A program made the position numbers and the translations under genes. DNA of 64,000 nt from NCBI RefSeq assembly GCF_000025725.1, contig NC_013943.1:868001-932000 (forward strand). Direction: 5' to 3'. The notes under the pieces are model-generated. The model was given only the letters and a program-made list of their open reading frames with translations, was not told the origin of the DNA and did not search any database. Origin of the DNA: Denitrovibrio acetiphilus DSM 12809 (GTDB taxonomy: Bacteria > Chrysiogenota > Deferribacteres > Deferribacterales > Geovibrionaceae). Of this stretch, positions 1-64,000 are shown in pieces; position 1 is the stretch's first letter, and every line of letters begins with the position of its first letter.

Positions 1-1349
1 GATTTGCGATAGTCAAAACCACCCACCATTGCGTATATTTCCCCCGTGGCGGGATTTGCAGAGAGCAGAGCTGACTCAAGGTCAGGTTCCTGCGTCAGTC
101 TGTAATGTTTATTTTCTTCATCCAGAAGTGTTACATATACTATATCGTTTTTATTGAGTATTCTTCTGAAATCGGTATTGCGGTAATAGCTTGATTTGTA
201 AGGTCTTGCCCACCTGTTTTCTTTGATGTAAAGCCGTCCTTCACCGTTAAGGGTGGTCAGCCAGACATCATCCTCTTCTACCTTTGTGACCAGTGCTCTT
301 TCGAAATTCAGCTCTTTCAGATAATTTTTCTGCATCTCCAGCACTTCTTCGAGATGATCGACTTCAGGGTTATACGTTGCTATTTCGCCTCTGAAACCAA
401 GAGCTTCTGACATTTCTATGAGGTTGGCTTTTATGGAGTCTTCAGCTTTTTTCTGCATGTCTAAATCCAGGGTGGTATAAACCAGCAGACCCGCTGTGTC
501 AACATCTTCAACCCCTTCATGCTCTTTAAGGTGGCGGATTACATAGTCAACGAAATATCCGGCAGCCATATTCTTCGGCGGGATCTTATCGATGATAATA
601 TCTTCTTCAAGTGATGTGGTTTTATATTCGTCTTCAGTTATAAAGCCTGTTTCGTACATACGGAAGAGGACGTGGTTTCGTCTCTTTTGTGCTTTATCAG
701 GGTTCAGGTGGGGTGCATATATCCCCGGCGCTTTCGGAACGCCAGCTATCATGGCTTCTTCCGCCAGTGTAAGCTCGCCTACGTGTTTGCCGTAATAGTT
801 AACAGCAGCGGCTTCCACCCCGTACGCCCCCCGTCCGAAATAGACCTGATTAAGATACATCTCAAGTATTTTCTTTTTTGACAGGGCTTTATCAATACGA
901 TATGCAAGTATCGCCTCTTTCACTTTTCTTTTAAGTTTTTTTTCAGGGGTGAGGTAGATGATCTTCACGAGCTGCTGAGTGAGGGTGCTCCCCCCTTCAA
1001 CGACACGTCCAGCCTTAACGTTGGTTATAAAGGCACGGAGAATCCCCATAAGGTCAACCCCCCCGTGTTCATAAAAACGGGCATCTTCGACAGCCACAAC
1101 TGCATTCTGAAGCATCTCCGGGATGTCTTCTATCGGCAGTGGATAGCGTCTTTCAGAGCCAAGCTCTGCTATGGTTTTTCCGTTTCTGTCATATATAATA
1201 GTTGGTCTTTTATACTCATAGTCTTTCAGGTCTTTTATGGAAGGAAGCTCACGGCTTAGTTTATAAATGTAGCCGAAAACACCGCCGGAGATAGCTATAG
1301 TCATTATCACACAGAAGATTATAAAATATTTAAGAACTTTTTTGATCAT
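1..1349 (-). CDS. mrcA: Penicillin-binding protein 1A, N-terminal part (cut by window edge)
   Basis: Bifunctional class A penicillin-binding protein, seen as about 449 N-terminal codons; the rest lies beyond base 1. It polymerises and cross-links peptidoglycan from the outer face of the inner membrane. Residues ~5-28 form a hydrophobic membrane anchor. The GT51 transglycosylase motifs follow: VAVEDARFYEHGG with the catalytic Glu, EGGSTLTQQLVK, and LNQVYFGRGAYGVEAA. After these comes the linker/OB region, and a stretch near the window edge (SALLSANPATGEIYAMVGG) that precedes the transpeptidase domain. The transpeptidase Ser and KTG motifs are not in view. The ATG at 1349 is preceded by an AAGG ribosome site. 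The gene begins 40 bases after uvrB stops, so it is probably the last gene of selA-selB-uvrB-PBP1A. Confidence 0.93.
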   Translation of the reverse strand, partial: MIKKVLKYFIIFCVIMTIAISGGVFGYIYKLSRELPSIKDLKDYEYKRPTIIYDRNGKTIAELGSERRYPLPIEDIPEMLQNAVVAVEDARFYEHGGVDLMGILRAFITNVKAGRVVEGGSTLTQQLVKIIYLTPEKKLKRKVKEAILAYRIDKALSKKKILEMYLNQVYFGRGAYGVEAAAVNYYGKHVGELTLAEEAMIAGVPKAPGIYAPHLNPDKAQKRRNHVLFRMYETGFITEDEYKTTSLEEDIIIDKIPPKNMAAGYFVDYVIRHLKEHEGVEDVDTAGLLVYTTLDLDMQKKAEDSIKANLIEMSEALGFRGEIATYNPEVDHLEEVLEMQKNYLKELNFERALVTKVEEDDVWLTTLNGEGRLYIKENRWARPYKSSYYRNTDFRRILNKNDIVYVTLLDEENKHYRLTQEPDLESALLSANPATGEIYAMVGGFDYRK

Positions 1350-1389
1350 TACTTTACCTTTATGAAGACCGCCCGTCTGAGCGGATTAT

Positions 1390-3366
1390 TTATTTTTTGC
1401 CGGAAGTATATTCAAAGAGCATGTCGCGTACCCGTGCCGCTTTTTCAAACTCAAGGTTCTGGGCATGTTCCTGCATAAGTTTTTTCAGGGCTTCGATGTC
1501 CGCTTCACGGCGTCCCGATAATGTTATACCTATATCATCATTAATATCAACTGTTACGTAGTCTTTTTCGTAAATTGATTCGAGTATGTTGCTTATCTCA
1601 TTTTTAATTGTTTGCGGAGTTATGCCGTGCTCTTTGTTATATAGGAGCTGTTTTTCCCGCCTGCGTTTTGTTTCGTCCAGTGCTGACTGCATGGAGCGGG
1701 TTATCTTTTCAGCGTAGAATATCGCACGTCCGTTAACATTCCTTGCTGCACGTCCGATGGTCTGTATGAGCGATTTTTCAGAGCGCAGAAATCCCTCTTT
1801 GTCAGCATCAAGGACAGCGACAAGGCTTACCTCCGGAATATCCAGCCCCTCACGCAGAAGGTTTATCCCCACCAGAACATCAAATTCTCCCAGCCGAAGC
1901 TGTTTGAGGATGCGGATGCGCTCAAGGGTATCTATCTCTGAATGAAGGTATTTTATTCTCACGCCCATGTCGTCGTAATATTTGGTAAGCTCCTCTGACA
2001 TCCGTTTGGTCAGGGTGGTGACGAGGACGCGTTCACCTTTTTCTGCTGTTTTGCGTATTTCGTTATAGAGATCGTCAACCTGATTTCTGGATGGACGAAC
2101 CTCAATAGGCGGATCCATAAGCCCTGTGGGGCGGATAATCTGTTCAGCAAGAAGCCCCATTGATTCTTTTAATTCGAAATCGTCAGGTGTTGCGGAGACG
2201 TACATTATGCGGTTAACACGCTCACGGAACTCTTCAAACTTGAGCGGTCTGTTGTCCAGAGCCGCAGGCAGGCGGAAACCGTATTCCACCAGTGTTGTCT
2301 TTCTGCTCCTGTCGCCGTTATACATCCCTTTGATCTGCGGAATTGTCATGTGGGATTCGTCCACAATGACGAGGGCATCTTTGGGAAGGTAGCTGAGAAG
2401 GGTAGGAGGTGTGTCACCGGGCTGTCTGTTTTCAAGTATCCGTGAATAGTTTTCTACACCGTTGCAGTATCCGGTTTCCAGCATCATTTCTATATCGAAC
2501 ATAGTTCTCTGGGTTAGCCGTTGCGCTTCCAGCAGTTTGTTCTGATTTTCAAATTCTGTACATCGCTGTGCCAGCTCTCTCTTAATAATAGAGACAGCAT
2601 CTTCAATGGTTGTGCTGGTGGTGACATAGTGGGTATTCGGGTATATTGCAACTTTCGGTCGTTCTTTAATGGTTTTGCCTGTTAAGGGGTCAAATTCGCT
2701 TATTCTGTCCACTTCGTCGCCGTAGAATTCAATCCGGTAGGCAAGGTCGTCTTCGTGAGCAGGGAAAACTTCCAGAGTATCCCCTTTAACGCGGTATGTG
2801 CCGCGGTGAAAGTCGTATTCGTTTCTCTCATATTGTATTTCAACAAGTTTTTTGAGAACAGTCTCCATTTCAACATCTTCATTTACTTCAAGGTGTACAA
2901 GCATCCCGTGGTAAGCTTCCGGTGAACCGAGACCGTAAATGCAGGAAACAGAGGCAACAATCAGAACGTCACGTCTTTCAAGAAGGCTTCTTGTGGCTGA
3001 GTGACGCAGTTTATCAATATCCTCGTTTATAGAGGAGTCCTTTTCTATGAAAGTATCTGTCTGAGGTTTATATGCTTCCGGCTGGTAATAGTCGTAATAA
3101 CTGACGAAATATTCCACAGCATTGTTAGGAAAAAACTTCTTAAATTCACCATACAGCTGTGCAGCAAGAGTTTTGTTATGAGCTATGACAAGGGTTGGAA
3201 CATTAAGCTGCTGCACAACATTTGCCATAGTATAGGTTTTACCGGAGCCTGTTACACCGAGCAGAACCTGCGCATTTTCGCCGGATTGATAGTTTGCCAC
3301 AAGCTGACGGATTGCTTCCGGCTGGTCGCCTGCGGGTTGGTAGTCGGACACAAGTTCAAAACTCAT
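1390..3366 (-). CDS. uvrB: Excinuclease ABC subunit B (UvrB)
   Basis: UvrB, the DNA-damage verification helicase of nucleotide excision repair, which is loaded by UvrA and then recruits UvrC. The 658 residues match the family length. Visible are Walker A GVTGSGKT (37-44), the beta-hairpin region with [10 protein letters not shown] (~90-100) that probes the damaged strand, VIVDESH of the DEAD-type Walker B, the SATP helicase motif, a QTIGRAARN motif VI, and a C-terminal UVR motif ([13 protein letters not shown]) that binds UvrC. The ATG lies one base after the selB stop and has no clear Shine-Dalgarno sequence, so translation is probably coupled to selB. Linkage to selenocysteine genes does not suggest a functional tie. 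Confidence 0.98.
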
Positions 3367-3367
3367 A

Positions 3368-5221
3368 TCATTTGATTTTTAACATCCTTTTATTATCTTT
3401 ATTAACAAAGAGTCCTGTCTTATCGAGCTGTTCCATAAGGGGAACCAAAAGCTTTCTGGGCAGACCAAAGTGGTTTTTCATCGCAGTAAGATCAACATGA
3501 CCGTTCTTTTTACATTCAAAAGACGCTTTTTCGATAAAAGAGTTCAGAAGTTCCATTGTGACATGATTGTTTCCTTCAATATTTTTTGCAAGACTTCTGT
3601 TGCAGAGATAGTGAAGGCATTTCTGTACCTGATTAACCGGAATATTCATTTTTTCTGAGAGCAGCGTACTGTTTGACATGAGCGGGTCGGATTTCATCTG
3701 GTTCAGTACGGATATAGCCAGCTCCTCGAAGGGGTCTTTCTCCCTCTTTTTCAAGGTTTGTCCGTCAAATATATAGTCCTGTTTCTGCGCTCTCTCTATT
3801 ATGCGGTTTATTATATCAAAACGCACAGGGTCCGGGAGCTGTTCGCATGTATGCTGAATCTTGCTGATGGCAAGAACTCCTTTTTTATTAAGGGATTGTA
3901 TCGTATTTTCGACAAAAGTCTCCAGATTTCTGCTGTCCAGAATAAAACCCTGAAAGTTGGCTATGTTTAGTTGAGCCAGTTTCATTGCAAGCTCATTGCG
4001 TATCAGACCGGAAAATTGTATCGGCTCAGGGAGTTTGATCCCGCAGTGGAAAATCTCAACTGCTTTTTTAAGAGCGTTGTCATAGTCGTGAACGCTGAGG
4101 TAATTGAGTATTTCGCCGGCAAATTTCCTGTCGGGGAATGTTTCCTCTATACCCAGTACCCTGCCTCCGGCAATACTCATCTGCGGGCTTGCAGACCTGA
4201 TAATGAGTGGTTCGTCAAAATATGGAATGACCGGTCTGTCAAGTCTTATAAAACAGTTGGCTCTTTCGCCTGCTGCGAGTTTCTTATTGTCATAAAAGAG
4301 GAGCTTCCCTTCGCAGGAGAGTGCGCCAATGTATATGGAATATGTTTTGTTGTGCCTGAGGGATACTTTTTCATGAAGCCCTTCGAACACAGTGATATTT
4401 GCGAAAATACCTCTTGTGGAAATTATATTTTTGTTGTCACTGAGGATATCGCCGCGGTTAACATCATCTATGGAAAAGTCAGGAAGGTTGATGGCTGTTC
4501 TTTCCCCTGCGACAGACTTTTTCACTGTCTTGTCGTGGACTTGTATTGCTTTAATCCTCGCGGCTTTCATGTTTCTGATATTGAAAAGCAGTGTATCCGG
4601 TGCAACCTGCCCAAACAGCGATGTGCCTGTAACTACTGTTCCGCTCCCTTTAATGGAAAATACACGGTCAGCACGAACAACATAGCACCTTTTCTGAATC
4701 TTCTGATGTATTTTCGTAGAGCATCTGCCGATTGCCTCTCTTAACTTTTCAATAGATTTCTGATCATTTATATTCGTATGCACTATGTCGCTTATTTTTA
4801 TGGCGCATGCAGCGAACAGTTTTCGGACGCCATTTTCGGCGGATTGTATCTGCTCCGGAGATGCGATATCTGTCTTTGTCAGAGCGACGACACAGTAGCG
4901 CACGCCTATTGTCCGTATGATGTTGTAATGCTCAATGGTCTGCTGACGTACCCCTTCTCTGCTGTCCACACAAAATAATACGGAGTCAAACCCAACAGAG
5001 CCTGCAATCATTGTTTTGATGAGTCCTTCGTGCCCCGGCACGTCAACGAATGATATATTTGCCTGTTCCGTTTCCATACCTGCAAAGCCAAGCTCTATGG
5101 TTATCCCTTTCTCTTTTTCAGCTTTGAGTCTGTCAGGGTCTTTGCCTGTGAGGGCAAGTACAAGGGATGATTTACCGTGGTCTATGTGTCCGGCAGTTCC
5201 GAAAATTAAACTTTTTTTCAT
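3368..5221 (-). CDS. selB: Selenocysteine-specific elongation factor SelB
   Basis: SelB is the EF-Tu-like GTPase that carries Sec-tRNA(Sec) to the ribosome and recognises the SECIS hairpin of selenoprotein mRNAs. The 617-residue protein begins [19 protein letters not shown], which contains the G1 loop. The G3 motif DVPGHE and a G4-like TKTD follow. Next come EF-Tu-like beta-barrel domains (with [10 protein letters not shown]), then a C-terminal half with winged-helix character that matches the SECIS-binding region. An in-frame start 8 codons upstream (5245) is possible. The ATG at 5221 is preferred because GGAGG sits about 8 bases before it and it forms an ATGA overlap with the selA stop. No selenoprotein gene or selC was identified in this window. 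Confidence 0.97.
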
Positions 5222-6570
5222 ACCGCACCCTCCACAGCTTCGCATACAATTGTATATTCCTGTTCATCGATTGTACGTATGTCCAGAACAACCTTATCAT
5301 CTATTATTCTTGCCACAACAGGTGTTGCTGCGTTTCTTAAGCATTTATCAACAGCAGAAGACCGTTTACCTGAGTGTACTATTATACCGTATGAGTCCTG
5401 TTCAGCAAGAGGGCAGCTCCCTCCGCCGACAGTTGATTTTATCTTTATGATTGTAGTTTTGCAGGATAGCATAGAAACGAGTTTTTCGGCTCTTTTGAAA
5501 AGGCTTTCAGGGGGTTCGGTGAGCATTCTGTTTACAGGCAGTTCGTTGTCGTTTCTTTCGAGATATTTCCTGAATGTTCCCTGAAGGACAGCAAGTGTCA
5601 GTTTGTCCACCCGCAGCATTCTCATGAGAGGGTTTTTCTTTATCTTTTTTATCAGGTCTTTCTTACCGGCTATGATCCCAGCCTGACATCCGCCGAGCAT
5701 CTTGTCTCCGCTGAAGGAGACTATATCAATACCCTTTGAAATAACTTCGGGTATGGTCTGATCTCCACAGACGCTTTCAGGAATGATTTTTCTGAAAAGA
5801 CCGCTGCCTGCATCGTAATATGATATGACTCCCTGATGTTTCGCCTCTCTGGCTATTTCATCAAGAGATGTTTCTTCTGAAAAACCGACTATTTCATAGT
5901 TACTCTTATGTACTTTCATAAACATTGCAGTCTTGCTGGAAACGGAGCCTGCATAATCTGAAATACGTGTTTTGTTTGTGCTGCCTACTTCCACCAGCTT
6001 TGCACCGCTTCTGCTCATAACATCGGGCACACGGAATGATCCGCCTATTTCAACCAGCTCACCCCTGCTGACTGCGACCTCTTTATTCCGGGCAAGAGTA
6101 TTCAGGATGATGAATACTGCCGATGCATTATTATTTACAACAATTGCATCTTCTGCTCCTGTGAGTTCACATAGGTACTGTGCTGTATGGTGATATCTGT
6201 CCCCGCGCTTCCCATTGGCGACATCATACTCAAGGTTAGAGTATCCGGAAGAAATCTCTATCGCCTCTTCAAGGACGGATTTATCTATGGGGGAGCGCCC
6301 AAGGTTTGTGTGTATGGGGACGCCTGTGGCGTTGATAACTTTATGAAGTGTCCCTCTGGTCAGTTTATGATATTCTGATTTAACTTCTTGAATTATTATT
6401 TGTAAATCAGGCACTTCGGTATCTTTGTCGATTATATCACAGCGTATATTCTCCAGCACGTTCCTTGCTGCTTTCTTCAGGAGAACGGAGTTCAGACCGG
6501 TAAATTCTGGTGCAGATGCCAGCTTGTCTATCTGAGGAAGTTTCCGCAATTTTTCATTATTGTTATTCAT
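5218..6570 (-). CDS. selA: L-seryl-tRNA(Sec) selenium transferase SelA
   Basis: PLP enzyme that converts Ser-tRNA(Sec) to Sec-tRNA(Sec) using selenophosphate. The 450 residues match bacterial SelA. The N-terminal region has the typical LPQIDKL segment, followed by INATGVPIHTNLGRSP and the fold-type I PLP core. The likely Schiff-base lysine is K290 in SFSGDKMLGGCQAG. It overlaps selB by an ATGA junction, giving the usual selAB pair. Selenophosphate synthetase and tRNA(Sec) must be encoded elsewhere. The presence of selA and selB predicts that some TGA codons in this genome are read as selenocysteine. Confidence 0.98.
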   Translation of the reverse strand: MNNNNEKLRKLPQIDKLASAPEFTGLNSVLLKKAARNVLENIRCDIIDKDTEVPDLQIIIQEVKSEYHKLTRGTLHKVINATGVPIHTNLGRSPIDKSVLEEAIEISSGYSNLEYDVANGKRGDRYHHTAQYLCELTGAEDAIVVNNNASAVFIILNTLARNKEVAVSRGELVEIGGSFRVPDVMSRSGAKLVEVGSTNKTRISDYAGSVSSKTAMFMKVHKSNYEIVGFSEETSLDEIAREAKHQGVISYYDAGSGLFRKIIPESVCGDQTIPEVISKGIDIVSFSGDKMLGGCQAGIIAGKKDLIKKIKKNPLMRMLRVDKLTLAVLQGTFRKYLERNDNELPVNRMLTEPPESLFKRAEKLVSMLSCKTTIIKIKSTVGGGSCPLAEQDSYGIIVHSGKRSSAVDKCLRNAATPVVARIIDDKVVLDIRTIDEQEYTIVCEAVEGAV

Positions 6571-6732
6571 AATATATACCTATTGAGTTGTCGAGTTTAC
6601 TACACTCCGGCATAATTGACAAATTGCTTTTACAAAGTATTGAATTTGCACTGTGAACTATGAACAAATATATTAACTTGAGATTAAATTATTTAATTAT
6701 TATTTGATTAAGTCAACGCTATGAAATCTTTG

Positions 6733-6784
6733 TTGACTTGAGGAATTTCTTTGACTAACTTGGTAGTAATTTATTACTACGGAG
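6733..6784 (+). promoter_or_regulatory. Promoter and perfect inverted repeat upstream of chemoreceptor gene
   Basis: TTGACT (6733-6738), a 17-base spacer and TAACTT (6756-6761) form a plausible sigma-70 promoter. A perfect inverted repeat GTAGTAA-TTTA-TTACTAC (6763-6780) starts two bases after the -10 box, covers the predicted transcription start and ends just before the GGAG ribosome site (6781-6784). It could be an operator or a 5' mRNA hairpin. Confidence 0.45.
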
Positions 6785-6792
6785 AAACAATT

Positions 6793-8565
6793 ATGAAAGT
6801 GTTAGACATGAGGAAGATGAGTATCTCCATTCAGGTGCTTGTCCCGACACTGATTGTTCTTATCTTTGTATTTGCAGTTATTTTCTTTGTGACACAGAGA
6901 GCAAACACAAAAATCGCAGAAACAATTTCTAATAAAAGATCCAGTGAAATGCTGAGAGTGCTTGAATATGTCGTAAATGCAGACATTGCTGAAGAGGGGG
7001 CAGTGGGAGATGTTTATGATGATATTCAGAAGTTTGTTTCCAGTATGCCTCTGGGCGAAAATGGCTATTTTTTTATTATGGATGTAAAGGGGAATCTTCT
7101 CTATCACATTAACAGTAAAATGAAAGGTGAGAATATCGCCGGTTATGATTTTGTAAAAACCATGCTCAATACCACTGAAGGGGACATTATCTATGACTTT
7201 AAAGGTAAAACAAAATGTGTCTCTTTTAAACATCTTAATTCTAAAGGGTGGGTGATTGCAGCAGGTTATGAAGTAAATGAACTTTACGCTCCTTTCAGGC
7301 AGGTTGAAAAGATAATACTCGGACTTTGTCTCTCCGGGCTGTTTGTGTTGAGCGTTATGCTTATATTCATCATTAAAATGCTCCAGCGTAATATAAAACA
7401 CACTCTGGATTCATTTATAGAAGTTGCCAAAGGCAACCTGACACGCCAGGGGAAAGGTAAAAAACTTGTTTCATGCTGGGAGGCAGTTGACTGTCACGAC
7501 AAAAATTGCTCTGCATATGGTGTCGAAGGGCTGCCTTGTCACCTTACTGTTGGAAGTGAAGCACCGAATTTCAACCTCCCTGTGGAATGCACACGCCTTA
7601 CCGATGGCACACACAACAATTGCAAAGAGTGTGATTACTATACAGGGCATCTGCGGAATAGCAACGAACTGCTGGAGATGGACAGTTATAAAGAGTCTAT
7701 GATATTTAAGCTTACCAAGTCCCTTATGGATATTAAAGAGACTGCTGATAAACTGAATACAGGCTCAGGGATACTTTCAAGCTCAACAGAAGAGCTGAGT
7801 GCAAATGTTTTACAGCAGAATCAGGAAGTCAGCCAGATTAACACTGCAATGGAGCAGATTAATGCAGGAGTGGAGGATGTTGCGCAGAAGGTAACTGAAA
7901 CAGAAACACTGGCTTCTGACAGCCGGTCATATGCCGAAGAGTCAGAAAAAAATACCCTTGCTGCAAAAAACATGATCGGTGATGTCGTCTCGTCCAGCTC
8001 AGTTCTTATAGAAAACATAAATATATTAAAAGAAAATTCTGAGTCCATGAACAGCATTCTGGGGCTGATAAACGATATTGCAGATCAGACAAATCTGCTC
8101 TCTCTGAACGCTGCTATTGAGGCTGCCAGGGCAGGTGATGCAGGCAGAGGATTTGCTGTTGTGGCAGATGAAGTTAGAAAACTTGCCGAAAGGACTGTTG
8201 ATTCTGTTAAAGAAATCTCAGGCATTATTAACCAGAATAATCAGACAGTTGATAAAGCTGTTAAAGATGTTCAGGGGAATATCGCCCAGATATCAGGGGT
8301 GGCGGATTTTATGGAAAAACTGAACGAATCATCAATTCTGACAAAAAATAATGCAGAAACTACCGCTGATAATATTTCTCAGGTTGCAGCAGCTATACAA
8401 CAGCAGGCAGCAGCAATAGCACAGATGGAGAATGCTATTAATCAGGTTTCAGTCGGGGTTGCGGAGATAGCTTCTGCTACGGAAGTTTTATCTGAGATGA
8501 GCTCGGATCTTAAAGATGACGGTGAAATACTCGAAGGTGAAGTTGATAAGTATAATTTTGATTAG
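6793..8565 (+). CDS. Methyl-accepting chemotaxis protein with Cache sensor and cysteine-rich insert
   Basis: Membrane chemoreceptor of 590 residues. The order is TM1 (~12-33), a periplasmic single-Cache-like domain (~45-165, with [18 protein letters not shown] and [17 protein letters not shown]), TM2 (~174-196), a short HAMP-like stretch, a cysteine-rich segment, and the signalling domain. The signalling tip is [21 protein letters not shown]...[18 protein letters not shown]. The cysteine-rich segment starts [13 protein letters not shown] and carries seven Cys at about 228, 234, 239, 249, 266, 277 and 280. This resembles the CW-type cytoplasmic cysteine motif seen in some receptors and suggests metal or redox sensing. 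The ATG at 6793 has GGAG 8 bases upstream; an in-frame start at 6751 lacks one. No CheR-binding C-terminal pentapeptide is evident. Confidence 0.95.
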
Positions 8566-8602
8566 AGTGTTGTAATATAAAATAAATTTGATGGCATCAA
8601 AC

Positions 8603-8691
8603 CGTCATTGCGAGGAGCATTGTGACGAAGCAATCTGAATATGCATAGTGTCGCTGCCGCTGTAAGATTGCTTTACTCCGTTCGCAATGAC
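8603..8691. repeat. Dispersed palindromic repeat, copy 1
   Basis: About 89 bases bounded by CGTCATTGCGAGGAGCATTG and the imperfect complement CGTTCGCAATGAC. The inner arms are GAAGCAATCT and AGATTGCTT. It is the same family as the tandem array at 17306-17690, in the opposite orientation, and as a degenerate copy at 38521. It lies between the chemoreceptor stop and its terminator. The CATTGCGAGG...GAAGCAATC type is a widespread noncoding palindrome in bacteria. Confidence 0.8.
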
Positions 8692-8715
8692 TTTTGCAAT
8701 ATTTATAAATAGTTT

Positions 8716-8745
8716 AAGATCGGCAGAAATGCCGGTCTTTTTTTT
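8716..8745 (+). terminator. Rho-independent terminator after chemoreceptor gene
   Basis: AAGATCGGCA-GAAA-TGCCGGTCTT forms a ten-pair stem (one G-T pair) with a four-base loop, followed by a run of T. Confidence 0.88.
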
Positions 8746-8816
8746 GTTTCAAAATAATAACCTTAAAGGTATGTTTAATATATGTTCCTGAGAGATGTAT
8801 AGAAGGAGAATAAAAA

Positions 8817-9917
8817 ATGTATCAGATAGATGAAAAACAGATGAACGCTGACCTTAAAGAGCTTTATAATCGTGCAGAACCCTCTGGAGAGGAGTATGAA
8901 ACATCAAAATACGTAAAAAGCCGTCTGGAGAGTATGGGGCTTTCATATAAAGAGGCGTTTGTTACCGGTCTTTTCGGTACGCTTGATGTCGGCGCTGCAA
9001 GAACAATAGCCATTAGAGCTGATATGGATGCGCTCCCTTATGATGAGGAGGGAGGAGAATACCGTCATCTTTGCGGGCATCATGCTAATATGACAACTTT
9101 GTTGACAATACTTGAAACTCTGGTTAAAGTTAAAGCTAAACTAAATGTGAATGTAAGGTATATCTTTCAGCCAGCTGAAGAAACCGTTAACGGATCCGTG
9201 AAGATGATTGAAGCAGGATGTATGGAAGGGGTGGACGAAATTTTTGCCACTCATACTCAGCCACATGTCGAGTTTGGTAAAGCAGCCCTTTTGGAAGGGC
9301 CTGCAATGGCTGGTGCCAATCACTTTGATGTAGTTTTAAAGGGTATGTCGACTCACGCAGCAATGCCTCATATGGGGACAGATACCGTTACTGCGGCTGC
9401 AGAATATATAATAGGATGCCAGACGATACTTACACGTAAGAAAAGCCCTATACTTAACGGACTTATCTCGTTTGGTGCTGTCAACGGCGGTTTTGCGGCA
9501 AATATTCTTCCGGAGGAAGTCCGACTGAAAGGGACTTTCCGTTTTTTTGACAACAGTGTCCAGAAGCTTATTGAGCATGGAATGCGTGTAAGACTTAAAA
9601 ATATTGAATATTTCTACGGGGTAAAAGGTGAGTTAGCTGTCCACGAAGGGACGCCGCCCGTGATTTGCGACAGAGAAATAACAGAAAAACTAAGAAACAT
9701 AGCAGAGGCAAAAGGGATAGCCCTTGGAAGCCACGAAAAAGAGATGGGGGGAGAGGATTTTGCATTTTATCTTGAGCTTGCCCCCGGAGCTTTTATATGG
9801 CAGGGCTCCAGACAGGGGGAGAGCCACCCGCCCCTCCACAATAAAGCGTACACTGTTCCCGAAGGGGCAACCCTTCCGGCTGTCAGGCTTCTTGTGGAAT
9901 ATATATTGTCTCACTAA
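8817..9917 (+). CDS. M20-family metallo-amidohydrolase
   Basis: Cytosolic zinc-type amidohydrolase of the M20D group (hippurate / N-acyl-amino-acid hydrolases), 366 residues. Visible motifs are RADMDALP (~68-74), the metal motif written here LCGHHAN (C86, H88), QPAEE (~122-126), an MSTHAAMPH dimerisation-region His, and the C-terminal GGEDFAFY. Family members usually read CGHD at the first metal site, whereas this protein has CGHH. The acyl-amino-acid substrate cannot be read from sequence. A clear AAGGAG ribosome site precedes the ATG. The next gene, dprA, begins 11 bases later, so the amidohydrolase may share its transcript. Confidence 0.9.
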   Translation: MYQIDEKQMNADLKELYNRAEPSGEEYETSKYVKSRLESMGLSYKEAFVTGLFGTLDVGAARTIAIRADMDALPYDEEGGEYRHLCGHHANMTTLLTILETLVKVKAKLNVNVRYIFQPAEETVNGSVKMIEAGCMEGVDEIFATHTQPHVEFGKAALLEGPAMAGANHFDVVLKGMSTHAAMPHMGTDTVTAAAEYIIGCQTILTRKKSPILNGLISFGAVNGGFAANILPEEVRLKGTFRFFDNSVQKLIEHGMRVRLKNIEYFYGVKGELAVHEGTPPVICDREITEKLRNIAEAKGIALGSHEKEMGGEDFAFYLELAPGAFIWQGSRQGESHPPLHNKAYTVPEGATLPAVRLLVEYILSH

Positions 9918-9928
9918 CCGGAGAGGAT

Positions 9929-11068
9929 GTGACATCTGATATTGCAATAGAAACGCTTAAGCTGAGGTGTGTCCGAGGTGTTGAAGAAACCGTAATGGAG
10001 AAGATATACGCCGGAGCGGGGACGCTTACAGGCGCTTTGAAGCTTGATATGGGCGCACTGAGAACATACGGCATAAAAAAGGAAATATCAGAGAATATTG
10101 TAACATCGAATATAGACAAACAACTTTTTAAATCCGAACTGAAGGCTCTGGAAGAGTGCAGGGCGGATATCTTATGTATAGATGACGAGGACTATCCGGA
10201 AATGCTCCGGCAGACAGTGGGCGCACCTTGCCTGCTTTTTGCCAGAGGCGACACAGCTTCTTTTAAGCGTCCGGCTATTGCTGTGGTTGGTTCAAGAAAC
10301 GCCAGCCGTGCAGCATGTGACTTCAGCAGACGGTTAGCCTGTGATCTTGGCGAGGCAGGGTTCAATATCGTCAGCGGATTTGCCAAGGGGATAGACATTC
10401 ATGCCCATCTGGGAGCAGTCGAGAGAGGGGTAACAACAGCAGTTATGGGGTGCGGAGTTAATCATTTTTTCCCGCAGGATAACTTGAAGCATCTTAATAA
10501 AGTTCTCGCCAAAGGCTGTGTGGTCACAGAGTTTTTGTCAAACTGTCACCCCGCCCAGAGGAATTTCCCACGACGAAACAGAATAATAAGCGGCTTGTCA
10601 TTTGGGGTGATAGTTGTAGAGGCGTCTGACAGGAGCGGTTCGCTGATTACTGCCAGATTAGCCGGGGAGCAGGGGAGAGATGTCTTTGCCGTACCTGCTT
10701 TTCCCGACAACAGAAATACAGCCACAAACGCCCTTTTGAAAGCAGGTGCAATACTTACAGAGTCGTATTTCGATGTCATAGAAGAGTTAAAATACCAAAT
10801 AGGCAACCTTAAAGAAGTTGACAAGCAAGAGACGAGTGTATTAGAGTTTGGTAGTCCTGAGCAAGCAAAGCTCTTCGACCTGCTGATGAGAGGCACGCTG
10901 AACCCGGATGAACTCAGCGCCATGTCGGGGTTTGATATTGAGAGCGTTGTAATAAACCTTGCGCAAATGGAGCTTGAGGGGTATGTTTTCAGGGAAATCG
11001 ACGGTAAGTACCGGGCTGCCGGAGGACTCAATGGACAAAATTGTCATAGCACTCAATCTGGTGATTGA
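9929..11068 (+). CDS. dprA: DNA-processing protein DprA
   Basis: DprA/Smf binds incoming single-stranded DNA and loads RecA during natural transformation. The 379 residues contain an N-terminal SAM-like helical region and a Rossmann core with AVVGSRNAS, GFAKGIDIHAHLGA, FPRRNRIISGLS, and VEASDRSGSLITA. A C-terminal winged helix follows (~310-370). The start is GTG at 9929, just after a GGAGAGGAT ribosome site. Gene order dprA-smg-topA is conserved in many bacteria. Its 3' end overlaps the next gene by 38 bases. No other competence genes are in view. Confidence 0.96.
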   Translation: MTSDIAIETLKLRCVRGVEETVMEKIYAGAGTLTGALKLDMGALRTYGIKKEISENIVTSNIDKQLFKSELKALEECRADILCIDDEDYPEMLRQTVGAPCLLFARGDTASFKRPAIAVVGSRNASRAACDFSRRLACDLGEAGFNIVSGFAKGIDIHAHLGAVERGVTTAVMGCGVNHFFPQDNLKHLNKVLAKGCVVTEFLSNCHPAQRNFPRRNRIISGLSFGVIVVEASDRSGSLITARLAGEQGRDVFAVPAFPDNRNTATNALLKAGAILTESYFDVIEELKYQIGNLKEVDKQETSVLEFGSPEQAKLFDLLMRGTLNPDELSAMSGFDIESVVINLAQMELEGYVFREIDGKYRAAGGLNGQNCHSTQSGD

Positions 11069-11447
11069 TTATCTTGAATTTAGCGAAAAGACCACGGAGA
11101 AAGATATCAAAGATTACCTCTTTAACACAGGATTTGACGATCATGAGATCAGGCAGGTTCTGACTGTTCTGGATATAAGTAATTTTGATGGAAATCTCTG
11201 GTTCAGAGTTTTTACCAAAAAAGAGAAAAACACACTTTCAGCCGATGCCATAAGCTATTTGCAGAAACTGCACTTATCAGGTATCCTTGACCCCCTTGGT
11301 CTGGAAGATGTTATAGAAAGTGCCATTACAGGTGAAGGATACAAGGTTGACGTGGAAGCGATAAAAAACCTTGCTCTCTACAGCCTTATGGAACGCAAAT
11401 CACTCTATGCCTCTGGTGTGGATGAATACGAAGACTATTTGAATTGA
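11031..11447 (+). CDS. smg: Smg family protein (DUF494)
   Basis: Small cytosolic protein of 138 residues, largely helical, beginning MDKIVIALNLVIDYLE. It matches the Smg/DUF494 family of unknown biochemical function by its start, length, and position between dprA and topA, as in Escherichia coli and relatives. The ATG at 11031 has GGAGG five bases before it. The longer frame from 10959 runs through the dprA 3' end without support. It overlaps dprA by 38 bases, which suggests co-translation. Confidence 0.85.
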   Translation: MDKIVIALNLVIDYLEFSEKTTEKDIKDYLFNTGFDDHEIRQVLTVLDISNFDGNLWFRVFTKKEKNTLSADAISYLQKLHLSGILDPLGLEDVIESAITGEGYKVDVEAIKNLALYSLMERKSLYASGVDEYEDYLN

Positions 11448-11459
11448 TACGGAAGTAAT

Positions 11460-13808
11460 ATGCCCAAAAATCTAGTTATAGTGGAATCACCCGCCAAAGC
11501 GCGGACAATCGAAAAATACCTCGGAAGAAACTTTAAAGTGCTTGCGTCTGTGGGGCACGTCAAAGACCTGCCGGCAAGCAGCCTTGGTGTTGACCTCGAC
11601 AATGATTTTGAACCTAAATACTCTATTATCAGAGGGAAGAAAAAAATCATAGACGAGCTTAAAAAAGTAGCAAATTCTGCGGAGAATATCTATCTCGCGC
11701 CTGACCCCGACCGTGAAGGGGAGGCTATTGCATGGCACATAGCAGAAGAGCTGGGGAAAAAGAACAAAGGTAAAATTTACCGTGTACTCTTTAATGAGAT
11801 TACCAAAAAAGGTATCGAAGACGGTATCAAAAACACCGGTCCCATAAACGAAAACAGGACAAATGCACAACAGGCGAGACGTATCCTCGACAGATTAGTC
11901 GGATATCTTGTCAGCCCGCTTCTGTGGAAATCCCTTAAATACGGACTTTCTGCCGGGCGAGTGCAGTCTGTTGCTCTCAGGCTTCTTGTGGAGCGTGAGG
12001 AAGAGATTGAAAAGTTTAAACCGGAAGAGTACTGGCTTATTGACGTTACCTTTAAAGGCGGTCAGAAGGCACTCCTTAAAGCAAGGCTTGAGAAGAAGAA
12101 TGGTAAAAAATACAGAGTTCCTAACGGCGAAGAGGCCGAAGCTGTTCTGGCTGCTCTGAAAGCCGGTTCTTATAACGTTAACGAAGTTATCCGCAAGGAA
12201 GTCTTTGAACGTGCACCTCTCCCTTTTATCACCTCAAAGCTGCAACAGGAAGCCGCAAGGAAACTTAGTTTCTCTGCAAAGCGTACTATGATGCTTGCCC
12301 AGCGCCTTTACGAAGGTATAGAGCTCGGCAGTGAAGGACCTGTGGGTCTTATCACATATATGAGAACGGACTCTACAAGGGTTTCTCCTGATGCTACAAA
12401 CGAGGCGAGAGGATATATTGAGAAACAGTACGGAAAAGAATTTCTCTCTAAGGGTGTGAAAGGCGGATCGAAAAAGAAAAACGTTCAGGATGCCCACGAA
12501 GCAATACGCCCGACATCTGTGGCGATCACTCCTGAAAGCGTCAAAAAAATTCTCGATACTGACCAGTATAAACTTTACAAACTGATATGGGATAGATTTG
12601 TGTCCAGCAACATGGCGGATGCTGTCTATGACCAGAACACGATACATATTGCAAACGGACCCTATCTGCTTAAGTCACAAGGGAAAGTAATGAAATTTCC
12701 CGGCTTTCAGACACTCTATATCGAAGGTGTCGATGAGAGCAAAGAGAAAGATCAGGAGGTCATCTTTGATGTAAAAGAAGGTGAGACTCTTAATCCTGAA
12801 AAACATGACAGCAAGCAGATGTTTACACAGCCGCCTGCAAGGTATTCTGAAGCGACACTTGTTAAAACACTTGAAGCTGAAGGGATAGGTCGCCCGTCAA
12901 CTTATGCTTCTATTATTTCAACACTCATCGACAGAGAGTACGCAAATATGGAAGAGAAACGCTTTAAGCCGACAGAGCTGGGGCGTGTTGTCTGCTCACT
13001 TCTGATAGCAAACTTTGACCGCATATTTGAACCTAAATTTACAGCAGGTATGGAAGAGGATCTGGACAGTGTGGAAGCCGGCGAGCTTACATGGAAAGGT
13101 GTTCTCAGAGATTTCTATGCTAAATTTAAACCTGAGCTTGAAAAAGCGGAGAAGCAGTTTTCCGCCAATCTGAAAATAGAGATGAAGTGTCCGGTATGCG
13201 AAAAAGACCTTACCATAAAATACGGACGCAACGGCAATTTTGTGGCGTGCACCTCTTACCCTGAGTGTAAGTTTACGTCTAATTATGAACGTCTTGAAGA
13301 CGGCTCTTTTAAACTTGTCCCGAAAGAGGAAGACAAACCTTCCGGCATCGAATGTGAGAAATGCGGTAAAGAACTTGTTTTCAAGAAAACACGCTTCGGC
13401 GAAGTATTAGCGTGCCCGGGCTACCCGGAGTGCAAAAATATAAAGAACTATGTCACACTACCTGATGGCGAGATCAAGATCCTCGCAGCCGGAGAAGAGA
13501 TCGGCACTCCTTGCCCTAAATGTGAGGCTGGGCTGACTATCAAAGGCGGAAGGAACGGCATGTTTATAGGGTGCAAAAATTATCCTGACTGCGACTTCAC
13601 AGCGAACATGGAAGTCAACGAGCAGGGGGACATCATCCCTAAATATGATAAAGTTGACGAAAACGTTAAATGTGAGAAATGCGGAAAACCGATGGTTCTG
13701 AAAAAGAGCCGTCGCGGTAAGTTTTTCGCTTGTACCGGTTATCCCGAATGCAAAAATGCTAAATCAACAATAGTGCTTGAAGACGGTACTATCTCTGTAA
13801 AGGAATAA
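11460..13808 (+). CDS. topA: DNA topoisomerase I
   Basis: Type IA topoisomerase that relaxes negative supercoils, 782 residues. The N-terminal TOPRIM domain has IVESPAKARTIEKYLG and the acidic DPDREGEAIAWH motif. The catalytic tyrosine lies in GLITYMRTDSTRVS (~300-310), and QDAHEAIRPT and GIGRPSTYASII are family hallmarks. The C-terminus carries four zinc-ribbon repeats with paired CxxC / C-x4-C patterns (~580-780). The gene starts 12 bases after smg and runs directly into trmFO with no gap. Confidence 0.98.
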   Translation: MPKNLVIVESPAKARTIEKYLGRNFKVLASVGHVKDLPASSLGVDLDNDFEPKYSIIRGKKKIIDELKKVANSAENIYLAPDPDREGEAIAWHIAEELGKKNKGKIYRVLFNEITKKGIEDGIKNTGPINENRTNAQQARRILDRLVGYLVSPLLWKSLKYGLSAGRVQSVALRLLVEREEEIEKFKPEEYWLIDVTFKGGQKALLKARLEKKNGKKYRVPNGEEAEAVLAALKAGSYNVNEVIRKEVFERAPLPFITSKLQQEAARKLSFSAKRTMMLAQRLYEGIELGSEGPVGLITYMRTDSTRVSPDATNEARGYIEKQYGKEFLSKGVKGGSKKKNVQDAHEAIRPTSVAITPESVKKILDTDQYKLYKLIWDRFVSSNMADAVYDQNTIHIANGPYLLKSQGKVMKFPGFQTLYIEGVDESKEKDQEVIFDVKEGETLNPEKHDSKQMFTQPPARYSEATLVKTLEAEGIGRPSTYASIISTLIDREYANMEEKRFKPTELGRVVCSLLIANFDRIFEPKFTAGMEEDLDSVEAGELTWKGVLRDFYAKFKPELEKAEKQFSANLKIEMKCPVCEKDLTIKYGRNGNFVACTSYPECKFTSNYERLEDGSFKLVPKEEDKPSGIECEKCGKELVFKKTRFGEVLACPGYPECKNIKNYVTLPDGEIKILAAGEEIGTPCPKCEAGLTIKGGRNGMFIGCKNYPDCDFTANMEVNEQGDIIPKYDKVDENVKCEKCGKPMVLKKSRRGKFFACTGYPECKNAKSTIVLEDGTISVKE

Positions 13809-15104
13809 ATGGGTAAAACAGTTTATATAGCTGGCGGCGGTCTTGCAGGCTGTGAGGCCGCTTACTATCTTGCTGAAAGAGGTCATGAAGTTAAGCTGTA
13901 TGAGATGCGCCCGCTTGTGCAGACCCCTGCACACGAAACCGAATTTCTCGGTGAACTCGTATGTTCCAACTCCCTGAAAAGCACACTTCCCGACACATCC
14001 AGCGGACTTCTCAAAGAAGAGATGAAAATACTGGGCAGTCTCGTTTTAGCGGTTGCGTATCAGTGTCAGGTCCCTGCCGGAAATGCTCTGGCTGTGGACA
14101 GGCTGGACTTTGCGAAGGGGATAGATGAAATTATCCGCAATCATCCTCACATTGAGGTTATATCGGAAGAGCTTACCGACATCCCTGCTGACCGTCCATG
14201 CATAATAGCCACCGGACCTCTGACATCCGATAAGCTAGCAGAGAAGATCAAGGAACGTTTCGGCGGTGGGCTTTACTTTTTTGATGCCATTGCCCCTGTG
14301 ATATCCTTTGACTCTGTGGATATGGAAAAAGCATTTTTCAAAAGCAGATGGGAAAAGGGCGACAACGATTACCTCAACCTCGGCATGAACAAAGAGCAGT
14401 ACGAACTTTTTTATAATGAAATGATGGCTTCCGAAAAGACTGAGTTTAAAGATTTTGAAAAGCTGAACGTATACGAAGGCTGTATGCCTATTGAGGAGAT
14501 GGGGGCTCGTGGACCCCAGACACTTACTTTTGGCCCTTTTCGCCCTGTGGGGCTCAGGCACCCTGTTACCGAAGAGAAATACTATGCTGTTGTCCAGCTC
14601 CGCAAGGAGAACAAAGAGGGGACAGCTTATAACCTTGTCGGCTGTCAGACCAAGATGAAGATCCCTGAACAGAAACGTGTTTTCAGGCTTATTCCCGGAC
14701 TCGAAAATGCTGAATTCTTACGTTTTGGCAGTATTCACCGCAATACTTATATTCATTCCCCGGGAAACCTTAAGAGAACATTTCAGACGACAGCAGATAA
14801 AGATTTATACTTTGCTGGACAGATCACAGGTGTTGAAGGATATCTCGAATCCGCCGCATCAGGCATTTTGGCAGCACATTCCATCATATACCCTGAGTTC
14901 GAAGGATTTCACGAAGAGACAGCTCTTGGCGCACTTGCCCGTCATGTCTCCGGTGAAGTAGCTGAGAATAAAAAGGAATATGTTCCATCAAACTTTCATT
15001 TCGGTATGCTCCCAGGTCATGGGGAAAAAATTCGTGATAAAAAATTGAAAAAACAGATGTATGCAGACCGAGCTCTGGAGCATTATAAGCATCTTTGCGA
15101 CTGA
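13809..15104 (+). CDS. trmFO: Methylenetetrahydrofolate-tRNA uracil-54 C5-methyltransferase TrmFO
   Basis: FAD- and folate-dependent enzyme that makes ribothymidine at position 54 of tRNA. The 431 residues begin with a dinucleotide-binding motif, VYIAGGGLAGCEAAYYLAERG. They include the family signatures ETEFLGELVCSNSLKS, GCMPIEEMGARGPQTL, and GQITGVEGYLESAASG near the C-terminus. The ATG directly follows the topA stop codon, and topA-trmFO adjacency is common. It ends two bases before the convergent DUF1460 gene. Confidence 0.98.
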   Translation: MGKTVYIAGGGLAGCEAAYYLAERGHEVKLYEMRPLVQTPAHETEFLGELVCSNSLKSTLPDTSSGLLKEEMKILGSLVLAVAYQCQVPAGNALAVDRLDFAKGIDEIIRNHPHIEVISEELTDIPADRPCIIATGPLTSDKLAEKIKERFGGGLYFFDAIAPVISFDSVDMEKAFFKSRWEKGDNDYLNLGMNKEQYELFYNEMMASEKTEFKDFEKLNVYEGCMPIEEMGARGPQTLTFGPFRPVGLRHPVTEEKYYAVVQLRKENKEGTAYNLVGCQTKMKIPEQKRVFRLIPGLENAEFLRFGSIHRNTYIHSPGNLKRTFQTTADKDLYFAGQITGVEGYLESAASGILAAHSIIYPEFEGFHEETALGALARHVSGEVAENKKEYVPSNFHFGMLPGHGEKIRDKKLKKQMYADRALEHYKHLCD

Positions 15105-15106
15105 TC

Positions 15107-15850
15107 TTATATAGGTCTGAATATAATTATCCCTCTCACCTTTGTCATGTATTCTCTGAAAGGATAATCAACAACTTTACCCTTAAGTGATGATGCATTT
15201 CTGAAAAACTCACCGTTACTGTTTCTTATAAAAATGCCTGTGTGAGTTGCATCAAGTCCCGCTTTGTCGCTGTAAATACCTATATAATCTCCGGTTTTGA
15301 GTGTTTTGATAACTTCTTTATCAATGATCGAAGCGGGAAGATAAGTTACCATTCGCATGGTTTGCGGCAGATTTTTGAGCCAGCTGTTTTTGTCTGACCT
15401 GCGGTTAATGTATTTTTCCACAGTTATGGTACCAGCTATCTCAGGCGTTATGTCTTTTACGGTATTAAGATCGCCTGATATCCAGTCTGTAAAAAAATGT
15501 TTTCTGTTAACGTAATCGACTTTTCCGCTGAAATATCTGACTTGTTTCAGGTTCTTTATGAAATTCTCGGCATTGTCGGACAATCGCAAAGCTTCCACAG
15601 TGTCCAGAAAGGTGAAGCAGTCAACCCCATTAAGGTTAACGACAAGTTCTTCTTTTGAGTCAGGGCTTCCCTTAAGGGTTCCGTCTGCATACGGGGTACC
15701 CAGAAGTTGTTGGGATATATAAGCTATCCTGTCTCCGGCGCTGCTTATGTGAGAAGACTTTGACAGAATATTGTCAACTTTGCCAGTGTCCCACCCGACC
15801 AGAAGCAGAAGTGCTACAGTCAGCAGAATTAGTTTAGATATCTTCTTCAC
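15107..15850 (-). CDS. DUF1460 protein, cell-wall amidase-like papain fold
   Basis: 247-residue protein with an N-terminal hydrophobic segment (~5-18), probably an uncleaved anchor or signal peptide; no lipobox is seen. GVDCFTFLDTVEALR supplies the presumed catalytic Cys, and DATHTGIFIR supplies the His. Both match the DUF1460 (N-acetylmuramoyl-L-alanine amidase-like) family related to NlpC/P60. A role in periplasmic peptidoglycan turnover is likely but unproven. Its start overlaps the end of the DUF523 gene by 17 bases, so the two are co-translated. The pair lies on the opposite strand from its neighbours. Confidence 0.82.
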   Translation of the reverse strand: MKKISKLILLTVALLLLVGWDTGKVDNILSKSSHISSAGDRIAYISQQLLGTPYADGTLKGSPDSKEELVVNLNGVDCFTFLDTVEALRLSDNAENFIKNLKQVRYFSGKVDYVNRKHFFTDWISGDLNTVKDITPEIAGTITVEKYINRRSDKNSWLKNLPQTMRMVTYLPASIIDKEVIKTLKTGDYIGIYSDKAGLDATHTGIFIRNSNGEFFRNASSLKGKVVDYPFREYMTKVRGIIIFRPI

Positions 15851-16286
15851 TTATAACCTTTATCCCTTGTCTGCGAAGCAATGCTGTTGCAACACCTTCG
15901 CCGGGTTGTTTTGTACCGTCGAATTTACCTGTATAAATGCAGCTGCTTCCACAGGAAGGGCTTCGTTGTTTTAAAACAGCAAATTCAACATTATGTTCTC
16001 TGGCAAGTTCGAGGGTCTTTTTCGCACCGATCACAAAAGCACCTGTGTGGTCACTCCCTTTGCTGCCTCTTACTATTGTATCGCCGTCCAGCACATCTGA
16101 ACCGCTCATACCCTGTATCTCACATGCCTCTCTTGGAACAGGGAGACCACCCAGAACTTCAGGACATACTGGGATAACTTCGTATTTTGCCATAAGGTCG
16201 TTAATTTTATCAGAAACTTCAATAACTTCTGCATTGTATCTGACGTTTTCGCCTAAGAGACATGCACTTACAAGTATTTTTTTCAT
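15834..16286 (-). CDS. DUF523 family protein
   Basis: Cytosolic 150-residue protein of the DUF523 family. It begins MKKILVSACLLGENVRYNA and has the conserved PVCPEVLGGLPVPREACEI and KQRSPSCGSSCIY segments, with several conserved Cys residues that suggest metal or Fe-S binding. The family's function is not established. It is the first gene of a two-gene minus-strand unit with the DUF1460 protein. Fifty-one bases separate its start from the divergently transcribed recombinase gene. Confidence 0.85.
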   Translation of the reverse strand: MKKILVSACLLGENVRYNAEVIEVSDKINDLMAKYEVIPVCPEVLGGLPVPREACEIQGMSGSDVLDGDTIVRGSKGSDHTGAFVIGAKKTLELAREHNVEFAVLKQRSPSCGSSCIYTGKFDGTKQPGEGVATALLRRQGIKVISEEDI

Positions 16287-16337
16287 TCAGTCATTATTAC
16301 ACAAATTTTATTTTTTGCGAATAGCAAGATTGCATAA

Positions 16338-17276
16338 ATGATAAAAGCGTCCGATAATAAGTTTATGCAGATAGATAAAGCAGTTTCAATATTCCTTAAA
16401 TTTATGCAGCAGGAGAAGGGAGCGTCCGATCATACTATCAAGAATTACTCCCGTGATCTTGCAGACCTGTGTATGTATCTGGAGGATTCGGCTATTGACG
16501 ACATTCAGGATGCTGATTTTTTCACTTTGCGGGGGTTTGTGGCGATGTTGTTTGACAAGGGGCTGGCAAAGTCAACTATAGAGCGGAAGATAGCCTGCCT
16601 CAAATCTTTTTTTGCATTTATGCAGAAGAAGAACCACACGGATGATAATCCTGCACGGATGCTGAAGTTTCCTAAAAAGGAGCAGAAAGCATTTAAAGTT
16701 TTTAATATTGACAGTATTATAGCTCTTTTGGATGCTCCGGATAAAGATAAGCCGGCTGGTATGCGTGATGCGCTTATTCAGGAACTTATGTATGGAACAG
16801 GGGTTCGTGTCAGCGAGCTGGTGGGGCTTAATCTTTCAGATATAGACTTCGGTGGTATGCGTATCCTTGTTCGAGGTAAAGGGAAGAAAGAGCGTATTGT
16901 TCCTATAGCAGACATGCATATTGAGATGATCAATGATTATCTTGATGTTAAAATGGATATTTGTAATGGCTATCTACCTGATAATGAAGCAATATTTATT
17001 AATAAATTTGGTTCCAGACTTACAGATCGTTCCGTACGCAGGATCGTTGAGAAATATCTGAAGATAGCCGGACTGCCTATGGATTTTTCACCTCACTCAT
17101 TCAGGCATTCATACGCTACCCATCTCCTTGAAGGGGGGGCAGACCTGCGGACTATTCAGAGTCTTTTAGGGCACGAGTCATTAACCACCACCCAGAAATA
17201 CACACACTTGAATCTGACGGAACTGCTCCGTGTTTATGATGCCACCCATCCTTTTGCATCCGGTAAGCATGATTAG
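16338..17276 (+). CDS. xerC: Tyrosine recombinase XerC/XerD
   Basis: Site-specific recombinase that resolves chromosome dimers at dif. The 312 residues have a SAM-like N-terminal core-binding domain (~12-100) and a catalytic domain with the full set R157 (GTGVRVSEL), K181 (VRGKGKKER), H253 and R256 (SPHSFRH), H279 (LLGHESL), and the nucleophile Y288 (KYTHL). Location after topA-trmFO favours XerC, but sequence alone does not separate XerC from XerD. The start is uncertain: 16338 and the ATG at 16365 both lack a strong ribosome site. The gene is followed at once by a tandem palindromic repeat array. Confidence 0.94.
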   Translation: MIKASDNKFMQIDKAVSIFLKFMQQEKGASDHTIKNYSRDLADLCMYLEDSAIDDIQDADFFTLRGFVAMLFDKGLAKSTIERKIACLKSFFAFMQKKNHTDDNPARMLKFPKKEQKAFKVFNIDSIIALLDAPDKDKPAGMRDALIQELMYGTGVRVSELVGLNLSDIDFGGMRILVRGKGKKERIVPIADMHIEMINDYLDVKMDICNGYLPDNEAIFINKFGSRLTDRSVRRIVEKYLKIAGLPMDFSPHSFRHSYATHLLEGGADLRTIQSLLGHESLTTTQKYTHLNLTELLRVYDATHPFASGKHD

Positions 17277-17305
17277 TAAGCCTGTAACTTTAGAATGACG
17301 GAAAA

Positions 17306-17690
17306 GTGTCATTGCGAACGTATGTGAAGCAATCTTATGCCGTTCAGGATGTAGTATATTCAGATTGCTTCGTCACTTTGTTTCTCGCAATGACGGGAAG
17401 GGTGTCATTGCGAACGTATGTGAAGCAATCTTATGCCGTTCAGAATGTAGTATATTTAGATTGCTTCGTCACTTTGTTCCTCGCAATGACGGAAAAGTGT
17501 CATTGCGAACGTATGTGAAGCAGTCTTATGCCGTTCAGGATGTAGTATATTCAGATTGCTTCGTCACTTTGTTTCTCGCAATGACGGGAAGGGTGTCATT
17601 GCGAACGTATGTGAAGCAATCTTATGCCGTTCAGGGCGTCGTGTATATTCAGATTGCTTCGTCACCTTGTTCCTCGCAATGACGGGAAGG
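17306..17690. repeat. Tandem array of four ~96-bp palindromic repeats
   Basis: Four near-identical units start at 17306, 17402, 17497 and 17593 (spacing 96, 95 and 96 bases), and the last runs to about 17690. Each unit reads GTCATTGCGAACGTATGTGA, then AAGCAATCTTATGCCG, a short loop, then AGATTGCTTCGTCAC and TCTCGCAATGACGG, so the two ends pair as an imperfect palindrome. Partial seeds flank the array (AATGACGG at 17294 and GTGTCGTCGC at 17691). Open frames across it are repeat artefacts. It lies between the convergent recombinase and carbonic anhydrase genes and has no accompanying transposase. Confidence 0.9.
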
Positions 17691-17717
17691 GTGTCGTCGC
17701 AGCTGGGGGCGACTGGT

Positions 17718-18341
17718 TCAGCTAATGAGCTCGAATTCTCCTGTTTCTTTATTAAAGTTGTAAACTTCGCCTTTGGAAATAACATAATACCAACCATATA
17801 TATGCAGTTCACCTTTTTCATACTTTCTGCTTATGTATGGGTAACTGAGTAGATTTGCCATCTGTTTGACTATATTTATCTGCTCTGTTATCCATGCTTT
17901 GTGTTCTGGGTCTGCATCTGGGTGGCGCAGGTGAACTTCGCTTTTTACTCCCTCTATCTGCTCCAGCCAATGTGCAACATTCGGCAGCTGTTCGAGCTGT
18001 GTCTTATCAAAATAGATTGCGTTGCATCCGCCGCAGTTGCTGTGTCCACAGACCACTATATTTTCAACATCCAGAGCATTGACTGCATATTCAATAGCGG
18101 ATGTTGTAGCTGCATATTCTTTTGCTACACGGTAGTGTGGGACAATATTTGCTATGTTGCGGACGACAAAAAGCTCACCGGGCAGGGTCCTTGTGATCAG
18201 CTCCGGTACAACGCGTGAGTCTGAACAGCCGATGAATAGTGTGTGTGGCTTTTGTTCGCTGTGGAGTGATTCGTATAATTCTTTTCTCTTTTCGAAGCTT
18301 ATCTCTCGAAACTTGATTGCACCCTTAAAAAGCTTATCCAT
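17718..18341 (-). CDS. can: Beta-class carbonic anhydrase
   Basis: Zinc enzyme that interconverts CO2 and bicarbonate, 207 residues, cytosolic (no signal peptide). The metal and catalytic residues of the beta class are all visible: C39, D41 and R43 in GCSDSRV, and H100 and C103 in VVCGHSNCGGC. A good AGGAG site precedes the ATG. It lies downstream of and co-oriented with PEP carboxykinase, another CO2-handling enzyme, but a terminator between them suggests separate transcripts. Confidence 0.97.
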   Translation of the reverse strand: MDKLFKGAIKFREISFEKRKELYESLHSEQKPHTLFIGCSDSRVVPELITRTLPGELFVVRNIANIVPHYRVAKEYAATTSAIEYAVNALDVENIVVCGHSNCGGCNAIYFDKTQLEQLPNVAHWLEQIEGVKSEVHLRHPDADPEHKAWITEQINIVKQMANLLSYPYISRKYEKGELHIYGWYYVISKGEVYNFNKETGEFELIS

Positions 18342-18384
18342 TTGGTGCTCCTGTATTACTCATATATTAACAAATCAGTATAGC

Positions 18385-18420
18385 AAAAAAAAAGGGCTGA
18401 CGGAATAGTTCCTTCAGCCC
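18385..18420 (-). terminator. Rho-independent terminator after pckA
   Basis: On the minus strand GGGCTGA pairs with TCAGCCC around a short interior, followed by nine T residues. It lies between pckA and the carbonic anhydrase gene. Confidence 0.88.
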
Positions 18421-18443
18421 ATATGTAATAATATTTAAGTAAA

Positions 18444-20033
18444 TTAGATTTTTGGTCCGCCTGCTATGATTTCAGCATCTGTGCCTGCTTCATACTTTTT
18501 AAAGTTGGCTTTAAAGTTTTCAGCAAGCTGAGTGAGCTGTGCTTTATACGCAGCCTTATCCTTCCAGCTCTCCACAGGGTGAAGAACGTCAGTGGGGATA
18601 TCACCGAGGGTTTTAGGGATACCGAAACCGAAGATCTCGTCTTCCATAAACTCGGATTTATCAATTGCACCGGATAGGATAGCTCTTATGATCTCTCTTG
18701 TGTGGCTGATTTTAAATCTTGAACCTATACCGTGAGGTCCGCCTGTGAGACCGGTGTTTACCAGATAACATGTAACGTTATTCTCAATGATCTTTTCGCC
18801 GAGAAGTTTAGCGTATACAGACGGGTGCCAAACCATGAAAGGCTCTCCGAAACATGAGGAAAAAACTGCTTTTGGCTCTGTCACGCCTTTTTCTGTCCCT
18901 GCAACTTTTGCCGTGTAGCCGGAGATGAAGTGATACATTGCCTGAGGTACAGTGAGCTTTGATACAGGTGGGAGAACACCGAATGCGTCATATGTAAGGA
19001 AAATTATGTTTTTCGGCATACCGCCTTTACCTGAAGGCTCGATGTTGTCTATGGACTGAAGCGGGTATGAAGCCCTTGTATTCTCTGTGATGCTGTCGTC
19101 GTCGAGGTCTACGTTTCGTCCATCGTCCATTACGACATTCTCAAGAACTGTGTTGAATTTCTCTGTTGTGGCGAAAATGTCCGGTTCCATTTCACGGGAA
19201 AGGTTGATGACCTTTGCATAACAGCCGCCTTCTATGTTGAAAACGCCTTTATCGTCCCATCCGTGTTCATCGTCGCCTATGAGAGCTCTTTCAGGGTCTG
19301 TGGAGAGGGTTGTTTTGCCCGTACCGGAAAGACCGAAGAAAAGTGCGACATCACCGTCTTTGCCTATATTGGCAGAACAGTGCATAGACATAATCCCCTG
19401 CTTAGGCAGAAGGTAATTCATAACTGTGAATATGGATTTTTTCATTTCGCCGGCGTATGCTGTACCGCCGATGATAACTACTTTTTTCGCGAAGTTGAGG
19501 AGAACAAAGTTTTCGCTGTTAACGCCGTCGAGCTCGCCTTTACATTTAAAGTCAGGACAGCATATGATGGTGAAGTCAGCTTCGAAGTTTGCAAGCTTTG
19601 TTTCGTCTGGTTCCTGAATGAACATGTTCTGAACAAAAAGGTTTTGCCATGCGTATTCGTTGATTGCACGTACTCTTATTCTGGAGGCTTCATCTGCACC
19701 TGCGTAGCATTCCTGAACGTATACGTCCTTCTGCTGAAGATAAGCACAGAGTTTATTGTATATATTGTCGAATTTTTCCTGAGTGATTGGGACGTTACCT
19801 TTTGACCAGTTGACATCACCTTCTGTAGTGTCCTCTTTAACTATGAACTTGTCATTAGGTGAACGGCCGGTGACTGCTCCTGTGAGACAGACTATAGCTC
19901 CGCCCTTGGCAATTTTACCTTCGCCATTTTTAATTATTTCTTCATAAAGTTCTGGTGCTGTGAGGTTTCTCTTAACCTCGCCAAGATTGGTGAGACCGTA
20001 AACCTCAAGTGCCTTTTGATCTTTATTACTCAC
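18444..20033 (-). CDS. pckA: Phosphoenolpyruvate carboxykinase (ATP)
   Basis: Gluconeogenic enzyme that converts oxaloacetate and ATP to PEP, CO2 and ADP; 529 residues. Key segments are the kinase-1a P-loop GLSGTGKTTLS, the metal site LIGDDEHGWDD, the substrate-binding region TGRSPNDKF, and the C-terminal TGLTGGPHGIGSRF. The GTG at 20033 is preferred over a TTG four codons upstream because GGAGG lies inside that extension, five bases before the GTG. The upstream 370-base region probably holds its promoter. Confidence 0.97.
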   Translation of the reverse strand: MSNKDQKALEVYGLTNLGEVKRNLTAPELYEEIIKNGEGKIAKGGAIVCLTGAVTGRSPNDKFIVKEDTTEGDVNWSKGNVPITQEKFDNIYNKLCAYLQQKDVYVQECYAGADEASRIRVRAINEYAWQNLFVQNMFIQEPDETKLANFEADFTIICCPDFKCKGELDGVNSENFVLLNFAKKVVIIGGTAYAGEMKKSIFTVMNYLLPKQGIMSMHCSANIGKDGDVALFFGLSGTGKTTLSTDPERALIGDDEHGWDDKGVFNIEGGCYAKVINLSREMEPDIFATTEKFNTVLENVVMDDGRNVDLDDDSITENTRASYPLQSIDNIEPSGKGGMPKNIIFLTYDAFGVLPPVSKLTVPQAMYHFISGYTAKVAGTEKGVTEPKAVFSSCFGEPFMVWHPSVYAKLLGEKIIENNVTCYLVNTGLTGGPHGIGSRFKISHTREIIRAILSGAIDKSEFMEDEIFGFGIPKTLGDIPTDVLHPVESWKDKAAYKAQLTQLAENFKANFKKYEAGTDAEIIAGGPKI

Positions 20034-20412
20034 TATGTCCTCCAATTTATAATATGGTTCTGCAAACGTATGTGGAGTTTACTTTAAAGTGGGGCTATCA
20101 TCAAGTCTAAATTTAAAACATTTTTCGCATGCTAAACCCTCTCTGGCGCTGGTTTGCGTGTTTTTTTACTGTAATACCTTTTATTGTGTATTTGAATATT
20201 GGGTATGCAAAAATAAGAAACATAAATAGGTTTCTTATGTGACAACGAGTTAAAAAAGTTTAAAATTGAACTAATCGTTTGTTTGAATCGATATGGTTTG
20301 CGTAGAAAATAATATGACTGGGGATGCAATGGAGCATATGTTTAATAACAGCCTGTGGAAAAAGAACAGCTTTACAAGCGATGTTTGGAAATAAGGGTAT
20401 TTTCTTGCAATT
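20034..20412. other. Gene-poor spacer between pckA and the HNH gene
   Basis: About 380 bases of AT-rich sequence between divergent genes. It probably holds promoters in both directions, but no strong -35/-10 pair stands out. Short frames (20132-20329 minus, 65 codons; 20314-20394 plus, 26 codons) lack ribosome sites and recognisable composition. No RNA gene is recognised. Confidence 0.4.
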
Positions 20413-20739
20413 ATGCAGACAGGTGAATATAATCATGCGGATATGGATAATTTTTTTTTAACTGCTGATGAGAAACACATCAAAAAAGAGAAAGAAAAAG
20501 CACGTGAGCTACGCAAAAAGGGCTGGTGGAAGAATAAGCTGGCTGAAGGGAAGTGCCACTACTGTCAGGGGGATTTTAACCCTGCTGAACTGACGATGGA
20601 TCACATTGTACCTGTTGCCAGAGGTGGTTTCAGCACCAAAGGTAATGTTGTTCCTGCGTGCAAAGAGTGCAACAGCAAAAAGAAATATCTGCTCCCCATA
20701 GAGTGGGAAGAGTTTCTGGCTGGTATGGGTAATAAATAA
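20413..20739 (+). CDS. HNH endonuclease-domain protein
   Basis: Small 108-residue protein with a basic helical N-terminus (KKEKEKARELRKKGWWKNK) and a complete HNH core. The core consists of a CHYC zinc knuckle, DHIVPVARGG with the catalytic His, NVVPACKECN, and the second CxxC. Such compact HNH proteins are common stand-alone genes, and the role here is unknown. The start is uncertain, with no strong ribosome site. It precedes alaS by 65 bases on the same strand, so co-transcription is possible. Confidence 0.85.
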   Translation: MQTGEYNHADMDNFFLTADEKHIKKEKEKARELRKKGWWKNKLAEGKCHYCQGDFNPAELTMDHIVPVARGGFSTKGNVVPACKECNSKKKYLLPIEWEEFLAGMGNK

Positions 20740-20804
20740 TAGTTTTCAACCATTGCGTAATTAATCAGGATTATGCCCGCAGTGATATATATGGAGTAAA
20801 AAAT

Positions 20805-23438
20805 ATGGCTATGACAGGACAGGAGATACGCAAGAAATTTCTGGAATACTTTGCAGAACACGGTCACGAGATAGTGAGCTCATCGTCGCTGGTTCCACAC
20901 GATGACCCGACACTGCTCTTTACCAACGCAGGTATGAACCAGTTTAAGGATACATTTCTGGGCAGAGAGACAAGAAGCTATACTAGAGCCACTACCAGCC
21001 AGAAGGTTGTGCGTGCCGGCGGTAAGCATAATGACCTTGAAAATGTCGGTGTAACATCACGTCACCATACTTTTTTTGAGATGCTGGGGAATTTCTCTTT
21101 CGGAGATTATTTTAAAGAGGATGCGATAAAATTCGGCTGGGAATTTCTCACAAAAGTTGTCGGTCTGCCGGCAGAAAAGATGTTTGTGTCTGTTTATAAC
21201 GATGATGAAGAGGCAGCTCAGATATGGCGTGATGTTATAGGGCTTGATGCCAAGGATATTGAGTACAGAGGCGAAAAAGATAACTTCTGGGCTATGGGGG
21301 ACACCGGTCCCTGCGGTCCGTGTTCTGAAATACATATCGATCAGGGGGAACACACGGGATGCCAGTCTCCTGACTGTGACAGAAACTGTGAGTGCGACAG
21401 GCACCTTGAGCTGTGGAATCTTGTTTTTATGCAGTATAACCGCAGCGAAGACGGTACTCTTACGCCACTTCCTAAACCTTCTATTGATACAGGTATGGGG
21501 CTGGAGCGTGTAGCATCTGTTGTGCAGGGAGTTACCAGTAATTATGACACAGACCTTTTCCTGCCTATTATTAAATATATAGCTGATCTCGCAGGGAAGA
21601 AGTACGGGGACAGCGAAAAAGATAATGTCTCCATGCGCGTTATTGCTGACCATAGTCGTGCAGCAACTTTCCTCATAGGTGACGGAGTTCTGCCTGCTAA
21701 TGACGGGAGAGGATATGTTCTTCGCCGCATAATGAGACGTGCCATGAGACACGGGCGGATGCTAGGTCTTGAGGGCGCCTTCTTTTATAAAGTGTGCGGG
21801 TTTGTTGTGGATTTCATGAAAGGACACTACATCGAGCTTGCGGACAAAAAACCTTACATTGCAAAAGTTGTAACTAACGAGGAGCAGTCGTTCAGCAGAA
21901 CCCTTAATACAGGGCTGAAAATTATCGATGAACTCCTTGAAAAGAATAAAGATAGTAAAACCATATCAGGAGAGGACATCTTTAAGATGTATGACACATT
22001 CGGATTTCCTGTGGATTTACTTGCTGATATCGCTGAAGATAATGGGTATGTCCTTGATAATGCAGGCTTTGAGCAGGAGATGCACACTCAGCAGGAACGT
22101 GCGAAAAAGTCATGGTCCGGTAGCGGAGAGCAGCGTGTTGCTGACGTATACATCAAGCTGGCAAGCACCCTTAAGAGCGAGTTTGTAGGGTATGAAGAAC
22201 TCGAAGCTGAGTCGGAAGTAGCTGCAATTATCAAAAATGATGCTCAATCTGAAACAGCGGAAGGCGAATGTGACATCATCCTGACAAAAACACCTTTTTA
22301 TGCAGAAGGGGGCGGTCAGGCTGGCGACATCGGCTATATAAAAACTGATACTGCTGTTTTTAAAGTGACCGGCACACATAAATACGGTGACGGGATGATA
22401 GCCATGCGGGGCTTTACAGAGCTGGGCGTAATCAAAATGGGAGAGACTGTCAAAGCACAGGTGGATAAAACTGCAAGAAGGGCAACTGAGAGAAATCATA
22501 CATCCACACATATTCTCCATAAGGCTTTACAGATGGTTCTGGGCGACCACGTCCGTCAGGCAGGCTCACAGGTTAACCCCGAAAGACTGCGGTTTGACTT
22601 CAACCACTATGCTCCGGTCTCTGCTGAAGAGATTATGCGTATAGAAGAGATAGCAAATGAAGAAATTCAGGCAAATACAGCCCTGAAAAAGACATATATG
22701 AATATTGATGATGCTGTTAACTCCGGTGCCATGGCTCTCTTTGGTGAGAAATACGGTAACAAGGTGCGTGTTGTTGAAATCGGTGATTTCAGCAAAGAAC
22801 TTTGCGGCGGGTGTCATGTTGACCGTACCGGTGATATTGGTCTTCTGAAAGTGACAAGTGAGGCATCAGTTGCCTCCGGAGTGCGCAGGATAGAGGCTGT
22901 GACAGGGATGGCTGCCGTTGCGGGGATGCAGAAACTTGACGCTCTTGCGAAAGACGGTGCGAAACTGCTTAAAACCACTCCGGACGGACTCTACGAACGT
23001 ATGGTGGAGCTGACAGACAGCCTGAAAGATAAAGAGAAAGAACTTAAGAAGATAGCTGATCAGATGGCATCCAAAGACGCCGCAGGGCTCATGGACGATG
23101 TTAAGATCGTCAGCGGTATTAAGGTGCTTGCAGCGAAACTTGCAAACGGAGACGCAGACGCCATGCGTAAGTTTGTTGATACTGCCAGAGACAGGATAGG
23201 GAGTGGTGTTGTTGTCGCCGGAGCTGTCACAGACGACAAAGTTATTTTTGTGTGTGGTGTGACAAAAGACACCACAGGCAAAGTCAAAGCTGGTGATATC
23301 GTTAGAGAAGTTGCGAAGATTACCGGAGGAGGGGGTGGCGGACGTCCTGACATGGCGCAGGCTGGCGGGAAGCATCCTGAGAAGCTGGATGAAGCCATTG
23401 CAAATGTTGAAAAGATAGTGGAAGGTCTCGTTGGTTAA
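20805..23438 (+). CDS. alaS: Alanyl-tRNA synthetase
   Basis: Class II synthetase that charges tRNA(Ala), 877 residues as expected. N-terminal aminoacylation core: RKKFLEYFAEHGHEIVSSSSLVP, the TLLFTNAGMNQFKD motif, and FEMLGNFSFGDYFK. Editing domain: HTSTHILHKAL and the CGGCHV zinc/Cys motif. The C-Ala domain ends in GGGGGGRPDMAQAGG. GGAG sits 8 bases before the ATG. Its stop lies inside the first codons of the NUDIX gene. Confidence 0.98.
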   Translation: MAMTGQEIRKKFLEYFAEHGHEIVSSSSLVPHDDPTLLFTNAGMNQFKDTFLGRETRSYTRATTSQKVVRAGGKHNDLENVGVTSRHHTFFEMLGNFSFGDYFKEDAIKFGWEFLTKVVGLPAEKMFVSVYNDDEEAAQIWRDVIGLDAKDIEYRGEKDNFWAMGDTGPCGPCSEIHIDQGEHTGCQSPDCDRNCECDRHLELWNLVFMQYNRSEDGTLTPLPKPSIDTGMGLERVASVVQGVTSNYDTDLFLPIIKYIADLAGKKYGDSEKDNVSMRVIADHSRAATFLIGDGVLPANDGRGYVLRRIMRRAMRHGRMLGLEGAFFYKVCGFVVDFMKGHYIELADKKPYIAKVVTNEEQSFSRTLNTGLKIIDELLEKNKDSKTISGEDIFKMYDTFGFPVDLLADIAEDNGYVLDNAGFEQEMHTQQERAKKSWSGSGEQRVADVYIKLASTLKSEFVGYEELEAESEVAAIIKNDAQSETAEGECDIILTKTPFYAEGGGQAGDIGYIKTDTAVFKVTGTHKYGDGMIAMRGFTELGVIKMGETVKAQVDKTARRATERNHTSTHILHKALQMVLGDHVRQAGSQVNPERLRFDFNHYAPVSAEEIMRIEEIANEEIQANTALKKTYMNIDDAVNSGAMALFGEKYGNKVRVVEIGDFSKELCGGCHVDRTGDIGLLKVTSEASVASGVRRIEAVTGMAAVAGMQKLDALAKDGAKLLKTTPDGLYERMVELTDSLKDKEKELKKIADQMASKDAAGLMDDVKIVSGIKVLAAKLANGDADAMRKFVDTARDRIGSGVVVAGAVTDDKVIFVCGVTKDTTGKVKAGDIVREVAKITGGGGGGRPDMAQAGGKHPEKLDEAIANVEKIVEGLVG

Positions 23439-23994
23439 AAATTGTACCGCAAACTATATAGAAGAAAAACTTAAAGGTTATGATAGATATAAAATGGCGG
23501 TGACTGAACGTGTTGCCGCCGTTTTGGTTCCTGTGGTTAATATCGGTGATGACTGCTGTGTCATATTTACAAAACGTCTGCGAGAGCTTAATCACCACGG
23601 AGGGGAGGTCTCTTTTCCTGGTGGACTGAGTGAGAATGTTGACACCAGTCTTCGTGAGACTGCACTTCGCGAGACCTATGAGGAGATTGGTGTCAGACCG
23701 GACAATGTCCATGTTGCGGGTGTGCTGGATGATGAGCTTTCCAGGTGGGGGCATCGTGTTACGCCTTATGTGGGCGTGGTTAAAGACCCGGTGTTCAGCC
23801 TTCAGGCTACAGAAGTTGAGAGGCTTTATAAAGTACCTGTATCGCACCTTCTGCGGGATGATGTATACTATAGTGAAAGGTGGATGCGTGACGGGAATGT
23901 GCGCACTGTACATTTTTACAGATACAGGAATGATATCATATGGGGATTGACTGCAAAGATATTAAGAAAATTTATTCTTTTCATGAGTAAGTGA
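23431..23994 (+). CDS. NUDIX hydrolase, CoA-pyrophosphatase-like
   Basis: 187-residue NUDIX protein. RLRELNHHGGEVSFPGGLSE, then TALRETYEEIGV, match the extended signature of CoA/peroxisomal-type NUDIX hydrolases (UPF0035 pattern followed by the NUDIX box), which cleave CoA to phosphopantetheine and 3',5'-ADP. A TTG start at 23431, overlapping the alaS stop and preceded by GGAAGG, gives the full length. An internal ATG at 23494 is the alternative. Activity on CoA is inferred from the motif only. Confidence 0.85.
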   Translation: MVKNCTANYIEEKLKGYDRYKMAVTERVAAVLVPVVNIGDDCCVIFTKRLRELNHHGGEVSFPGGLSENVDTSLRETALRETYEEIGVRPDNVHVAGVLDDELSRWGHRVTPYVGVVKDPVFSLQATEVERLYKVPVSHLLRDDVYYSERWMRDGNVRTVHFYRYRNDIIWGLTAKILRKFILFMSK

Positions 23995-24085
23995 CCATAA
24001 GATATGTAAAGTCTTTAATAGACAATGCTGTATATTTCGTCTATTCTTATGTTTATAAGCAAAGTATCTACATCGGGAGGCTTTG

Positions 24086-24553
24086 GTGAAAGCAGAATAT
24101 GTAAACCCTTTTATATCCAGCACAATTAACGTTTTCGAAACAATGACAGGGCTTTGCCCGGTAAAAGGTGATCTTTACATTAAGTCGGATCAGAATCTCC
24201 ATTACGATGTTTCCGCAGTGATAGGTATTGTCGGCGATGTTGTCGGTTATGTTTCGGTCAGTATGCCAGAAGGTCTTGCAATGCAGGTCGCCTCTATCTT
24301 CCTTATGGAAGAGAAAGAAGAGGTCGACACTGATGTTGGCGACGCCATAGGTGAGCTCATTAATATGATCGCAGGCAGTACAAAAAAGATTTTTACCGAT
24401 AAAGGTAAGAAATTCAGTATATCTGTTCCTAACGTAATCACCGGACGGGGGCACACAATTCAGCGTCCGACACATATTATATGCGTCGGGGTCAAATTCA
24501 CTCTTGATGATCAATCATTTGTAATTGAAATTGCTTTGAAAGAAAAGAAATAA
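24086..24553 (+). CDS. CheX/CheC-like chemotaxis phosphatase
   Basis: 155-residue cytosolic protein that begins VKAEYVNPFISSTINVFETM and carries the E-x-x-N helix motif in DAIGELINMIAGSTKK, the catalytic signature of the CheX family that dephosphorylates CheY-P. Only one such helix is visible, as in CheX. The GTG at 24086 has GGGAGG five bases upstream, whereas the TTG at 24083 is too close. It stands apart from the two chemoreceptor genes in this window and has no kinase neighbour. The alternative is a CheX-domain protein acting on another response regulator. Confidence 0.85.
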   Translation: MKAEYVNPFISSTINVFETMTGLCPVKGDLYIKSDQNLHYDVSAVIGIVGDVVGYVSVSMPEGLAMQVASIFLMEEKEEVDTDVGDAIGELINMIAGSTKKIFTDKGKKFSISVPNVITGRGHTIQRPTHIICVGVKFTLDDQSFVIEIALKEKK

Positions 24554-24627
24554 GGGCTATTATTAACTGTGGAGTTAAGTGACACGGCTCCATAAATATA
24601 TTCTTTTTTCCAATTAAGGGGGAAGAA

Positions 24628-27600
24628 ATGAATCCTTCAAACTTTTCATGTATAACCAAATCTGATTTTGGTGAGTATAACTATGACCTGATATCAGAAA
24701 AGCACAGCAGAATATTCGGAAAATACAAGCAGGAGAATGAAGTCCTTTTTGATTTCAGCGGGCTTGTGATCGGGCATATTCCTCTCCATATGATCAAATT
24801 CCTTTCAGACGAAGACCTTGAAAATTTTATCAAATACTTATTTGATGTGCTAAACGGCAGACGCAAAAAAAAGGCTTATATCAAACCTGACAACCTTGAG
24901 GCAGCGGATTTTCTTATAGGTAATTTCAGCCTTATATCTGCTGTTACTGATGACCGTCCTTTTATATACGACAGTATATGGGGCTATCTTCAGGAACGTG
25001 ACTATAAAAACCTTTTTATTCTTCACCCGATATTTAATGTTGAGCGTGACAGCAAAGGGAACGTGGTTAAAGTATCTGAGACCTCTATAGGCTCAAGGAA
25101 CGAATCATTTGTAATGGTATTTCTTGAGAATAAAGAGGGAAACATCCTTAAAGACATCGCAAAGGACATTCAGGAAATATACGAACACACTATTGTTGCT
25201 GTTGATGATTTTCATAAAATAACTGAGCTGCTTCATAATTTGTCTACAGAGTACCGCTCAAGTTCTATAGATGTTTCACGTTTCATACACTGGCTGCTTC
25301 AGGATAACTTTATCTTTCAGGGGGCACGTGTAATTGATATAGATCAGGAAGATAAATGCTCAACTTGCAACAAACTGGGAGTTTTCAGACTCGACTCTTC
25401 CGAGCCTGACTACGCATCTATCAGGTCATACATAGAAAATGATAAATTTAATTTTGTTGAAGGCTATCCTGTCGTTGTGGATAAGGCTTTACGCCGTTCA
25501 CGTATGAAAGAGAGGGGCTACCTTAACAGGATACTTTTTCTGGACAAGAGTTCCGGTTTTACCCGTGTGATATGCATTCTCGGGCTTTTTTCACGTAAAG
25601 GGCGACATACGCTGCCTTATGATATTCCTATAATTAAAGAGAAAGTGAAAGAAACGCTGAACCATTTTAACTTTGTGCATGGTTCGCACGATTACAAGTG
25701 GATCCGCGATCTTATTAATACATTTCCGAAAGTTGAACTGTTTAATTTTACGAAACAGCTGATGATCAAAATGCTGGAGCTTATTATTTCTATGCAGGGG
25801 ACTAATCAGGTTCGGATATGTTATATGGATTTCCGCCCGCTGAGCAATCTTTTCTTCTTTGTGGCTCTGCCGGAAGACAGGTTTTCATACGAGCTTGTGA
25901 AAGAGATTGAAACATACCTTATGCAGCAGTTTGATGCCAGCGTTCTGGATGTATCAGTTCGTCAGGACGAGCACAAAAGGTATTTTCTGCATTTCCATCT
26001 ATATGTGAAAAATATCGAAGTGCTTGAAAATATAGACGAAGGAAAGGTTAAAGGCGGCATTTATAATATGATGCGCACATGGGACTCTAACCTTTATGAT
26101 GTTATACGTGAAAGGCTTGGCGGTTCTGAAGTTGATACTGTTTATCATAAGTATGTAAGCATGTTCAGTGAAACATATATAGCAAGAAACAGTGCGGAAG
26201 CGTCATTCGGCGATATTAAAATTCTGGAGAATCTTGAAGGGGTTCGTTCCAGACTCTATACAGATAACGGTACAGCCGTACTTAAAATTTATTCCGGAGC
26301 AAGATACCTCCTCACAGAGCTGATGCCTATACTGGACAACATTGGCTTGAAAGTTTACGAGGAAGATACTTATAAGCTTGTTTACGGAGATGAGAAACAT
26401 TATGTCAATGCAGTATATTTTGCTGATATTGATGATCCAGAAGCTTTCTGTGCTGAGTACGGTACAATAATCCCTGAACTGATAAGCAAGATTCTGACAG
26501 GTTCTGTAGAAAGTGATAAACTAAATGGTCTTTCCATGAGCGAAAAATTAACTTACAGGCAGATCGGGCTGTTACGCGGACTCAGAAATTTCATACGTCA
26601 GATAGAGAGCAGTTTTACACTGAAAACGCTGAACAACTCACTTATACATAACTCTGGTGTGGCAAAATTGCTGGTTCAGCTTTTTGAAGAAAAATATAAT
26701 CCTGCAAATAAGAAACCTAACATAGAGCCTATTTCCGATAAAATTATGGAAGGGATAGATAGTGTTATGTCTGTTGCGGAAGATAAAGCTCTGCGGTATT
26801 ACCTGTGGGTGCTTGGAGGCATTGTCCGTACAAACTACTTCCGTCTGCCGGAACGCGAGTATATGTCCTTTAAAATAGCTTCCAAAACTCTTGACATAAT
26901 ACATGAGCCGAGACCTATGTTTGAGATATTCGTTCACTCTGCTCAGATGGACGGCATACATCTGCGGGGTGGTAAAGTTGCAAGAGGTGGACTGCGGTTC
27001 TCCGACAGAATTGACGATTATCGTACAGAAGTGCTTGGGCTTGTTAAAGCTCAGATGGTCAAAAACGCAGTCATTGTCCCTGTCGGATCCAAAGGCGGTT
27101 TTATCGTGAAGCACAGGCTTGCTGACAAAGCTGCTGACAAAGAAAATGTTATTAAACAATATAAAAATTATATAAAGGCATTGCTGGACATCACCGACAA
27201 CTATGTTAATTCAAAAGTTGTTCACCCTGACAGGGTTAAGATATATGACCAGCCTGATCCTTACCTTGTCGTGGCTGCCGACAAAGGCACTGCTACATTC
27301 AGCGACCTTGCAAATTCAGTTTCTGTGGAGCGTGGATTCTGGCTTGGTGATGCTTTTGCATCAGGAGGCAGTACCGGCTATGATCACAAAAAAGTAGCGA
27401 TAACTGCGAAAGGTGCGTGGGAAAGTGTTAAAAGGCATTTCCGTGAGATGGGTAAAGATATACAGACTGTCCCTTTCACTGTTGTCGGAATAGGTGACAT
27501 GGCGGGAGATGTTTTTGGTAACGGTATGCTGCTTTCCAGACAGATAAAGCTTCAGGCGGCTTTCAACCATATGCACATCTTCATAGATCCTGATCCTGAT

Positions 27601-29337
27601 CCTGAGAGCAGTTTTAAAGAACGGCAGAGGTTGTTTAAGCTTGCCACTGCTGCCACATGGAAAGATTATGACACGTCTTTAATCTCTGAGGGGGGCGGCA
27701 TCTTTGACCGCTCGGCGAAGAAGATAACTCTGAATAAACAGATGAAGCAGATGCTTAATTGTGATAAGTCTGTTGTAACCGGAGAAGAGCTGATTCATCT
27801 TATTCTTCTCATGAAGGCTGAACTCCTCTGGAATGGAGGTATCGGAACATATATCAAAGCATCTACAGAAACGAATGCTCAGGTGGGTGACCCCGCAAAC
27901 GATAATCTGCGTATAGATGCATCAGAATGCAATTTTATGGTTATTGGTGAAGGGGGAAACCTTGGTATCACTCAGCGGGCCCGCATCGAACTGGACATCA
28001 ACGGCGTCAAAGTGAACACTGACGCTCTGGATAACTCTGCCGGAGTTGATATGAGCGATCATGAAGTCAATCTTAAGATTATGTTTGATAAACTACTTGC
28101 TGCAAAACTTATCGAGAGTGTTCCTGCCAGAAATAAATACATAGAGAAACTGACCAAAGCCGTTGAACAGCATGTCCTTTCGGACAACTATCATCAGTCT
28201 ATGGTGGTAAGTTGCGGAGCTATGAGATATAGTGAAAATCCTGTTGTCTACAGGGAGCTTGCGAGATATCTGCGCGATATAGGACTTCTTGACTTCGGTA
28301 TAGAAAACATTGAGTTCGTCTCACAGGACAGAGCTCCGACCAGACCGGAGTTGTGCGTGCTGCTGGCATACTCTAAGATTTTCCTGTATAACAGTATCGA
28401 AGCGGATCTTGATATTGAGCACGAGCTTGTGAAGAGAGAGTATATGAATTACTATCCTCTGGATACACAGCAGAGGTTTGGTGAGAAGCTCTTTGAACAC
28501 TCACTCAGAAGAGAGATAGCGGCAACTGTCGTGGTGAACAGACTTACTAATCAGGCAGGGGCGACATTCTTTTACGAGCTTTATAAAAATAATAATGTCA
28601 GCTTTACAAAGCTGGCTGAAAGCTACCTCGTGGCGGAGGATGTGCTTAACTGTATTCCTCTGCGTCAGGAGCTTGAGAAGCTGGACAATAAGGCAGAGGC
28701 TAACGCAATTTATGTTGCTCTGATTGAGATAGAAAAAACTCTCAAAGTTGCAACTGCGTGGTTTCTTGAAGAAGCCAACAGGCAGCTTATCAAAGATAAT
28801 AAAGAGATCTTTGAAAAAGTCGTTGCGGCTATACCCCGGTATATATCTGCGGATATGAAAGAGAAGTATGATGAAATGGTTACCTCACTTACAGACAGAG
28901 GTATCCCTCAGAAGCTTGCGAAAGCTGTTTGTAATATACGATACAGCAAATCCGCTTTTGATATATTTGATCTGGCTGTTAAGAACGGTTCAGATGTTAA
29001 GGATGTTCTTTACTGTTACTATGATGCGGGCTATAAGCTTGGCATCAACGAACTTACAACAGGAATGAAAAATGTTAAGATTCGTGATGAGTGGGAACGG
29101 GTAAACCTTGAAAGCATACTTATAAGGGTAAAATTAATACAGAAAGACATAACAGCGCATGCATGTTGCAGTGAAAGAAAATGGCTGGATAAGCTGATAT
29201 CTTCTGAACCAAAATTCTTTGAAAACTATAGGAATTTTCTTGCAACTGTTCGGGATGGCGAGATAGACAGCCTGGTTCCGTACAACGTTGTGCTTGATAT
29301 GTTTCATAATTTGATCAGGAAGGTGGATAGTCAATGA
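24628..29337 (+). CDS. gdhB: NAD-specific glutamate dehydrogenase, large (GDH-180) type
   Basis: Very large (1569-residue) NAD-dependent glutamate dehydrogenase, which deaminates glutamate to 2-oxoglutarate. The length and layout match the ~180-kDa class: a long N-terminal regulatory half with ACT-like regions, then the catalytic core (~770-1100) with GGKVARGGLRFSDR, the PVGSKGGF glycine/lysine loop, FWLGDAFASGGSTGYDHK, and VGIGDMAGDVFGNGM. A long helical C-terminal domain follows. The ribosome site is GGGGGAAG before the ATG. It overlaps the M16 protease start by four bases, so the two are probably co-expressed. Confidence 0.97.
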   Translation: MNPSNFSCITKSDFGEYNYDLISEKHSRIFGKYKQENEVLFDFSGLVIGHIPLHMIKFLSDEDLENFIKYLFDVLNGRRKKKAYIKPDNLEAADFLIGNFSLISAVTDDRPFIYDSIWGYLQERDYKNLFILHPIFNVERDSKGNVVKVSETSIGSRNESFVMVFLENKEGNILKDIAKDIQEIYEHTIVAVDDFHKITELLHNLSTEYRSSSIDVSRFIHWLLQDNFIFQGARVIDIDQEDKCSTCNKLGVFRLDSSEPDYASIRSYIENDKFNFVEGYPVVVDKALRRSRMKERGYLNRILFLDKSSGFTRVICILGLFSRKGRHTLPYDIPIIKEKVKETLNHFNFVHGSHDYKWIRDLINTFPKVELFNFTKQLMIKMLELIISMQGTNQVRICYMDFRPLSNLFFFVALPEDRFSYELVKEIETYLMQQFDASVLDVSVRQDEHKRYFLHFHLYVKNIEVLENIDEGKVKGGIYNMMRTWDSNLYDVIRERLGGSEVDTVYHKYVSMFSETYIARNSAEASFGDIKILENLEGVRSRLYTDNGTAVLKIYSGARYLLTELMPILDNIGLKVYEEDTYKLVYGDEKHYVNAVYFADIDDPEAFCAEYGTIIPELISKILTGSVESDKLNGLSMSEKLTYRQIGLLRGLRNFIRQIESSFTLKTLNNSLIHNSGVAKLLVQLFEEKYNPANKKPNIEPISDKIMEGIDSVMSVAEDKALRYYLWVLGGIVRTNYFRLPEREYMSFKIASKTLDIIHEPRPMFEIFVHSAQMDGIHLRGGKVARGGLRFSDRIDDYRTEVLGLVKAQMVKNAVIVPVGSKGGFIVKHRLADKAADKENVIKQYKNYIKALLDITDNYVNSKVVHPDRVKIYDQPDPYLVVAADKGTATFSDLANSVSVERGFWLGDAFASGGSTGYDHKKVAITAKGAWESVKRHFREMGKDIQTVPFTVVGIGDMAGDVFGNGMLLSRQIKLQAAFNHMHIFIDPDPDPESSFKERQRLFKLATAATWKDYDTSLISEGGGIFDRSAKKITLNKQMKQMLNCDKSVVTGEELIHLILLMKAELLWNGGIGTYIKASTETNAQVGDPANDNLRIDASECNFMVIGEGGNLGITQRARIELDINGVKVNTDALDNSAGVDMSDHEVNLKIMFDKLLAAKLIESVPARNKYIEKLTKAVEQHVLSDNYHQSMVVSCGAMRYSENPVVYRELARYLRDIGLLDFGIENIEFVSQDRAPTRPELCVLLAYSKIFLYNSIEADLDIEHELVKREYMNYYPLDTQQRFGEKLFEHSLRREIAATVVVNRLTNQAGATFFYELYKNNNVSFTKLAESYLVAEDVLNCIPLRQELEKLDNKAEANAIYVALIEIEKTLKVATAWFLEEANRQLIKDNKEIFEKVVAAIPRYISADMKEKYDEMVTSLTDRGIPQKLAKAVCNIRYSKSAFDIFDLAVKNGSDVKDVLYCYYDAGYKLGINELTTGMKNVKIRDEWERVNLESILIRVKLIQKDITAHACCSERKWLDKLISSEPKFFENYRNFLATVRDGEIDSLVPYNVVLDMFHNLIRKVDSQ

Positions 29338-30626
29338 TTAGAAAGCTGCTGATTGCGGTTTTTATTATAGTTATAGCCGGAGGTAATGTGTTGGCACAGC
29401 AGATAGAAAAACTGGACAATGGACTCACGCTTATTTATAAGCAGATACCGAATGTTAATGTCGTGTCTGTGCAGGCATGGATAAAAACAGGCTCTGTTAA
29501 TGAGACCCAGAAAGAGAACGGAATATCTCACTTTCTGGAACACATGGTTTTTAAGGGGACAGACAAATTTGCCCCCGGCGATATAGACTCCCTCGTTGAA
29601 AGCAGTGGCGGTGTCTTAAACGCTGCCACCAGTAAAGATTATACTTTCTATTATGTAACAGCCCCTTCACATAAGGCGGAGGTCGCTTTTGACACTATCT
29701 CTGAGATGGTCTTTCATGCGAAGTTTATCCCTGAGGAGATTGCTAAAGAGAAGCCCGTTGTTGTGCAGGAGATAAAGAGAAAGTTTGACAGACCGACAGC
29801 GGAGATGTGGACTGATTTTGCTGAAATAATGTTTGGCGGTACTCCATACAGCAGAGAGGTTATCGGGACAGAGGATAATGTTAACGCATTTACGAGAGAT
29901 ATGCTTGTTGACTACTACAACAGGTATTATCACCCGGAGAATATGACACTAGTTGTTGTTGGGGACACTGATTTTAAAAAGGTGAGAGAGCTTGCGGATA
30001 AGTATTTCAGCTATAAACGTCAGGTGAGCCCGGGGCATAGGTACAGCAAAATCACAACTCTTGACCTTAAGGAAAATATAGAGAAGACTATAAGCAAAGA
30101 CCTTTCGCAGGAATACGGCATAATGAGCTTTCCGGCTGAAGGGCTTATGGAAAGCGATGTTTATTCACTTGAGGTTCTGGGAGAAGCGCTTTCCGGCGGC
30201 GAGTTTTCCGCTCTTAATCTGCGTATGAAGTATAATAATCCTCTGGTTAACAGTATTACCGGAGGCTACTACGGGGTGCGCACAACCGGTTGCTTTATCT
30301 TTACATATAATGCCCAGCCTGGCAGGTCTGATGAAATAAAAAGTGAAATTCTGAAGATTATTAATGATCTGTCTGATATACTTACTGATGAGACAATAGA
30401 AAAGGCTAAAAACAGATTAAAAAGCCAGTCTGTGTTTCAGCGTGAAAAGTCATCCAGCGAGGCGAATGATATCGGTTATTCATATACTGTCGGACGTCCG
30501 GACTATTATCACGATTTTCTTGAGAACATGAATAAAGTCAGCAAAAAAAGTATAATGACTTCTGTTAAAAATATATTTGACAAAAAATACCTTTGGCTGA
30601 GAACGTTGCCTGATAAGGAGAAATAG
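29334..30626 (+). CDS. M16-family zinc protease, exported
   Basis: 430-residue insulinase/processing-peptidase-like protein with an N-terminal signal peptide (~1-21, ending GGNVLAQ). The inverted zinc motif HFLEH with the downstream Glu is present (ISHFLEHMVFKGT), and the C-terminal M16 domain has the expected pairing region. It is probably a periplasmic peptidase. It begins inside the gdhB stop (ATGA), eight bases before the next gene on the same strand. The substrate is unknown. Confidence 0.93.
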   Translation: MIRKLLIAVFIIVIAGGNVLAQQIEKLDNGLTLIYKQIPNVNVVSVQAWIKTGSVNETQKENGISHFLEHMVFKGTDKFAPGDIDSLVESSGGVLNAATSKDYTFYYVTAPSHKAEVAFDTISEMVFHAKFIPEEIAKEKPVVVQEIKRKFDRPTAEMWTDFAEIMFGGTPYSREVIGTEDNVNAFTRDMLVDYYNRYYHPENMTLVVVGDTDFKKVRELADKYFSYKRQVSPGHRYSKITTLDLKENIEKTISKDLSQEYGIMSFPAEGLMESDVYSLEVLGEALSGGEFSALNLRMKYNNPLVNSITGGYYGVRTTGCFIFTYNAQPGRSDEIKSEILKIINDLSDILTDETIEKAKNRLKSQSVFQREKSSSEANDIGYSYTVGRPDYYHDFLENMNKVSKKSIMTSVKNIFDKKYLWLRTLPDKEK

Positions 30627-30633
30627 TTCTGTC

Positions 30634-33276
30634 ATGATTGAACTGCCTATGAGCGGATTCGCAGGAAGACGCGAACTTAAAGATAAACTTGCAGAGCTTT
30701 TGTCACAAGAGCTTGTTGACGAATCACTTATTATAAATGTGTACGGTCCCGAAGGGGTCGGAAAAAGCACTCTTGTAGCCGCTGTTGTGGAAGGTCTGCA
30801 CAAGAAAGCATTTATAGCGGATATTGATATGAATATGCGATGTCTGCGCTTTCCGGAGAATGCTCTGTTTGCCATCAGGCAGGAGATAGGACCTGGGATT
30901 GCTGATAGCTTTGCACTGTTTGACCTGCTTTATTTAATGCGGATTGAACGCATACACGGCAAAACACAAGTTCCCCCTTCAAAGTTTTTTTACCACAACT
31001 CAGCAGTTCTCAACAGCGTTTTTGAAAAATACAAATCAGATTCACATTTTAGCCGTAATTTCTATAAAGCTGTTGAGGATGGACTTCTCGACGAGTGGTT
31101 TGAACTATATGCCAGAAAAGCGGTCTTGCGAATGTTTCAGGCACAAAATCAACTCAACTGGGAATCTCTGATCACTGCGTTTGCTCAGGGGATGAAAGAC
31201 TATAAGAAGAAAACCGGCAAGGACATGATAATCATCGTGGAGAATGCCGACGATATCTTTGAGATAGATGACAGCGGAAACAGCTGGGCAGTTACTATTG
31301 CCGACAAAGCTCAATGTGGTAAATTCATATATTTATCAAAAACCTGCCTGCATCCGCAAAAGACAGGTGAGCACTCGCTTACTTTGCATCTTGATAATTT
31401 CGACAACGATGACGGGCGCGCATATTTCGATTCAATAGGGATAGACAGGGAAGCGGTTGTTGACACAGTGCTTGAAAATACAGGAGGGAATCCTGCCCTT
31501 GCGAGCTACTGTATTGAAACATCCGATATGATGGAAGAACGCGACGGTCGACCTGCAACGCCTGATATCTATGAGTCCGATGCGGAGAGCATTGTGCATC
31601 TCCACCTGAGTAATCTTAAGAGTGATGTTGCGGTATTTGCAAAAGTTATGAGCGCCGTCAGGCTTTTTGACACAGAGCTGTTTGAAGCTGTCCGTGCAGA
31701 ATTTGCAAGAGATACTGACAAGAGAACTCTGCCGATGAAAGTTTTTACTGACATGCGCTTTGTCGAAAGGCTTGGCGGAGGATTTTACGCTGTACAGAGA
31801 GCCTATAAACAGCAAGCAATGAAAGCCCTTGATCCGGAAACACTGGAGAACATAAATTATCTTGCTTATCGTTTTCATATGTCTAAGCTTAACTCTCCGG
31901 AGGATTTCCTTAATTTCCCGTTGCATCTCTATGAAGCACTCCATCATGCTAAGGCTACTTTGGATATAGATGGATTTATCATGTGGTTCAGAGGGATAGA
32001 GAAAGAATACCTCTCTGCTGAGTTCTTTAATATGTGGCTTGGCATGTACGAAATAGTGAAAGAACACGTTGCGGAGGTGCTTGGCTCAACCCACGAAGAG
32101 ACTGTAAGCTTCAGTAACACCCTCGCATATCTCTATCTGCGTGCTGGGAGACCGATCAACGCAGAAGATACAATGAAAAAAACTCTTGATGATTTTATTG
32201 CTCATTTTGGAAAAAATACTGCTGAGACAGTTCTTCCTATGAATAAACTTGCTTCGATTTATATGCAGACGGGGGATTATGACGCAGCGGAATCTATTTA
32301 TGCAAACGGACTTAAAATACGCGAAGATGCCCTAGGTAAAGAGCATAGGGATGTTGCAGACAGCTTACTTCGGCTTGCAAACTTATATAAGCAACTTGAT
32401 AAAAAAGGCGAGTCCCTTGCATTTGTCGAGCGTGCTGCTGTCATACTGAATAAAGGTAAAGAACAAAACGATGATGACAGGCTGGAAGCAGAAGAGAATA
32501 TGGCAGAAGTATATGCTGAAACAAAAAATATGGCGAAAGCTGTTCAGATATATAAGAAGGTCTGTGCGCTGAAGAAAGAAAAGTTCGGTGAATATGCCAA
32601 GGAAACTATTAGAAGTCAGGTGAAATATGCTGAATCTGTTCTCAAAAACGGACAGCCGGGAAAAGCTGTCAAAGTTTATGAGGATGTTCTGGATAAAACT
32701 GCAAAAACCTTTGGAGGCAAAAGCAAAGCTGCCGCTGCCGCTGTAAACGATCTGGCTTTTGCTTATCAGAAGAATAAAGAATATGATAAAGCTGAAGAGA
32801 TGCACAAGCGTGCACTTGAGATAAAAAACGAACTTTACGGAGACAATCACCCGAGCACTGCAACCACAGTTTCAAATTATGCCCAGCTTCAATATCTGGT
32901 GGGGGATCTGGCAAGTGCGGAAATTGGCTATAAGAAAGCAACGAAGGTTTATGAGACTGTTCTTGGAAGAGTACATCAAAAAACTGCTCTTGGGTTTAAT
33001 AATCTTGGCTTCCTTACTTCAAGGATGGGACATTTTGATATGGCTGAGAAATATTATCTGGATGCCCTGAATAGCAAAAAGGCTCTTGGAGAAGAAAAAA
33101 CAGTATCTTTTGCTTCAACGCTAAATAACCTCGGGGAACTTATGTTCAGGATGGGACGAAAGGAAGAAGCAAAGGGCTATCTTGAAAAAGCACTGGAGAT
33201 ATACAGAGATGCGCTTGGTGATGAACACAGCACTACACAAGTGATAATCAAAAATCTTGCAGTAGTTAATAAGTAA
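30634..33276 (+). CDS. STAND-like P-loop NTPase with kinesin-light-chain-type TPR repeats
   Basis: 880-residue protein. The N-terminal GFAGRRELKDKLAELL and Walker A GPEGVGKST (38-46), with a Walker-B-like segment MIIIVENADDIFEI (~205-217), mark an AAA_16/STAND-type NTPase. A middle helical region follows (~300-480). From ~490 to the end there are about eight ~42-residue TPRs of the kinesin-light-chain kind, e.g. LAFAYQKNKEYDKAEEMHKRAL and LGELMFRMGRKEEAKGYLEKAL. No effector domain (TIR, nuclease, protease, HTH) or signal peptide is visible. The ATG at 30634 has GGAG 13 bases before it. STAND proteins act as switches in signalling or defence, and the role here is unknown. Confidence 0.85.
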   Translation: MIELPMSGFAGRRELKDKLAELLSQELVDESLIINVYGPEGVGKSTLVAAVVEGLHKKAFIADIDMNMRCLRFPENALFAIRQEIGPGIADSFALFDLLYLMRIERIHGKTQVPPSKFFYHNSAVLNSVFEKYKSDSHFSRNFYKAVEDGLLDEWFELYARKAVLRMFQAQNQLNWESLITAFAQGMKDYKKKTGKDMIIIVENADDIFEIDDSGNSWAVTIADKAQCGKFIYLSKTCLHPQKTGEHSLTLHLDNFDNDDGRAYFDSIGIDREAVVDTVLENTGGNPALASYCIETSDMMEERDGRPATPDIYESDAESIVHLHLSNLKSDVAVFAKVMSAVRLFDTELFEAVRAEFARDTDKRTLPMKVFTDMRFVERLGGGFYAVQRAYKQQAMKALDPETLENINYLAYRFHMSKLNSPEDFLNFPLHLYEALHHAKATLDIDGFIMWFRGIEKEYLSAEFFNMWLGMYEIVKEHVAEVLGSTHEETVSFSNTLAYLYLRAGRPINAEDTMKKTLDDFIAHFGKNTAETVLPMNKLASIYMQTGDYDAAESIYANGLKIREDALGKEHRDVADSLLRLANLYKQLDKKGESLAFVERAAVILNKGKEQNDDDRLEAEENMAEVYAETKNMAKAVQIYKKVCALKKEKFGEYAKETIRSQVKYAESVLKNGQPGKAVKVYEDVLDKTAKTFGGKSKAAAAAVNDLAFAYQKNKEYDKAEEMHKRALEIKNELYGDNHPSTATTVSNYAQLQYLVGDLASAEIGYKKATKVYETVLGRVHQKTALGFNNLGFLTSRMGHFDMAEKYYLDALNSKKALGEEKTVSFASTLNNLGELMFRMGRKEEAKGYLEKALEIYRDALGDEHSTTQVIIKNLAVVNK

Positions 33277-33325
33277 TATCTTTCCTCACGATTGATTTTA
33301 TCTTTAATATTAAGACTCATCATAG

Positions 33326-33349
33326 AAAAAGCCCGCTTTGAGGGCGGGC
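33326..33349 (-). terminator. Rho-independent terminator after superoxide reductase
   Basis: Six GC pairs (GCCCGC 33331-33336 with GCGGGC 33344-33349) plus A-T extension. On the minus strand a T run follows, so it serves the superoxide reductase gene. It may also stop the plus-strand STAND-TPR transcript, although the plus-side T tract is weak. Confidence 0.85.
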
Positions 33350-33374
33350 TTGGTAGTTTTAAACTTTGGAATAA

Positions 33375-33761
33375 CTAGAAAGTAACTTCTGCGCTTCCTT
33401 CCCATAAACCGTGAATGTTGCAATAGGATGTAGCGATAAGTGTTCCTGCTTTTTCAAGTTTGATTTTGCAGGTAGAAACAGGTTCAGCATAAGCTGGTCC
33501 CTGATTTGCGCCGGCAGCAGCTTCACCGTGAGCAGAATACTCAAATCTTCCGAGGTTTATTACAGGACCCTCGGCAGGTTTGAAGTAGAGTGATATCCAG
33601 CTAATAAAGTGTTCTGTTGTATTAGGATGTGGGATCTCTTTCCCCACGGAAACTTCAACTACAAATGGTTCTCCGGCTTTAATACCTTCAGGTACGACAA
33701 TTACCGGAACGTGTTTTTCAGATTTGAAATCTGCTGTTTTTACGAATTCTCCGATTGACAT
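33375..33761 (-). CDS. Superoxide reductase (neelaredoxin type)
   Basis: Cytosolic 128-residue iron protein that reduces superoxide to peroxide without making oxygen. The Fe(His)4Cys site is complete: H17 (EKHVP, with the conserved E15-K16), H45 and H51 (HPNTTEH), C114 and H117 (CNIHGLW). There is no N-terminal desulforedoxin domain, so it is the one-iron class. A strong AAAGGAGG precedes the ATG. Its own promoter and terminator indicate a single-gene unit. It supports an anaerobic or microaerophilic lifestyle. Confidence 0.96.
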   Translation of the reverse strand: MSIGEFVKTADFKSEKHVPVIVVPEGIKAGEPFVVEVSVGKEIPHPNTTEHFISWISLYFKPAEGPVINLGRFEYSAHGEAAAGANQGPAYAEPVSTCKIKLEKAGTLIATSYCNIHGLWEGSAEVTF

Positions 33762-33806
33762 ATTCAGCCTCCTTTATTGCGAGTAATTAATTTTACTTAC
33801 AGATAC

Positions 33807-33835
33807 ACAATATCACAACCCAAAATTAAAATCAA
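33807..33835 (-). promoter_or_regulatory. Probable sigma-70 promoter of superoxide reductase gene
   Basis: On the minus strand TTGATT (33835-33830), 17-base spacer, TATTGT (33812-33807). The predicted start lies about 40 bases before the ATG. Confidence 0.45.
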
Positions 33836-33869
33836 ACCTGATTAGTCTTTTTTTGTGATTTTAATATGC

Positions 33870-36800
33870 TCATGTTGTGAAATACTCCGCAGAGCTGTTG
33901 TGTATGATGATCGCACAAGTAGTATACTCAGAGACCATTTCATGGTTTTCTGTAATGCTGACACCTATTTGTGAGAAGTCTAATATACTGTCGAGCTGGT
34001 TATTCTGTGCCAGGTCAGGACATGACGGGTATCCGAAACTGTATCTTCGCCCTGAATAGCCCAGAGATATTATGCCGTGTGCTGTTTTGGCGTCTGCATG
34101 GTCGATTTTCAGATCCGTGCGTATCATTTTATGAGCATATTCAGCCATCGCTTCTGCGAATTCTGTGAAAAAGCCGTGAAACTGATAATATTTTTTGTAT
34201 TCGTTGTTTTTAAATAGCTGCTGGCAATACTCCGCCGGTTTACTGCCTGCTGTGACGATATGGAATGCCACAACATCCTTTACACCGGAAGAAACAGGGT
34301 GAAAATAATCTGCAAGGCATACTCCATTCTCTAAGTTCTGCCTTGGGAAGACGAATCGTGTCAGTTCACTTCCGTCTTCATTATAAACGATAAGCTCTTC
34401 ACCGTCTGAATTACACGGGAAATAGGCGTATCTTATCCCCATTTCGAGGAGCTCTTTATCTTTGATCTCCTGAACAGTTTCGTTAAATTCAGGTATCACA
34501 GTTTTAGTAAGGAGTTCTTCATATTCATAATCCGGCATGTTTTTTTTGCTGTAGCCCCACCTGTGAGAGAAGAGTGCAAGCTTGTTCATGTATTCAAGTA
34601 TGTCGTCTGCTGTATAGTTCTCTGCTGTTTTAACTCCGAAGAATGGTGGTGCTGGCGGTGTCTCAAGCTTAGGGCTCTGCACTTTTTTAGGTTTGGCAGA
34701 AATATCTGCGTAGGTCTTTTCCGGTGCGATGCTTCCTTCGCTCTCTCCGCTGAGAACTTTTAAAGCGTCAAATGCGTCACGGCAATAACTCACCATGCCT
34801 GGCATAATGGGCATACAATCATTTTTAACAAATTTTTCAGTGAGGGCAGCCCCTCCGAGCAGTACCTTTTTGCTAAGCCCCTGCCTGTTTATCTCGGCGA
34901 TATTCTCACGCATTATGTTAGTAGACTTAACAAGAAGCCCGCTCATCCCGATGGCGTCCGCATCCATCTCAACAGCTTTTGCGATCATCTCTTCAACTGA
35001 AACCTTTATGCCGAGATTATAAACTTCGTAACCGTTATTTGAGAGTATTATATCAACAAGGTTTTTGCCTATGTCGTGTACATCACCTTTAACAGTTGCG
35101 AGGACTATGCGCCCTCTTGTTTCGGTATCGCTTTTCTCCATAAAAGGCTCAAGCACTGTGACAGCGGTTTTCATAGTTTCCGCTGATTGTAAGACGAACG
35201 GCAGAAGCATTTTGCCTGCTCCGAAGAGTTCGCCTATCTCTTTCATAGTGTCGAGCATGATGTTGTTTATTATTTCTATGGGCTTCATAGTCTGCATCAG
35301 GGCTGTCAGTGTTTCTTCCAGTCCTGCTTTGCGTCCTTTCTTAATGAGGTTTTTTAGCATCTCATCAGGCGGCAGATCAGTTTTCTCCTCCTGCTGAACA
35401 ATCCCCTCTTTTTTGCTGAAATGTTCTATAAAGGCCGAAAGTGCTCCTTCCTGACCTGCGAGGAGGTCTTTACTGACTTTAATGTCTTCTTCCGGTATGG
35501 CAGCCTGCGGCATAACTTTTGATGCGTGCACAATTGCCATGTCAAGCCCGTGTTCAACGGCTTCGTGAAGAAAAACGGAGTTGAGTATCGGTCTGCTGTC
35601 TTTTGACAGACCGAATGAGATATTAGATAGCCCGAGGGCAGTTTTTGCCCCTGTGAGCTTTTCTTTTATCATTTTAATGGCTTTATTTGTCTGTATTGCG
35701 GCATCAACTAGTGTTTTGTCTCCGCTGCCTATGGAGAATGTCAGTGGATCGAAAATAAGGTCATTGGGGTTCAGACCGTATTCTTTGGTAAATATATTAT
35801 ATATGCGCTCTGCGATTTCGAATTTTTTTTCTGCGGTCATCGCCATGCCGTCTTCGTCGATGGTAAGTGCTATGACAGAGGCGGGGTGTTTTTTTACTGC
35901 TCGGAGAATGATATGCAGTTTTTCCCCACCGTCTTCAAAGTTTATAGAATTTATTACAGGCTTGCCCGCACAGGACTTCAGAGCTGTTTCAACAACGTCC
36001 GGTTCGGTGGAGTCTATCACCACTGGTGCGGTGAGTGTTTTGTTCAGCAGATGCATAAACTTTGCCATATCTGCTTTTTCGTCACGTCCGGCATATGCAA
36101 CACAAGCATCGATAAAGTGTGCTCCGGTTTCCTCCTGCTCTTTCGCGACTGCAAGCATACCGTCGAAGTCTTCTGCGAGAAGCAGTTCACGGAAGGCTTT
36201 ACTGCCGTTTGCGTTTGCCCTTTCTCCGATGAGTGCAGGAGGGGGAGTCTGCATGAGCGTGGTGGATACGTATAGGCTTGAGGATTCGCCTGTGTACTCT
36301 TTAGCCTGTGGCTTGTTTGGTTTATATTTGTCTGCTATGGGGCGCAGTGCCTTTATATGCTCCGGTGTTGTTCCACAGCATCCTCCGAGTACACCGATGG
36401 GGAACTCCTGTACCATTCCTTCCACAATTTTTGCCATTTTGTCCGGTGTCATGTCGTAAACCATCTGTCCGCCTCTGTTTTCAGGCAGACCGGCGTTTGG
36501 TATGCACGAGATACGTCCGTTGAAGTTCTGCGCGAGGTCGTTTATAGGGTTGTGCATGAGGTCAGGTCCCGTAGAACAGTTAAGTCCGAGGGAGAAAACA
36601 GGATATTCACGCAGGAGTGTTACGGCTGCTGATATGTCTGTCCCCATCAGCATTGTTCCGTTCTGCTCTACTGTGATGGAAACCATAACAGGTGCATCAG
36701 AGTTTTTTTCGGCTTTGACGTCTATAACGGCATTAAGTGCTGATTTTATTTGTAAAAGATCCTGACATGTTTCAATAATGAAGAGATCAACGCCCCCTTC

Positions 36801-37220
36801 AAGTAGAGCTTCCGCCTGTGAGTGATACATAGTATATAAATCGTCGTAACTTATCTGTCCGAGACTGGGGAGCTTTGTACCGGGACCGATTGAGCCGGCT
36901 GTGTATTTCCCGTATTTATCTGCCGCCCTTCTGGCTATCTGTGCACCGAGAAGGTTGAGTTCATATGTTCTGTCCTGAAGGTCGTACTCAGACATGACAA
37001 GCTCTGTTCCGCCGAATGTATTTGTTTCTACAACATCAGCCCCAGCTTCAAAATACTGCTCGTGTATCTGCTGTATGATCTCAGGTGCGGCAACGTTCAG
37101 CCATTCGCTGCATCCGTTATAGCCCTGCCAGATTTCGTCTGTGATTTCGTAGTTTTGTATAGAAGTGCCCATTGCACCGTCAAAAAGAATTATTCTGTTT
37201 TTTGCAAATTCATTAAACAT
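33870..37220 (-). CDS. metH: Cobalamin-dependent methionine synthase
   Basis: Transfers a methyl group from methyltetrahydrofolate via cobalamin to homocysteine. The 1116 residues hold all four modules: a homocysteine domain (~1-300, zinc Cys in LNCSTG and GGCCGTTPEH), a pterin domain (GERANANGSKAFRE onward), a cobalamin domain with DVHDIGKNLVDII (~720) and its helical cap, and a C-terminal SAM-dependent activation domain (~880-1116, with SLGYSGRRYSFGYPSCPD). It is slightly shorter than the E. coli enzyme but nothing essential is missing. GGAG lies eight bases before the ATG. No cobalamin or SAM riboswitch was recognised in the short leader. Confidence 0.97.
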   Translation of the reverse strand: MFNEFAKNRIILFDGAMGTSIQNYEITDEIWQGYNGCSEWLNVAAPEIIQQIHEQYFEAGADVVETNTFGGTELVMSEYDLQDRTYELNLLGAQIARRAADKYGKYTAGSIGPGTKLPSLGQISYDDLYTMYHSQAEALLEGGVDLFIIETCQDLLQIKSALNAVIDVKAEKNSDAPVMVSITVEQNGTMLMGTDISAAVTLLREYPVFSLGLNCSTGPDLMHNPINDLAQNFNGRISCIPNAGLPENRGGQMVYDMTPDKMAKIVEGMVQEFPIGVLGGCCGTTPEHIKALRPIADKYKPNKPQAKEYTGESSSLYVSTTLMQTPPPALIGERANANGSKAFRELLLAEDFDGMLAVAKEQEETGAHFIDACVAYAGRDEKADMAKFMHLLNKTLTAPVVIDSTEPDVVETALKSCAGKPVINSINFEDGGEKLHIILRAVKKHPASVIALTIDEDGMAMTAEKKFEIAERIYNIFTKEYGLNPNDLIFDPLTFSIGSGDKTLVDAAIQTNKAIKMIKEKLTGAKTALGLSNISFGLSKDSRPILNSVFLHEAVEHGLDMAIVHASKVMPQAAIPEEDIKVSKDLLAGQEGALSAFIEHFSKKEGIVQQEEKTDLPPDEMLKNLIKKGRKAGLEETLTALMQTMKPIEIINNIMLDTMKEIGELFGAGKMLLPFVLQSAETMKTAVTVLEPFMEKSDTETRGRIVLATVKGDVHDIGKNLVDIILSNNGYEVYNLGIKVSVEEMIAKAVEMDADAIGMSGLLVKSTNIMRENIAEINRQGLSKKVLLGGAALTEKFVKNDCMPIMPGMVSYCRDAFDALKVLSGESEGSIAPEKTYADISAKPKKVQSPKLETPPAPPFFGVKTAENYTADDILEYMNKLALFSHRWGYSKKNMPDYEYEELLTKTVIPEFNETVQEIKDKELLEMGIRYAYFPCNSDGEELIVYNEDGSELTRFVFPRQNLENGVCLADYFHPVSSGVKDVVAFHIVTAGSKPAEYCQQLFKNNEYKKYYQFHGFFTEFAEAMAEYAHKMIRTDLKIDHADAKTAHGIISLGYSGRRYSFGYPSCPDLAQNNQLDSILDFSQIGVSITENHEMVSEYTTCAIIIHNSSAEYFTT

Positions 37221-37251
37221 ATATGTTTCTCCACATGTTGAGTGTGTTTTG

Positions 37252-37280
37252 AATTTAAACTAAACGATACGGCATGTAAA
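37252..37280 (-). promoter_or_regulatory. Possible metH promoter
   Basis: TTTACA (37280-37275), 17-base spacer, TAAATT (37257-37252) on the minus strand. The predicted start leaves a leader of only about 25 bases. Confidence 0.35.
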
Positions 37281-37332
37281 GTGCTTGTTCGCTGTTGCGG
37301 AGCATTGTTTAACGTCTTGTGGCACATATTTG

Positions 37333-37361
37333 TTGAAAAAGATACTGTTGAAGGGTAGAAT
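37333..37361 (+). promoter_or_regulatory. Probable promoter of the sulfotransferase-like gene
   Basis: TTGAAA (37333-37338), 17-base spacer, TAGAAT (37356-37361). It is followed by a short leader with an AAAGGAT ribosome site. Confidence 0.4.
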
Positions 37362-37397
37362 CCAAACCGATATCTACTAACTTAAAGGATGTTATTT

Positions 37398-38414
37398 ATG
37401 AGTGAAAAAGAAAAAAACAACGTGATGCGTTCCATAACAATGAGCACAAAAATGGAGATGCCGATATCTCTCGGTACTTTAGAATATATAGCAGGGGTGG
37501 ACCCGAAAGAGACATGGTCAATAATAGGCGACGATGACGTCGATACGGAGTCTTTTGATAAACTCCGCGAAAAGCATTTTGATTCTATCAAACAACAGGA
37601 GTCCACAAAGGAGTTTCAAGACAAGCTTAAGAAGATGATGGAAGAAACGATTAATCTTTATCAGGGCATCCTGGGCGGAAAGAGTGACAGTGTAAAACCA
37701 TATACTGAAGGCAGGTCTTTCAACTTTATCCTCGGTATGCCGAGAACAGGCGGAACAACACTTTATCAGGGGCTTTCAGATGCTTTCGAGTGGCCGTGGG
37801 AAAAGCTACTGTTCTCTATGACTCATAACTTTATGCCAAACGGCAGGTATTGCGTCGGACAGCCGAGCTCAGAGTTTGACATGGGGTGGAGGCTTCCGTG
37901 GAATTTCCATAACCTTATTTTCGAACTTTGCCAGTTTCTTGTCTACGCTAATAACGAAGCCCCCGACAGCGAACATATATTCCTCAAAAGCACAGCTCTC
38001 AGTTATGCTGTGAAATTCCTGAACTTTTTGTTCGGCGACAAGGCAAACTATTTTGTCACAACACGCCACCCCGGAGCTATTACTATGAGCTGCGGAAAGG
38101 ATGATATCACGAGGGAAGACCATATGCAGAATATGCTGCTCTGGACAAACCTTTATTCCACTATCCTGCGGGAATGCAGACCTGTGGGCAGGGTGAAGGT
38201 TGTAGAGTATGGTGCTGGTCTTACAGAGGTGATAAATGCAGCATTTGAAAAACGCGAAATGGGTGAGCGTCTTGAAGAAACATCTTTCTTCGAGTATGAC
38301 GATTACGATAAAGAATTTTATGAAAGTGAAAATGTTCAGCGTATGTTTGAATATGTCCAGATGTCATGGAAGCTCTTTGATAAAGACTTCCCGCTTCCTG
38401 AGAAATGTATATAA
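37398..38414 (+). CDS. Sulfotransferase-like P-loop protein
   Basis: 338-residue soluble protein. FILGMPRTGGTTLY (~110-123) resembles the 5'-phosphosulfate loop of PAPS-dependent sulfotransferases, and YFVTTRHPGA (~215-225) resembles their 3'-phosphate (Arg/Ser) region. Together they point to the sulfotransferase_3-like family, but the residues for an acceptor cannot be assigned. The ATG at 37398, with AAAGGAT upstream, is preferred to one at 37389. It has its own promoter and terminator and no neighbours for PAPS synthesis or sulfated polymers. A non-sulfotransferase P-loop function remains possible. Confidence 0.72.
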   Translation: MSEKEKNNVMRSITMSTKMEMPISLGTLEYIAGVDPKETWSIIGDDDVDTESFDKLREKHFDSIKQQESTKEFQDKLKKMMEETINLYQGILGGKSDSVKPYTEGRSFNFILGMPRTGGTTLYQGLSDAFEWPWEKLLFSMTHNFMPNGRYCVGQPSSEFDMGWRLPWNFHNLIFELCQFLVYANNEAPDSEHIFLKSTALSYAVKFLNFLFGDKANYFVTTRHPGAITMSCGKDDITREDHMQNMLLWTNLYSTILRECRPVGRVKVVEYGAGLTEVINAAFEKREMGERLEETSFFEYDDYDKEFYESENVQRMFEYVQMSWKLFDKDFPLPEKCI

Positions 38415-38422
38415 ACATAAAG

Positions 38423-38444
38423 GGCGGTCATCTGACCGCCTTTT
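38423..38444 (+). terminator. Rho-independent terminator after sulfotransferase-like gene
   Basis: GGCGGTCA pairs perfectly with TGACCGCC over a two-base gap, followed by TTTT. The inverted repeat starts eight bases after the stop. Confidence 0.85.
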
Positions 38445-38520
38445 ATTATGGTGTTGAAAGACAGAACACCACACATTTATGCGTTTATGAATGAGCTAAT
38501 CACAGCTTTAGAGCTTATAA

Positions 38521-38608
38521 GTCATTGCGGGGAATGTAATGACGAAGCAATCTCAGGATTAACTAACGAGTTCAGAGACTGCCGCAGCTCTGCGGGCTTC
38601 GCAGTGAC
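38521..38608. repeat. Dispersed palindromic repeat, degenerate copy
   Basis: The left arm GTCATTGCGG...GACGAAGCAATCTC matches the family at 8603 and 17306. The right arm (GAGACTGCCGC...CTTCGCAGTGAC) is diverged. It lies between the convergent sulfotransferase-like and ablB genes. Confidence 0.65.
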
Positions 38609-38701
38609 ATATTTTGCGTATGCTCTGGATGTGACAACGAAGTTGTAGCTTCGTGTGTTAAGCACGTTTGAAGCAATAGAAGCGGGGTTACCCGTGAGAA
38701 T

Positions 38702-39514
38702 CTATATCACTTTGTACCAGATATTCATACTCTCTATATCGCCGTTAATATTGGTGTTGTTGTAGAGTGTTCCGCTATAGCTGTAACCGCATCTGGCAAA
38801 AGTTTTATTCATGCCGTATGAGACACTCCTTGCAATAGTGAAGAATGATCTTATGCCTCGCTGTTCGAGGTCTTTTTCCATCTGCTGTAGGAGTGAAACC
38901 GCAAAGCCTTTCCCTCTGTGTTCGGGAAGTGTGGCAAAATCCGTCATCTCCGCCAGACCTGATTTGTTGTCAACTTCGGCACTGGAGGTGGCTATCATCT
39001 CGCCATTTTCAAATACGCCGTAATAGGTGACGTGACTGTCCATCATCTCCATTATAAAATCCCTGTAGTATATCGGGAACGGATAAGATTTGAAAACTGT
39101 TTTATATATTGCTATCTGGGCGTCGATGTCGTTTTCGTTCAATGATCTTATCTCGAAGTTTCCCGAAGTTTCTTTACTGTCGCAGGATAATGCAGTGGAT
39201 ATAACATCTTTGATTTCGTCCATATTCTGAACATCTCTGCGTTTTTCGGAGAGGTATTTTGCAACGAAGAAATACTGCTCGTACATACTGTTTTCAAGCT
39301 GCCCTTCAGTCACATAATTCTTCTTTTCAAAGAGAGCAACTCTTGTCTTAGGCACTTTCGCTATAATTTTGGAATAGCCCTGTTTCCTCGCTAGAAGTTC
39401 GACTATATCGACAGTGGCATTCCCGTCTTCTTCTGAAAAGCTTAATATATAGGCTCTGTCGTTATGTTTCCCGTGCTGGATCTGAGAATTTCCAACGGTG
39501 ATTATTTCATCCAT
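38702..39514 (-). CDS. ablB: Beta-lysine N6-acetyltransferase AblB
   Basis: GNAT acetyltransferase of 270 residues that converts beta-lysine to N-epsilon-acetyl-beta-lysine, a compatible solute. The C-terminal half holds the acetyl-CoA fold, with the [22 protein letters not shown] loop (motif A, ~205-225). The N-terminal half is the AblB-specific region. It overlaps the end of ablA by eight bases, and this two-gene arrangement is diagnostic. The pair indicates osmotic adaptation. Confidence 0.93.
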
Positions 39515-40823
39515 TTGAGTTTCTCCTTATGATTCTTTCGTTATCGGCGGGGATGAGTGATGTTTCATCATCATAGTCAGCCATAAGTTTTTCCACACCC
39601 ACCGGTGGAAGGTATTCCCTCCCTTCGGTTTTTAGTTCCAGAGTGCATGTTTCGCATTTTCTGTCACAAAAGACAGGTTCATAGCTGTCCGGCTCTTTAT
39701 ATGTGCAGATAACACCTTCATAGTTTCGAAGTATTACCTTGTTTGTTGCGTAGCTGACCACATAGTTAGGCGTGACAGGTATCTTTCCACCGCCACCAGG
39801 TGCATCTATGACATATGTCGGCACAGCAAAACCGCTGGTGTGTCCTCTCAGGGATTCGATTATCTCTATCCCTTTGCTGACAGGTGTTCTGAAGTGTGAG
39901 AGCCCTTCAGAAAGATCACATTGGTATATGTAATAAGGTCTTACCCTGTTCTTCACTAGCTTGTGCATCAGAGATTTCATTATATAAGGACAGTCGTTGA
40001 CACCTGCGAGAAGAACGGTCTGATTGCCCATAGGGATTCCCGCCTTAACAAGCTTTTTTAATGCCTGTCTTGATGAGTCAGTAAGTTCTCTGGGGTGATT
40101 GAAGTGAGTATTTATCCAGAGGTTGTCATATTTACTGAGAATGTCGATCAGATCCTCAGTAATTCTGTACGGAAGAACGACAGGCATTCTTGTACCAATC
40201 CTGATAACCTCCACATGCTCTATACTGCTTATCTCGTCAAGCAGCCACTCTATGGCACTGTCTGACAACATGAACGGGTCTCCGCCGGAAAGCAGTACAT
40301 CACGCACCTCTTCATGTTCTCTTATATATTCAAGCCCTTTTATAAGGGAATCTTTAGCTGGGATATGATCCTGGTCGCCGACTTTTCTTTTTCTTGTGCA
40401 GTGGCGGCAATACATTGCACACATGTTGCTAACATGGAACAAAACTCTGTCGGGGTATCTGTGTGTTAAATTTTCAACAGGGCTGTCGGAATCCTCTGCC
40501 AGAGGGTCACCCATTTCGTATGACTCAACATGCAGTTCTTCTGTGGAGCAGCATGACTGTTTAAAGACGGGGTCATCTTTATAGTTTTCAATGTCAATTA
40601 GTGATGCATAGTAAGGTGTTATAGCCATAGGGAATTTTCTGAGGGTTATTTTCATCTCTTTCTTTTCTTCGGGTGAAAAAGAGATGTTCAGAACATCTTC
40701 AAAGTCTTCAACGGTTTTTATAGTATGTCTGAACTGCCATCTCCAGTCTTTCCAGTCTTTTATGACAGCTTTTGAACTTATGTTCTCTGCGATTTCCTGT
40801 TGAGATTTAGTATAAATACTCAT
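39507..40823 (-). CDS. ablA: Lysine 2,3-aminomutase AblA
   Basis: Radical-SAM, PLP-dependent enzyme that turns L-lysine into L-beta-lysine. The 438 residues carry the CxxxCxxC cluster motif at C135, C139, C142 ([10 protein letters not shown]), the [11 protein letters not shown]-binding motif, and DAPGGGGK with the PLP lysine. C-terminal Cys residues in [12 protein letters not shown] likely bind zinc. An AGGTACT-type ribosome site precedes the ATG. With ablB it forms the N-acetyl-beta-lysine operon. Confidence 0.96.
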
Positions 40824-40843
40824 AGTACCTCCGAGTTTTGGGC

Positions 40844-40871
40844 ATTATAATTCATATATGAAATATTTCAA
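40844..40871 (-). promoter_or_regulatory. abl operon promoter with palindromic spacer
   Basis: On the minus strand TTGAAA (40871-40866), 16-base spacer, consensus TATAAT (40849-40844). The spacer contains a perfect 12-base palindrome TTCATATATGAA (40851-40862), a candidate operator. Confidence 0.6.
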
Positions 40872-40988
40872 TATATAATTTGCATATTGTTGTTAAACTT
40901 CTGTGAATATGTAAAGAATGTTAATTTTGTTTTTATATGAATTAAAAGCATACAGGGGGGTCTATCTGTTTATGTAAAAGGAGACATT

Positions 40989-41933
40989 ATGAATAAACGC
41001 AGATTTTTCATTCAGCTTATATTTCTGGTTGTGATTATTACTGGCGGAGTCAGATTTATGATTTACATCCAAGAACTTAAGCAAGGTATCATGACCGGTA
41101 CAAGACCGGGGGTTGTTGAGGGATTTCTACCTATCAGTGCTCTTATGTCATTTAAAAAGTTCATTATGACGGGTGCATATGACTTCATACACCCAGCGGG
41201 ACTGACACTTTTTATATTTATTATTCTGGTGAGTATTATATTTAAAAAGAGTTTCTGCAGTCATATATGCCCTGTGGGTTTTATTTCAGAAAGTATATCG
41301 CTCTTAAGTAAAAAAATCAGAATCAATAAGTATCTGTTTCATATACTCACCGTTGTGAAGTACGGGATTCTTGGTTTTTTCGGCTACATGATCCTATGGC
41401 AGATGTCTGTCAGGTCAATTGACTCATTCCTTAAAGCACCTTTTAATATAGTGGCAGATGCTAAGATGATGTATTTTTTTATGCCTCCGTCGAGAACCAC
41501 TATTATTGTGCTCGCTGTGGTGCTTCTTCTGACACTTATTTCAAAGAATGTGTGGTGCAGGCTGCTCTGTCCCTATGGAGCTTTGCTTGGACTGATCTCT
41601 ATTTTATCGCCGTTCAAAGTTAAGCGTGATGCGTCCGCATGCGTGGATTGCCGGAAGTGCACAGCCGTATGTCCCAATGATATTCAGGTGCACCAGAAGG
41701 GGCGAATTGACAGCCCTGAATGTTTTGGTTGTTTCGACTGTGTTTCAAACAGGCATAATGACGAGTGCCTTAGGGTTACGGGTGGTTTGAAACATTCTTA
41801 TCTACCTTATATCATTGCCGGACTGCTCGCTGTGACCGTTATTTCCGCCATGTCGGCAGGTTATTGGAAATCATCAGTCAGCAACGAACAGTACAGGCGG
41901 TATCTTAATGTTATCAATCAGGTTGGGCATTAA
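40989..41933 (+). CDS. NapH/MauN-type membrane polyferredoxin
   Basis: 314-residue inner-membrane Fe-S protein. Hydrophobic segments lie at ~9-27, ~65-85, ~118-140, ~170-190 and ~275-295. There are two membrane-edge Cys motifs, CSHICPVGF and CRLLCPYGA, and a ferredoxin-like pair CVDCRKCTAVCPND / CFGCFDCVSN. This resembles NapH and NosR-type quinol-oxidising electron conduits. AAAGGAG precedes the ATG. The gene stands alone, without nap, nos or nrf partners in view, so the electron acceptor is unknown. Its stop overlaps that of the convergent peptidase in a TTAA. Confidence 0.87.
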   Translation: MNKRRFFIQLIFLVVIITGGVRFMIYIQELKQGIMTGTRPGVVEGFLPISALMSFKKFIMTGAYDFIHPAGLTLFIFIILVSIIFKKSFCSHICPVGFISESISLLSKKIRINKYLFHILTVVKYGILGFFGYMILWQMSVRSIDSFLKAPFNIVADAKMMYFFMPPSRTTIIVLAVVLLLTLISKNVWCRLLCPYGALLGLISILSPFKVKRDASACVDCRKCTAVCPNDIQVHQKGRIDSPECFGCFDCVSNRHNDECLRVTGGLKHSYLPYIIAGLLAVTVISAMSAGYWKSSVSNEQYRRYLNVINQVGH

Positions 41934-43873
41934 GCGGGATTGATGCCGTTTATGATTAACAGGCTTTTGTTATCCGGCTCTCTGCCTGAGAACTTTTTGA
42001 AAAGTTCGATAGGGTCAGCAGAGCCGCCCTTGCTCAGGATGTTACTCAAAAAACTTTCTCCGGTTTTTTTGTCAAAAACGCCGTTTTCAAGAAATATCCT
42101 ATAGGCGTCGCATGACAATCTCTCAGCCCATTTATAGCTGTAGTATCCGGCTGCGTATCCGCCTCCGAAAATATGGCTGAAGCCGTTCTGGAATTTGTTA
42201 TATGAAGGTGGTTTGATCATCGATGTTTTTTCGCGTACTTTGTCCAGCTCTTTCTGAACCTGCTCTGCTGTCAGTGCGTCTGCGTGGATGTTCATGTCGA
42301 AAAGTCCGAATTCAAGCTGCCGCAGAAGAGCTGTTGCAGACATGAACGTGCGCACACAATCGAGCTTCTCTATCATTTCATCAGGGATGATTTCTCCTGT
42401 TTCGTAATGTCTTGCAAACATTTTAAGGACATCAGGATTGTATGCGAAAAGTTCCAGAAATTGTGAAGGAAACTCAATAACATCCCATTCAACACCGTTT
42501 GTGCCGCTGACATCAACTTCGTCAATTTCGCTGAGCAGGTGGTGAAGGGCGTGTCCTGTTTCGTGAAAGAGGGTGACAACCTCACGGTGCCCAAGCAGTG
42601 AAGGGGAGTCGGCTTTCTCCTGTGGGAAGTTAGCGCAAATCATTGCTGTGGCGGGGTGCATTTTATCATCTTTGTCAAGATGTCTTACCTGCCAGTCGTT
42701 CATCCATGCGCCGTCACGTTTGCCTTTGCGAAAGGTCAGGTCTGTGTATATCCTCGCAAATGTTTCTCCGTTTCTGCTTATGTCATATGCTTTGACACTT
42801 TCGTGCCATACTGGAACGTCAGTTTTTTTGAAACTGATGCCGAATATCTTTTCGATAAAAGTAAATAGCCCGCTGACTACATTGTTCAGTTCAAAATACG
42901 GTCTGTACAGCTGCTCGTCATAACCGCATTTCTGGAGGCGCAGCTTTTCGGAGTAGAAACCTGCATCATATGCCTGAATGTCCTTCAGACCGGACAATGC
43001 CCGTAGTTCGTTAGTCTCCTGTTCAGCTTGTTTATACGCTTTTTCTGCGAGATCATTAAGAAAAGCTATGACTGTTTCAGGCGAGTCCGCATTTTTGGTT
43101 TCCAGCGAAAGGTCGCTGAATTTTTCGAAGCCCAAAATCTGTGCCTTCTCTTTTTTAAGTTTTAGTGTCTTTTCTATGATTTCACTGTTCTGCGGTGCCC
43201 TCGTTGTGTAAGCTTTGTAAAGCTTTTCTCGTATTTCTCTATTGGGGCCGTAAGTCATATAGGCGATATAGCTAGGCATTTTTAGAGTAAACGTCCAGCC
43301 GTTCTCACATTTTGCAGCTTTAAGGTCGGGGGCTGGGATGCCTTCGACATCTTCAGGTTTGTCTAAAAATATTTCAAAGCTGTCCGTATCTTTAAGGACA
43401 TTCTGACTAAAATCCGTACTGAGTCGGCTTAACTCCAGATTGATCTCCATCAGCCTTTTTTTATGGTCTGACGGAAGGTGAACGCCGGAAAGCCGGAATT
43501 CTTTCAGCATATCGTCCATGACTTTTTTCTGTGTTTGGTTGAGATGTCCTTTTTCTGTTTCTGCTACAGCCTTCACTGCTTCATAAAGCTCTGTACTCTG
43601 CCCCAGTTCTGTCTGATATTCTGTCAGCAGGGGGATACATGCGTTGAATACCTCCTGGGTTTTGTCAGAATTATTTACACTGTTGAGCAGGTATACAGGG
43701 GTGAAAAATTCGTTTATATGTGAGCCAAGTTCTGTCAGAGGGCGTATAAATCCTTTGTAGGTTTTGTTATTGCTGTTTAAAAGCTCTTTAATCTTCTGCC
43801 TGTTTGTATCAAGCATTCCTTTGAGTTCGGCAACAGCATTTTCCAAAATATCAGTTCTATAGTTTACAAACAT
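41930..43873 (-). CDS. prlC: M3-family oligopeptidase (oligopeptidase A-like)
   Basis: Cytosolic zinc endopeptidase of 647 residues that degrades short peptides. The catalytic LFHETGHALHHLLSE supplies HExxH, with a downstream Glu (FPSQFLELFA). The C-terminal GGYAAGYYSYKWAE is the family's oligopeptide-contact region. ATG 43873, with GGAG seven bases before it, is preferred over a TTG two codons earlier. Thimet-type or PepF-type substrate preference cannot be told from sequence. Confidence 0.94.
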   Translation of the reverse strand: MFVNYRTDILENAVAELKGMLDTNRQKIKELLNSNNKTYKGFIRPLTELGSHINEFFTPVYLLNSVNNSDKTQEVFNACIPLLTEYQTELGQSTELYEAVKAVAETEKGHLNQTQKKVMDDMLKEFRLSGVHLPSDHKKRLMEINLELSRLSTDFSQNVLKDTDSFEIFLDKPEDVEGIPAPDLKAAKCENGWTFTLKMPSYIAYMTYGPNREIREKLYKAYTTRAPQNSEIIEKTLKLKKEKAQILGFEKFSDLSLETKNADSPETVIAFLNDLAEKAYKQAEQETNELRALSGLKDIQAYDAGFYSEKLRLQKCGYDEQLYRPYFELNNVVSGLFTFIEKIFGISFKKTDVPVWHESVKAYDISRNGETFARIYTDLTFRKGKRDGAWMNDWQVRHLDKDDKMHPATAMICANFPQEKADSPSLLGHREVVTLFHETGHALHHLLSEIDEVDVSGTNGVEWDVIEFPSQFLELFAYNPDVLKMFARHYETGEIIPDEMIEKLDCVRTFMSATALLRQLEFGLFDMNIHADALTAEQVQKELDKVREKTSMIKPPSYNKFQNGFSHIFGGGYAAGYYSYKWAERLSCDAYRIFLENGVFDKKTGESFLSNILSKGGSADPIELFKKFSGREPDNKSLLIINGINPA

Positions 43874-43927
43874 GTACAACTCCGAGTATAAAATAAGTTA
43901 TCTTATATAATATAGGAGCAGTCCGAT

Positions 43928-44107
43928 TTGAAAAGGATTAATTGCAGGAAATGTAAACACTTTTACATCACCTGGGATGAGAATTTCCCTTATGGCTGTA
44001 GAGCTTATAACTTTAAAGTAAGGCAGCAGCTCCCATCTTACAGCGTATACCGCAGCTCTGGTATGGAATGCCAGCTATTTGAAGACAAGGGAGTTAAAAA
44101 ATCATAG
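43928..44107 (+). CDS. Small four-cysteine protein (59 aa), conserved-looking
   Basis: A 59-codon frame starting with TTG at 43928, nine bases after an AGGAG site (43914-43918). It reads KRINCRKCKHFYITWDENFP, then YGCRAYNFKVRQQLPSYSVY, and ends at a TAG at 44105-44107. The Cys residues are C6, C9, C24 and C48, and the pattern CxxC...HFYITWD...PYGCRAY looks like a small zinc-ribbon family seen in other anaerobes. Function is unknown. It overlaps the 3' end of the convergent Crp/Fnr gene by 14 bases. Confidence 0.75.
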   Translation: MKRINCRKCKHFYITWDENFPYGCRAYNFKVRQQLPSYSVYRSSGMECQLFEDKGVKKS

Positions 44108-44759
44108 TCGGCTCTTTGATGAGCATGCAGTCCTGCTTTATTTTTACTACCCCTTCCAGAGTGAGGATTTTGAGGCATTTTGTGACAGATTCCCTTGATG
44201 CACCTATGAGATTCGAAAGCTCCTGATGGGTGTATTTCTTGATTTGGAAATAGCCGTCTTTGGCCTCTGTGCCTTTGACTATGGATTCTATAAGATATTT
44301 CGTAATCCTCTCTTTTACATTAAGAAAAGCGAGGGATTCTATGAGTTCATCAGCTTTGCGGAGCCTTTCAGTTAGTGTCTCCAGCAGGTACAATGTCACG
44401 TTGAAGTCTTTCTGCATGATCTCGTTGAATGCCTTTCTGGGTATAAGGGCAATTTCAGACTCTACGTCAGCTATCAGTGTTCCTGTTCTCCCGAGCCCGT
44501 CTATCATGCTCATTTCACCAACAACTTCACCGGGTTTAACAGGTGCGAGAATAATTTCGTCCCCTTTGTCGTCGATTATTACAACACGAAAAACACCTGA
44601 AAGGACAGCGTATAGATCGGTTCCTACATCACCTTTGTGAAACACGACCTCGTCTCTTAAAAACTTTTTGACCTTACAAAAGCTTGCAAGCCTTTCAAGA
44701 TCACGCTCGTTCGCTGTTTCAAAAATAATCAAATCTGCCAGACGTTCTGCTAGTGTCAC
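44094..44759 (-). CDS. Crp/Fnr-family transcriptional regulator
   Basis: 221-residue regulator with an N-terminal cyclic-nucleotide-binding-type barrel (~15-135, GEVVGEMSMIDGLGRTG) and a C-terminal Crp-type winged helix (~150-210, TKYTHQELSNLIGASRESVTKCL helix-turn-helix). No N-terminal Fe-S Cys cluster typical of FNR is visible, so oxygen sensing of that kind is unlikely. The ligand is unknown. It is the last gene of phosphohexomutase-ispG-regulator, 16 bases after ispG. Confidence 0.93.
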   Translation of the reverse strand: MTLAERLADLIIFETANERDLERLASFCKVKKFLRDEVVFHKGDVGTDLYAVLSGVFRVVIIDDKGDEIILAPVKPGEVVGEMSMIDGLGRTGTLIADVESEIALIPRKAFNEIMQKDFNVTLYLLETLTERLRKADELIESLAFLNVKERITKYLIESIVKGTEAKDGYFQIKKYTHQELSNLIGASRESVTKCLKILTLEGVVKIKQDCMLIKEPTMIF

Positions 44760-44775
44760 TGTTTTCTCCTTGTGC

Positions 44776-45834
44776 TTATTCGACGTTATCTGTTTTCAAG
44801 ATACCAAAAAGTTCGTCAATTATCATCTCTTCCGAAACTTTTTTTATGATCTCCCCTTTTTTGAATATGAGTCCTACCCCCCGTCCGCCGGCAATGCCGT
44901 AGTCTGCTTCTCTTGCTTCACCGGGGCCATTAACAGCGCAGCCCATGACGGCTATGCTTATTGTGCTTTTGAGGTTTGCAGACCTTCTTTCCACTTCTTC
45001 GGCAAGTTTGACAAGCTCTATCTCAGTGCGTCCGCAGGTTGGGCATGATATTATCTCTGGTCCTCTTCGCCTGATGCCGAGAGCATTCAGAAGCTGCCAC
45101 CCGACACGGATCTCTTCAACAGGGTCACCTGTTAGTGAAATACGGAACGTATCGCCTATGCCTTCCAGAAGAAGAGCTCCTATGCCGGCGGAAGATTTTA
45201 TACTTCCGGCGAAAAAAGTACCTGCTTCTGTTACGCCTATATGCAGTGGATAGTCAGAGGTTTGGGAAAATTTTTTATAAGCCTGATAAGTTAGCGGAAC
45301 ACTGCTTGCCTTAAGTGATACCTTTATGTCGTTGAATCCGAATGATTCAAGCTGTTTTACATGTTTCTCGGCTGACCTGACAAGTGAATCGGCACATACT
45401 CCATATTTTTTCAACAGATCCTTTTCCAGTGAGCCTGCATTAACTCCGATTCTTATGGAGCAGCTATTTGCCTTTGCGCATTCGACTACAGCTTTCACTT
45501 TTGCGCTGCTGCCGATGTTGCCGGGGTTTATCCGAACCGCATCCGCTCCGTTTTCCATAGCAGCTATAGCAAGTTTGTGGTCAAAGTGAATGTCTGCAAT
45601 AACAGGAATCTGCGACATGTCTTTTATAGTTCTGAAAGCCTTTGCTGCCTGCTGATCTATAACCGCACAGCGGACTATTTCGCAGCCTGCATCTGTTAGT
45701 GCTTTTATCTGGCTGATGGTTGCTTCTGTGTTTCTGGTGTCTGTATTCGTCATGGACTGTATGCTTACCGGAGCGTTCCCACCGATAGTCACACTGCCAA
45801 CATTAACCTGTCTGGTCTTTTTTCTGTATATCAT
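44776..45834 (-). CDS. ispG: 4-hydroxy-3-methylbut-2-enyl diphosphate synthase (IspG/GcpE)
   Basis: Fe-S enzyme of the non-mevalonate isoprenoid pathway, 352 residues. The N-terminal TIM-barrel begins VNVGSVTIGGNAPVSIQSMTNTDT. The C-terminal [4Fe-4S] ligands are in SCPTCGRTEIE and VMGCAVNGPGEA, followed by a conserved GIAGGRGVGL. ATG 45834 is chosen over a TTG at 45861. In either case the start lies inside the 3' end of the phosphohexomutase gene, which indicates coupling. Confidence 0.97.
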   Translation of the reverse strand: MIYRKKTRQVNVGSVTIGGNAPVSIQSMTNTDTRNTEATISQIKALTDAGCEIVRCAVIDQQAAKAFRTIKDMSQIPVIADIHFDHKLAIAAMENGADAVRINPGNIGSSAKVKAVVECAKANSCSIRIGVNAGSLEKDLLKKYGVCADSLVRSAEKHVKQLESFGFNDIKVSLKASSVPLTYQAYKKFSQTSDYPLHIGVTEAGTFFAGSIKSSAGIGALLLEGIGDTFRISLTGDPVEEIRVGWQLLNALGIRRRGPEIISCPTCGRTEIELVKLAEEVERRSANLKSTISIAVMGCAVNGPGEAREADYGIAGGRGVGLIFKKGEIIKKVSEEMIIDELFGILKTDNVE

Positions 45835-47260
45835 ATTTAGTTTCTTTAATCTCTCTTTCAACTATTTGTCTTATGTTGTGCAGATCTTTTTTGCTGACAG
45901 CCTCATATCTGGTAACGAGAAGGGGTTCTGTGTTGCTTGCTCTTATAAGCGCCCACCCGCTATCAAAGGTTATGCGCAATCCGTCTATGCTGATAATATC
46001 TGTTATTTCATAAGTATTGTCACGCAGATATTTTATGAATTTTCTTTCGAGTTCTTTGATAATCTGAAATTTAACTTCATCCTGACACTTTTTTCTTATC
46101 TCCGGAGTGTTTATGTATGCGGGGATTATATCTGTCATGTCGGCAGAGCATCTGATTGTCCCGTTTGTGAGCATCTTTACGTATGCTTCGAGGAGTCTGA
46201 CAGATGCATATATGCCGTCATCGAAGCCAAAATATCTGTCTGCAAAGAAAAAATGGGAGCTCATTTCACCGCCGAGGACAGCTTTCTCCTGTTTCATCTT
46301 TTCTTTAATCATAGAATGTCCTGACAGGTACATCACAGGAACCATCCCGATAGCTTCAATGTGCTCATAAAGCCCTTTGCTCGCCTTAACATCAGCGACA
46401 ATTTTTCTACCCTGATTATGCTGGGCTATATCATGTGCAAATACACCTATGAGCTGGTCTCCCCACATCATACGCCCTTTGTTGTCGAGGGCGCCAAGCC
46501 TGTCCGCATCACCGTCAAAGCCGACAGCGAAGTCAGCCCCGATCTTTAACAGAAGCTCTTTTGCTTCTGCCATATTGCTTTCAACAGTGGGGTCGGGGTG
46601 ATGACCGGGAAATGAACCGTCAGGTGTGCAGTAAAGTTCGTGAACTTCCACTCCCAAATTTTTGAAGATGACCGGAGCGATGTCCGAAGCAGTTCCGCTG
46701 CCTGCATCAATTACTATTTTGGGAATGTAAGAAAGTTTTTTGATCTGGTCTTTAAGAGCTTTGAAATGTTCGTTCAGGTAATTTATGTAATCTATTTTTA
46801 TGTCTGCAATTCGGATAAATCCTTTTTTATCAGTTTTAGGGAAGTTTTTCATTATGATATCTGTGTATATCTGTTCTATCTTTTCTGAGTGATAGACAGT
46901 ATTTTTGGTGCCGACTTTTATGCCGTTGAACTCCGGCGGGTTATGGCTTCCGGTAATCATTATATAACCGTCTGTCTGTTCGCTGTACATGCTGAAATAC
47001 GCCAGAGGGGAGGGGCATACACCAAGATCGACAACATTTACCCCCGAAGAGGTAAGCCCGTTGCAGACAGCCTCGAAGAGGTCTGAGGATGACTCTCTTA
47101 CATCCCGCCCGACAGAGAGAGTTGGGTGTTTTTCCCCGGTTTCGGATATAACCTGAGTAGCAAATGCTTTTGCCGCTGATTCAGCGGTATTGCAATTGAG
47201 AGTTTTTCCGTAAACGCCTCGTATGTCATACTTACGAAAAATGTCTTTGCCACGCAACAT
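45803..47260 (-). CDS. Phosphomannomutase/phosphoglucomutase
   Basis: Alpha-D-phosphohexomutase of 485 residues, AlgC/ManB-like, that interconverts hexose 6- and 1-phosphates for surface polysaccharide synthesis. Motifs are KYDIRGVYG at the start, the phosphoserine loop ITGSHNPPEFNGIK, the metal loop FDGDADRLG, the sugar-specificity loop GGEMSSHFFF, and the C-terminal phosphate-binding RASNTEPLLVTRYEA. The TGSHNP form and GEMSSH favour dual PMM/PGM activity. It heads the ispG and Crp/Fnr unit. Confidence 0.95.
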   Translation of the reverse strand: MLRGKDIFRKYDIRGVYGKTLNCNTAESAAKAFATQVISETGEKHPTLSVGRDVRESSSDLFEAVCNGLTSSGVNVVDLGVCPSPLAYFSMYSEQTDGYIMITGSHNPPEFNGIKVGTKNTVYHSEKIEQIYTDIIMKNFPKTDKKGFIRIADIKIDYINYLNEHFKALKDQIKKLSYIPKIVIDAGSGTASDIAPVIFKNLGVEVHELYCTPDGSFPGHHPDPTVESNMAEAKELLLKIGADFAVGFDGDADRLGALDNKGRMMWGDQLIGVFAHDIAQHNQGRKIVADVKASKGLYEHIEAIGMVPVMYLSGHSMIKEKMKQEKAVLGGEMSSHFFFADRYFGFDDGIYASVRLLEAYVKMLTNGTIRCSADMTDIIPAYINTPEIRKKCQDEVKFQIIKELERKFIKYLRDNTYEITDIISIDGLRITFDSGWALIRASNTEPLLVTRYEAVSKKDLHNIRQIVEREIKETKYDIQKKDQTG

Positions 47261-47262
47261 GA

Positions 47263-47301
47263 TTGACCTGCTGTTAATCTTTGTGTTATAATCTGCTTAT
47301 G
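47263..47301 (+). promoter_or_regulatory. Strong promoter, apparently leaderless, for the RsbW-like gene
   Basis: TTGACC (47263-47268), 18-base spacer, perfect TATAAT (47287-47292). The expected start, about seven bases downstream, coincides with the A of ATG at 47299, and no ribosome-binding site is present. This predicts a leaderless mRNA. Confidence 0.6.
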
Positions 47302-48111
47302 AAAAAACTAACATGTTTTATTAATGATAGCAAGCTTTTAGAGAAGATAAAGGACTTTTGCGCCCGTGAAAAGTTTATAGCTGATATCATCAATAGCGCG
47401 CAGCAGTTTGAATATGATGCCGCCTCTGTGGTCTATATTACTGATATGACCTCAGAAATTTCCATTGATGGTCTGAAGGATATTCCGGTGTGTTTTATCG
47501 GCTCTGAAAAGCTCAACAGGCGGGACTTGTATAAGCTGCCGAAGGATTTTGAGTACATACATCTACGGTGTCTCGTAGATGCTGTAACTCATTCAGGCTG
47601 CTTTGAATTTGCCGCAGTGTCTGCTTTTCCTGTCTGTCTCAGTAAAACTTTTAAAATCAAAAATGATATTTTTAACATTGAAAAGGTTGTTTTTTCACTT
47701 ACTAAAGATTTTGTTTATTTTCTGGATTTTTCATCTCTGGAAAAAGTGCGTGTGGGGCTGTCTGAAATGCTTACTAATGCCATTGAGCACGGAAATATGG
47801 GCATTACAGGTGACGACAAACTTCATGCGACGGAATCAGGAACTTATTACGATCTGGTTAACGAGAAACTGTCAACCCCTTCGATAATGAAAAAACTTGT
47901 TACTTTTACCTACACTATCAACAAAGAAGGCATTAATATGTCTATTGAGGATGAAGGGAAAGGGTTCAAGGCTGATAGCCTGCCTGACCCTACTGACCCT
48001 GAAAGTCTTCTGAAACTTCATGGCAGAGGTATTCTTATAACCAGAATGTACTTTGATGAAGTTAAATATAATGACAAAGGGAACAAGGTTAATTTATCAA
48101 AGAGGTTCTGA
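47299..48111 (+). CDS. RsbW-like histidine-kinase-type ATPase (HATPase_c_2)
   Basis: 270-residue protein. The C-terminal half (~145-270) is a GHKL ATPase of the anti-sigma-factor type: N-box VRVGLSEMLTNAIEHGN, G1 IEDEGKGFKADSL, and the G2-like HGRGILITRMYFDEV. The N-terminal ~120 residues (CFINDSKLLEKIKDFCAREK onward) may be a degenerate receiver-like domain. It probably acts by binding or phosphorylating a partner (STAS or sigma factor), none of which is adjacent. ATG 47299 is chosen because a consensus promoter places the transcript start there; an upstream in-frame ATG lies inside the -10 region. It overlaps the next gene by one base. Confidence 0.82.
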   Translation: MKKLTCFINDSKLLEKIKDFCAREKFIADIINSAQQFEYDAASVVYITDMTSEISIDGLKDIPVCFIGSEKLNRRDLYKLPKDFEYIHLRCLVDAVTHSGCFEFAAVSAFPVCLSKTFKIKNDIFNIEKVVFSLTKDFVYFLDFSSLEKVRVGLSEMLTNAIEHGNMGITGDDKLHATESGTYYDLVNEKLSTPSIMKKLVTFTYTINKEGINMSIEDEGKGFKADSLPDPTDPESLLKLHGRGILITRMYFDEVKYNDKGNKVNLSKRF

Positions 48112-48920
48112 TGCTCCATTTGCTGGGAACTAGGGGGACTTTGCCTGTTGCCGGACAAAGTTTCGTTAAATACGGCGGCAACACAACTTGCCTAATGGCT
48201 CCTATTGACAACGAAAGCTGTCTCGTATTCGACGGAGGAACGGGTCTCTCAAGTCTTAATAACTATAAAAATTTCAATGAATATCATATATTTCTTTCCC
48301 ATCTCCACTGGGACCATATTGTAGGTATGCCTGTTTTCAAGGCTTTTTACAACTCCTCAAAGCGTATACATATATATCTGGAAAATAAAGTTGAGATGGA
48401 ATCCACAGATATTCTTGATGTCCTTTTTAAGCCTCCGTTTTTCCCGGTTCCTAAAAGTAAGCTGATGGGTGATATCCGTATCCATCTTGTTGACAGCGGA
48501 GATCAGTTCCGGTTTGGCGCAATCAGTGTCCATGCGGCAAATGGAAACCACCCTGACGGTGTGCTGATGCATAAGATTATTTTTCCTGATAAGAAAATAC
48601 TTTTTACGTCAGATTTTGAACACGGTACTGAAAAAGATGACTTTCTCATTGAGTTTGCCAGAGGGTGCGATTATCTGATATTTGATACGACATATACCCC
48701 TGAGGAATATGCCGGTAAATGCGGGCACATGTCTAAGGTAGGGTGGGGACACTCCACATTCAGGCATGGTATTGATTTTGCCAAAAAAGCTGGAGTGGAT
48801 AATCTCATACTTTTTCATCATAACCCTGAGTATAATGACATTATGCTGGACGAAATAGGGATTCGTGCCCGCAGGGAATTTAAAAACTCTTTTGTCGCTT
48901 ATGACGGTATGATTATCTGA
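48111..48920 (+). CDS. Metallo-beta-lactamase-fold hydrolase
   Basis: 269-residue cytosolic MBL-fold protein. It begins LLGTRGTLPVAGQSFVKYGG, the opening of the subgroup that includes cyclic-nucleotide phosphodiesterase-like and PhnP-like enzymes. The metal motif is SHLHWDHIVG, with further ligands H in ANGNHPDG, D in FTSDFEHG, and H near the C-terminus (LFHHNPEYND). The start overlaps the RsbW-like stop (TGATG), so the two are translated together, which suggests a shared signalling role. A nucleotide second-messenger substrate is possible but unproven. Confidence 0.86.
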   Translation: MLHLLGTRGTLPVAGQSFVKYGGNTTCLMAPIDNESCLVFDGGTGLSSLNNYKNFNEYHIFLSHLHWDHIVGMPVFKAFYNSSKRIHIYLENKVEMESTDILDVLFKPPFFPVPKSKLMGDIRIHLVDSGDQFRFGAISVHAANGNHPDGVLMHKIIFPDKKILFTSDFEHGTEKDDFLIEFARGCDYLIFDTTYTPEEYAGKCGHMSKVGWGHSTFRHGIDFAKKAGVDNLILFHHNPEYNDIMLDEIGIRARREFKNSFVAYDGMII

Positions 48921-49413
48921 TCTTTCTTCTCCCCCAAGGTTTATAAACAGAGATTACCACTGCAAAGATCAAAGCCGCAGACTGTGCTGCCCCGAATACG
49001 AAATGAAGGAGTTGTATTTTTATATACTCTTCATTCCCTGTCACGACAGAATCTCTGGAAATCAATATCATCTTTTGTATCCATGGTCCCAGATAAAATG
49101 TTCCGAACAATATTGCAGAAACGGTGATTACCCACTTAACTACAATCCATTTATGCTTTATGAAACCCCAGTTTGTAAGAAGAGAATAAAGGAGTCCTGT
49201 TAACAGACAGCCCATTGCACCGGGAATTATGACAACAAGGACGTCAAGGTGATGCATTGTCAGATTTATTCCGTAAACAGCTTCCTGAGATGTCAGCCCT
49301 TGCTTAAGAAAATATATTAACCCGAGCGCTACGGAGCCTCCAATCCAGCATGATGCTGATATCAGATGAAAAGTCTTGAGTATTTTAGTGCCTTTGGCTG
49401 ATATTTTATACAT
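48913..49413 (-). CDS. Four-helix integral membrane protein (DUF2269-like)
   Basis: 166-residue membrane protein with hydrophobic helices at ~13-33, ~56-78, ~88-108 and ~136-156. TFHLISASCWIGG in helix 1 and a His pair (MHHLD) resemble the DUF2269/CopD-like proteins, some of which may bind haem or metal. Function is unknown. AAGGAG precedes the ATG. It is divergent from a MarR regulator and shares a symmetric promoter region with it, so it is the likely MarR target. Its end overlaps the convergent MBL gene by eight bases. Confidence 0.75.
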   Translation of the reverse strand: MYKISAKGTKILKTFHLISASCWIGGSVALGLIYFLKQGLTSQEAVYGINLTMHHLDVLVVIIPGAMGCLLTGLLYSLLTNWGFIKHKWIVVKWVITVSAILFGTFYLGPWIQKMILISRDSVVTGNEEYIKIQLLHFVFGAAQSAALIFAVVISVYKPWGRRKIR

Positions 49414-49440
49414 TTTATTCTCCTTTAGTATAGAAGCTAT

Positions 49441-49480
49441 ATTGACAGCATATTGTCATTTTGGTATTGTGTTGTCAATA
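49441..49480. promoter_or_regulatory. Divergent promoter with symmetric MarR-type operator
   Basis: On the plus strand TTGACA (49442-49447), 17-base spacer, TATTGT (49465-49470). The outer inverted repeat ATTGACA ... TGTCAAT (49441-49447 / 49473-49479) and an inner TTGACA/TTGTCA pair make the region symmetric. The mirrored TTGACA (49478-49473, minus) can serve the membrane-protein gene. The arms cover both -35 elements, as expected for autoregulation by MarR. Confidence 0.55.
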
Positions 49481-49495
49481 GTAAAGAGGGGTAAT

Positions 49496-49939
49496 ATGAA
49501 ACATACAAAAGCTGGTAAACTATATACAGATATCGTACTTGAGGTATTTAAGCTGAATGGGCTTCTTATTGCAGAAGGTGATAAGCTCGTAAAAGAATTT
49601 GGGCTGACCAGTGCACGCTGGAAAGTATTGGGAGCGCTTGCATTGACCGGAGAACCGCTGACAGTCTCCAGAATCGCCGTAAAAATGGGTCAGACAAGAC
49701 AGGGAGTGCAGAGGATAGCAGATGTGATGGAGACGGAAGGACTCATTACATACGTAAATAATCCTTATCACAAAAAAGCCAGACTTGTTAAACTTACAGA
49801 GAAGGGGACAGATTTATACTCTAAGGCAGACGATAAACAGATAGACTGGTCAAATACTCTTGCAGATAACATAGATATTGTGGATGCCGAAACAGCTCTT
49901 AAAGTTCTACGTGCTGTCTACTGCGGTCTTCAGGGATAA
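49496..49939 (+). CDS. MarR-family transcriptional regulator
   Basis: 147-residue winged-helix repressor with the MarR layout: an N-terminal helix pair, a recognition region LTVSRIAVKMGQTRQGVQRI (~60-80), the wing TYVNNPYHKKARLVKLTEKG, and a C-terminal dimerisation helix. ATG 49496 has AGAGGGG upstream; a longer frame from 49376 runs through the divergent promoter and is rejected. It probably controls itself and the membrane protein at 48913. The inducer is unknown. Confidence 0.93.
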   Translation: MKHTKAGKLYTDIVLEVFKLNGLLIAEGDKLVKEFGLTSARWKVLGALALTGEPLTVSRIAVKMGQTRQGVQRIADVMETEGLITYVNNPYHKKARLVKLTEKGTDLYSKADDKQIDWSNTLADNIDIVDAETALKVLRAVYCGLQG

Positions 49940-49940
49940 G

Positions 49941-51131
49941 TTAGCTGGATACTATTTTATTTCGTCCTGTCTGTTTAGCCTTATAAAGTCTTTCGTCTGC
50001 ACGCTTTATAACGGATTCCTGTGTGTCATCTTTTTCAAAGAGGGCAATACCAAAACTTGCTGTAACGTTGAAAGAATTTTCTTTCAGACTGAAATTTGTT
50101 TCTTTAAGTTTTTTGCGGATTTGCTCGGCTACATGGGTGGCATTCCTTACGTCAACATTTGTAAGCATTATGAGGAACTCCTCACCTCCGTAACGGAAAG
50201 CGAAATCAGTTTTTCTTATACTGTCTTTAAGCAGCTTTGCAAGATGCTTTAACACCTGATCCCCTATAAGGTGCCCGTAGTTGTCATTTACATTTTTAAA
50301 ATAATCAATATCGACAAGCATTATGCAGAATGATGTATTCATTCTCCTGTAACGGTCGATCTCTTCGGTCATCTTTATATCCATGTATTTACGGTTGTAG
50401 AGGGAGGTGAGATGATCGGTTATGGATTCTGTTTTATATTTGTTGAGGTCGTTCTGAAGCTTTGACACCTGCTTTTTATAGTCTTCTAGTTCAGAGTTGA
50501 CTGTTGTGTACTCTTTGTTGATTGTGTCCAGCCGCCCCTTTTTACTTTCAGTTTTGCTGCCGAAAGTGTCAACAAAGTTTGAAAATGATTCCAGCATTTT
50601 GGTTCGGAGATATTCGATAGAGTTTTCACTTTTCAGCACTTTGTGCATGTCTTCTGCGTCACCGAGAAGTTTCTGGTCTAATGCCAGGTCTTCTTCGACA
50701 AAGTCAATGCTGTTCGAGAAGCTGCTGGTGAGCTCTGCCTGAAGTCCGACAAATTTTGTGAAGACATCTTCGATGAAATTGCTGACTTTGTGCTGGCGTC
50801 TTTCAAGGGATATAATGTGATCGCTAAGTGCATTGAGGAGAGTTTTTTGTGCTTCGTCAAATCCTTTGTCCGGATTAAATACGAGATCTTCGACATTTTT
50901 AAGTGATGCTTCAGCTACGAATCCTTTTAAGGGGGTTACATAACGGAGCAGGTCAGACTTTTCTCCCCCGCACATTGCATATTTAATGAGGTCTTCAAAG
51001 CGTTCATCACTTAAAAGGTGTGATTTGATATTCGCAGATGAAACCTTAACTTTGTTCGCAGCCATGTTTTTAAGCATCTGAGTAACTATTTTGCTAAGTT
51101 CTGATGCGATATAGTCTGATCTGTTTGCCAT
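49941..51131 (-). CDS. Diguanylate cyclase (GGDEF)
   Basis: 396-residue protein with a ~215-residue helical N-terminal region of unknown sensory role, a coiled-coil-like stretch (~195-230, EYTTVNSELEDYKKQVSKLQ), and a C-terminal GGDEF domain. The active-site loop is YGGEEF, and RKTD five residues upstream is a complete inhibitory I-site, so it should make cyclic di-GMP and be product-inhibited. No membrane segment is seen, so the enzyme is cytosolic. It ends one base from the MarR stop. Confidence 0.95.
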   Translation of the reverse strand: MANRSDYIASELSKIVTQMLKNMAANKVKVSSANIKSHLLSDERFEDLIKYAMCGGEKSDLLRYVTPLKGFVAEASLKNVEDLVFNPDKGFDEAQKTLLNALSDHIISLERRQHKVSNFIEDVFTKFVGLQAELTSSFSNSIDFVEEDLALDQKLLGDAEDMHKVLKSENSIEYLRTKMLESFSNFVDTFGSKTESKKGRLDTINKEYTTVNSELEDYKKQVSKLQNDLNKYKTESITDHLTSLYNRKYMDIKMTEEIDRYRRMNTSFCIMLVDIDYFKNVNDNYGHLIGDQVLKHLAKLLKDSIRKTDFAFRYGGEEFLIMLTNVDVRNATHVAEQIRKKLKETNFSLKENSFNVTASFGIALFEKDDTQESVIKRADERLYKAKQTGRNKIVSS

Positions 51132-51281
51132 AAGTTGCTACCTTGAGTCTGTTTTGAATAATTATCCTTTATTATTTTATAAAATGATGTCCCTTGCAAG
51201 CACTAAATTATGTATTGTCATAGTGGACGTATTATTGTAATGTGAGACCCGATTTAATAAAGGTTTTTTGTAAAGTTGATG

Positions 51282-51365
51282 TTGACTTATTAGGCTAGTT
51301 TTGATAAATATCCATCTAACTTGTACACTGTATACAGAATACTGTTTTAGATACAGAATACCGTT
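51282..51365 (+). promoter_or_regulatory. atp operon upstream region: possible promoter and direct repeats
   Basis: TTGACT (51282-51287) with TAAATA 17 bases on (51305-51310) is a possible promoter. Downstream, ATACAGAATACTGTT (51332-51346) and ATACAGAATACCGTT (51351-51365) are near-identical direct repeats 19 bases apart, 38 bases before the first atp gene. A partial third copy, GTACACTGTATAC, lies just upstream. Confidence 0.4.
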
Positions 51366-51402
51366 ATGAAAAAAACTCATAATTAATTTGGAGGAGCTCC
51401 GC

Positions 51403-51825
51403 ATGCTGTATGTAGACTATACATTACTTATTCAGATAGTTCAGTTTCTTGTAATTATCTTTCTCGGTAAGAAGATGATCCTTGATCCTGTCCTTGCTAC
51501 TATTGAAGGCAGAGATTCTAAAATTGACGGCATGAAGGATGAGGCTGAACAGCTTAAAGAAAAAGTTGAGCAGTACAGGGCAGACTATGCCGAGAAAATG
51601 ACAGAGATGAGAGTCGAGCTTGCTGAGCATCACAAAAAAATAAAAGATGATGCTTCAAAAGAAGCTGCTGCCAAAGTTCAGGCTGTTAAGGTTGAAATTG
51701 ACGGCAAAGTTGCTGCTGCAAGAGCAGAGATTACCGTTCAGTCTGCCAAAGCTAAAGATGAGATGAATGCGATGGTTGCTGAAATCTCTGACATGATTGT
51801 AGATAGAATAATGCTTTCCGCATAA
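51403..51825 (+). CDS. atpF': ATP synthase Fo subunit b'
   Basis: 140-residue peripheral-stalk subunit: one N-terminal membrane helix (~6-24, LLIQIVQFLVIIFLGKKMI), then a long charged, alanine-rich coiled coil, ending near residue 140. This is the first of two b-type subunits, so the stator is a b-b' heterodimer as in phototrophs and deltaproteobacteria-like lineages. ATG 51403 with GGAGGAG upstream is chosen. Genes for subunits a and c are not upstream. Confidence 0.9.
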   Translation: MLYVDYTLLIQIVQFLVIIFLGKKMILDPVLATIEGRDSKIDGMKDEAEQLKEKVEQYRADYAEKMTEMRVELAEHHKKIKDDASKEAAAKVQAVKVEIDGKVAAARAEITVQSAKAKDEMNAMVAEISDMIVDRIMLSA

Positions 51826-51843
51826 ATAAGTGAGGGATAGATA

Positions 51844-52416
51844 GTGAAAAAAGTTCTTGCAACACTCACACTGGCTATGGTGTCTTTTACGGCATTCGCA
51901 GCCGAACATGGTGGCGAGCACGCAGTCGACATGACGGCACTCTGGAAAAACTTCGGTTACAGAGTCATCGTTTTTGTTGTGCTTGTTGCCATCATAGTCA
52001 AACTCGCTAAAAAACCTCTCCTTAATTTCCTTGATAAAAGAACAGCCGACATTGAAAAAGCTATAGCAGATGCAAATGATGCAGCTGAGTATGCTAAGGC
52101 TGAGCTTACTAATTATGAAATTAAGATGGAAGGTTTCGAGAAAGACCTTGAAACAATGAAAGAGAAATCTTTGAAAGCCGCAGAAGCTGAAAAAGAGCTC
52201 ATCCTTGAAGATGCCGCAAGGCAGATCGAAAAGCTTCAGGCATTTGCAGAGAATGCAATCGCATCCGAAACAAAGAAAGCTACTGTTACTCTGAAAAGAG
52301 AAGCTGTTCTTGCTGCTATCGAAGCAGCAGAGGCAAAGCTCGGCAGCAAGCTGGATGAAGCAACTCAGAAGAAACTACTTGAGCAGTACATCAAAAAGAT
52401 GGAGGTGGCAGGATGA
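51844..52416 (+). CDS. atpF: ATP synthase Fo subunit b
   Basis: 190 residues from a GTG start. An N-terminal hydrophobic segment (~1-20, LATLTLAMVSFTAFAAEHGG) looks like a signal peptide. A membrane helix (~36-55, RVIVFVVLVAIIVKLAKKPL) and the coiled-coil stalk with a C-terminal delta-binding region follow. b subunits with such an extra leader occur in Geobacter-like bacteria. It overlaps atpH by four bases. Confidence 0.94.
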   Translation: MKKVLATLTLAMVSFTAFAAEHGGEHAVDMTALWKNFGYRVIVFVVLVAIIVKLAKKPLLNFLDKRTADIEKAIADANDAAEYAKAELTNYEIKMEGFEKDLETMKEKSLKAAEAEKELILEDAARQIEKLQAFAENAIASETKKATVTLKREAVLAAIEAAEAKLGSKLDEATQKKLLEQYIKKMEVAG

Positions 52417-52949
52417 AAGAGAACATTATAGCCAGCCGCTACGCTCAGGCACTTTTTTCCGAAGCAAAATCAGACGGTAAGGCGGAAGATGTCATAGCAC
52501 AGCTTTCAGCTATCAGCGCACTTTACGATGCGTCTGAAGATTTTAAAGTTCTGGTGAAAAACCCGCTTATCAAAAAAGAAGCAAAGCAGTCCGTTATCGA
52601 CGAACTTAAGAACAGAGGAGCACTGGATGAATTCCTTTATAAGTTTCTTACTCTTCTCGTCAGCAAAAACAGACTTAGCCTGCTTCACCTGATAGCAGAG
52701 CAGGTTATAGCTATGGACATGAAGGACAAAGGGAAAGCAGAGGCGTTTGTTACGGTCGCTTCACCTTTGGACGATGCATCTAAAAGCTCGTTGAACGACG
52801 TTCTGAGCAAACTTACAGGTAAAAAGATTACCATCAGAGAAACAGTTGATGCCTCCATCCTCGGCGGTGTAATTGCTCAGGTGGAGAGCAGTCTTTACGA
52901 CGCTAGCGTCAAAGGGCAGCTGAACAAGATAAAAGAACAGTTGATATAA
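52413..52949 (+). CDS. atpH: ATP synthase F1 subunit delta
   Basis: 178-residue delta subunit linking the b-b' stalk to the top of F1. It begins [20 protein letters not shown], typical of AtpH, and has the conserved C-terminal [21 protein letters not shown]. It starts inside the atpF stop (ATGA) and is followed by atpA after 28 bases. Confidence 0.97.
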
Positions 52950-52977
52950 GAATACAAAAGTTAAGGAGATTGGCTGT

Positions 52978-54486
52978 ATGCAGATCAAAGCTGAAGAAAT
53001 AAGCCAGATCATACGCGATCAGATTAAGAACTTCGACCAGAAAATTGATATGGAAGAAGTCGGTACTATCCTCACCGCGGGTGACGGTATTGCCAAAGTC
53101 TATGGTCTTGAAAATGCGATGGCTGGAGAGCTGCTTGAGCTTCCAGGCGGAGTACACGGTATTGTTTTCAACCTTGAGGAAGACAACGTCGGTATCGTTA
53201 TTATGGGTGAGTACGCTCACATCGGTGAAGGCGATACTGTTAAAAGAACAGGTAAGATTGCTTCTGTACCAGTTGGTGAAGCTCTCATCGGACGTGTTGT
53301 TGACGCACTTGGTCAGCCTATTGACGGCAAAGGACCTATCGAAACAAAAGAGTTCGACGTTATCGAGAAAATCGCTCCTGGTATCGTAAAAAGAAAGCCT
53401 GTACACGAACCTGTTCAAACAGGTATCAAGGCTATCGACTCTATGATTCCGATCGGTAGAGGTCAGCGTGAGCTTATCATTGGCGACCGTCAGACAGGTA
53501 AAACTGCTGTTGCTATCGATGCAATTATTAACCAGAAAGGTCAGAACATGATCTGCGTTTACGTTGCTATTGGTCAGAAGAGATCAACTGTTGCACGTAT
53601 CGTAGATACACTGGAAAAACACGGAGCTATGGAATACACTATCATAGTTTCCGCTTCTGCATCTGATCCTGCGCCAATGCAGTACATTGCACCTCTTGCA
53701 GGTACTACAATGGGTGAGTACTTCAGAGACAGAGGGCAGCACGCACTGCTCATCTATGATGACCTTTCAAAACAGGCTACTGCTTACCGTCAGATGTCAC
53801 TCCTTCTGAGAAGACCTCCTGGACGTGAAGCTTACCCTGGTGACGTTTTCTATCTTCACTCAAGACTTCTTGAGAGAGCTGCGAAACTTTCCGACGCTGA
53901 AGGCGCTGGTTCACTTACAGCTCTTCCTATTATCGAAACACAGGCGAGTGACGTTTCGGCTTATATCCCGACAAACGTTATTTCGATTACTGATGGTCAG
54001 ATATTCCTTGAGTCAGACCTTTTCCTCTCTGGTATACGTCCGGCGGTTAACGTTGGTATATCTGTATCAAGGGTTGGTGGTTCTGCTCAGATCAAAGCGA
54101 TGAAGCAGGTTGCCGGTAGTCTCCGTCTGAACCTTGCTCAGTATCGTGAACTTGCTGCATTCTCTCAGTTCGGGTCAGACCTTGATGCTGCCACTCAGGC
54201 GCAGCTCAGACGTGGTGCCAAGCTTGTTGAGATTCTTAAACAGGGACAGTACAAACCTGTTAAAGTTGAAGAGCAGGTTGTTATTATTTTTGCAGGTGTT
54301 AACGGTCTTCTTGACAGTATAGAAACATCAGCTCTTTTGAAATTCGAATCAGAATTTATCGCATATCTTAAGAGCAACAAAGCTGACATTCTCAGTGAGA
54401 TAGTTTCAGCAGGTAAAATCTCTGACGAACTTTCAGCTAAAATGAAAGCGGCAACAGAAGAATTTAAAAAGATGTTTACAGCGTAA
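52978..54486 (+). CDS. atpA: ATP synthase F1 subunit alpha
   Basis: 502-residue non-catalytic nucleotide-binding subunit. Walker A is [11 protein letters not shown] (~170-180), and the alpha signature [17 protein letters not shown] is followed by the C-terminal helical domain. AAGGAG precedes the ATG. Length and motifs are complete. Confidence 0.99.
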
Positions 54487-54496
54487 GGAGCTTTAA

Positions 54497-56802
<2,306 letters not shown>

Positions 56803-56804
56803 TA

Positions 56805-57227
56805 ATGGCTGATACAATTAGGCTTGAACTTGTTACACCGGAAAGGATGATCCTTTCTGAAGATGTTGAAGAAGTGATAGCTCCCGGTGTTGAGGGTGAC
56901 CTTGGCGTTCTCCCTGAACACGCACCGCTTCTCACAGCTCTCAGGGTTGGCGAGATGGCTTACAGAGTTGGCAAACAGATAGACTATATTGCTATTGTCG
57001 GAGGCGGCTTCCTTGAAGTCAACAACAACAAGGTGATAGTTCTTGCTGATGATGCCGAACTTGGTCAAGAAATAAATCTTGATGAAGCCATCGAGCGCAA
57101 GCTCAAAGCTGAACAGAACCTTGAGCAAGAGCGTAAGGCGGATGAATCTGCTTTCAACTCTGCTCAGGTACAGCTTATGAAAGAACTCACAAGAGTTCAG
57201 ATAGCTGAGAAGTACAGAGCTAAGTAA
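56805..57227 (+). CDS. atpC: ATP synthase F1 subunit epsilon
   Basis: 140-residue subunit with the N-terminal beta sandwich (EDVEEVIAPGVEGDLGVLPEHAPLLTAL) and C-terminal helical hairpin that regulates ATP hydrolysis. It begins two bases after the atpD stop and closes the operon ahead of a strong terminator. Confidence 0.97.
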   Translation: MADTIRLELVTPERMILSEDVEEVIAPGVEGDLGVLPEHAPLLTALRVGEMAYRVGKQIDYIAIVGGGFLEVNNNKVIVLADDAELGQEINLDEAIERKLKAEQNLEQERKADESAFNSAQVQLMKELTRVQIAEKYRAK

Positions 57228-57268
57228 TTTCATTACTGCTTCTATATTTACATTAGGCAATATATTAA

Positions 57269-57297
57269 GGGCGTATACTTATGTATGCGCCCTTTTT
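57269..57297 (+). terminator. Rho-independent terminator of the atp operon
   Basis: GGGCGTATAC pairs with GTATGCGCCC (one wobble), with TTTTT following, 42 bases after the atpC stop. Confidence 0.9.
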
Positions 57298-57328
57298 GTT
57301 TTTATAGTATAGTTACATAGAGGGGGCT

Positions 57329-57715
57329 ATGAAAAATAATATCAATCATTTTATAAATGACTTCTATTCAGATATAGACAGTCTTGAAGATACGAAATAC
57401 ATAGTAGAGAAGTATTTTGCACACGAAGCAGCCCTTAGTCACTATGGCGAAATATCAAAAGGCAGAGAAGCTGTTGAGGACTGGTACGACGCTATCAAAG
57501 CAGGCTTTTCTGAGTCTATGCATCAGATAAAAAATGTGGAATACAAAGCTTTCGAGGATGTTTATGCTGTAAGGGCTGATGTTGTATGGACTGCTGCATT
57601 TCGTAATATCGAAAAGAAGAATATGATACGTTACAAGACAGTGGTCAGGATGGATCTGATAGAATGCAGCGGCAGATTGCAGATAAAAAACTATAAGTCT
57701 ATTGCTGTAGGATAA
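57329..57715 (+). CDS. NTF2/SnoaL-like protein
   Basis: 128-residue cytosolic protein resembling the SnoaL/NTF2-like cone fold: an N-terminal helix pair (NINHFINDFYSDIDSLEDTK), a mid segment (HYGEISKGREAVEDWYDAIK), and beta strands at the C-terminus (YKTVVRMDLIECSGRLQIKNY). No catalytic residues can be assigned. AGGGGG precedes the ATG. It stands alone after the atp terminator and before a geneless stretch. Confidence 0.7.
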   Translation: MKNNINHFINDFYSDIDSLEDTKYIVEKYFAHEAALSHYGEISKGREAVEDWYDAIKAGFSESMHQIKNVEYKAFEDVYAVRADVVWTAAFRNIEKKNMIRYKTVVRMDLIECSGRLQIKNYKSIAVG

Positions 57716-58282
57716 AAGAAAAGGTCATGAATGCCTGTTCATAAGGCGGGGTGCTTCTTTGTCTGTAAATTCTGTAGAACAGCCGTTTTTTTATCAGGTA
57801 AAAACTGGTTTACATAAGCCTTTATGCTGAAAGTAAATATTTAATGTATTTAATATTTAATGTTCATATTTATAATGCACCGCCATTTTGATTAATAACA
57901 GCGTTAACAGCGACTATTACTAAACTATGCCTAACATCAATCTGTCAGTAGAATCGTCTACCTCTCTTCAACATCCCTATGTCTGTTTTCAATTGAATAA
58001 TAAAATTGATAACATTAAAAATCTCAATTGCTGCTGAATGGGAGTTCACAAAAAAGACTCATAGCCGATTTGCCACAGACAGTAGCCTCAGTTCTGGATT
58101 TATAAAACATGCCAGTTTAACACGTCAATAAAATACCAAACTTAATAATCTTCATCTTTGCTTCATTAACAGAGAACATAATAGGTTAGTTTGCTGCGCA
58201 CCTTTCCATAGCGAGCATGTCTAGCGTTTGAAATAGCTTAACATCAATATGAATGTTTGATCATTTTAATACAGGTGGCTAA
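57716..58282. other. 567-base stretch without a recognisable gene
   Basis: AT-rich sequence with no frame of useful length on either strand. There is a small hairpin near 57730-57760, and no tRNA-, 6S- or riboswitch-like element is recognised. It precedes the glycosyltransferase, whose ribosome site is the GGTGG near 58276. It may hold that gene's promoter or the remains of a decayed gene. Confidence 0.5.
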
Positions 58283-59335
58283 ATGAATATTTGCTATATC
58301 AATTTTAACAAAAACTGGGGTGGAGTCAAAACATGGAGTTTAGATTTTGGTAGGTCATTACAGGATAATGGGCATAGTGTTACTGCTGTGGTGCGACCCG
58401 AGACTGGTTTTGATACTGCCTGTAAACGTGCAGGTTTCGACACAAGATGCTTTAACCCAGGTATGAAGTGTAATCCGGTATCTATATTTAAGATAATCAG
58501 AATACTTAAAAAGAAAAAAATTGATGTTGCTATAGTGAATATATCAAAGGACCTGAATGTTGGTGCTGTTGCCTGCTTTATAGCGGGGGTGCGCGTTTTT
58601 CATAGAATAGGGCTCCCAAGAGATATCCGAAACCGTATGGAAGACAGGCTGATGCACAAAATCGCAGATGGCGTTATTGTTCCGAGTGCTGGTCTGAAGC
58701 GTGCTTTACAGTGTTTTGATTTTATGGATGCTAATAAAATTAATGTGCTTTATAACAGTAAAAACAAGGCTGTCTATCTGCCAAAAGAACATGTTCAAAA
58801 GCACAAAGTAGTGATAGGTGTGACCAGCCAGCTTACAAGCTCGAAGGGGCATATTTATCTTTTACAGGCTGTTAGGAGGCTAAGAGATGAAGGTTATAAC
58901 TTTCTTTTGAAGATTGCAGGTCGAGGAAATCTTCATGATAAGCTTAATGAGTATATTACTGGCAGCGGGCTTGAAGATAATGTAGTGCTAAGTGGCTTTC
59001 AGAGTGATATACCTGCATTTTTGGATAGTCTCGATATCTACGTACTGCCTAGCCTTATGGAGAATTTTCCTAATTCTCTTCTTGAAGCTATGTTTACAGG
59101 GCTTCCGTGTATTGCAACAGACGTTGGAGCAGTTTCTGAGATCTTAGGGGAGGCGGGGATTATTGTTGAACCTGTGAATATTGATGCATTATACACAAAC
59201 ATAAAAAACCTTATTGAAAACGTCAGGCTTCGTGCAGACCTTGGGAGAAAGGCAAGAGCGAGATGTCTTGAAAAATATGATATTGATGTTAATATTATGA
59301 AGTTTGAAGATATCCTGAAAGAGGCTGCCAGATGA
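58283..59335 (+). CDS. GT4-family glycosyltransferase
   Basis: 350-residue GT-B glycosyltransferase. The N-terminal domain begins NICYINFNKNWGGVKTWSLD with the glycine-rich acceptor loop. The C-terminal nucleotide-sugar domain carries VTSQLTSSKGHIYLLQAV and the E-x7-E motif PSLMENFPNSLLEAMFTGLP. It probably transfers a hexose to a lipid or polysaccharide acceptor at the cytosolic face; the donor is not predictable. It overlaps the LysE-type gene by four bases. No polysaccharide cluster surrounds it. Confidence 0.92.
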   Translation: MNICYINFNKNWGGVKTWSLDFGRSLQDNGHSVTAVVRPETGFDTACKRAGFDTRCFNPGMKCNPVSIFKIIRILKKKKIDVAIVNISKDLNVGAVACFIAGVRVFHRIGLPRDIRNRMEDRLMHKIADGVIVPSAGLKRALQCFDFMDANKINVLYNSKNKAVYLPKEHVQKHKVVIGVTSQLTSSKGHIYLLQAVRRLRDEGYNFLLKIAGRGNLHDKLNEYITGSGLEDNVVLSGFQSDIPAFLDSLDIYVLPSLMENFPNSLLEAMFTGLPCIATDVGAVSEILGEAGIIVEPVNIDALYTNIKNLIENVRLRADLGRKARARCLEKYDIDVNIMKFEDILKEAAR

Positions 59336-59937
59336 CTGTTGAGAGTTCGATTACGTTTTTTGTTGCTATGTCGCTTTTTGTAGCCAGTCCGGGGCCAGGT
59401 GTGATGGGCTGTGTAGCTGTTGCTATGAGGCAAAATATAAAAAATTCTGTTGCTTTTATTGTTGGAATGATCGCAGGAGACCTTGTCTATCTTTTATTTG
59501 CTGTCTTTGGGCTGACAGCTCTTGCCAGCAATTTTAACTTTTTATTTCAGGTTGTGAGAATGGCCGGAGGAGCTTACATGCTTTTTCTGGCTTATAAGAT
59601 GTGGCGGTTTGTACCTGAGCAGCAGCAGATAAAGATGCCTTCACGTAAACGCGGCAACTTTTTTGCGGGTTTGTTCATAACACTTTCGAACCCGAAGGTG
59701 ATCATCTTTTACTGCGGTTTTCTTCCTAATTTTATGAATCTGGCGTCATTGAGCCATATTGACCTTCTGATTGTGAGCTTGCTCGTGTCTTTTGTAATTG
59801 TAGTTGTTATGGGGAGCTATAGTGTTATAGCTGGCAAAACAGGCGGGTTTTTGTCAAGACGTTCCGGAAAGGTTCTAAACAGAAGTGCCGGCACTGCTCT
59901 CGCTGCCACCGGCACATATATGATATTCAAACAATGA
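59332..59937 (+). CDS. LysE/RhtB-family exporter
   Basis: 201-residue inner-membrane protein with about six hydrophobic segments (e.g. ~5-27, ~40-62, ~70-88, ~115-135, ~148-172) and the family N-terminal FVAMSLFVASPGPGVMG motif with the conserved PGPG. Such proteins export amino acids. Lysine, threonine or homoserine cannot be distinguished. It starts inside the glycosyltransferase stop (ATGA), an unusual partner. Its stop abuts the chemoreceptor stop with no base between. Confidence 0.9.
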   Translation: MTVESSITFFVAMSLFVASPGPGVMGCVAVAMRQNIKNSVAFIVGMIAGDLVYLLFAVFGLTALASNFNFLFQVVRMAGGAYMLFLAYKMWRFVPEQQQIKMPSRKRGNFFAGLFITLSNPKVIIFYCGFLPNFMNLASLSHIDLLIVSLLVSFVIVVVMGSYSVIAGKTGGFLSRRSGKVLNRSAGTALAATGTYMIFKQ

Positions 59938-62214
59938 TCAGACTTTAAACCGGTTCACCATCTCCTTCAGCTCTTCTGTCTGCTTGTCCTGTTCGGCAAG
60001 TGTCATAGTTACATCGTTTATAGCGTTGGAACTTTGCTCAACACTGGAAGCTATCCCCTGAACCTCAGTCGTGACTGAGTTTAAAGTTGTTATCTGTTCC
60101 GATATTGCATTGTTGATAGATGAATTTGCAGTTTCTATCTCTTGAACAGAGCATACGATATTGTCAAATACGCTGCTTGTTTTACCCATGATAGAGACAC
60201 CTTCGTTTACAGATGTTTCTGCTGATGCCATATTGCGGGATGCAGAGGCTGTCTCTCTTTTAAATTCGCTTATTATTCCGTCTATTTCACTTGTTGCGCT
60301 TTGGGTTCTCTCTGCTAGCTTACGTACTTCGTCAGCGACGACAGCGAAGCCCCTGCCTGCTTCTCCTGCTCTTGCTGCCTCTATTGCAGCATTGAGTGCC
60401 AGAAGATTTGTCTGGTCTGCAATGTCGTTTATAACGTTAACTATCTCGGCTATCTTAGCAGATGAGCCTGCAAGGTTTGATACGGTTTCCCCTAGCAGTT
60501 TTGTCTGTTCCATAATATCTTGTATTTTGCTGACAGATTCCTCAATTTTAACTTTTCCTTCTGCGGTTATATCGCCGGATTCTCTCGCTTTATCCAGAGC
60601 GTTCATAGAGCTGTCCGAAATCTCTGTTGTTGTCGAGTTCAGCTCTTCCATGGCGCTTGCAACGCTTGATACGTTTTCGGCCTGCTCGTTGAATGTGAGG
60701 TTCAGCTCTTCTGTAGTGGAGGCGAGAGCTGATGTCCCGATCGATACAGAGTCGGCAGATTTCTGGACGTCACGTACAATGTGCTGAACATTTTCAATAA
60801 ATTGATTAAAGTATTTGCTGAGCTCAGCTATTTCGTCGTGACCTTTTACAGGGATCCTGAGAGTGAGGTCACCTTCACCTGTGGCGATATTTTTCGTAAT
60901 TTTAGTAAGTTGGTTGATTTTGCTGATTACCATTCTTCTAAGTAAGATAATGGTCAATGCCAAAGCTATAATGGTTATGATACATGAGATCGCAATAATA
61001 AGATTGCGAAGCTGCCAGGCTTCTGTGAGCGCTTCTGCATAGTCTTTTTTAACGATAATCCCCCATGTTTGTCCATAGACATCCAGTGGTTTGTAAGCGG
61101 TGAATGATTTTTCGCCCATACCGCTTATAATTATCTCTGCGCCTTCTTGTCCTGCGACAGAGTTGCCGGCAGCGCGACTGTTGATTTTTACTATACCAAC
61201 ACTTGTACCGGCTGTTTCAACTTCGGGGTTATCTTTTTTTAATTTATCAAGGAATCTATGATTATTTCTCATGTACATATCTGAGCCGAGAAGAACTGTG
61301 AGACCAGTTTTGCCCATGCCTACGGATTCGTACTTTCCTCCGAAATCAGATATTGCGTTGATTATTTCCACAGGGAGCTGGACTATCATATAGCCTGTGA
61401 TCTTGCCATTTGCCGACACAGGCGTTCCCAGAAATGCTGCGGGGGAGTTGTAACTTGGTTCGTAGGGGCGAAAATCAGCAAAAGCGAGTTCACCTTTTTT
61501 CAGAGGCTTAAGCTTTTTGAATACTTCGCCAAGTCCTGATTCTGCATAAATGTCATTTGTAAGGTTAGTTGCAAAATCTTTCTCTTTATATACGGTATAG
61601 ATTACATTCCCTTCAGTATCTGTCAGAAAAATATCATAGAAATTAAACTCATTCATAACTTCGTATAAAGAATGGTGATAGGTTCTGTGGGCTGTGTTGT
61701 AAGGGCTTATAACCTCTGTCTGTGTGAGCTTTTCTTTTGCTCCCACAGGGTTTGGGTTGGAATAGATGTAAGTGTGCTGAAGCAGTCTTCCGTTAATTGC
61801 AGAGGGCAGATATTTTTTTATCTCTTTTTTCTGGCTGCTTCTTGGTATGTTATAGTTGACGTTGGGGAGGTATTCGTTATTATAATTTTTCGTAAGATCA
61901 TTTGTGACCAGAGTGTCACTGATCTGATAGTATTGGTCATAATTGCTGAATGCATCGGCAAATTCTTCGACAGCAGCTACAGTGCTTTCTTGCGCTGCGA
62001 TTGATTTTAGTGTATCACCAATCATGTCTAGATAGGTTTCTATTGCGAATGACTGTGTCTCTCTGATGGCTTTTAGCTGATCAAAGGTTGCTCTTGTAAG
62101 GCTTTTTTTACTTTGAACGACAGCAGTAAGAGTGACCAGACCAGACAAAACAATAAAACTAAAGAGTATAACGCTGATAAGTTTAAGGTTCAATGAAGCA
62201 GTTTTTTTGTTCAT
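59938..62214 (-). CDS. Methyl-accepting chemotaxis protein with large Cache sensor
   Basis: 758-residue chemoreceptor: TM1 (~9-30), a long periplasmic domain (~32-390) that looks like a dCache sensor ([35 protein letters not shown]), TM2 (~400-424), HAMP (~426-478), and the signalling domain with tip [21 protein letters not shown]...[18 protein letters not shown]. The ligand is unknown, but dCache domains often bind amino acids or organic acids. A strong promoter lies upstream at 62329-62357. Confidence 0.96.
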
Positions 62215-62328
62215 TATATAAACTCCGACTAAATTGATTGTGCGCTGTATAGGATATTTTTAGCTAAATTAAGCATAACACAATTTGTATTTTGTATTGT
62301 TTCAACGTTGTGTTACATGATTACATAT

Positions 62329-62357
62329 ATTATGAATTGCAGGGCTGACGTTGTCAA
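62329..62357 (-). promoter_or_regulatory. Strong sigma-70 promoter of the second chemoreceptor
   Basis: On the minus strand, consensus TTGACA (62357-62352), 17-base spacer, CATAAT (62334-62329). The predicted leader is about 108 bases. The -35 box overlaps the 5' edge of the divergent TrmN6-like gene region. Confidence 0.6.
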
Positions 62358-62380
62358 TAATATCTGGAATGGTTATTATT

Positions 62381-63106
62381 ATGGTTAATACTAATGATAG
62401 TATAGTTGATAAAAATTTGGTGATATGCCAGCCGGCAAAGGGATTCAGGTTCGCAGTGGATGCTGTTTACCTCGCATGGTTTGTTAAGTTTGAAAAGCAA
62501 GCCTCGCTTATAGATATAGGCTCTGGGAGCGGGGTTGTGTCTGCTCTGCTTGCTTTTAAAAAGGGGTTTAGCGATGTGTGTGCGGTTGAATATCAGAAGC
62601 GGATGTTCAGCTGCCTTAAAACGACAGTTGAGCAAAACAAGCTTGAGGTGGTCACCCCTGTGAATGCCGATATAAGAACCTATAAGCCAGACAGAGAGTT
62701 TAATATAGCAGTCTGTAACCCTCCATACAGGCACCCTGACACAGGCAGAGTTCCTGAAGATGAAACAGAGCTGAACGCGCGTTTTACTACGACGCTTTGT
62801 GCCGAAGATGTCTTCAGGTTTTGCAGGAGCTATCTGAAAAACTCAGGTAGTTTGTATCTCAGCTATGATGCTGATATGACAGCAGATCTTTTCGAGGCGG
62901 GGTTCAAATACGGCTTTGAACCGAAGAGGCTCAGGTCTGTCTGTCCTGACCTGTATGTTAAGCCTAAAATAGTTCTTATGGAGTTTCGTAAGAATGCAGG
63001 TAGAGAGATGAGTTTTGAACCTCCTCTTTATCAGAAGATAAATGGTGAGCAGTCCGAAGAGGACAAAAATATTATGCAAGGAAGATGGATTGATAAACAA
63101 AACTGA
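62381..63106 (+). CDS. TrmN6-like tRNA (adenine-N6)-methyltransferase
   Basis: 241-residue SAM-dependent methyltransferase: DNLVICQPAKGFRFAVDAVYLA-type opening, SAM motif LIDIGSGSGVVSALLA, and catalytic NPPY in IAVCNPPYRHPDTGR. The opening and NPPY resemble YfiC/TrmN6, which methylates A37 of tRNA(Val); the exact target is not certain. The start is uncertain: ATG 62381 is chosen, with alternatives ATG 62369 and TTG 62351. It overlaps the downstream rRNA methyltransferase by 17 bases. Confidence 0.82.
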   Translation: MVNTNDSIVDKNLVICQPAKGFRFAVDAVYLAWFVKFEKQASLIDIGSGSGVVSALLAFKKGFSDVCAVEYQKRMFSCLKTTVEQNKLEVVTPVNADIRTYKPDREFNIAVCNPPYRHPDTGRVPEDETELNARFTTTLCAEDVFRFCRSYLKNSGSLYLSYDADMTADLFEAGFKYGFEPKRLRSVCPDLYVKPKIVLMEFRKNAGREMSFEPPLYQKINGEQSEEDKNIMQGRWIDKQN

Positions 63107-64000
63107 GATTCGCGACACAGCCTATGGCGGCTATGGTGTCGGGACAATGCCTGACGGCAGAGTGATTTTTATTCCCCATACTGTAAAAGGGGATGTTGTG
63201 ACATTTCAGGTCACAGAAGACAAAACTAACATGCTTTACGGCGAGCTTGTAAAGCTGACGGAGCCTTCCCCACTCAGAGGAGAGCTTTACTGTCCGCATA
63301 TAGGCAAGTGCGGAGGGTGTGTCTTCGGGCATATTTCTTATGAGAATCAGCTCGAACTTAAGGCTGGATTTCTTAAAAATGCGCTGGAGAGGAACAGAGT
63401 GGAATTTCCTGAGCCGGAGATAATTTCGGCTGATTTTAAAGAATTCCGCAACAGAGCAACTTTCCGTATCAGAGACGGGAAGATAGGATTTTATAAATTC
63501 AAGACAAATGACTTCATACCTATAGATGAATGTCCCGTAATTAAAAAGTCTATGATTGAAAAGGCTAAAGAGCTTGCAGGAGCAGTTGAGGGGAGATCAT
63601 ACATATACATCACTGAAAATGAAAAAGGTGAAGCCCTTGGCAGAACTGATGCAGCGCTTGACTCCAAATTCAGCTTTGACGGTCTGAAATCAGGAGAAAA
63701 AGCGATAGGTAGAAAGCACCTCGGATTTGACACCAGATATGGAACTTTTTATGTAGGCTTTAACTCCTTTTTGCAGGGGAACAGATACATTTCTAACGCT
63801 TTGCAGGATTTTGTGCTGGAGCATTCAGAGGGGCGTCTTGGGCTGGAGCTTTATTGCGGCTCAGGATACCTGACACTGCCTATGGCAAGAAAATGCGAGA
63901 AAATTGATGCGGTGGAGAGTTATGCCCCATCCATACGGCTCGCTGAAAGAACTAAACTGAAAAATGTGACATGGCATGTCGCCATGAGTGAAAATATGAA
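63090..64000 (+). CDS. RlmD-like 23S rRNA (uracil-C5)-methyltransferase, 3' end beyond window
   Basis: About 303 codons of a TrmA/RumA-family enzyme, open at the right edge. A TRAM-like N-terminus (TAYGGYGVGTMPDGRVIFIP) is followed by the Fe-S cysteine motif CPHIGKCGGCVFGHISYENQ and the SAM motif LELYCGSGYLTLPMA. The catalytic Cys region is off-window. The family methylates U1939/U747 of 23S rRNA or U54 of tRNA. Because trmFO already covers U54 here, an rRNA target is more likely. TTG 63090, seven bases after AAGGA, is the start, inside the preceding gene. Confidence 0.88.
   Translation, partial: MINKTEIRDTAYGGYGVGTMPDGRVIFIPHTVKGDVVTFQVTEDKTNMLYGELVKLTEPSPLRGELYCPHIGKCGGCVFGHISYENQLELKAGFLKNALERNRVEFPEPEIISADFKEFRNRATFRIRDGKIGFYKFKTNDFIPIDECPVIKKSMIEKAKELAGAVEGRSYIYITENEKGEALGRTDAALDSKFSFDGLKSGEKAIGRKHLGFDTRYGTFYVGFNSFLQGNRYISNALQDFVLEHSEGRLGLELYCGSGYLTLPMARKCEKIDAVESYAPSIRLAERTKLKNVTWHVAMSENM

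Follow-up and report, generated by a model that had tools for sequence, protein, structure and literature searches.

The intergenic region between a XerC/XerD-type tyrosine recombinase gene (xerC) and a convergent carbonic anhydrase-like gene (can) of Denitrovibrio acetiphilus holds an array of four tandem units of 87, 87, 87 and 89 bp. It occupies positions 17308-17683 of the window, the whole 64,000-nucleotide stretch analysed here (positions 868001-932000 of the single contig of the finished 3,222,077-bp genome; Table 1). The recombinase scores below the curated XerC and XerD cut-offs, with XerC as its best match. TRF placed the array at 17294-17695 with a period of 96 bp, 4.2 copies and 92% matches, and reported a second, higher-order period of 191 bp. 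The 8-9-bp linkers between units alternate (GGGAAGGGT, GGAAAAGT, GGGAAGGGT), and GGGAAGGGT follows again after unit 4. Units 1 and 3 are 98.9% identical and the remaining pairs 91-97%; an earlier sequence-only reading, which had called the units almost identical, was slightly strong for a range of 91-99%.

The central claim of that reading, four tandem palindromic repeats of about 96 bp between xerC and the carbonic anhydrase gene, is borne out by the TRF period and by folding. Every unit forms a long imperfect hairpin, with a folding z of -4.2 as DNA on either strand and 0 shuffles as good. The anticipated folding of the transcript is also seen, the whole array as RNA reaching z values of -8.0 on the plus strand and -8.3 on the minus strand. 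No T-run of an intrinsic terminator lies 3' of the array hairpins, and no Rfam family scored above its gathering score in the window.

Table 1. Coordinates of the array, its flanking genes and related loci within the window
Feature	Position	Strand	Remarks
XerC/XerD-type tyrosine recombinase gene	16338..17276	+	stop 31 bp before unit 1
Partial unit end and linker (AATGACGGAAAAGT), left array edge	17294..17307	.	TRF start, linkers
Unit 1, REP doublet	17308..17394	+	arm A 17308-17335 (+), centre, arm B 17362-17394 (-)
Unit 2	17404..17490	+	arm A 17404-17431 (+), arm B 17458-17490 (-)
Unit 3	17499..17585	+	arm A 17499-17526 (+), arm B 17553-17585 (-); 98.9% identity with unit 1
Unit 4, most divergent	17595..17683	+	arm A 17595-17622 (+), arm B 17651-17683 (-)
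Carbonic anhydrase-like gene (can), convergent	17718..18341	-	ends 35 bp after unit 4
Free type I REP doublet, opposite orientation	8604..8691	-	arm B 8604-8636 (+), arm A 8665-8691 (-)
IS200-type MITE, type II doublet in middle	38446..38705	+	ends approximate; ends align to IS200 ends
Type II doublet in MITE	38521..38608	+	arm B 38521-38553 (+), partner arm C about 38577-38608 (-)

The array is unlikely to be an assembly artefact, because the genome was finished from 454 and Sanger data, the latter at 7.8x coverage, with repeats given finishing reads (PMC3035293), and because the units carry private differences. A CRISPR was considered and rejected, since the whole 96-bp unit repeats, centres included; the genome report counts 0 CRISPRs in D. 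acetiphilus (PMC3035293). Directly after unit 4, positions 17684-17707 read GGGAAGGGT and then GTCGTCGCAGCTGGGGGCGAC, a hairpin that starts with GTC and is unlike the REP family; it may be a remnant, or else the terminator native to can. Elsewhere in the window, a 128-nt inverted repeat (8068-8195 and 60305-60432, 77% complementary and 52 kb apart) perhaps reflects paralogous genes.

Arms, tips and genomic copies of the doublet

Within a unit, two unlike hairpins face each other head-head as an inverted pair, the short arm A being separated by a centre from the longer arm B. The two arms follow one plan, GTC-ATTGC-GA-(apical stem-loop)-GAA-GCAAT-CT. Arm A reads GTCATTGCGA-ACGTATGT-GAAGCAATCT, and arm B in its fullest form reads GTCATTGCGA-G-GA-AC-AAA-GT-GA-C-GAAGCAATCT. 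The GA/GAA internal loop is conserved in the arm stem and occurs twice in arm B. GTC-ATTGC is found in all arms and is preceded by C in 210 and by T in 182 of 413 (features partly built into the search pattern). The arm tail is CT or CTT in D. acetiphilus, and CCAG-like tails are common in other phyla.

The apical stems covary across phyla. Compensatory changes among 101 catalogued genome arms comprise AC/GT, GC/GC, ACCC/GGGT, ACTC/GAGT and GGG/CCC, and in arms from public contigs, chosen by their outer 10 and 9 bases only, the inner stems pair above shuffles at nearly all lengths. Double-sided changes in the stems number 17 where 4.2 are expected and 19 where 6.3 are, each value being reached in 0 of 500 shuffles, although the sequences are related and these shuffle figures are not probabilities. 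Shifting the partner by one column lowers the paired cells from 95% to 14-18%. Some G-T pairs are present in the arm stems. The energies of single-arm hairpins are unremarkable by nearest-neighbour rules because GA pairs and special DNA loops receive no credit.

At the arm tips, paired triloops are GNA in 100 of 121 cases, with N free (A 45, C 25, T 16, G 14), and 110 of the 121 are closed by C-G. The classified tetraloops (104 from an order-level list, many of them from two genomes and thus not independent, and 18 from other phyla) include 77 GNYA, 9 GNRA and 10 GNAB. RNA would prefer GNRA tetraloops. The tips fit the loop codes of d(GCGNAGC) minihairpins and of d(cGNNAg)/d(cGNABg) tetraloops, and in the array itself the tip AC-GTAT-GT falls into the cGNABg class. 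DNA minihairpins with GNA or GNNA loops and G-C closing are extraordinarily stable (PMC4686876), and the DNA tetraloops d(cGNNAg) and d(cGNABg) are stable as well (Nakano 2002, as cited in PMC8373063). This match suggests that the arm tips are under selection as single-stranded DNA; protein recognition of the tip G and A would give the same loop pattern. The minihairpin codes were defined in vitro, and it is from the fit that we infer a role for them in repeats.

The supposition that the unit belongs to a genome-wide family held when copies were counted: blastn of the repeat gives 51 genome matches at E<=1e-3, and there are 83 occurrences of the 10-mer GTCATTGCGA, compared with 2 of its reversed control. 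Free "type I" doublets account for about 20 loci, several of them tandemly amplified. They include the array and the doublet at 8604-8691, a true free doublet that had been recognised as an opposite-orientation relative at 8603-8691. Other tandem loci lie at genome positions 818835, 937188, 1087252, 1622247, 72350 and 2543798. Because doublets are most alike within their own array (identity 0.88-0.99, against a mean of 0.71 between loci), each tandem array grew in place. Homology between type I loci ends at the edge of the doublet or array.

With genes called by a simple longest-ORF rule, the 42 catalogued loci divide into 21 flanked by convergent genes, 20 flanked by co-directional genes, 1 within an ORF and 0 flanked by divergent genes, against a window baseline of 7 convergent, 20 co-directional and 10 divergent; the copies do nearly always follow the 3' ends of genes, as had been proposed. 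This bias fits either a 3'-end function or the purging of insertions from promoters and genes. A function of the array in termination or transcript stability is plausible. It is also possible, at odds that run against it, that the array serves first of all as an RNA element, which would be selected at the RNA level as a barrier to RNases or as the 3' end of transcripts. The lack of loci between divergent genes, the very strong folding of both strands as RNA and the G-T pairs in the stems all point that way, but purifying selection against promoter and gene insertions would yield an equal 3' bias, and the tips are of DNA type, in the excess of GNYA over GNRA tetraloops as in the predominance of GNA triloops.

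Relatives, other phyla and the search for a transposase

The arm pattern was found in 19 of 60 relatives and the reversed pattern in none. One congener (G001) has no arm pattern and another (G002) has 4, and three relatives are repeat-rich, with 37 (G006), 58 (G008) and 74 (G018) exact arm matches; G018 also has BIME-like arrays, and G008 has A arms in tandem. In public genomes the pattern is present in at least 115 stretches, of which single matches are weak evidence, some dozens being expected by chance on our own estimate, and doublets are strong evidence. Among the matches listed, close pairs in two collections are head-head (+-) in 79 of 105 cases, and 38 of these 79 are A+B by the naming rule used. 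The doublet-bearing records among the matches listed, some of which are metagenome bins, come from Bradyrhizobium, Microvirga, Legionellales, Mucilaginibacter, Hymenobacter, Nostoc, Microcoleus, Chloroflexus, Chlorobiota, Armatimonadetes and Patescibacteria.

Plasmid and phage collections gave no match to the repeat, and a literature search by sequence, in which figures are not searchable, returned no relevant paper. A viral contig (L273, 8244-10612) carries three 130-132-bp doublets with minimal arms (inner GGAAC), a possible further variant.

Y1 transposases were searched with PF01797 in the D. acetiphilus genome and the 60 relatives. Y1/RAYT transposases are not necessary for the repeat, since G006, G008 and G018 have no Y1_Tnp at all, and they are not adjacent to it: an arm lies within about 1.5 kb in 0 of 30 Y1 loci, those of G001 and G002 included. 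The only Y1 gene of D. acetiphilus is an IS200 tnpA with no repeat beside it. No RAYT gene flanked by the repeat was found in this genome or at the 30 Y1 loci, and the REP-type (Y1/RAYT) transposase that the sequence-only reading had advised looking for was accordingly rejected as a partner. The doublets might instead be ordinary REPINs whose RAYT is encoded elsewhere or has been lost. Inverted unlike short hairpins, a 3' location and BIME-like tandem arrays are REPIN/BIME architecture, and G001 and G002 each encode a longer Y1 protein of 219-221 aa. Such an origin is nevertheless unlikely, given a genome without RAYT, the repeat-rich relatives without Y1, the Y1 loci without a nearby repeat and a tag that is GTC instead of GTAG.

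An autonomous element flanked by arms was also tried, by clustering the ORFs between arms 250-4000 bp apart at 300 loci, and rejected; only viral-looking and unrelated ORF clusters appeared, with no recurrent transposase. In another repeat-rich relative (G025), a small contig (C2) gave seventeen identical 144-aa IS200 transposase matches on one strand. Two of these loci were fetched, neither with the repeat nearby.

IS200-type MITEs and the xerC-can junction

About 40-45 family copies lie inside elements of ~260 bp whose ends match the genome's single IS200. Judged by these ends, the elements are IS200-type MITEs, and their cargo is a REP doublet. The relative at 38521-38608 that had been described as degenerate is indeed related, but it is not merely degenerate: it forms the core of such a MITE, whose ends align to IS200 with 86% identity over 51 nt on the left and 77% over 57 nt on the right (up to 96% and 90% in other copies). 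No transposase lies inside this MITE. With about 40 copies in IS200-type MITEs, this one included, the earlier phrase "without a transposase in sight" does not hold as a general statement. The MITE left end has 41 genome matches, and every further copy fetched has a REP arm. The tnpA of the genome's only full IS200 scores as the NCBIfam IS200 equivalog (110 bits against a cut-off of 55). Three MITE copies (at about 1781.7, 2765.2 and 2149.5 kb) have one internal deletion in common, lying between a pair of GAAGCAAT repeats, which suggests either a smaller self-multiplied MITE subfamily or recurrent slippage.

IS200/IS605 elements insert in an oriented fashion. MITE orientation tracks the replichore (14 to 2 versus 3 to 27; p about 3e-7 in a Fisher test). 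The terminus used here lies near 1.4 Mb, as judged from the GC skew of 40 sampled 4-kb stretches together with the repeat loci. Among type I doublets no such orientation is seen (p about 0.6), in a set of 20 loci from which a moderate bias could escape.

These data bear on a further explanation, in which all copies stem from IS200-type MITEs and the free doublets are remnants. About 40 MITEs hold a related doublet, and every inspected MITE copy has one. Against this origin, type I doublets are without MITE ends, and what their loci share stops at the edge of the doublet or array; arm B is paired with A in them and with a different arm, C, in the MITEs; they lack the replichore orientation; and A+B doublets of the same kind occur in many phyla. 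The array itself has no MITE ends at 17294-17695 and no homology past its edges. We therefore consider a remnant origin quite improbable.

At the junction itself, xerC and can are convergent without the repeat in both congeners and in one family member (G005), which agrees with the earlier proposal of recent local tandem amplification. The intergenic sequence of the congeners has diverged too far to define an insertion point or target duplication. The Xer neighbour is probably a matter of chance, as had been allowed, because several other tandem loci exist and only this array is seen beside xerC (the neighbours of the others are unannotated). A role of the array as a recombination site of the adjacent Xer recombinase has adjacency as its one argument and is very improbable, as the family's other loci and arrays sit elsewhere in the genome and the congeners' xerC orthologue holds the same place with the repeat absent.

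Interpretation and comparison with known systems

With a probability of about 0.7, we read the array as a locally amplified REP doublet, BIME/REPIN-like and CGTC-REP-like, with a 3'-end role and a two-route spread as follows. In the lineage of D. acetiphilus, one doublet would have reached the xerC-can junction, and local multiplication would have followed through slippage at replication or through unequal exchange between hairpins; the 191-bp period is visible. If the array has any function at this junction, it may be that of a 3'-end structure serving the converging transcripts of xerC and can from both sides, in termination or as an RNase barrier, and apart from that role it would be nearly neutral.

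On the first route, about 40 copies ride in IS200-type MITEs, which share the IS200 ends and would be moved by the IS200 TnpA. On the second, free doublets, the array included, may spread via a mechanism that acts on single-stranded DNA hairpins, as the tips suggest, and for which Y1/RAYT is not needed; that free doublets disperse as mobile units we infer from their distribution. It is a tentative and rather doubtful extension that the widespread A/B doublets as a whole spread as single-stranded DNA, their tips selected for the minihairpin code, by machinery other than Y1/RAYT. A recombinase of a new kind might provide such machinery, or else the ordinary enzymes of replication and repair.

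The agent that moves CGTC-type REPs has been a standing question since their description in 2013. The A/B family provides a sharp handle on it and opens the mobiliser question to tests in laboratory strains, through its presence in many phyla, its conserved A/B asymmetry, its Y1-free host genomes and its DNA-type rather than RNA-type tips. D. acetiphilus adds another route in concrete form, in which an IS200-type MITE takes a REP doublet along.

The closest likeness is to the CGTC-tagged REPs, families CGTC-1 to -4 (Di Nocera, De Gregorio and Rocco 2013, PMC3733652). Shared features are an unpaired 5' tag of (C)GTC, an AT stem opening, mostly head-head dimers, an intergenic 3' location and the lack of a dedicated transposase. 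The short C-rich tail is partly alike, being CCAG-like in other phyla but CT or CTT in D. acetiphilus. According to the survey, CGTC REPs have an uninterrupted 8-9-bp stem, a loop of 4-5 and a 3-base tail that is mostly CCA (PMC3733652). In contrast, the arms described here have a 5-bp stem, a GA/GAA internal loop, a variable apical stem and mostly 3-nt loops, and apical stem and loop lengths range widely among them. Tandem clusters are rare in CGTC REPs and common in D. acetiphilus, and the phyla found here exceed the five reported for CGTC (PMC3733652). The survey itself notes that elements with bulges may have been missed (PMC3733652). On this description we class the family as a variant of the CGTC-REP kind, probably distinct from CGTC-1 to -4, though some overlap with CGTC-3/-4 is conceivable.

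With BIMEs and REPINs the family shares a unit that is an inverted pair of unlike REPs, an extragenic 3' location and tandem arrays, in which inverted REPs alternate as they do in BIMEs. It differs from these GTAG REPs with their RAYT in its GTC tag and in that no RAYT association was found. Finally, the non-autonomous derivatives of IS200/IS605 elements (MITEs, PATEs) are matched by the about 40 copies with both IS200 ends and a replichore orientation. This likeness covers the copy at 38521 and not the array; here the REP doublet is the cargo of the MITE.
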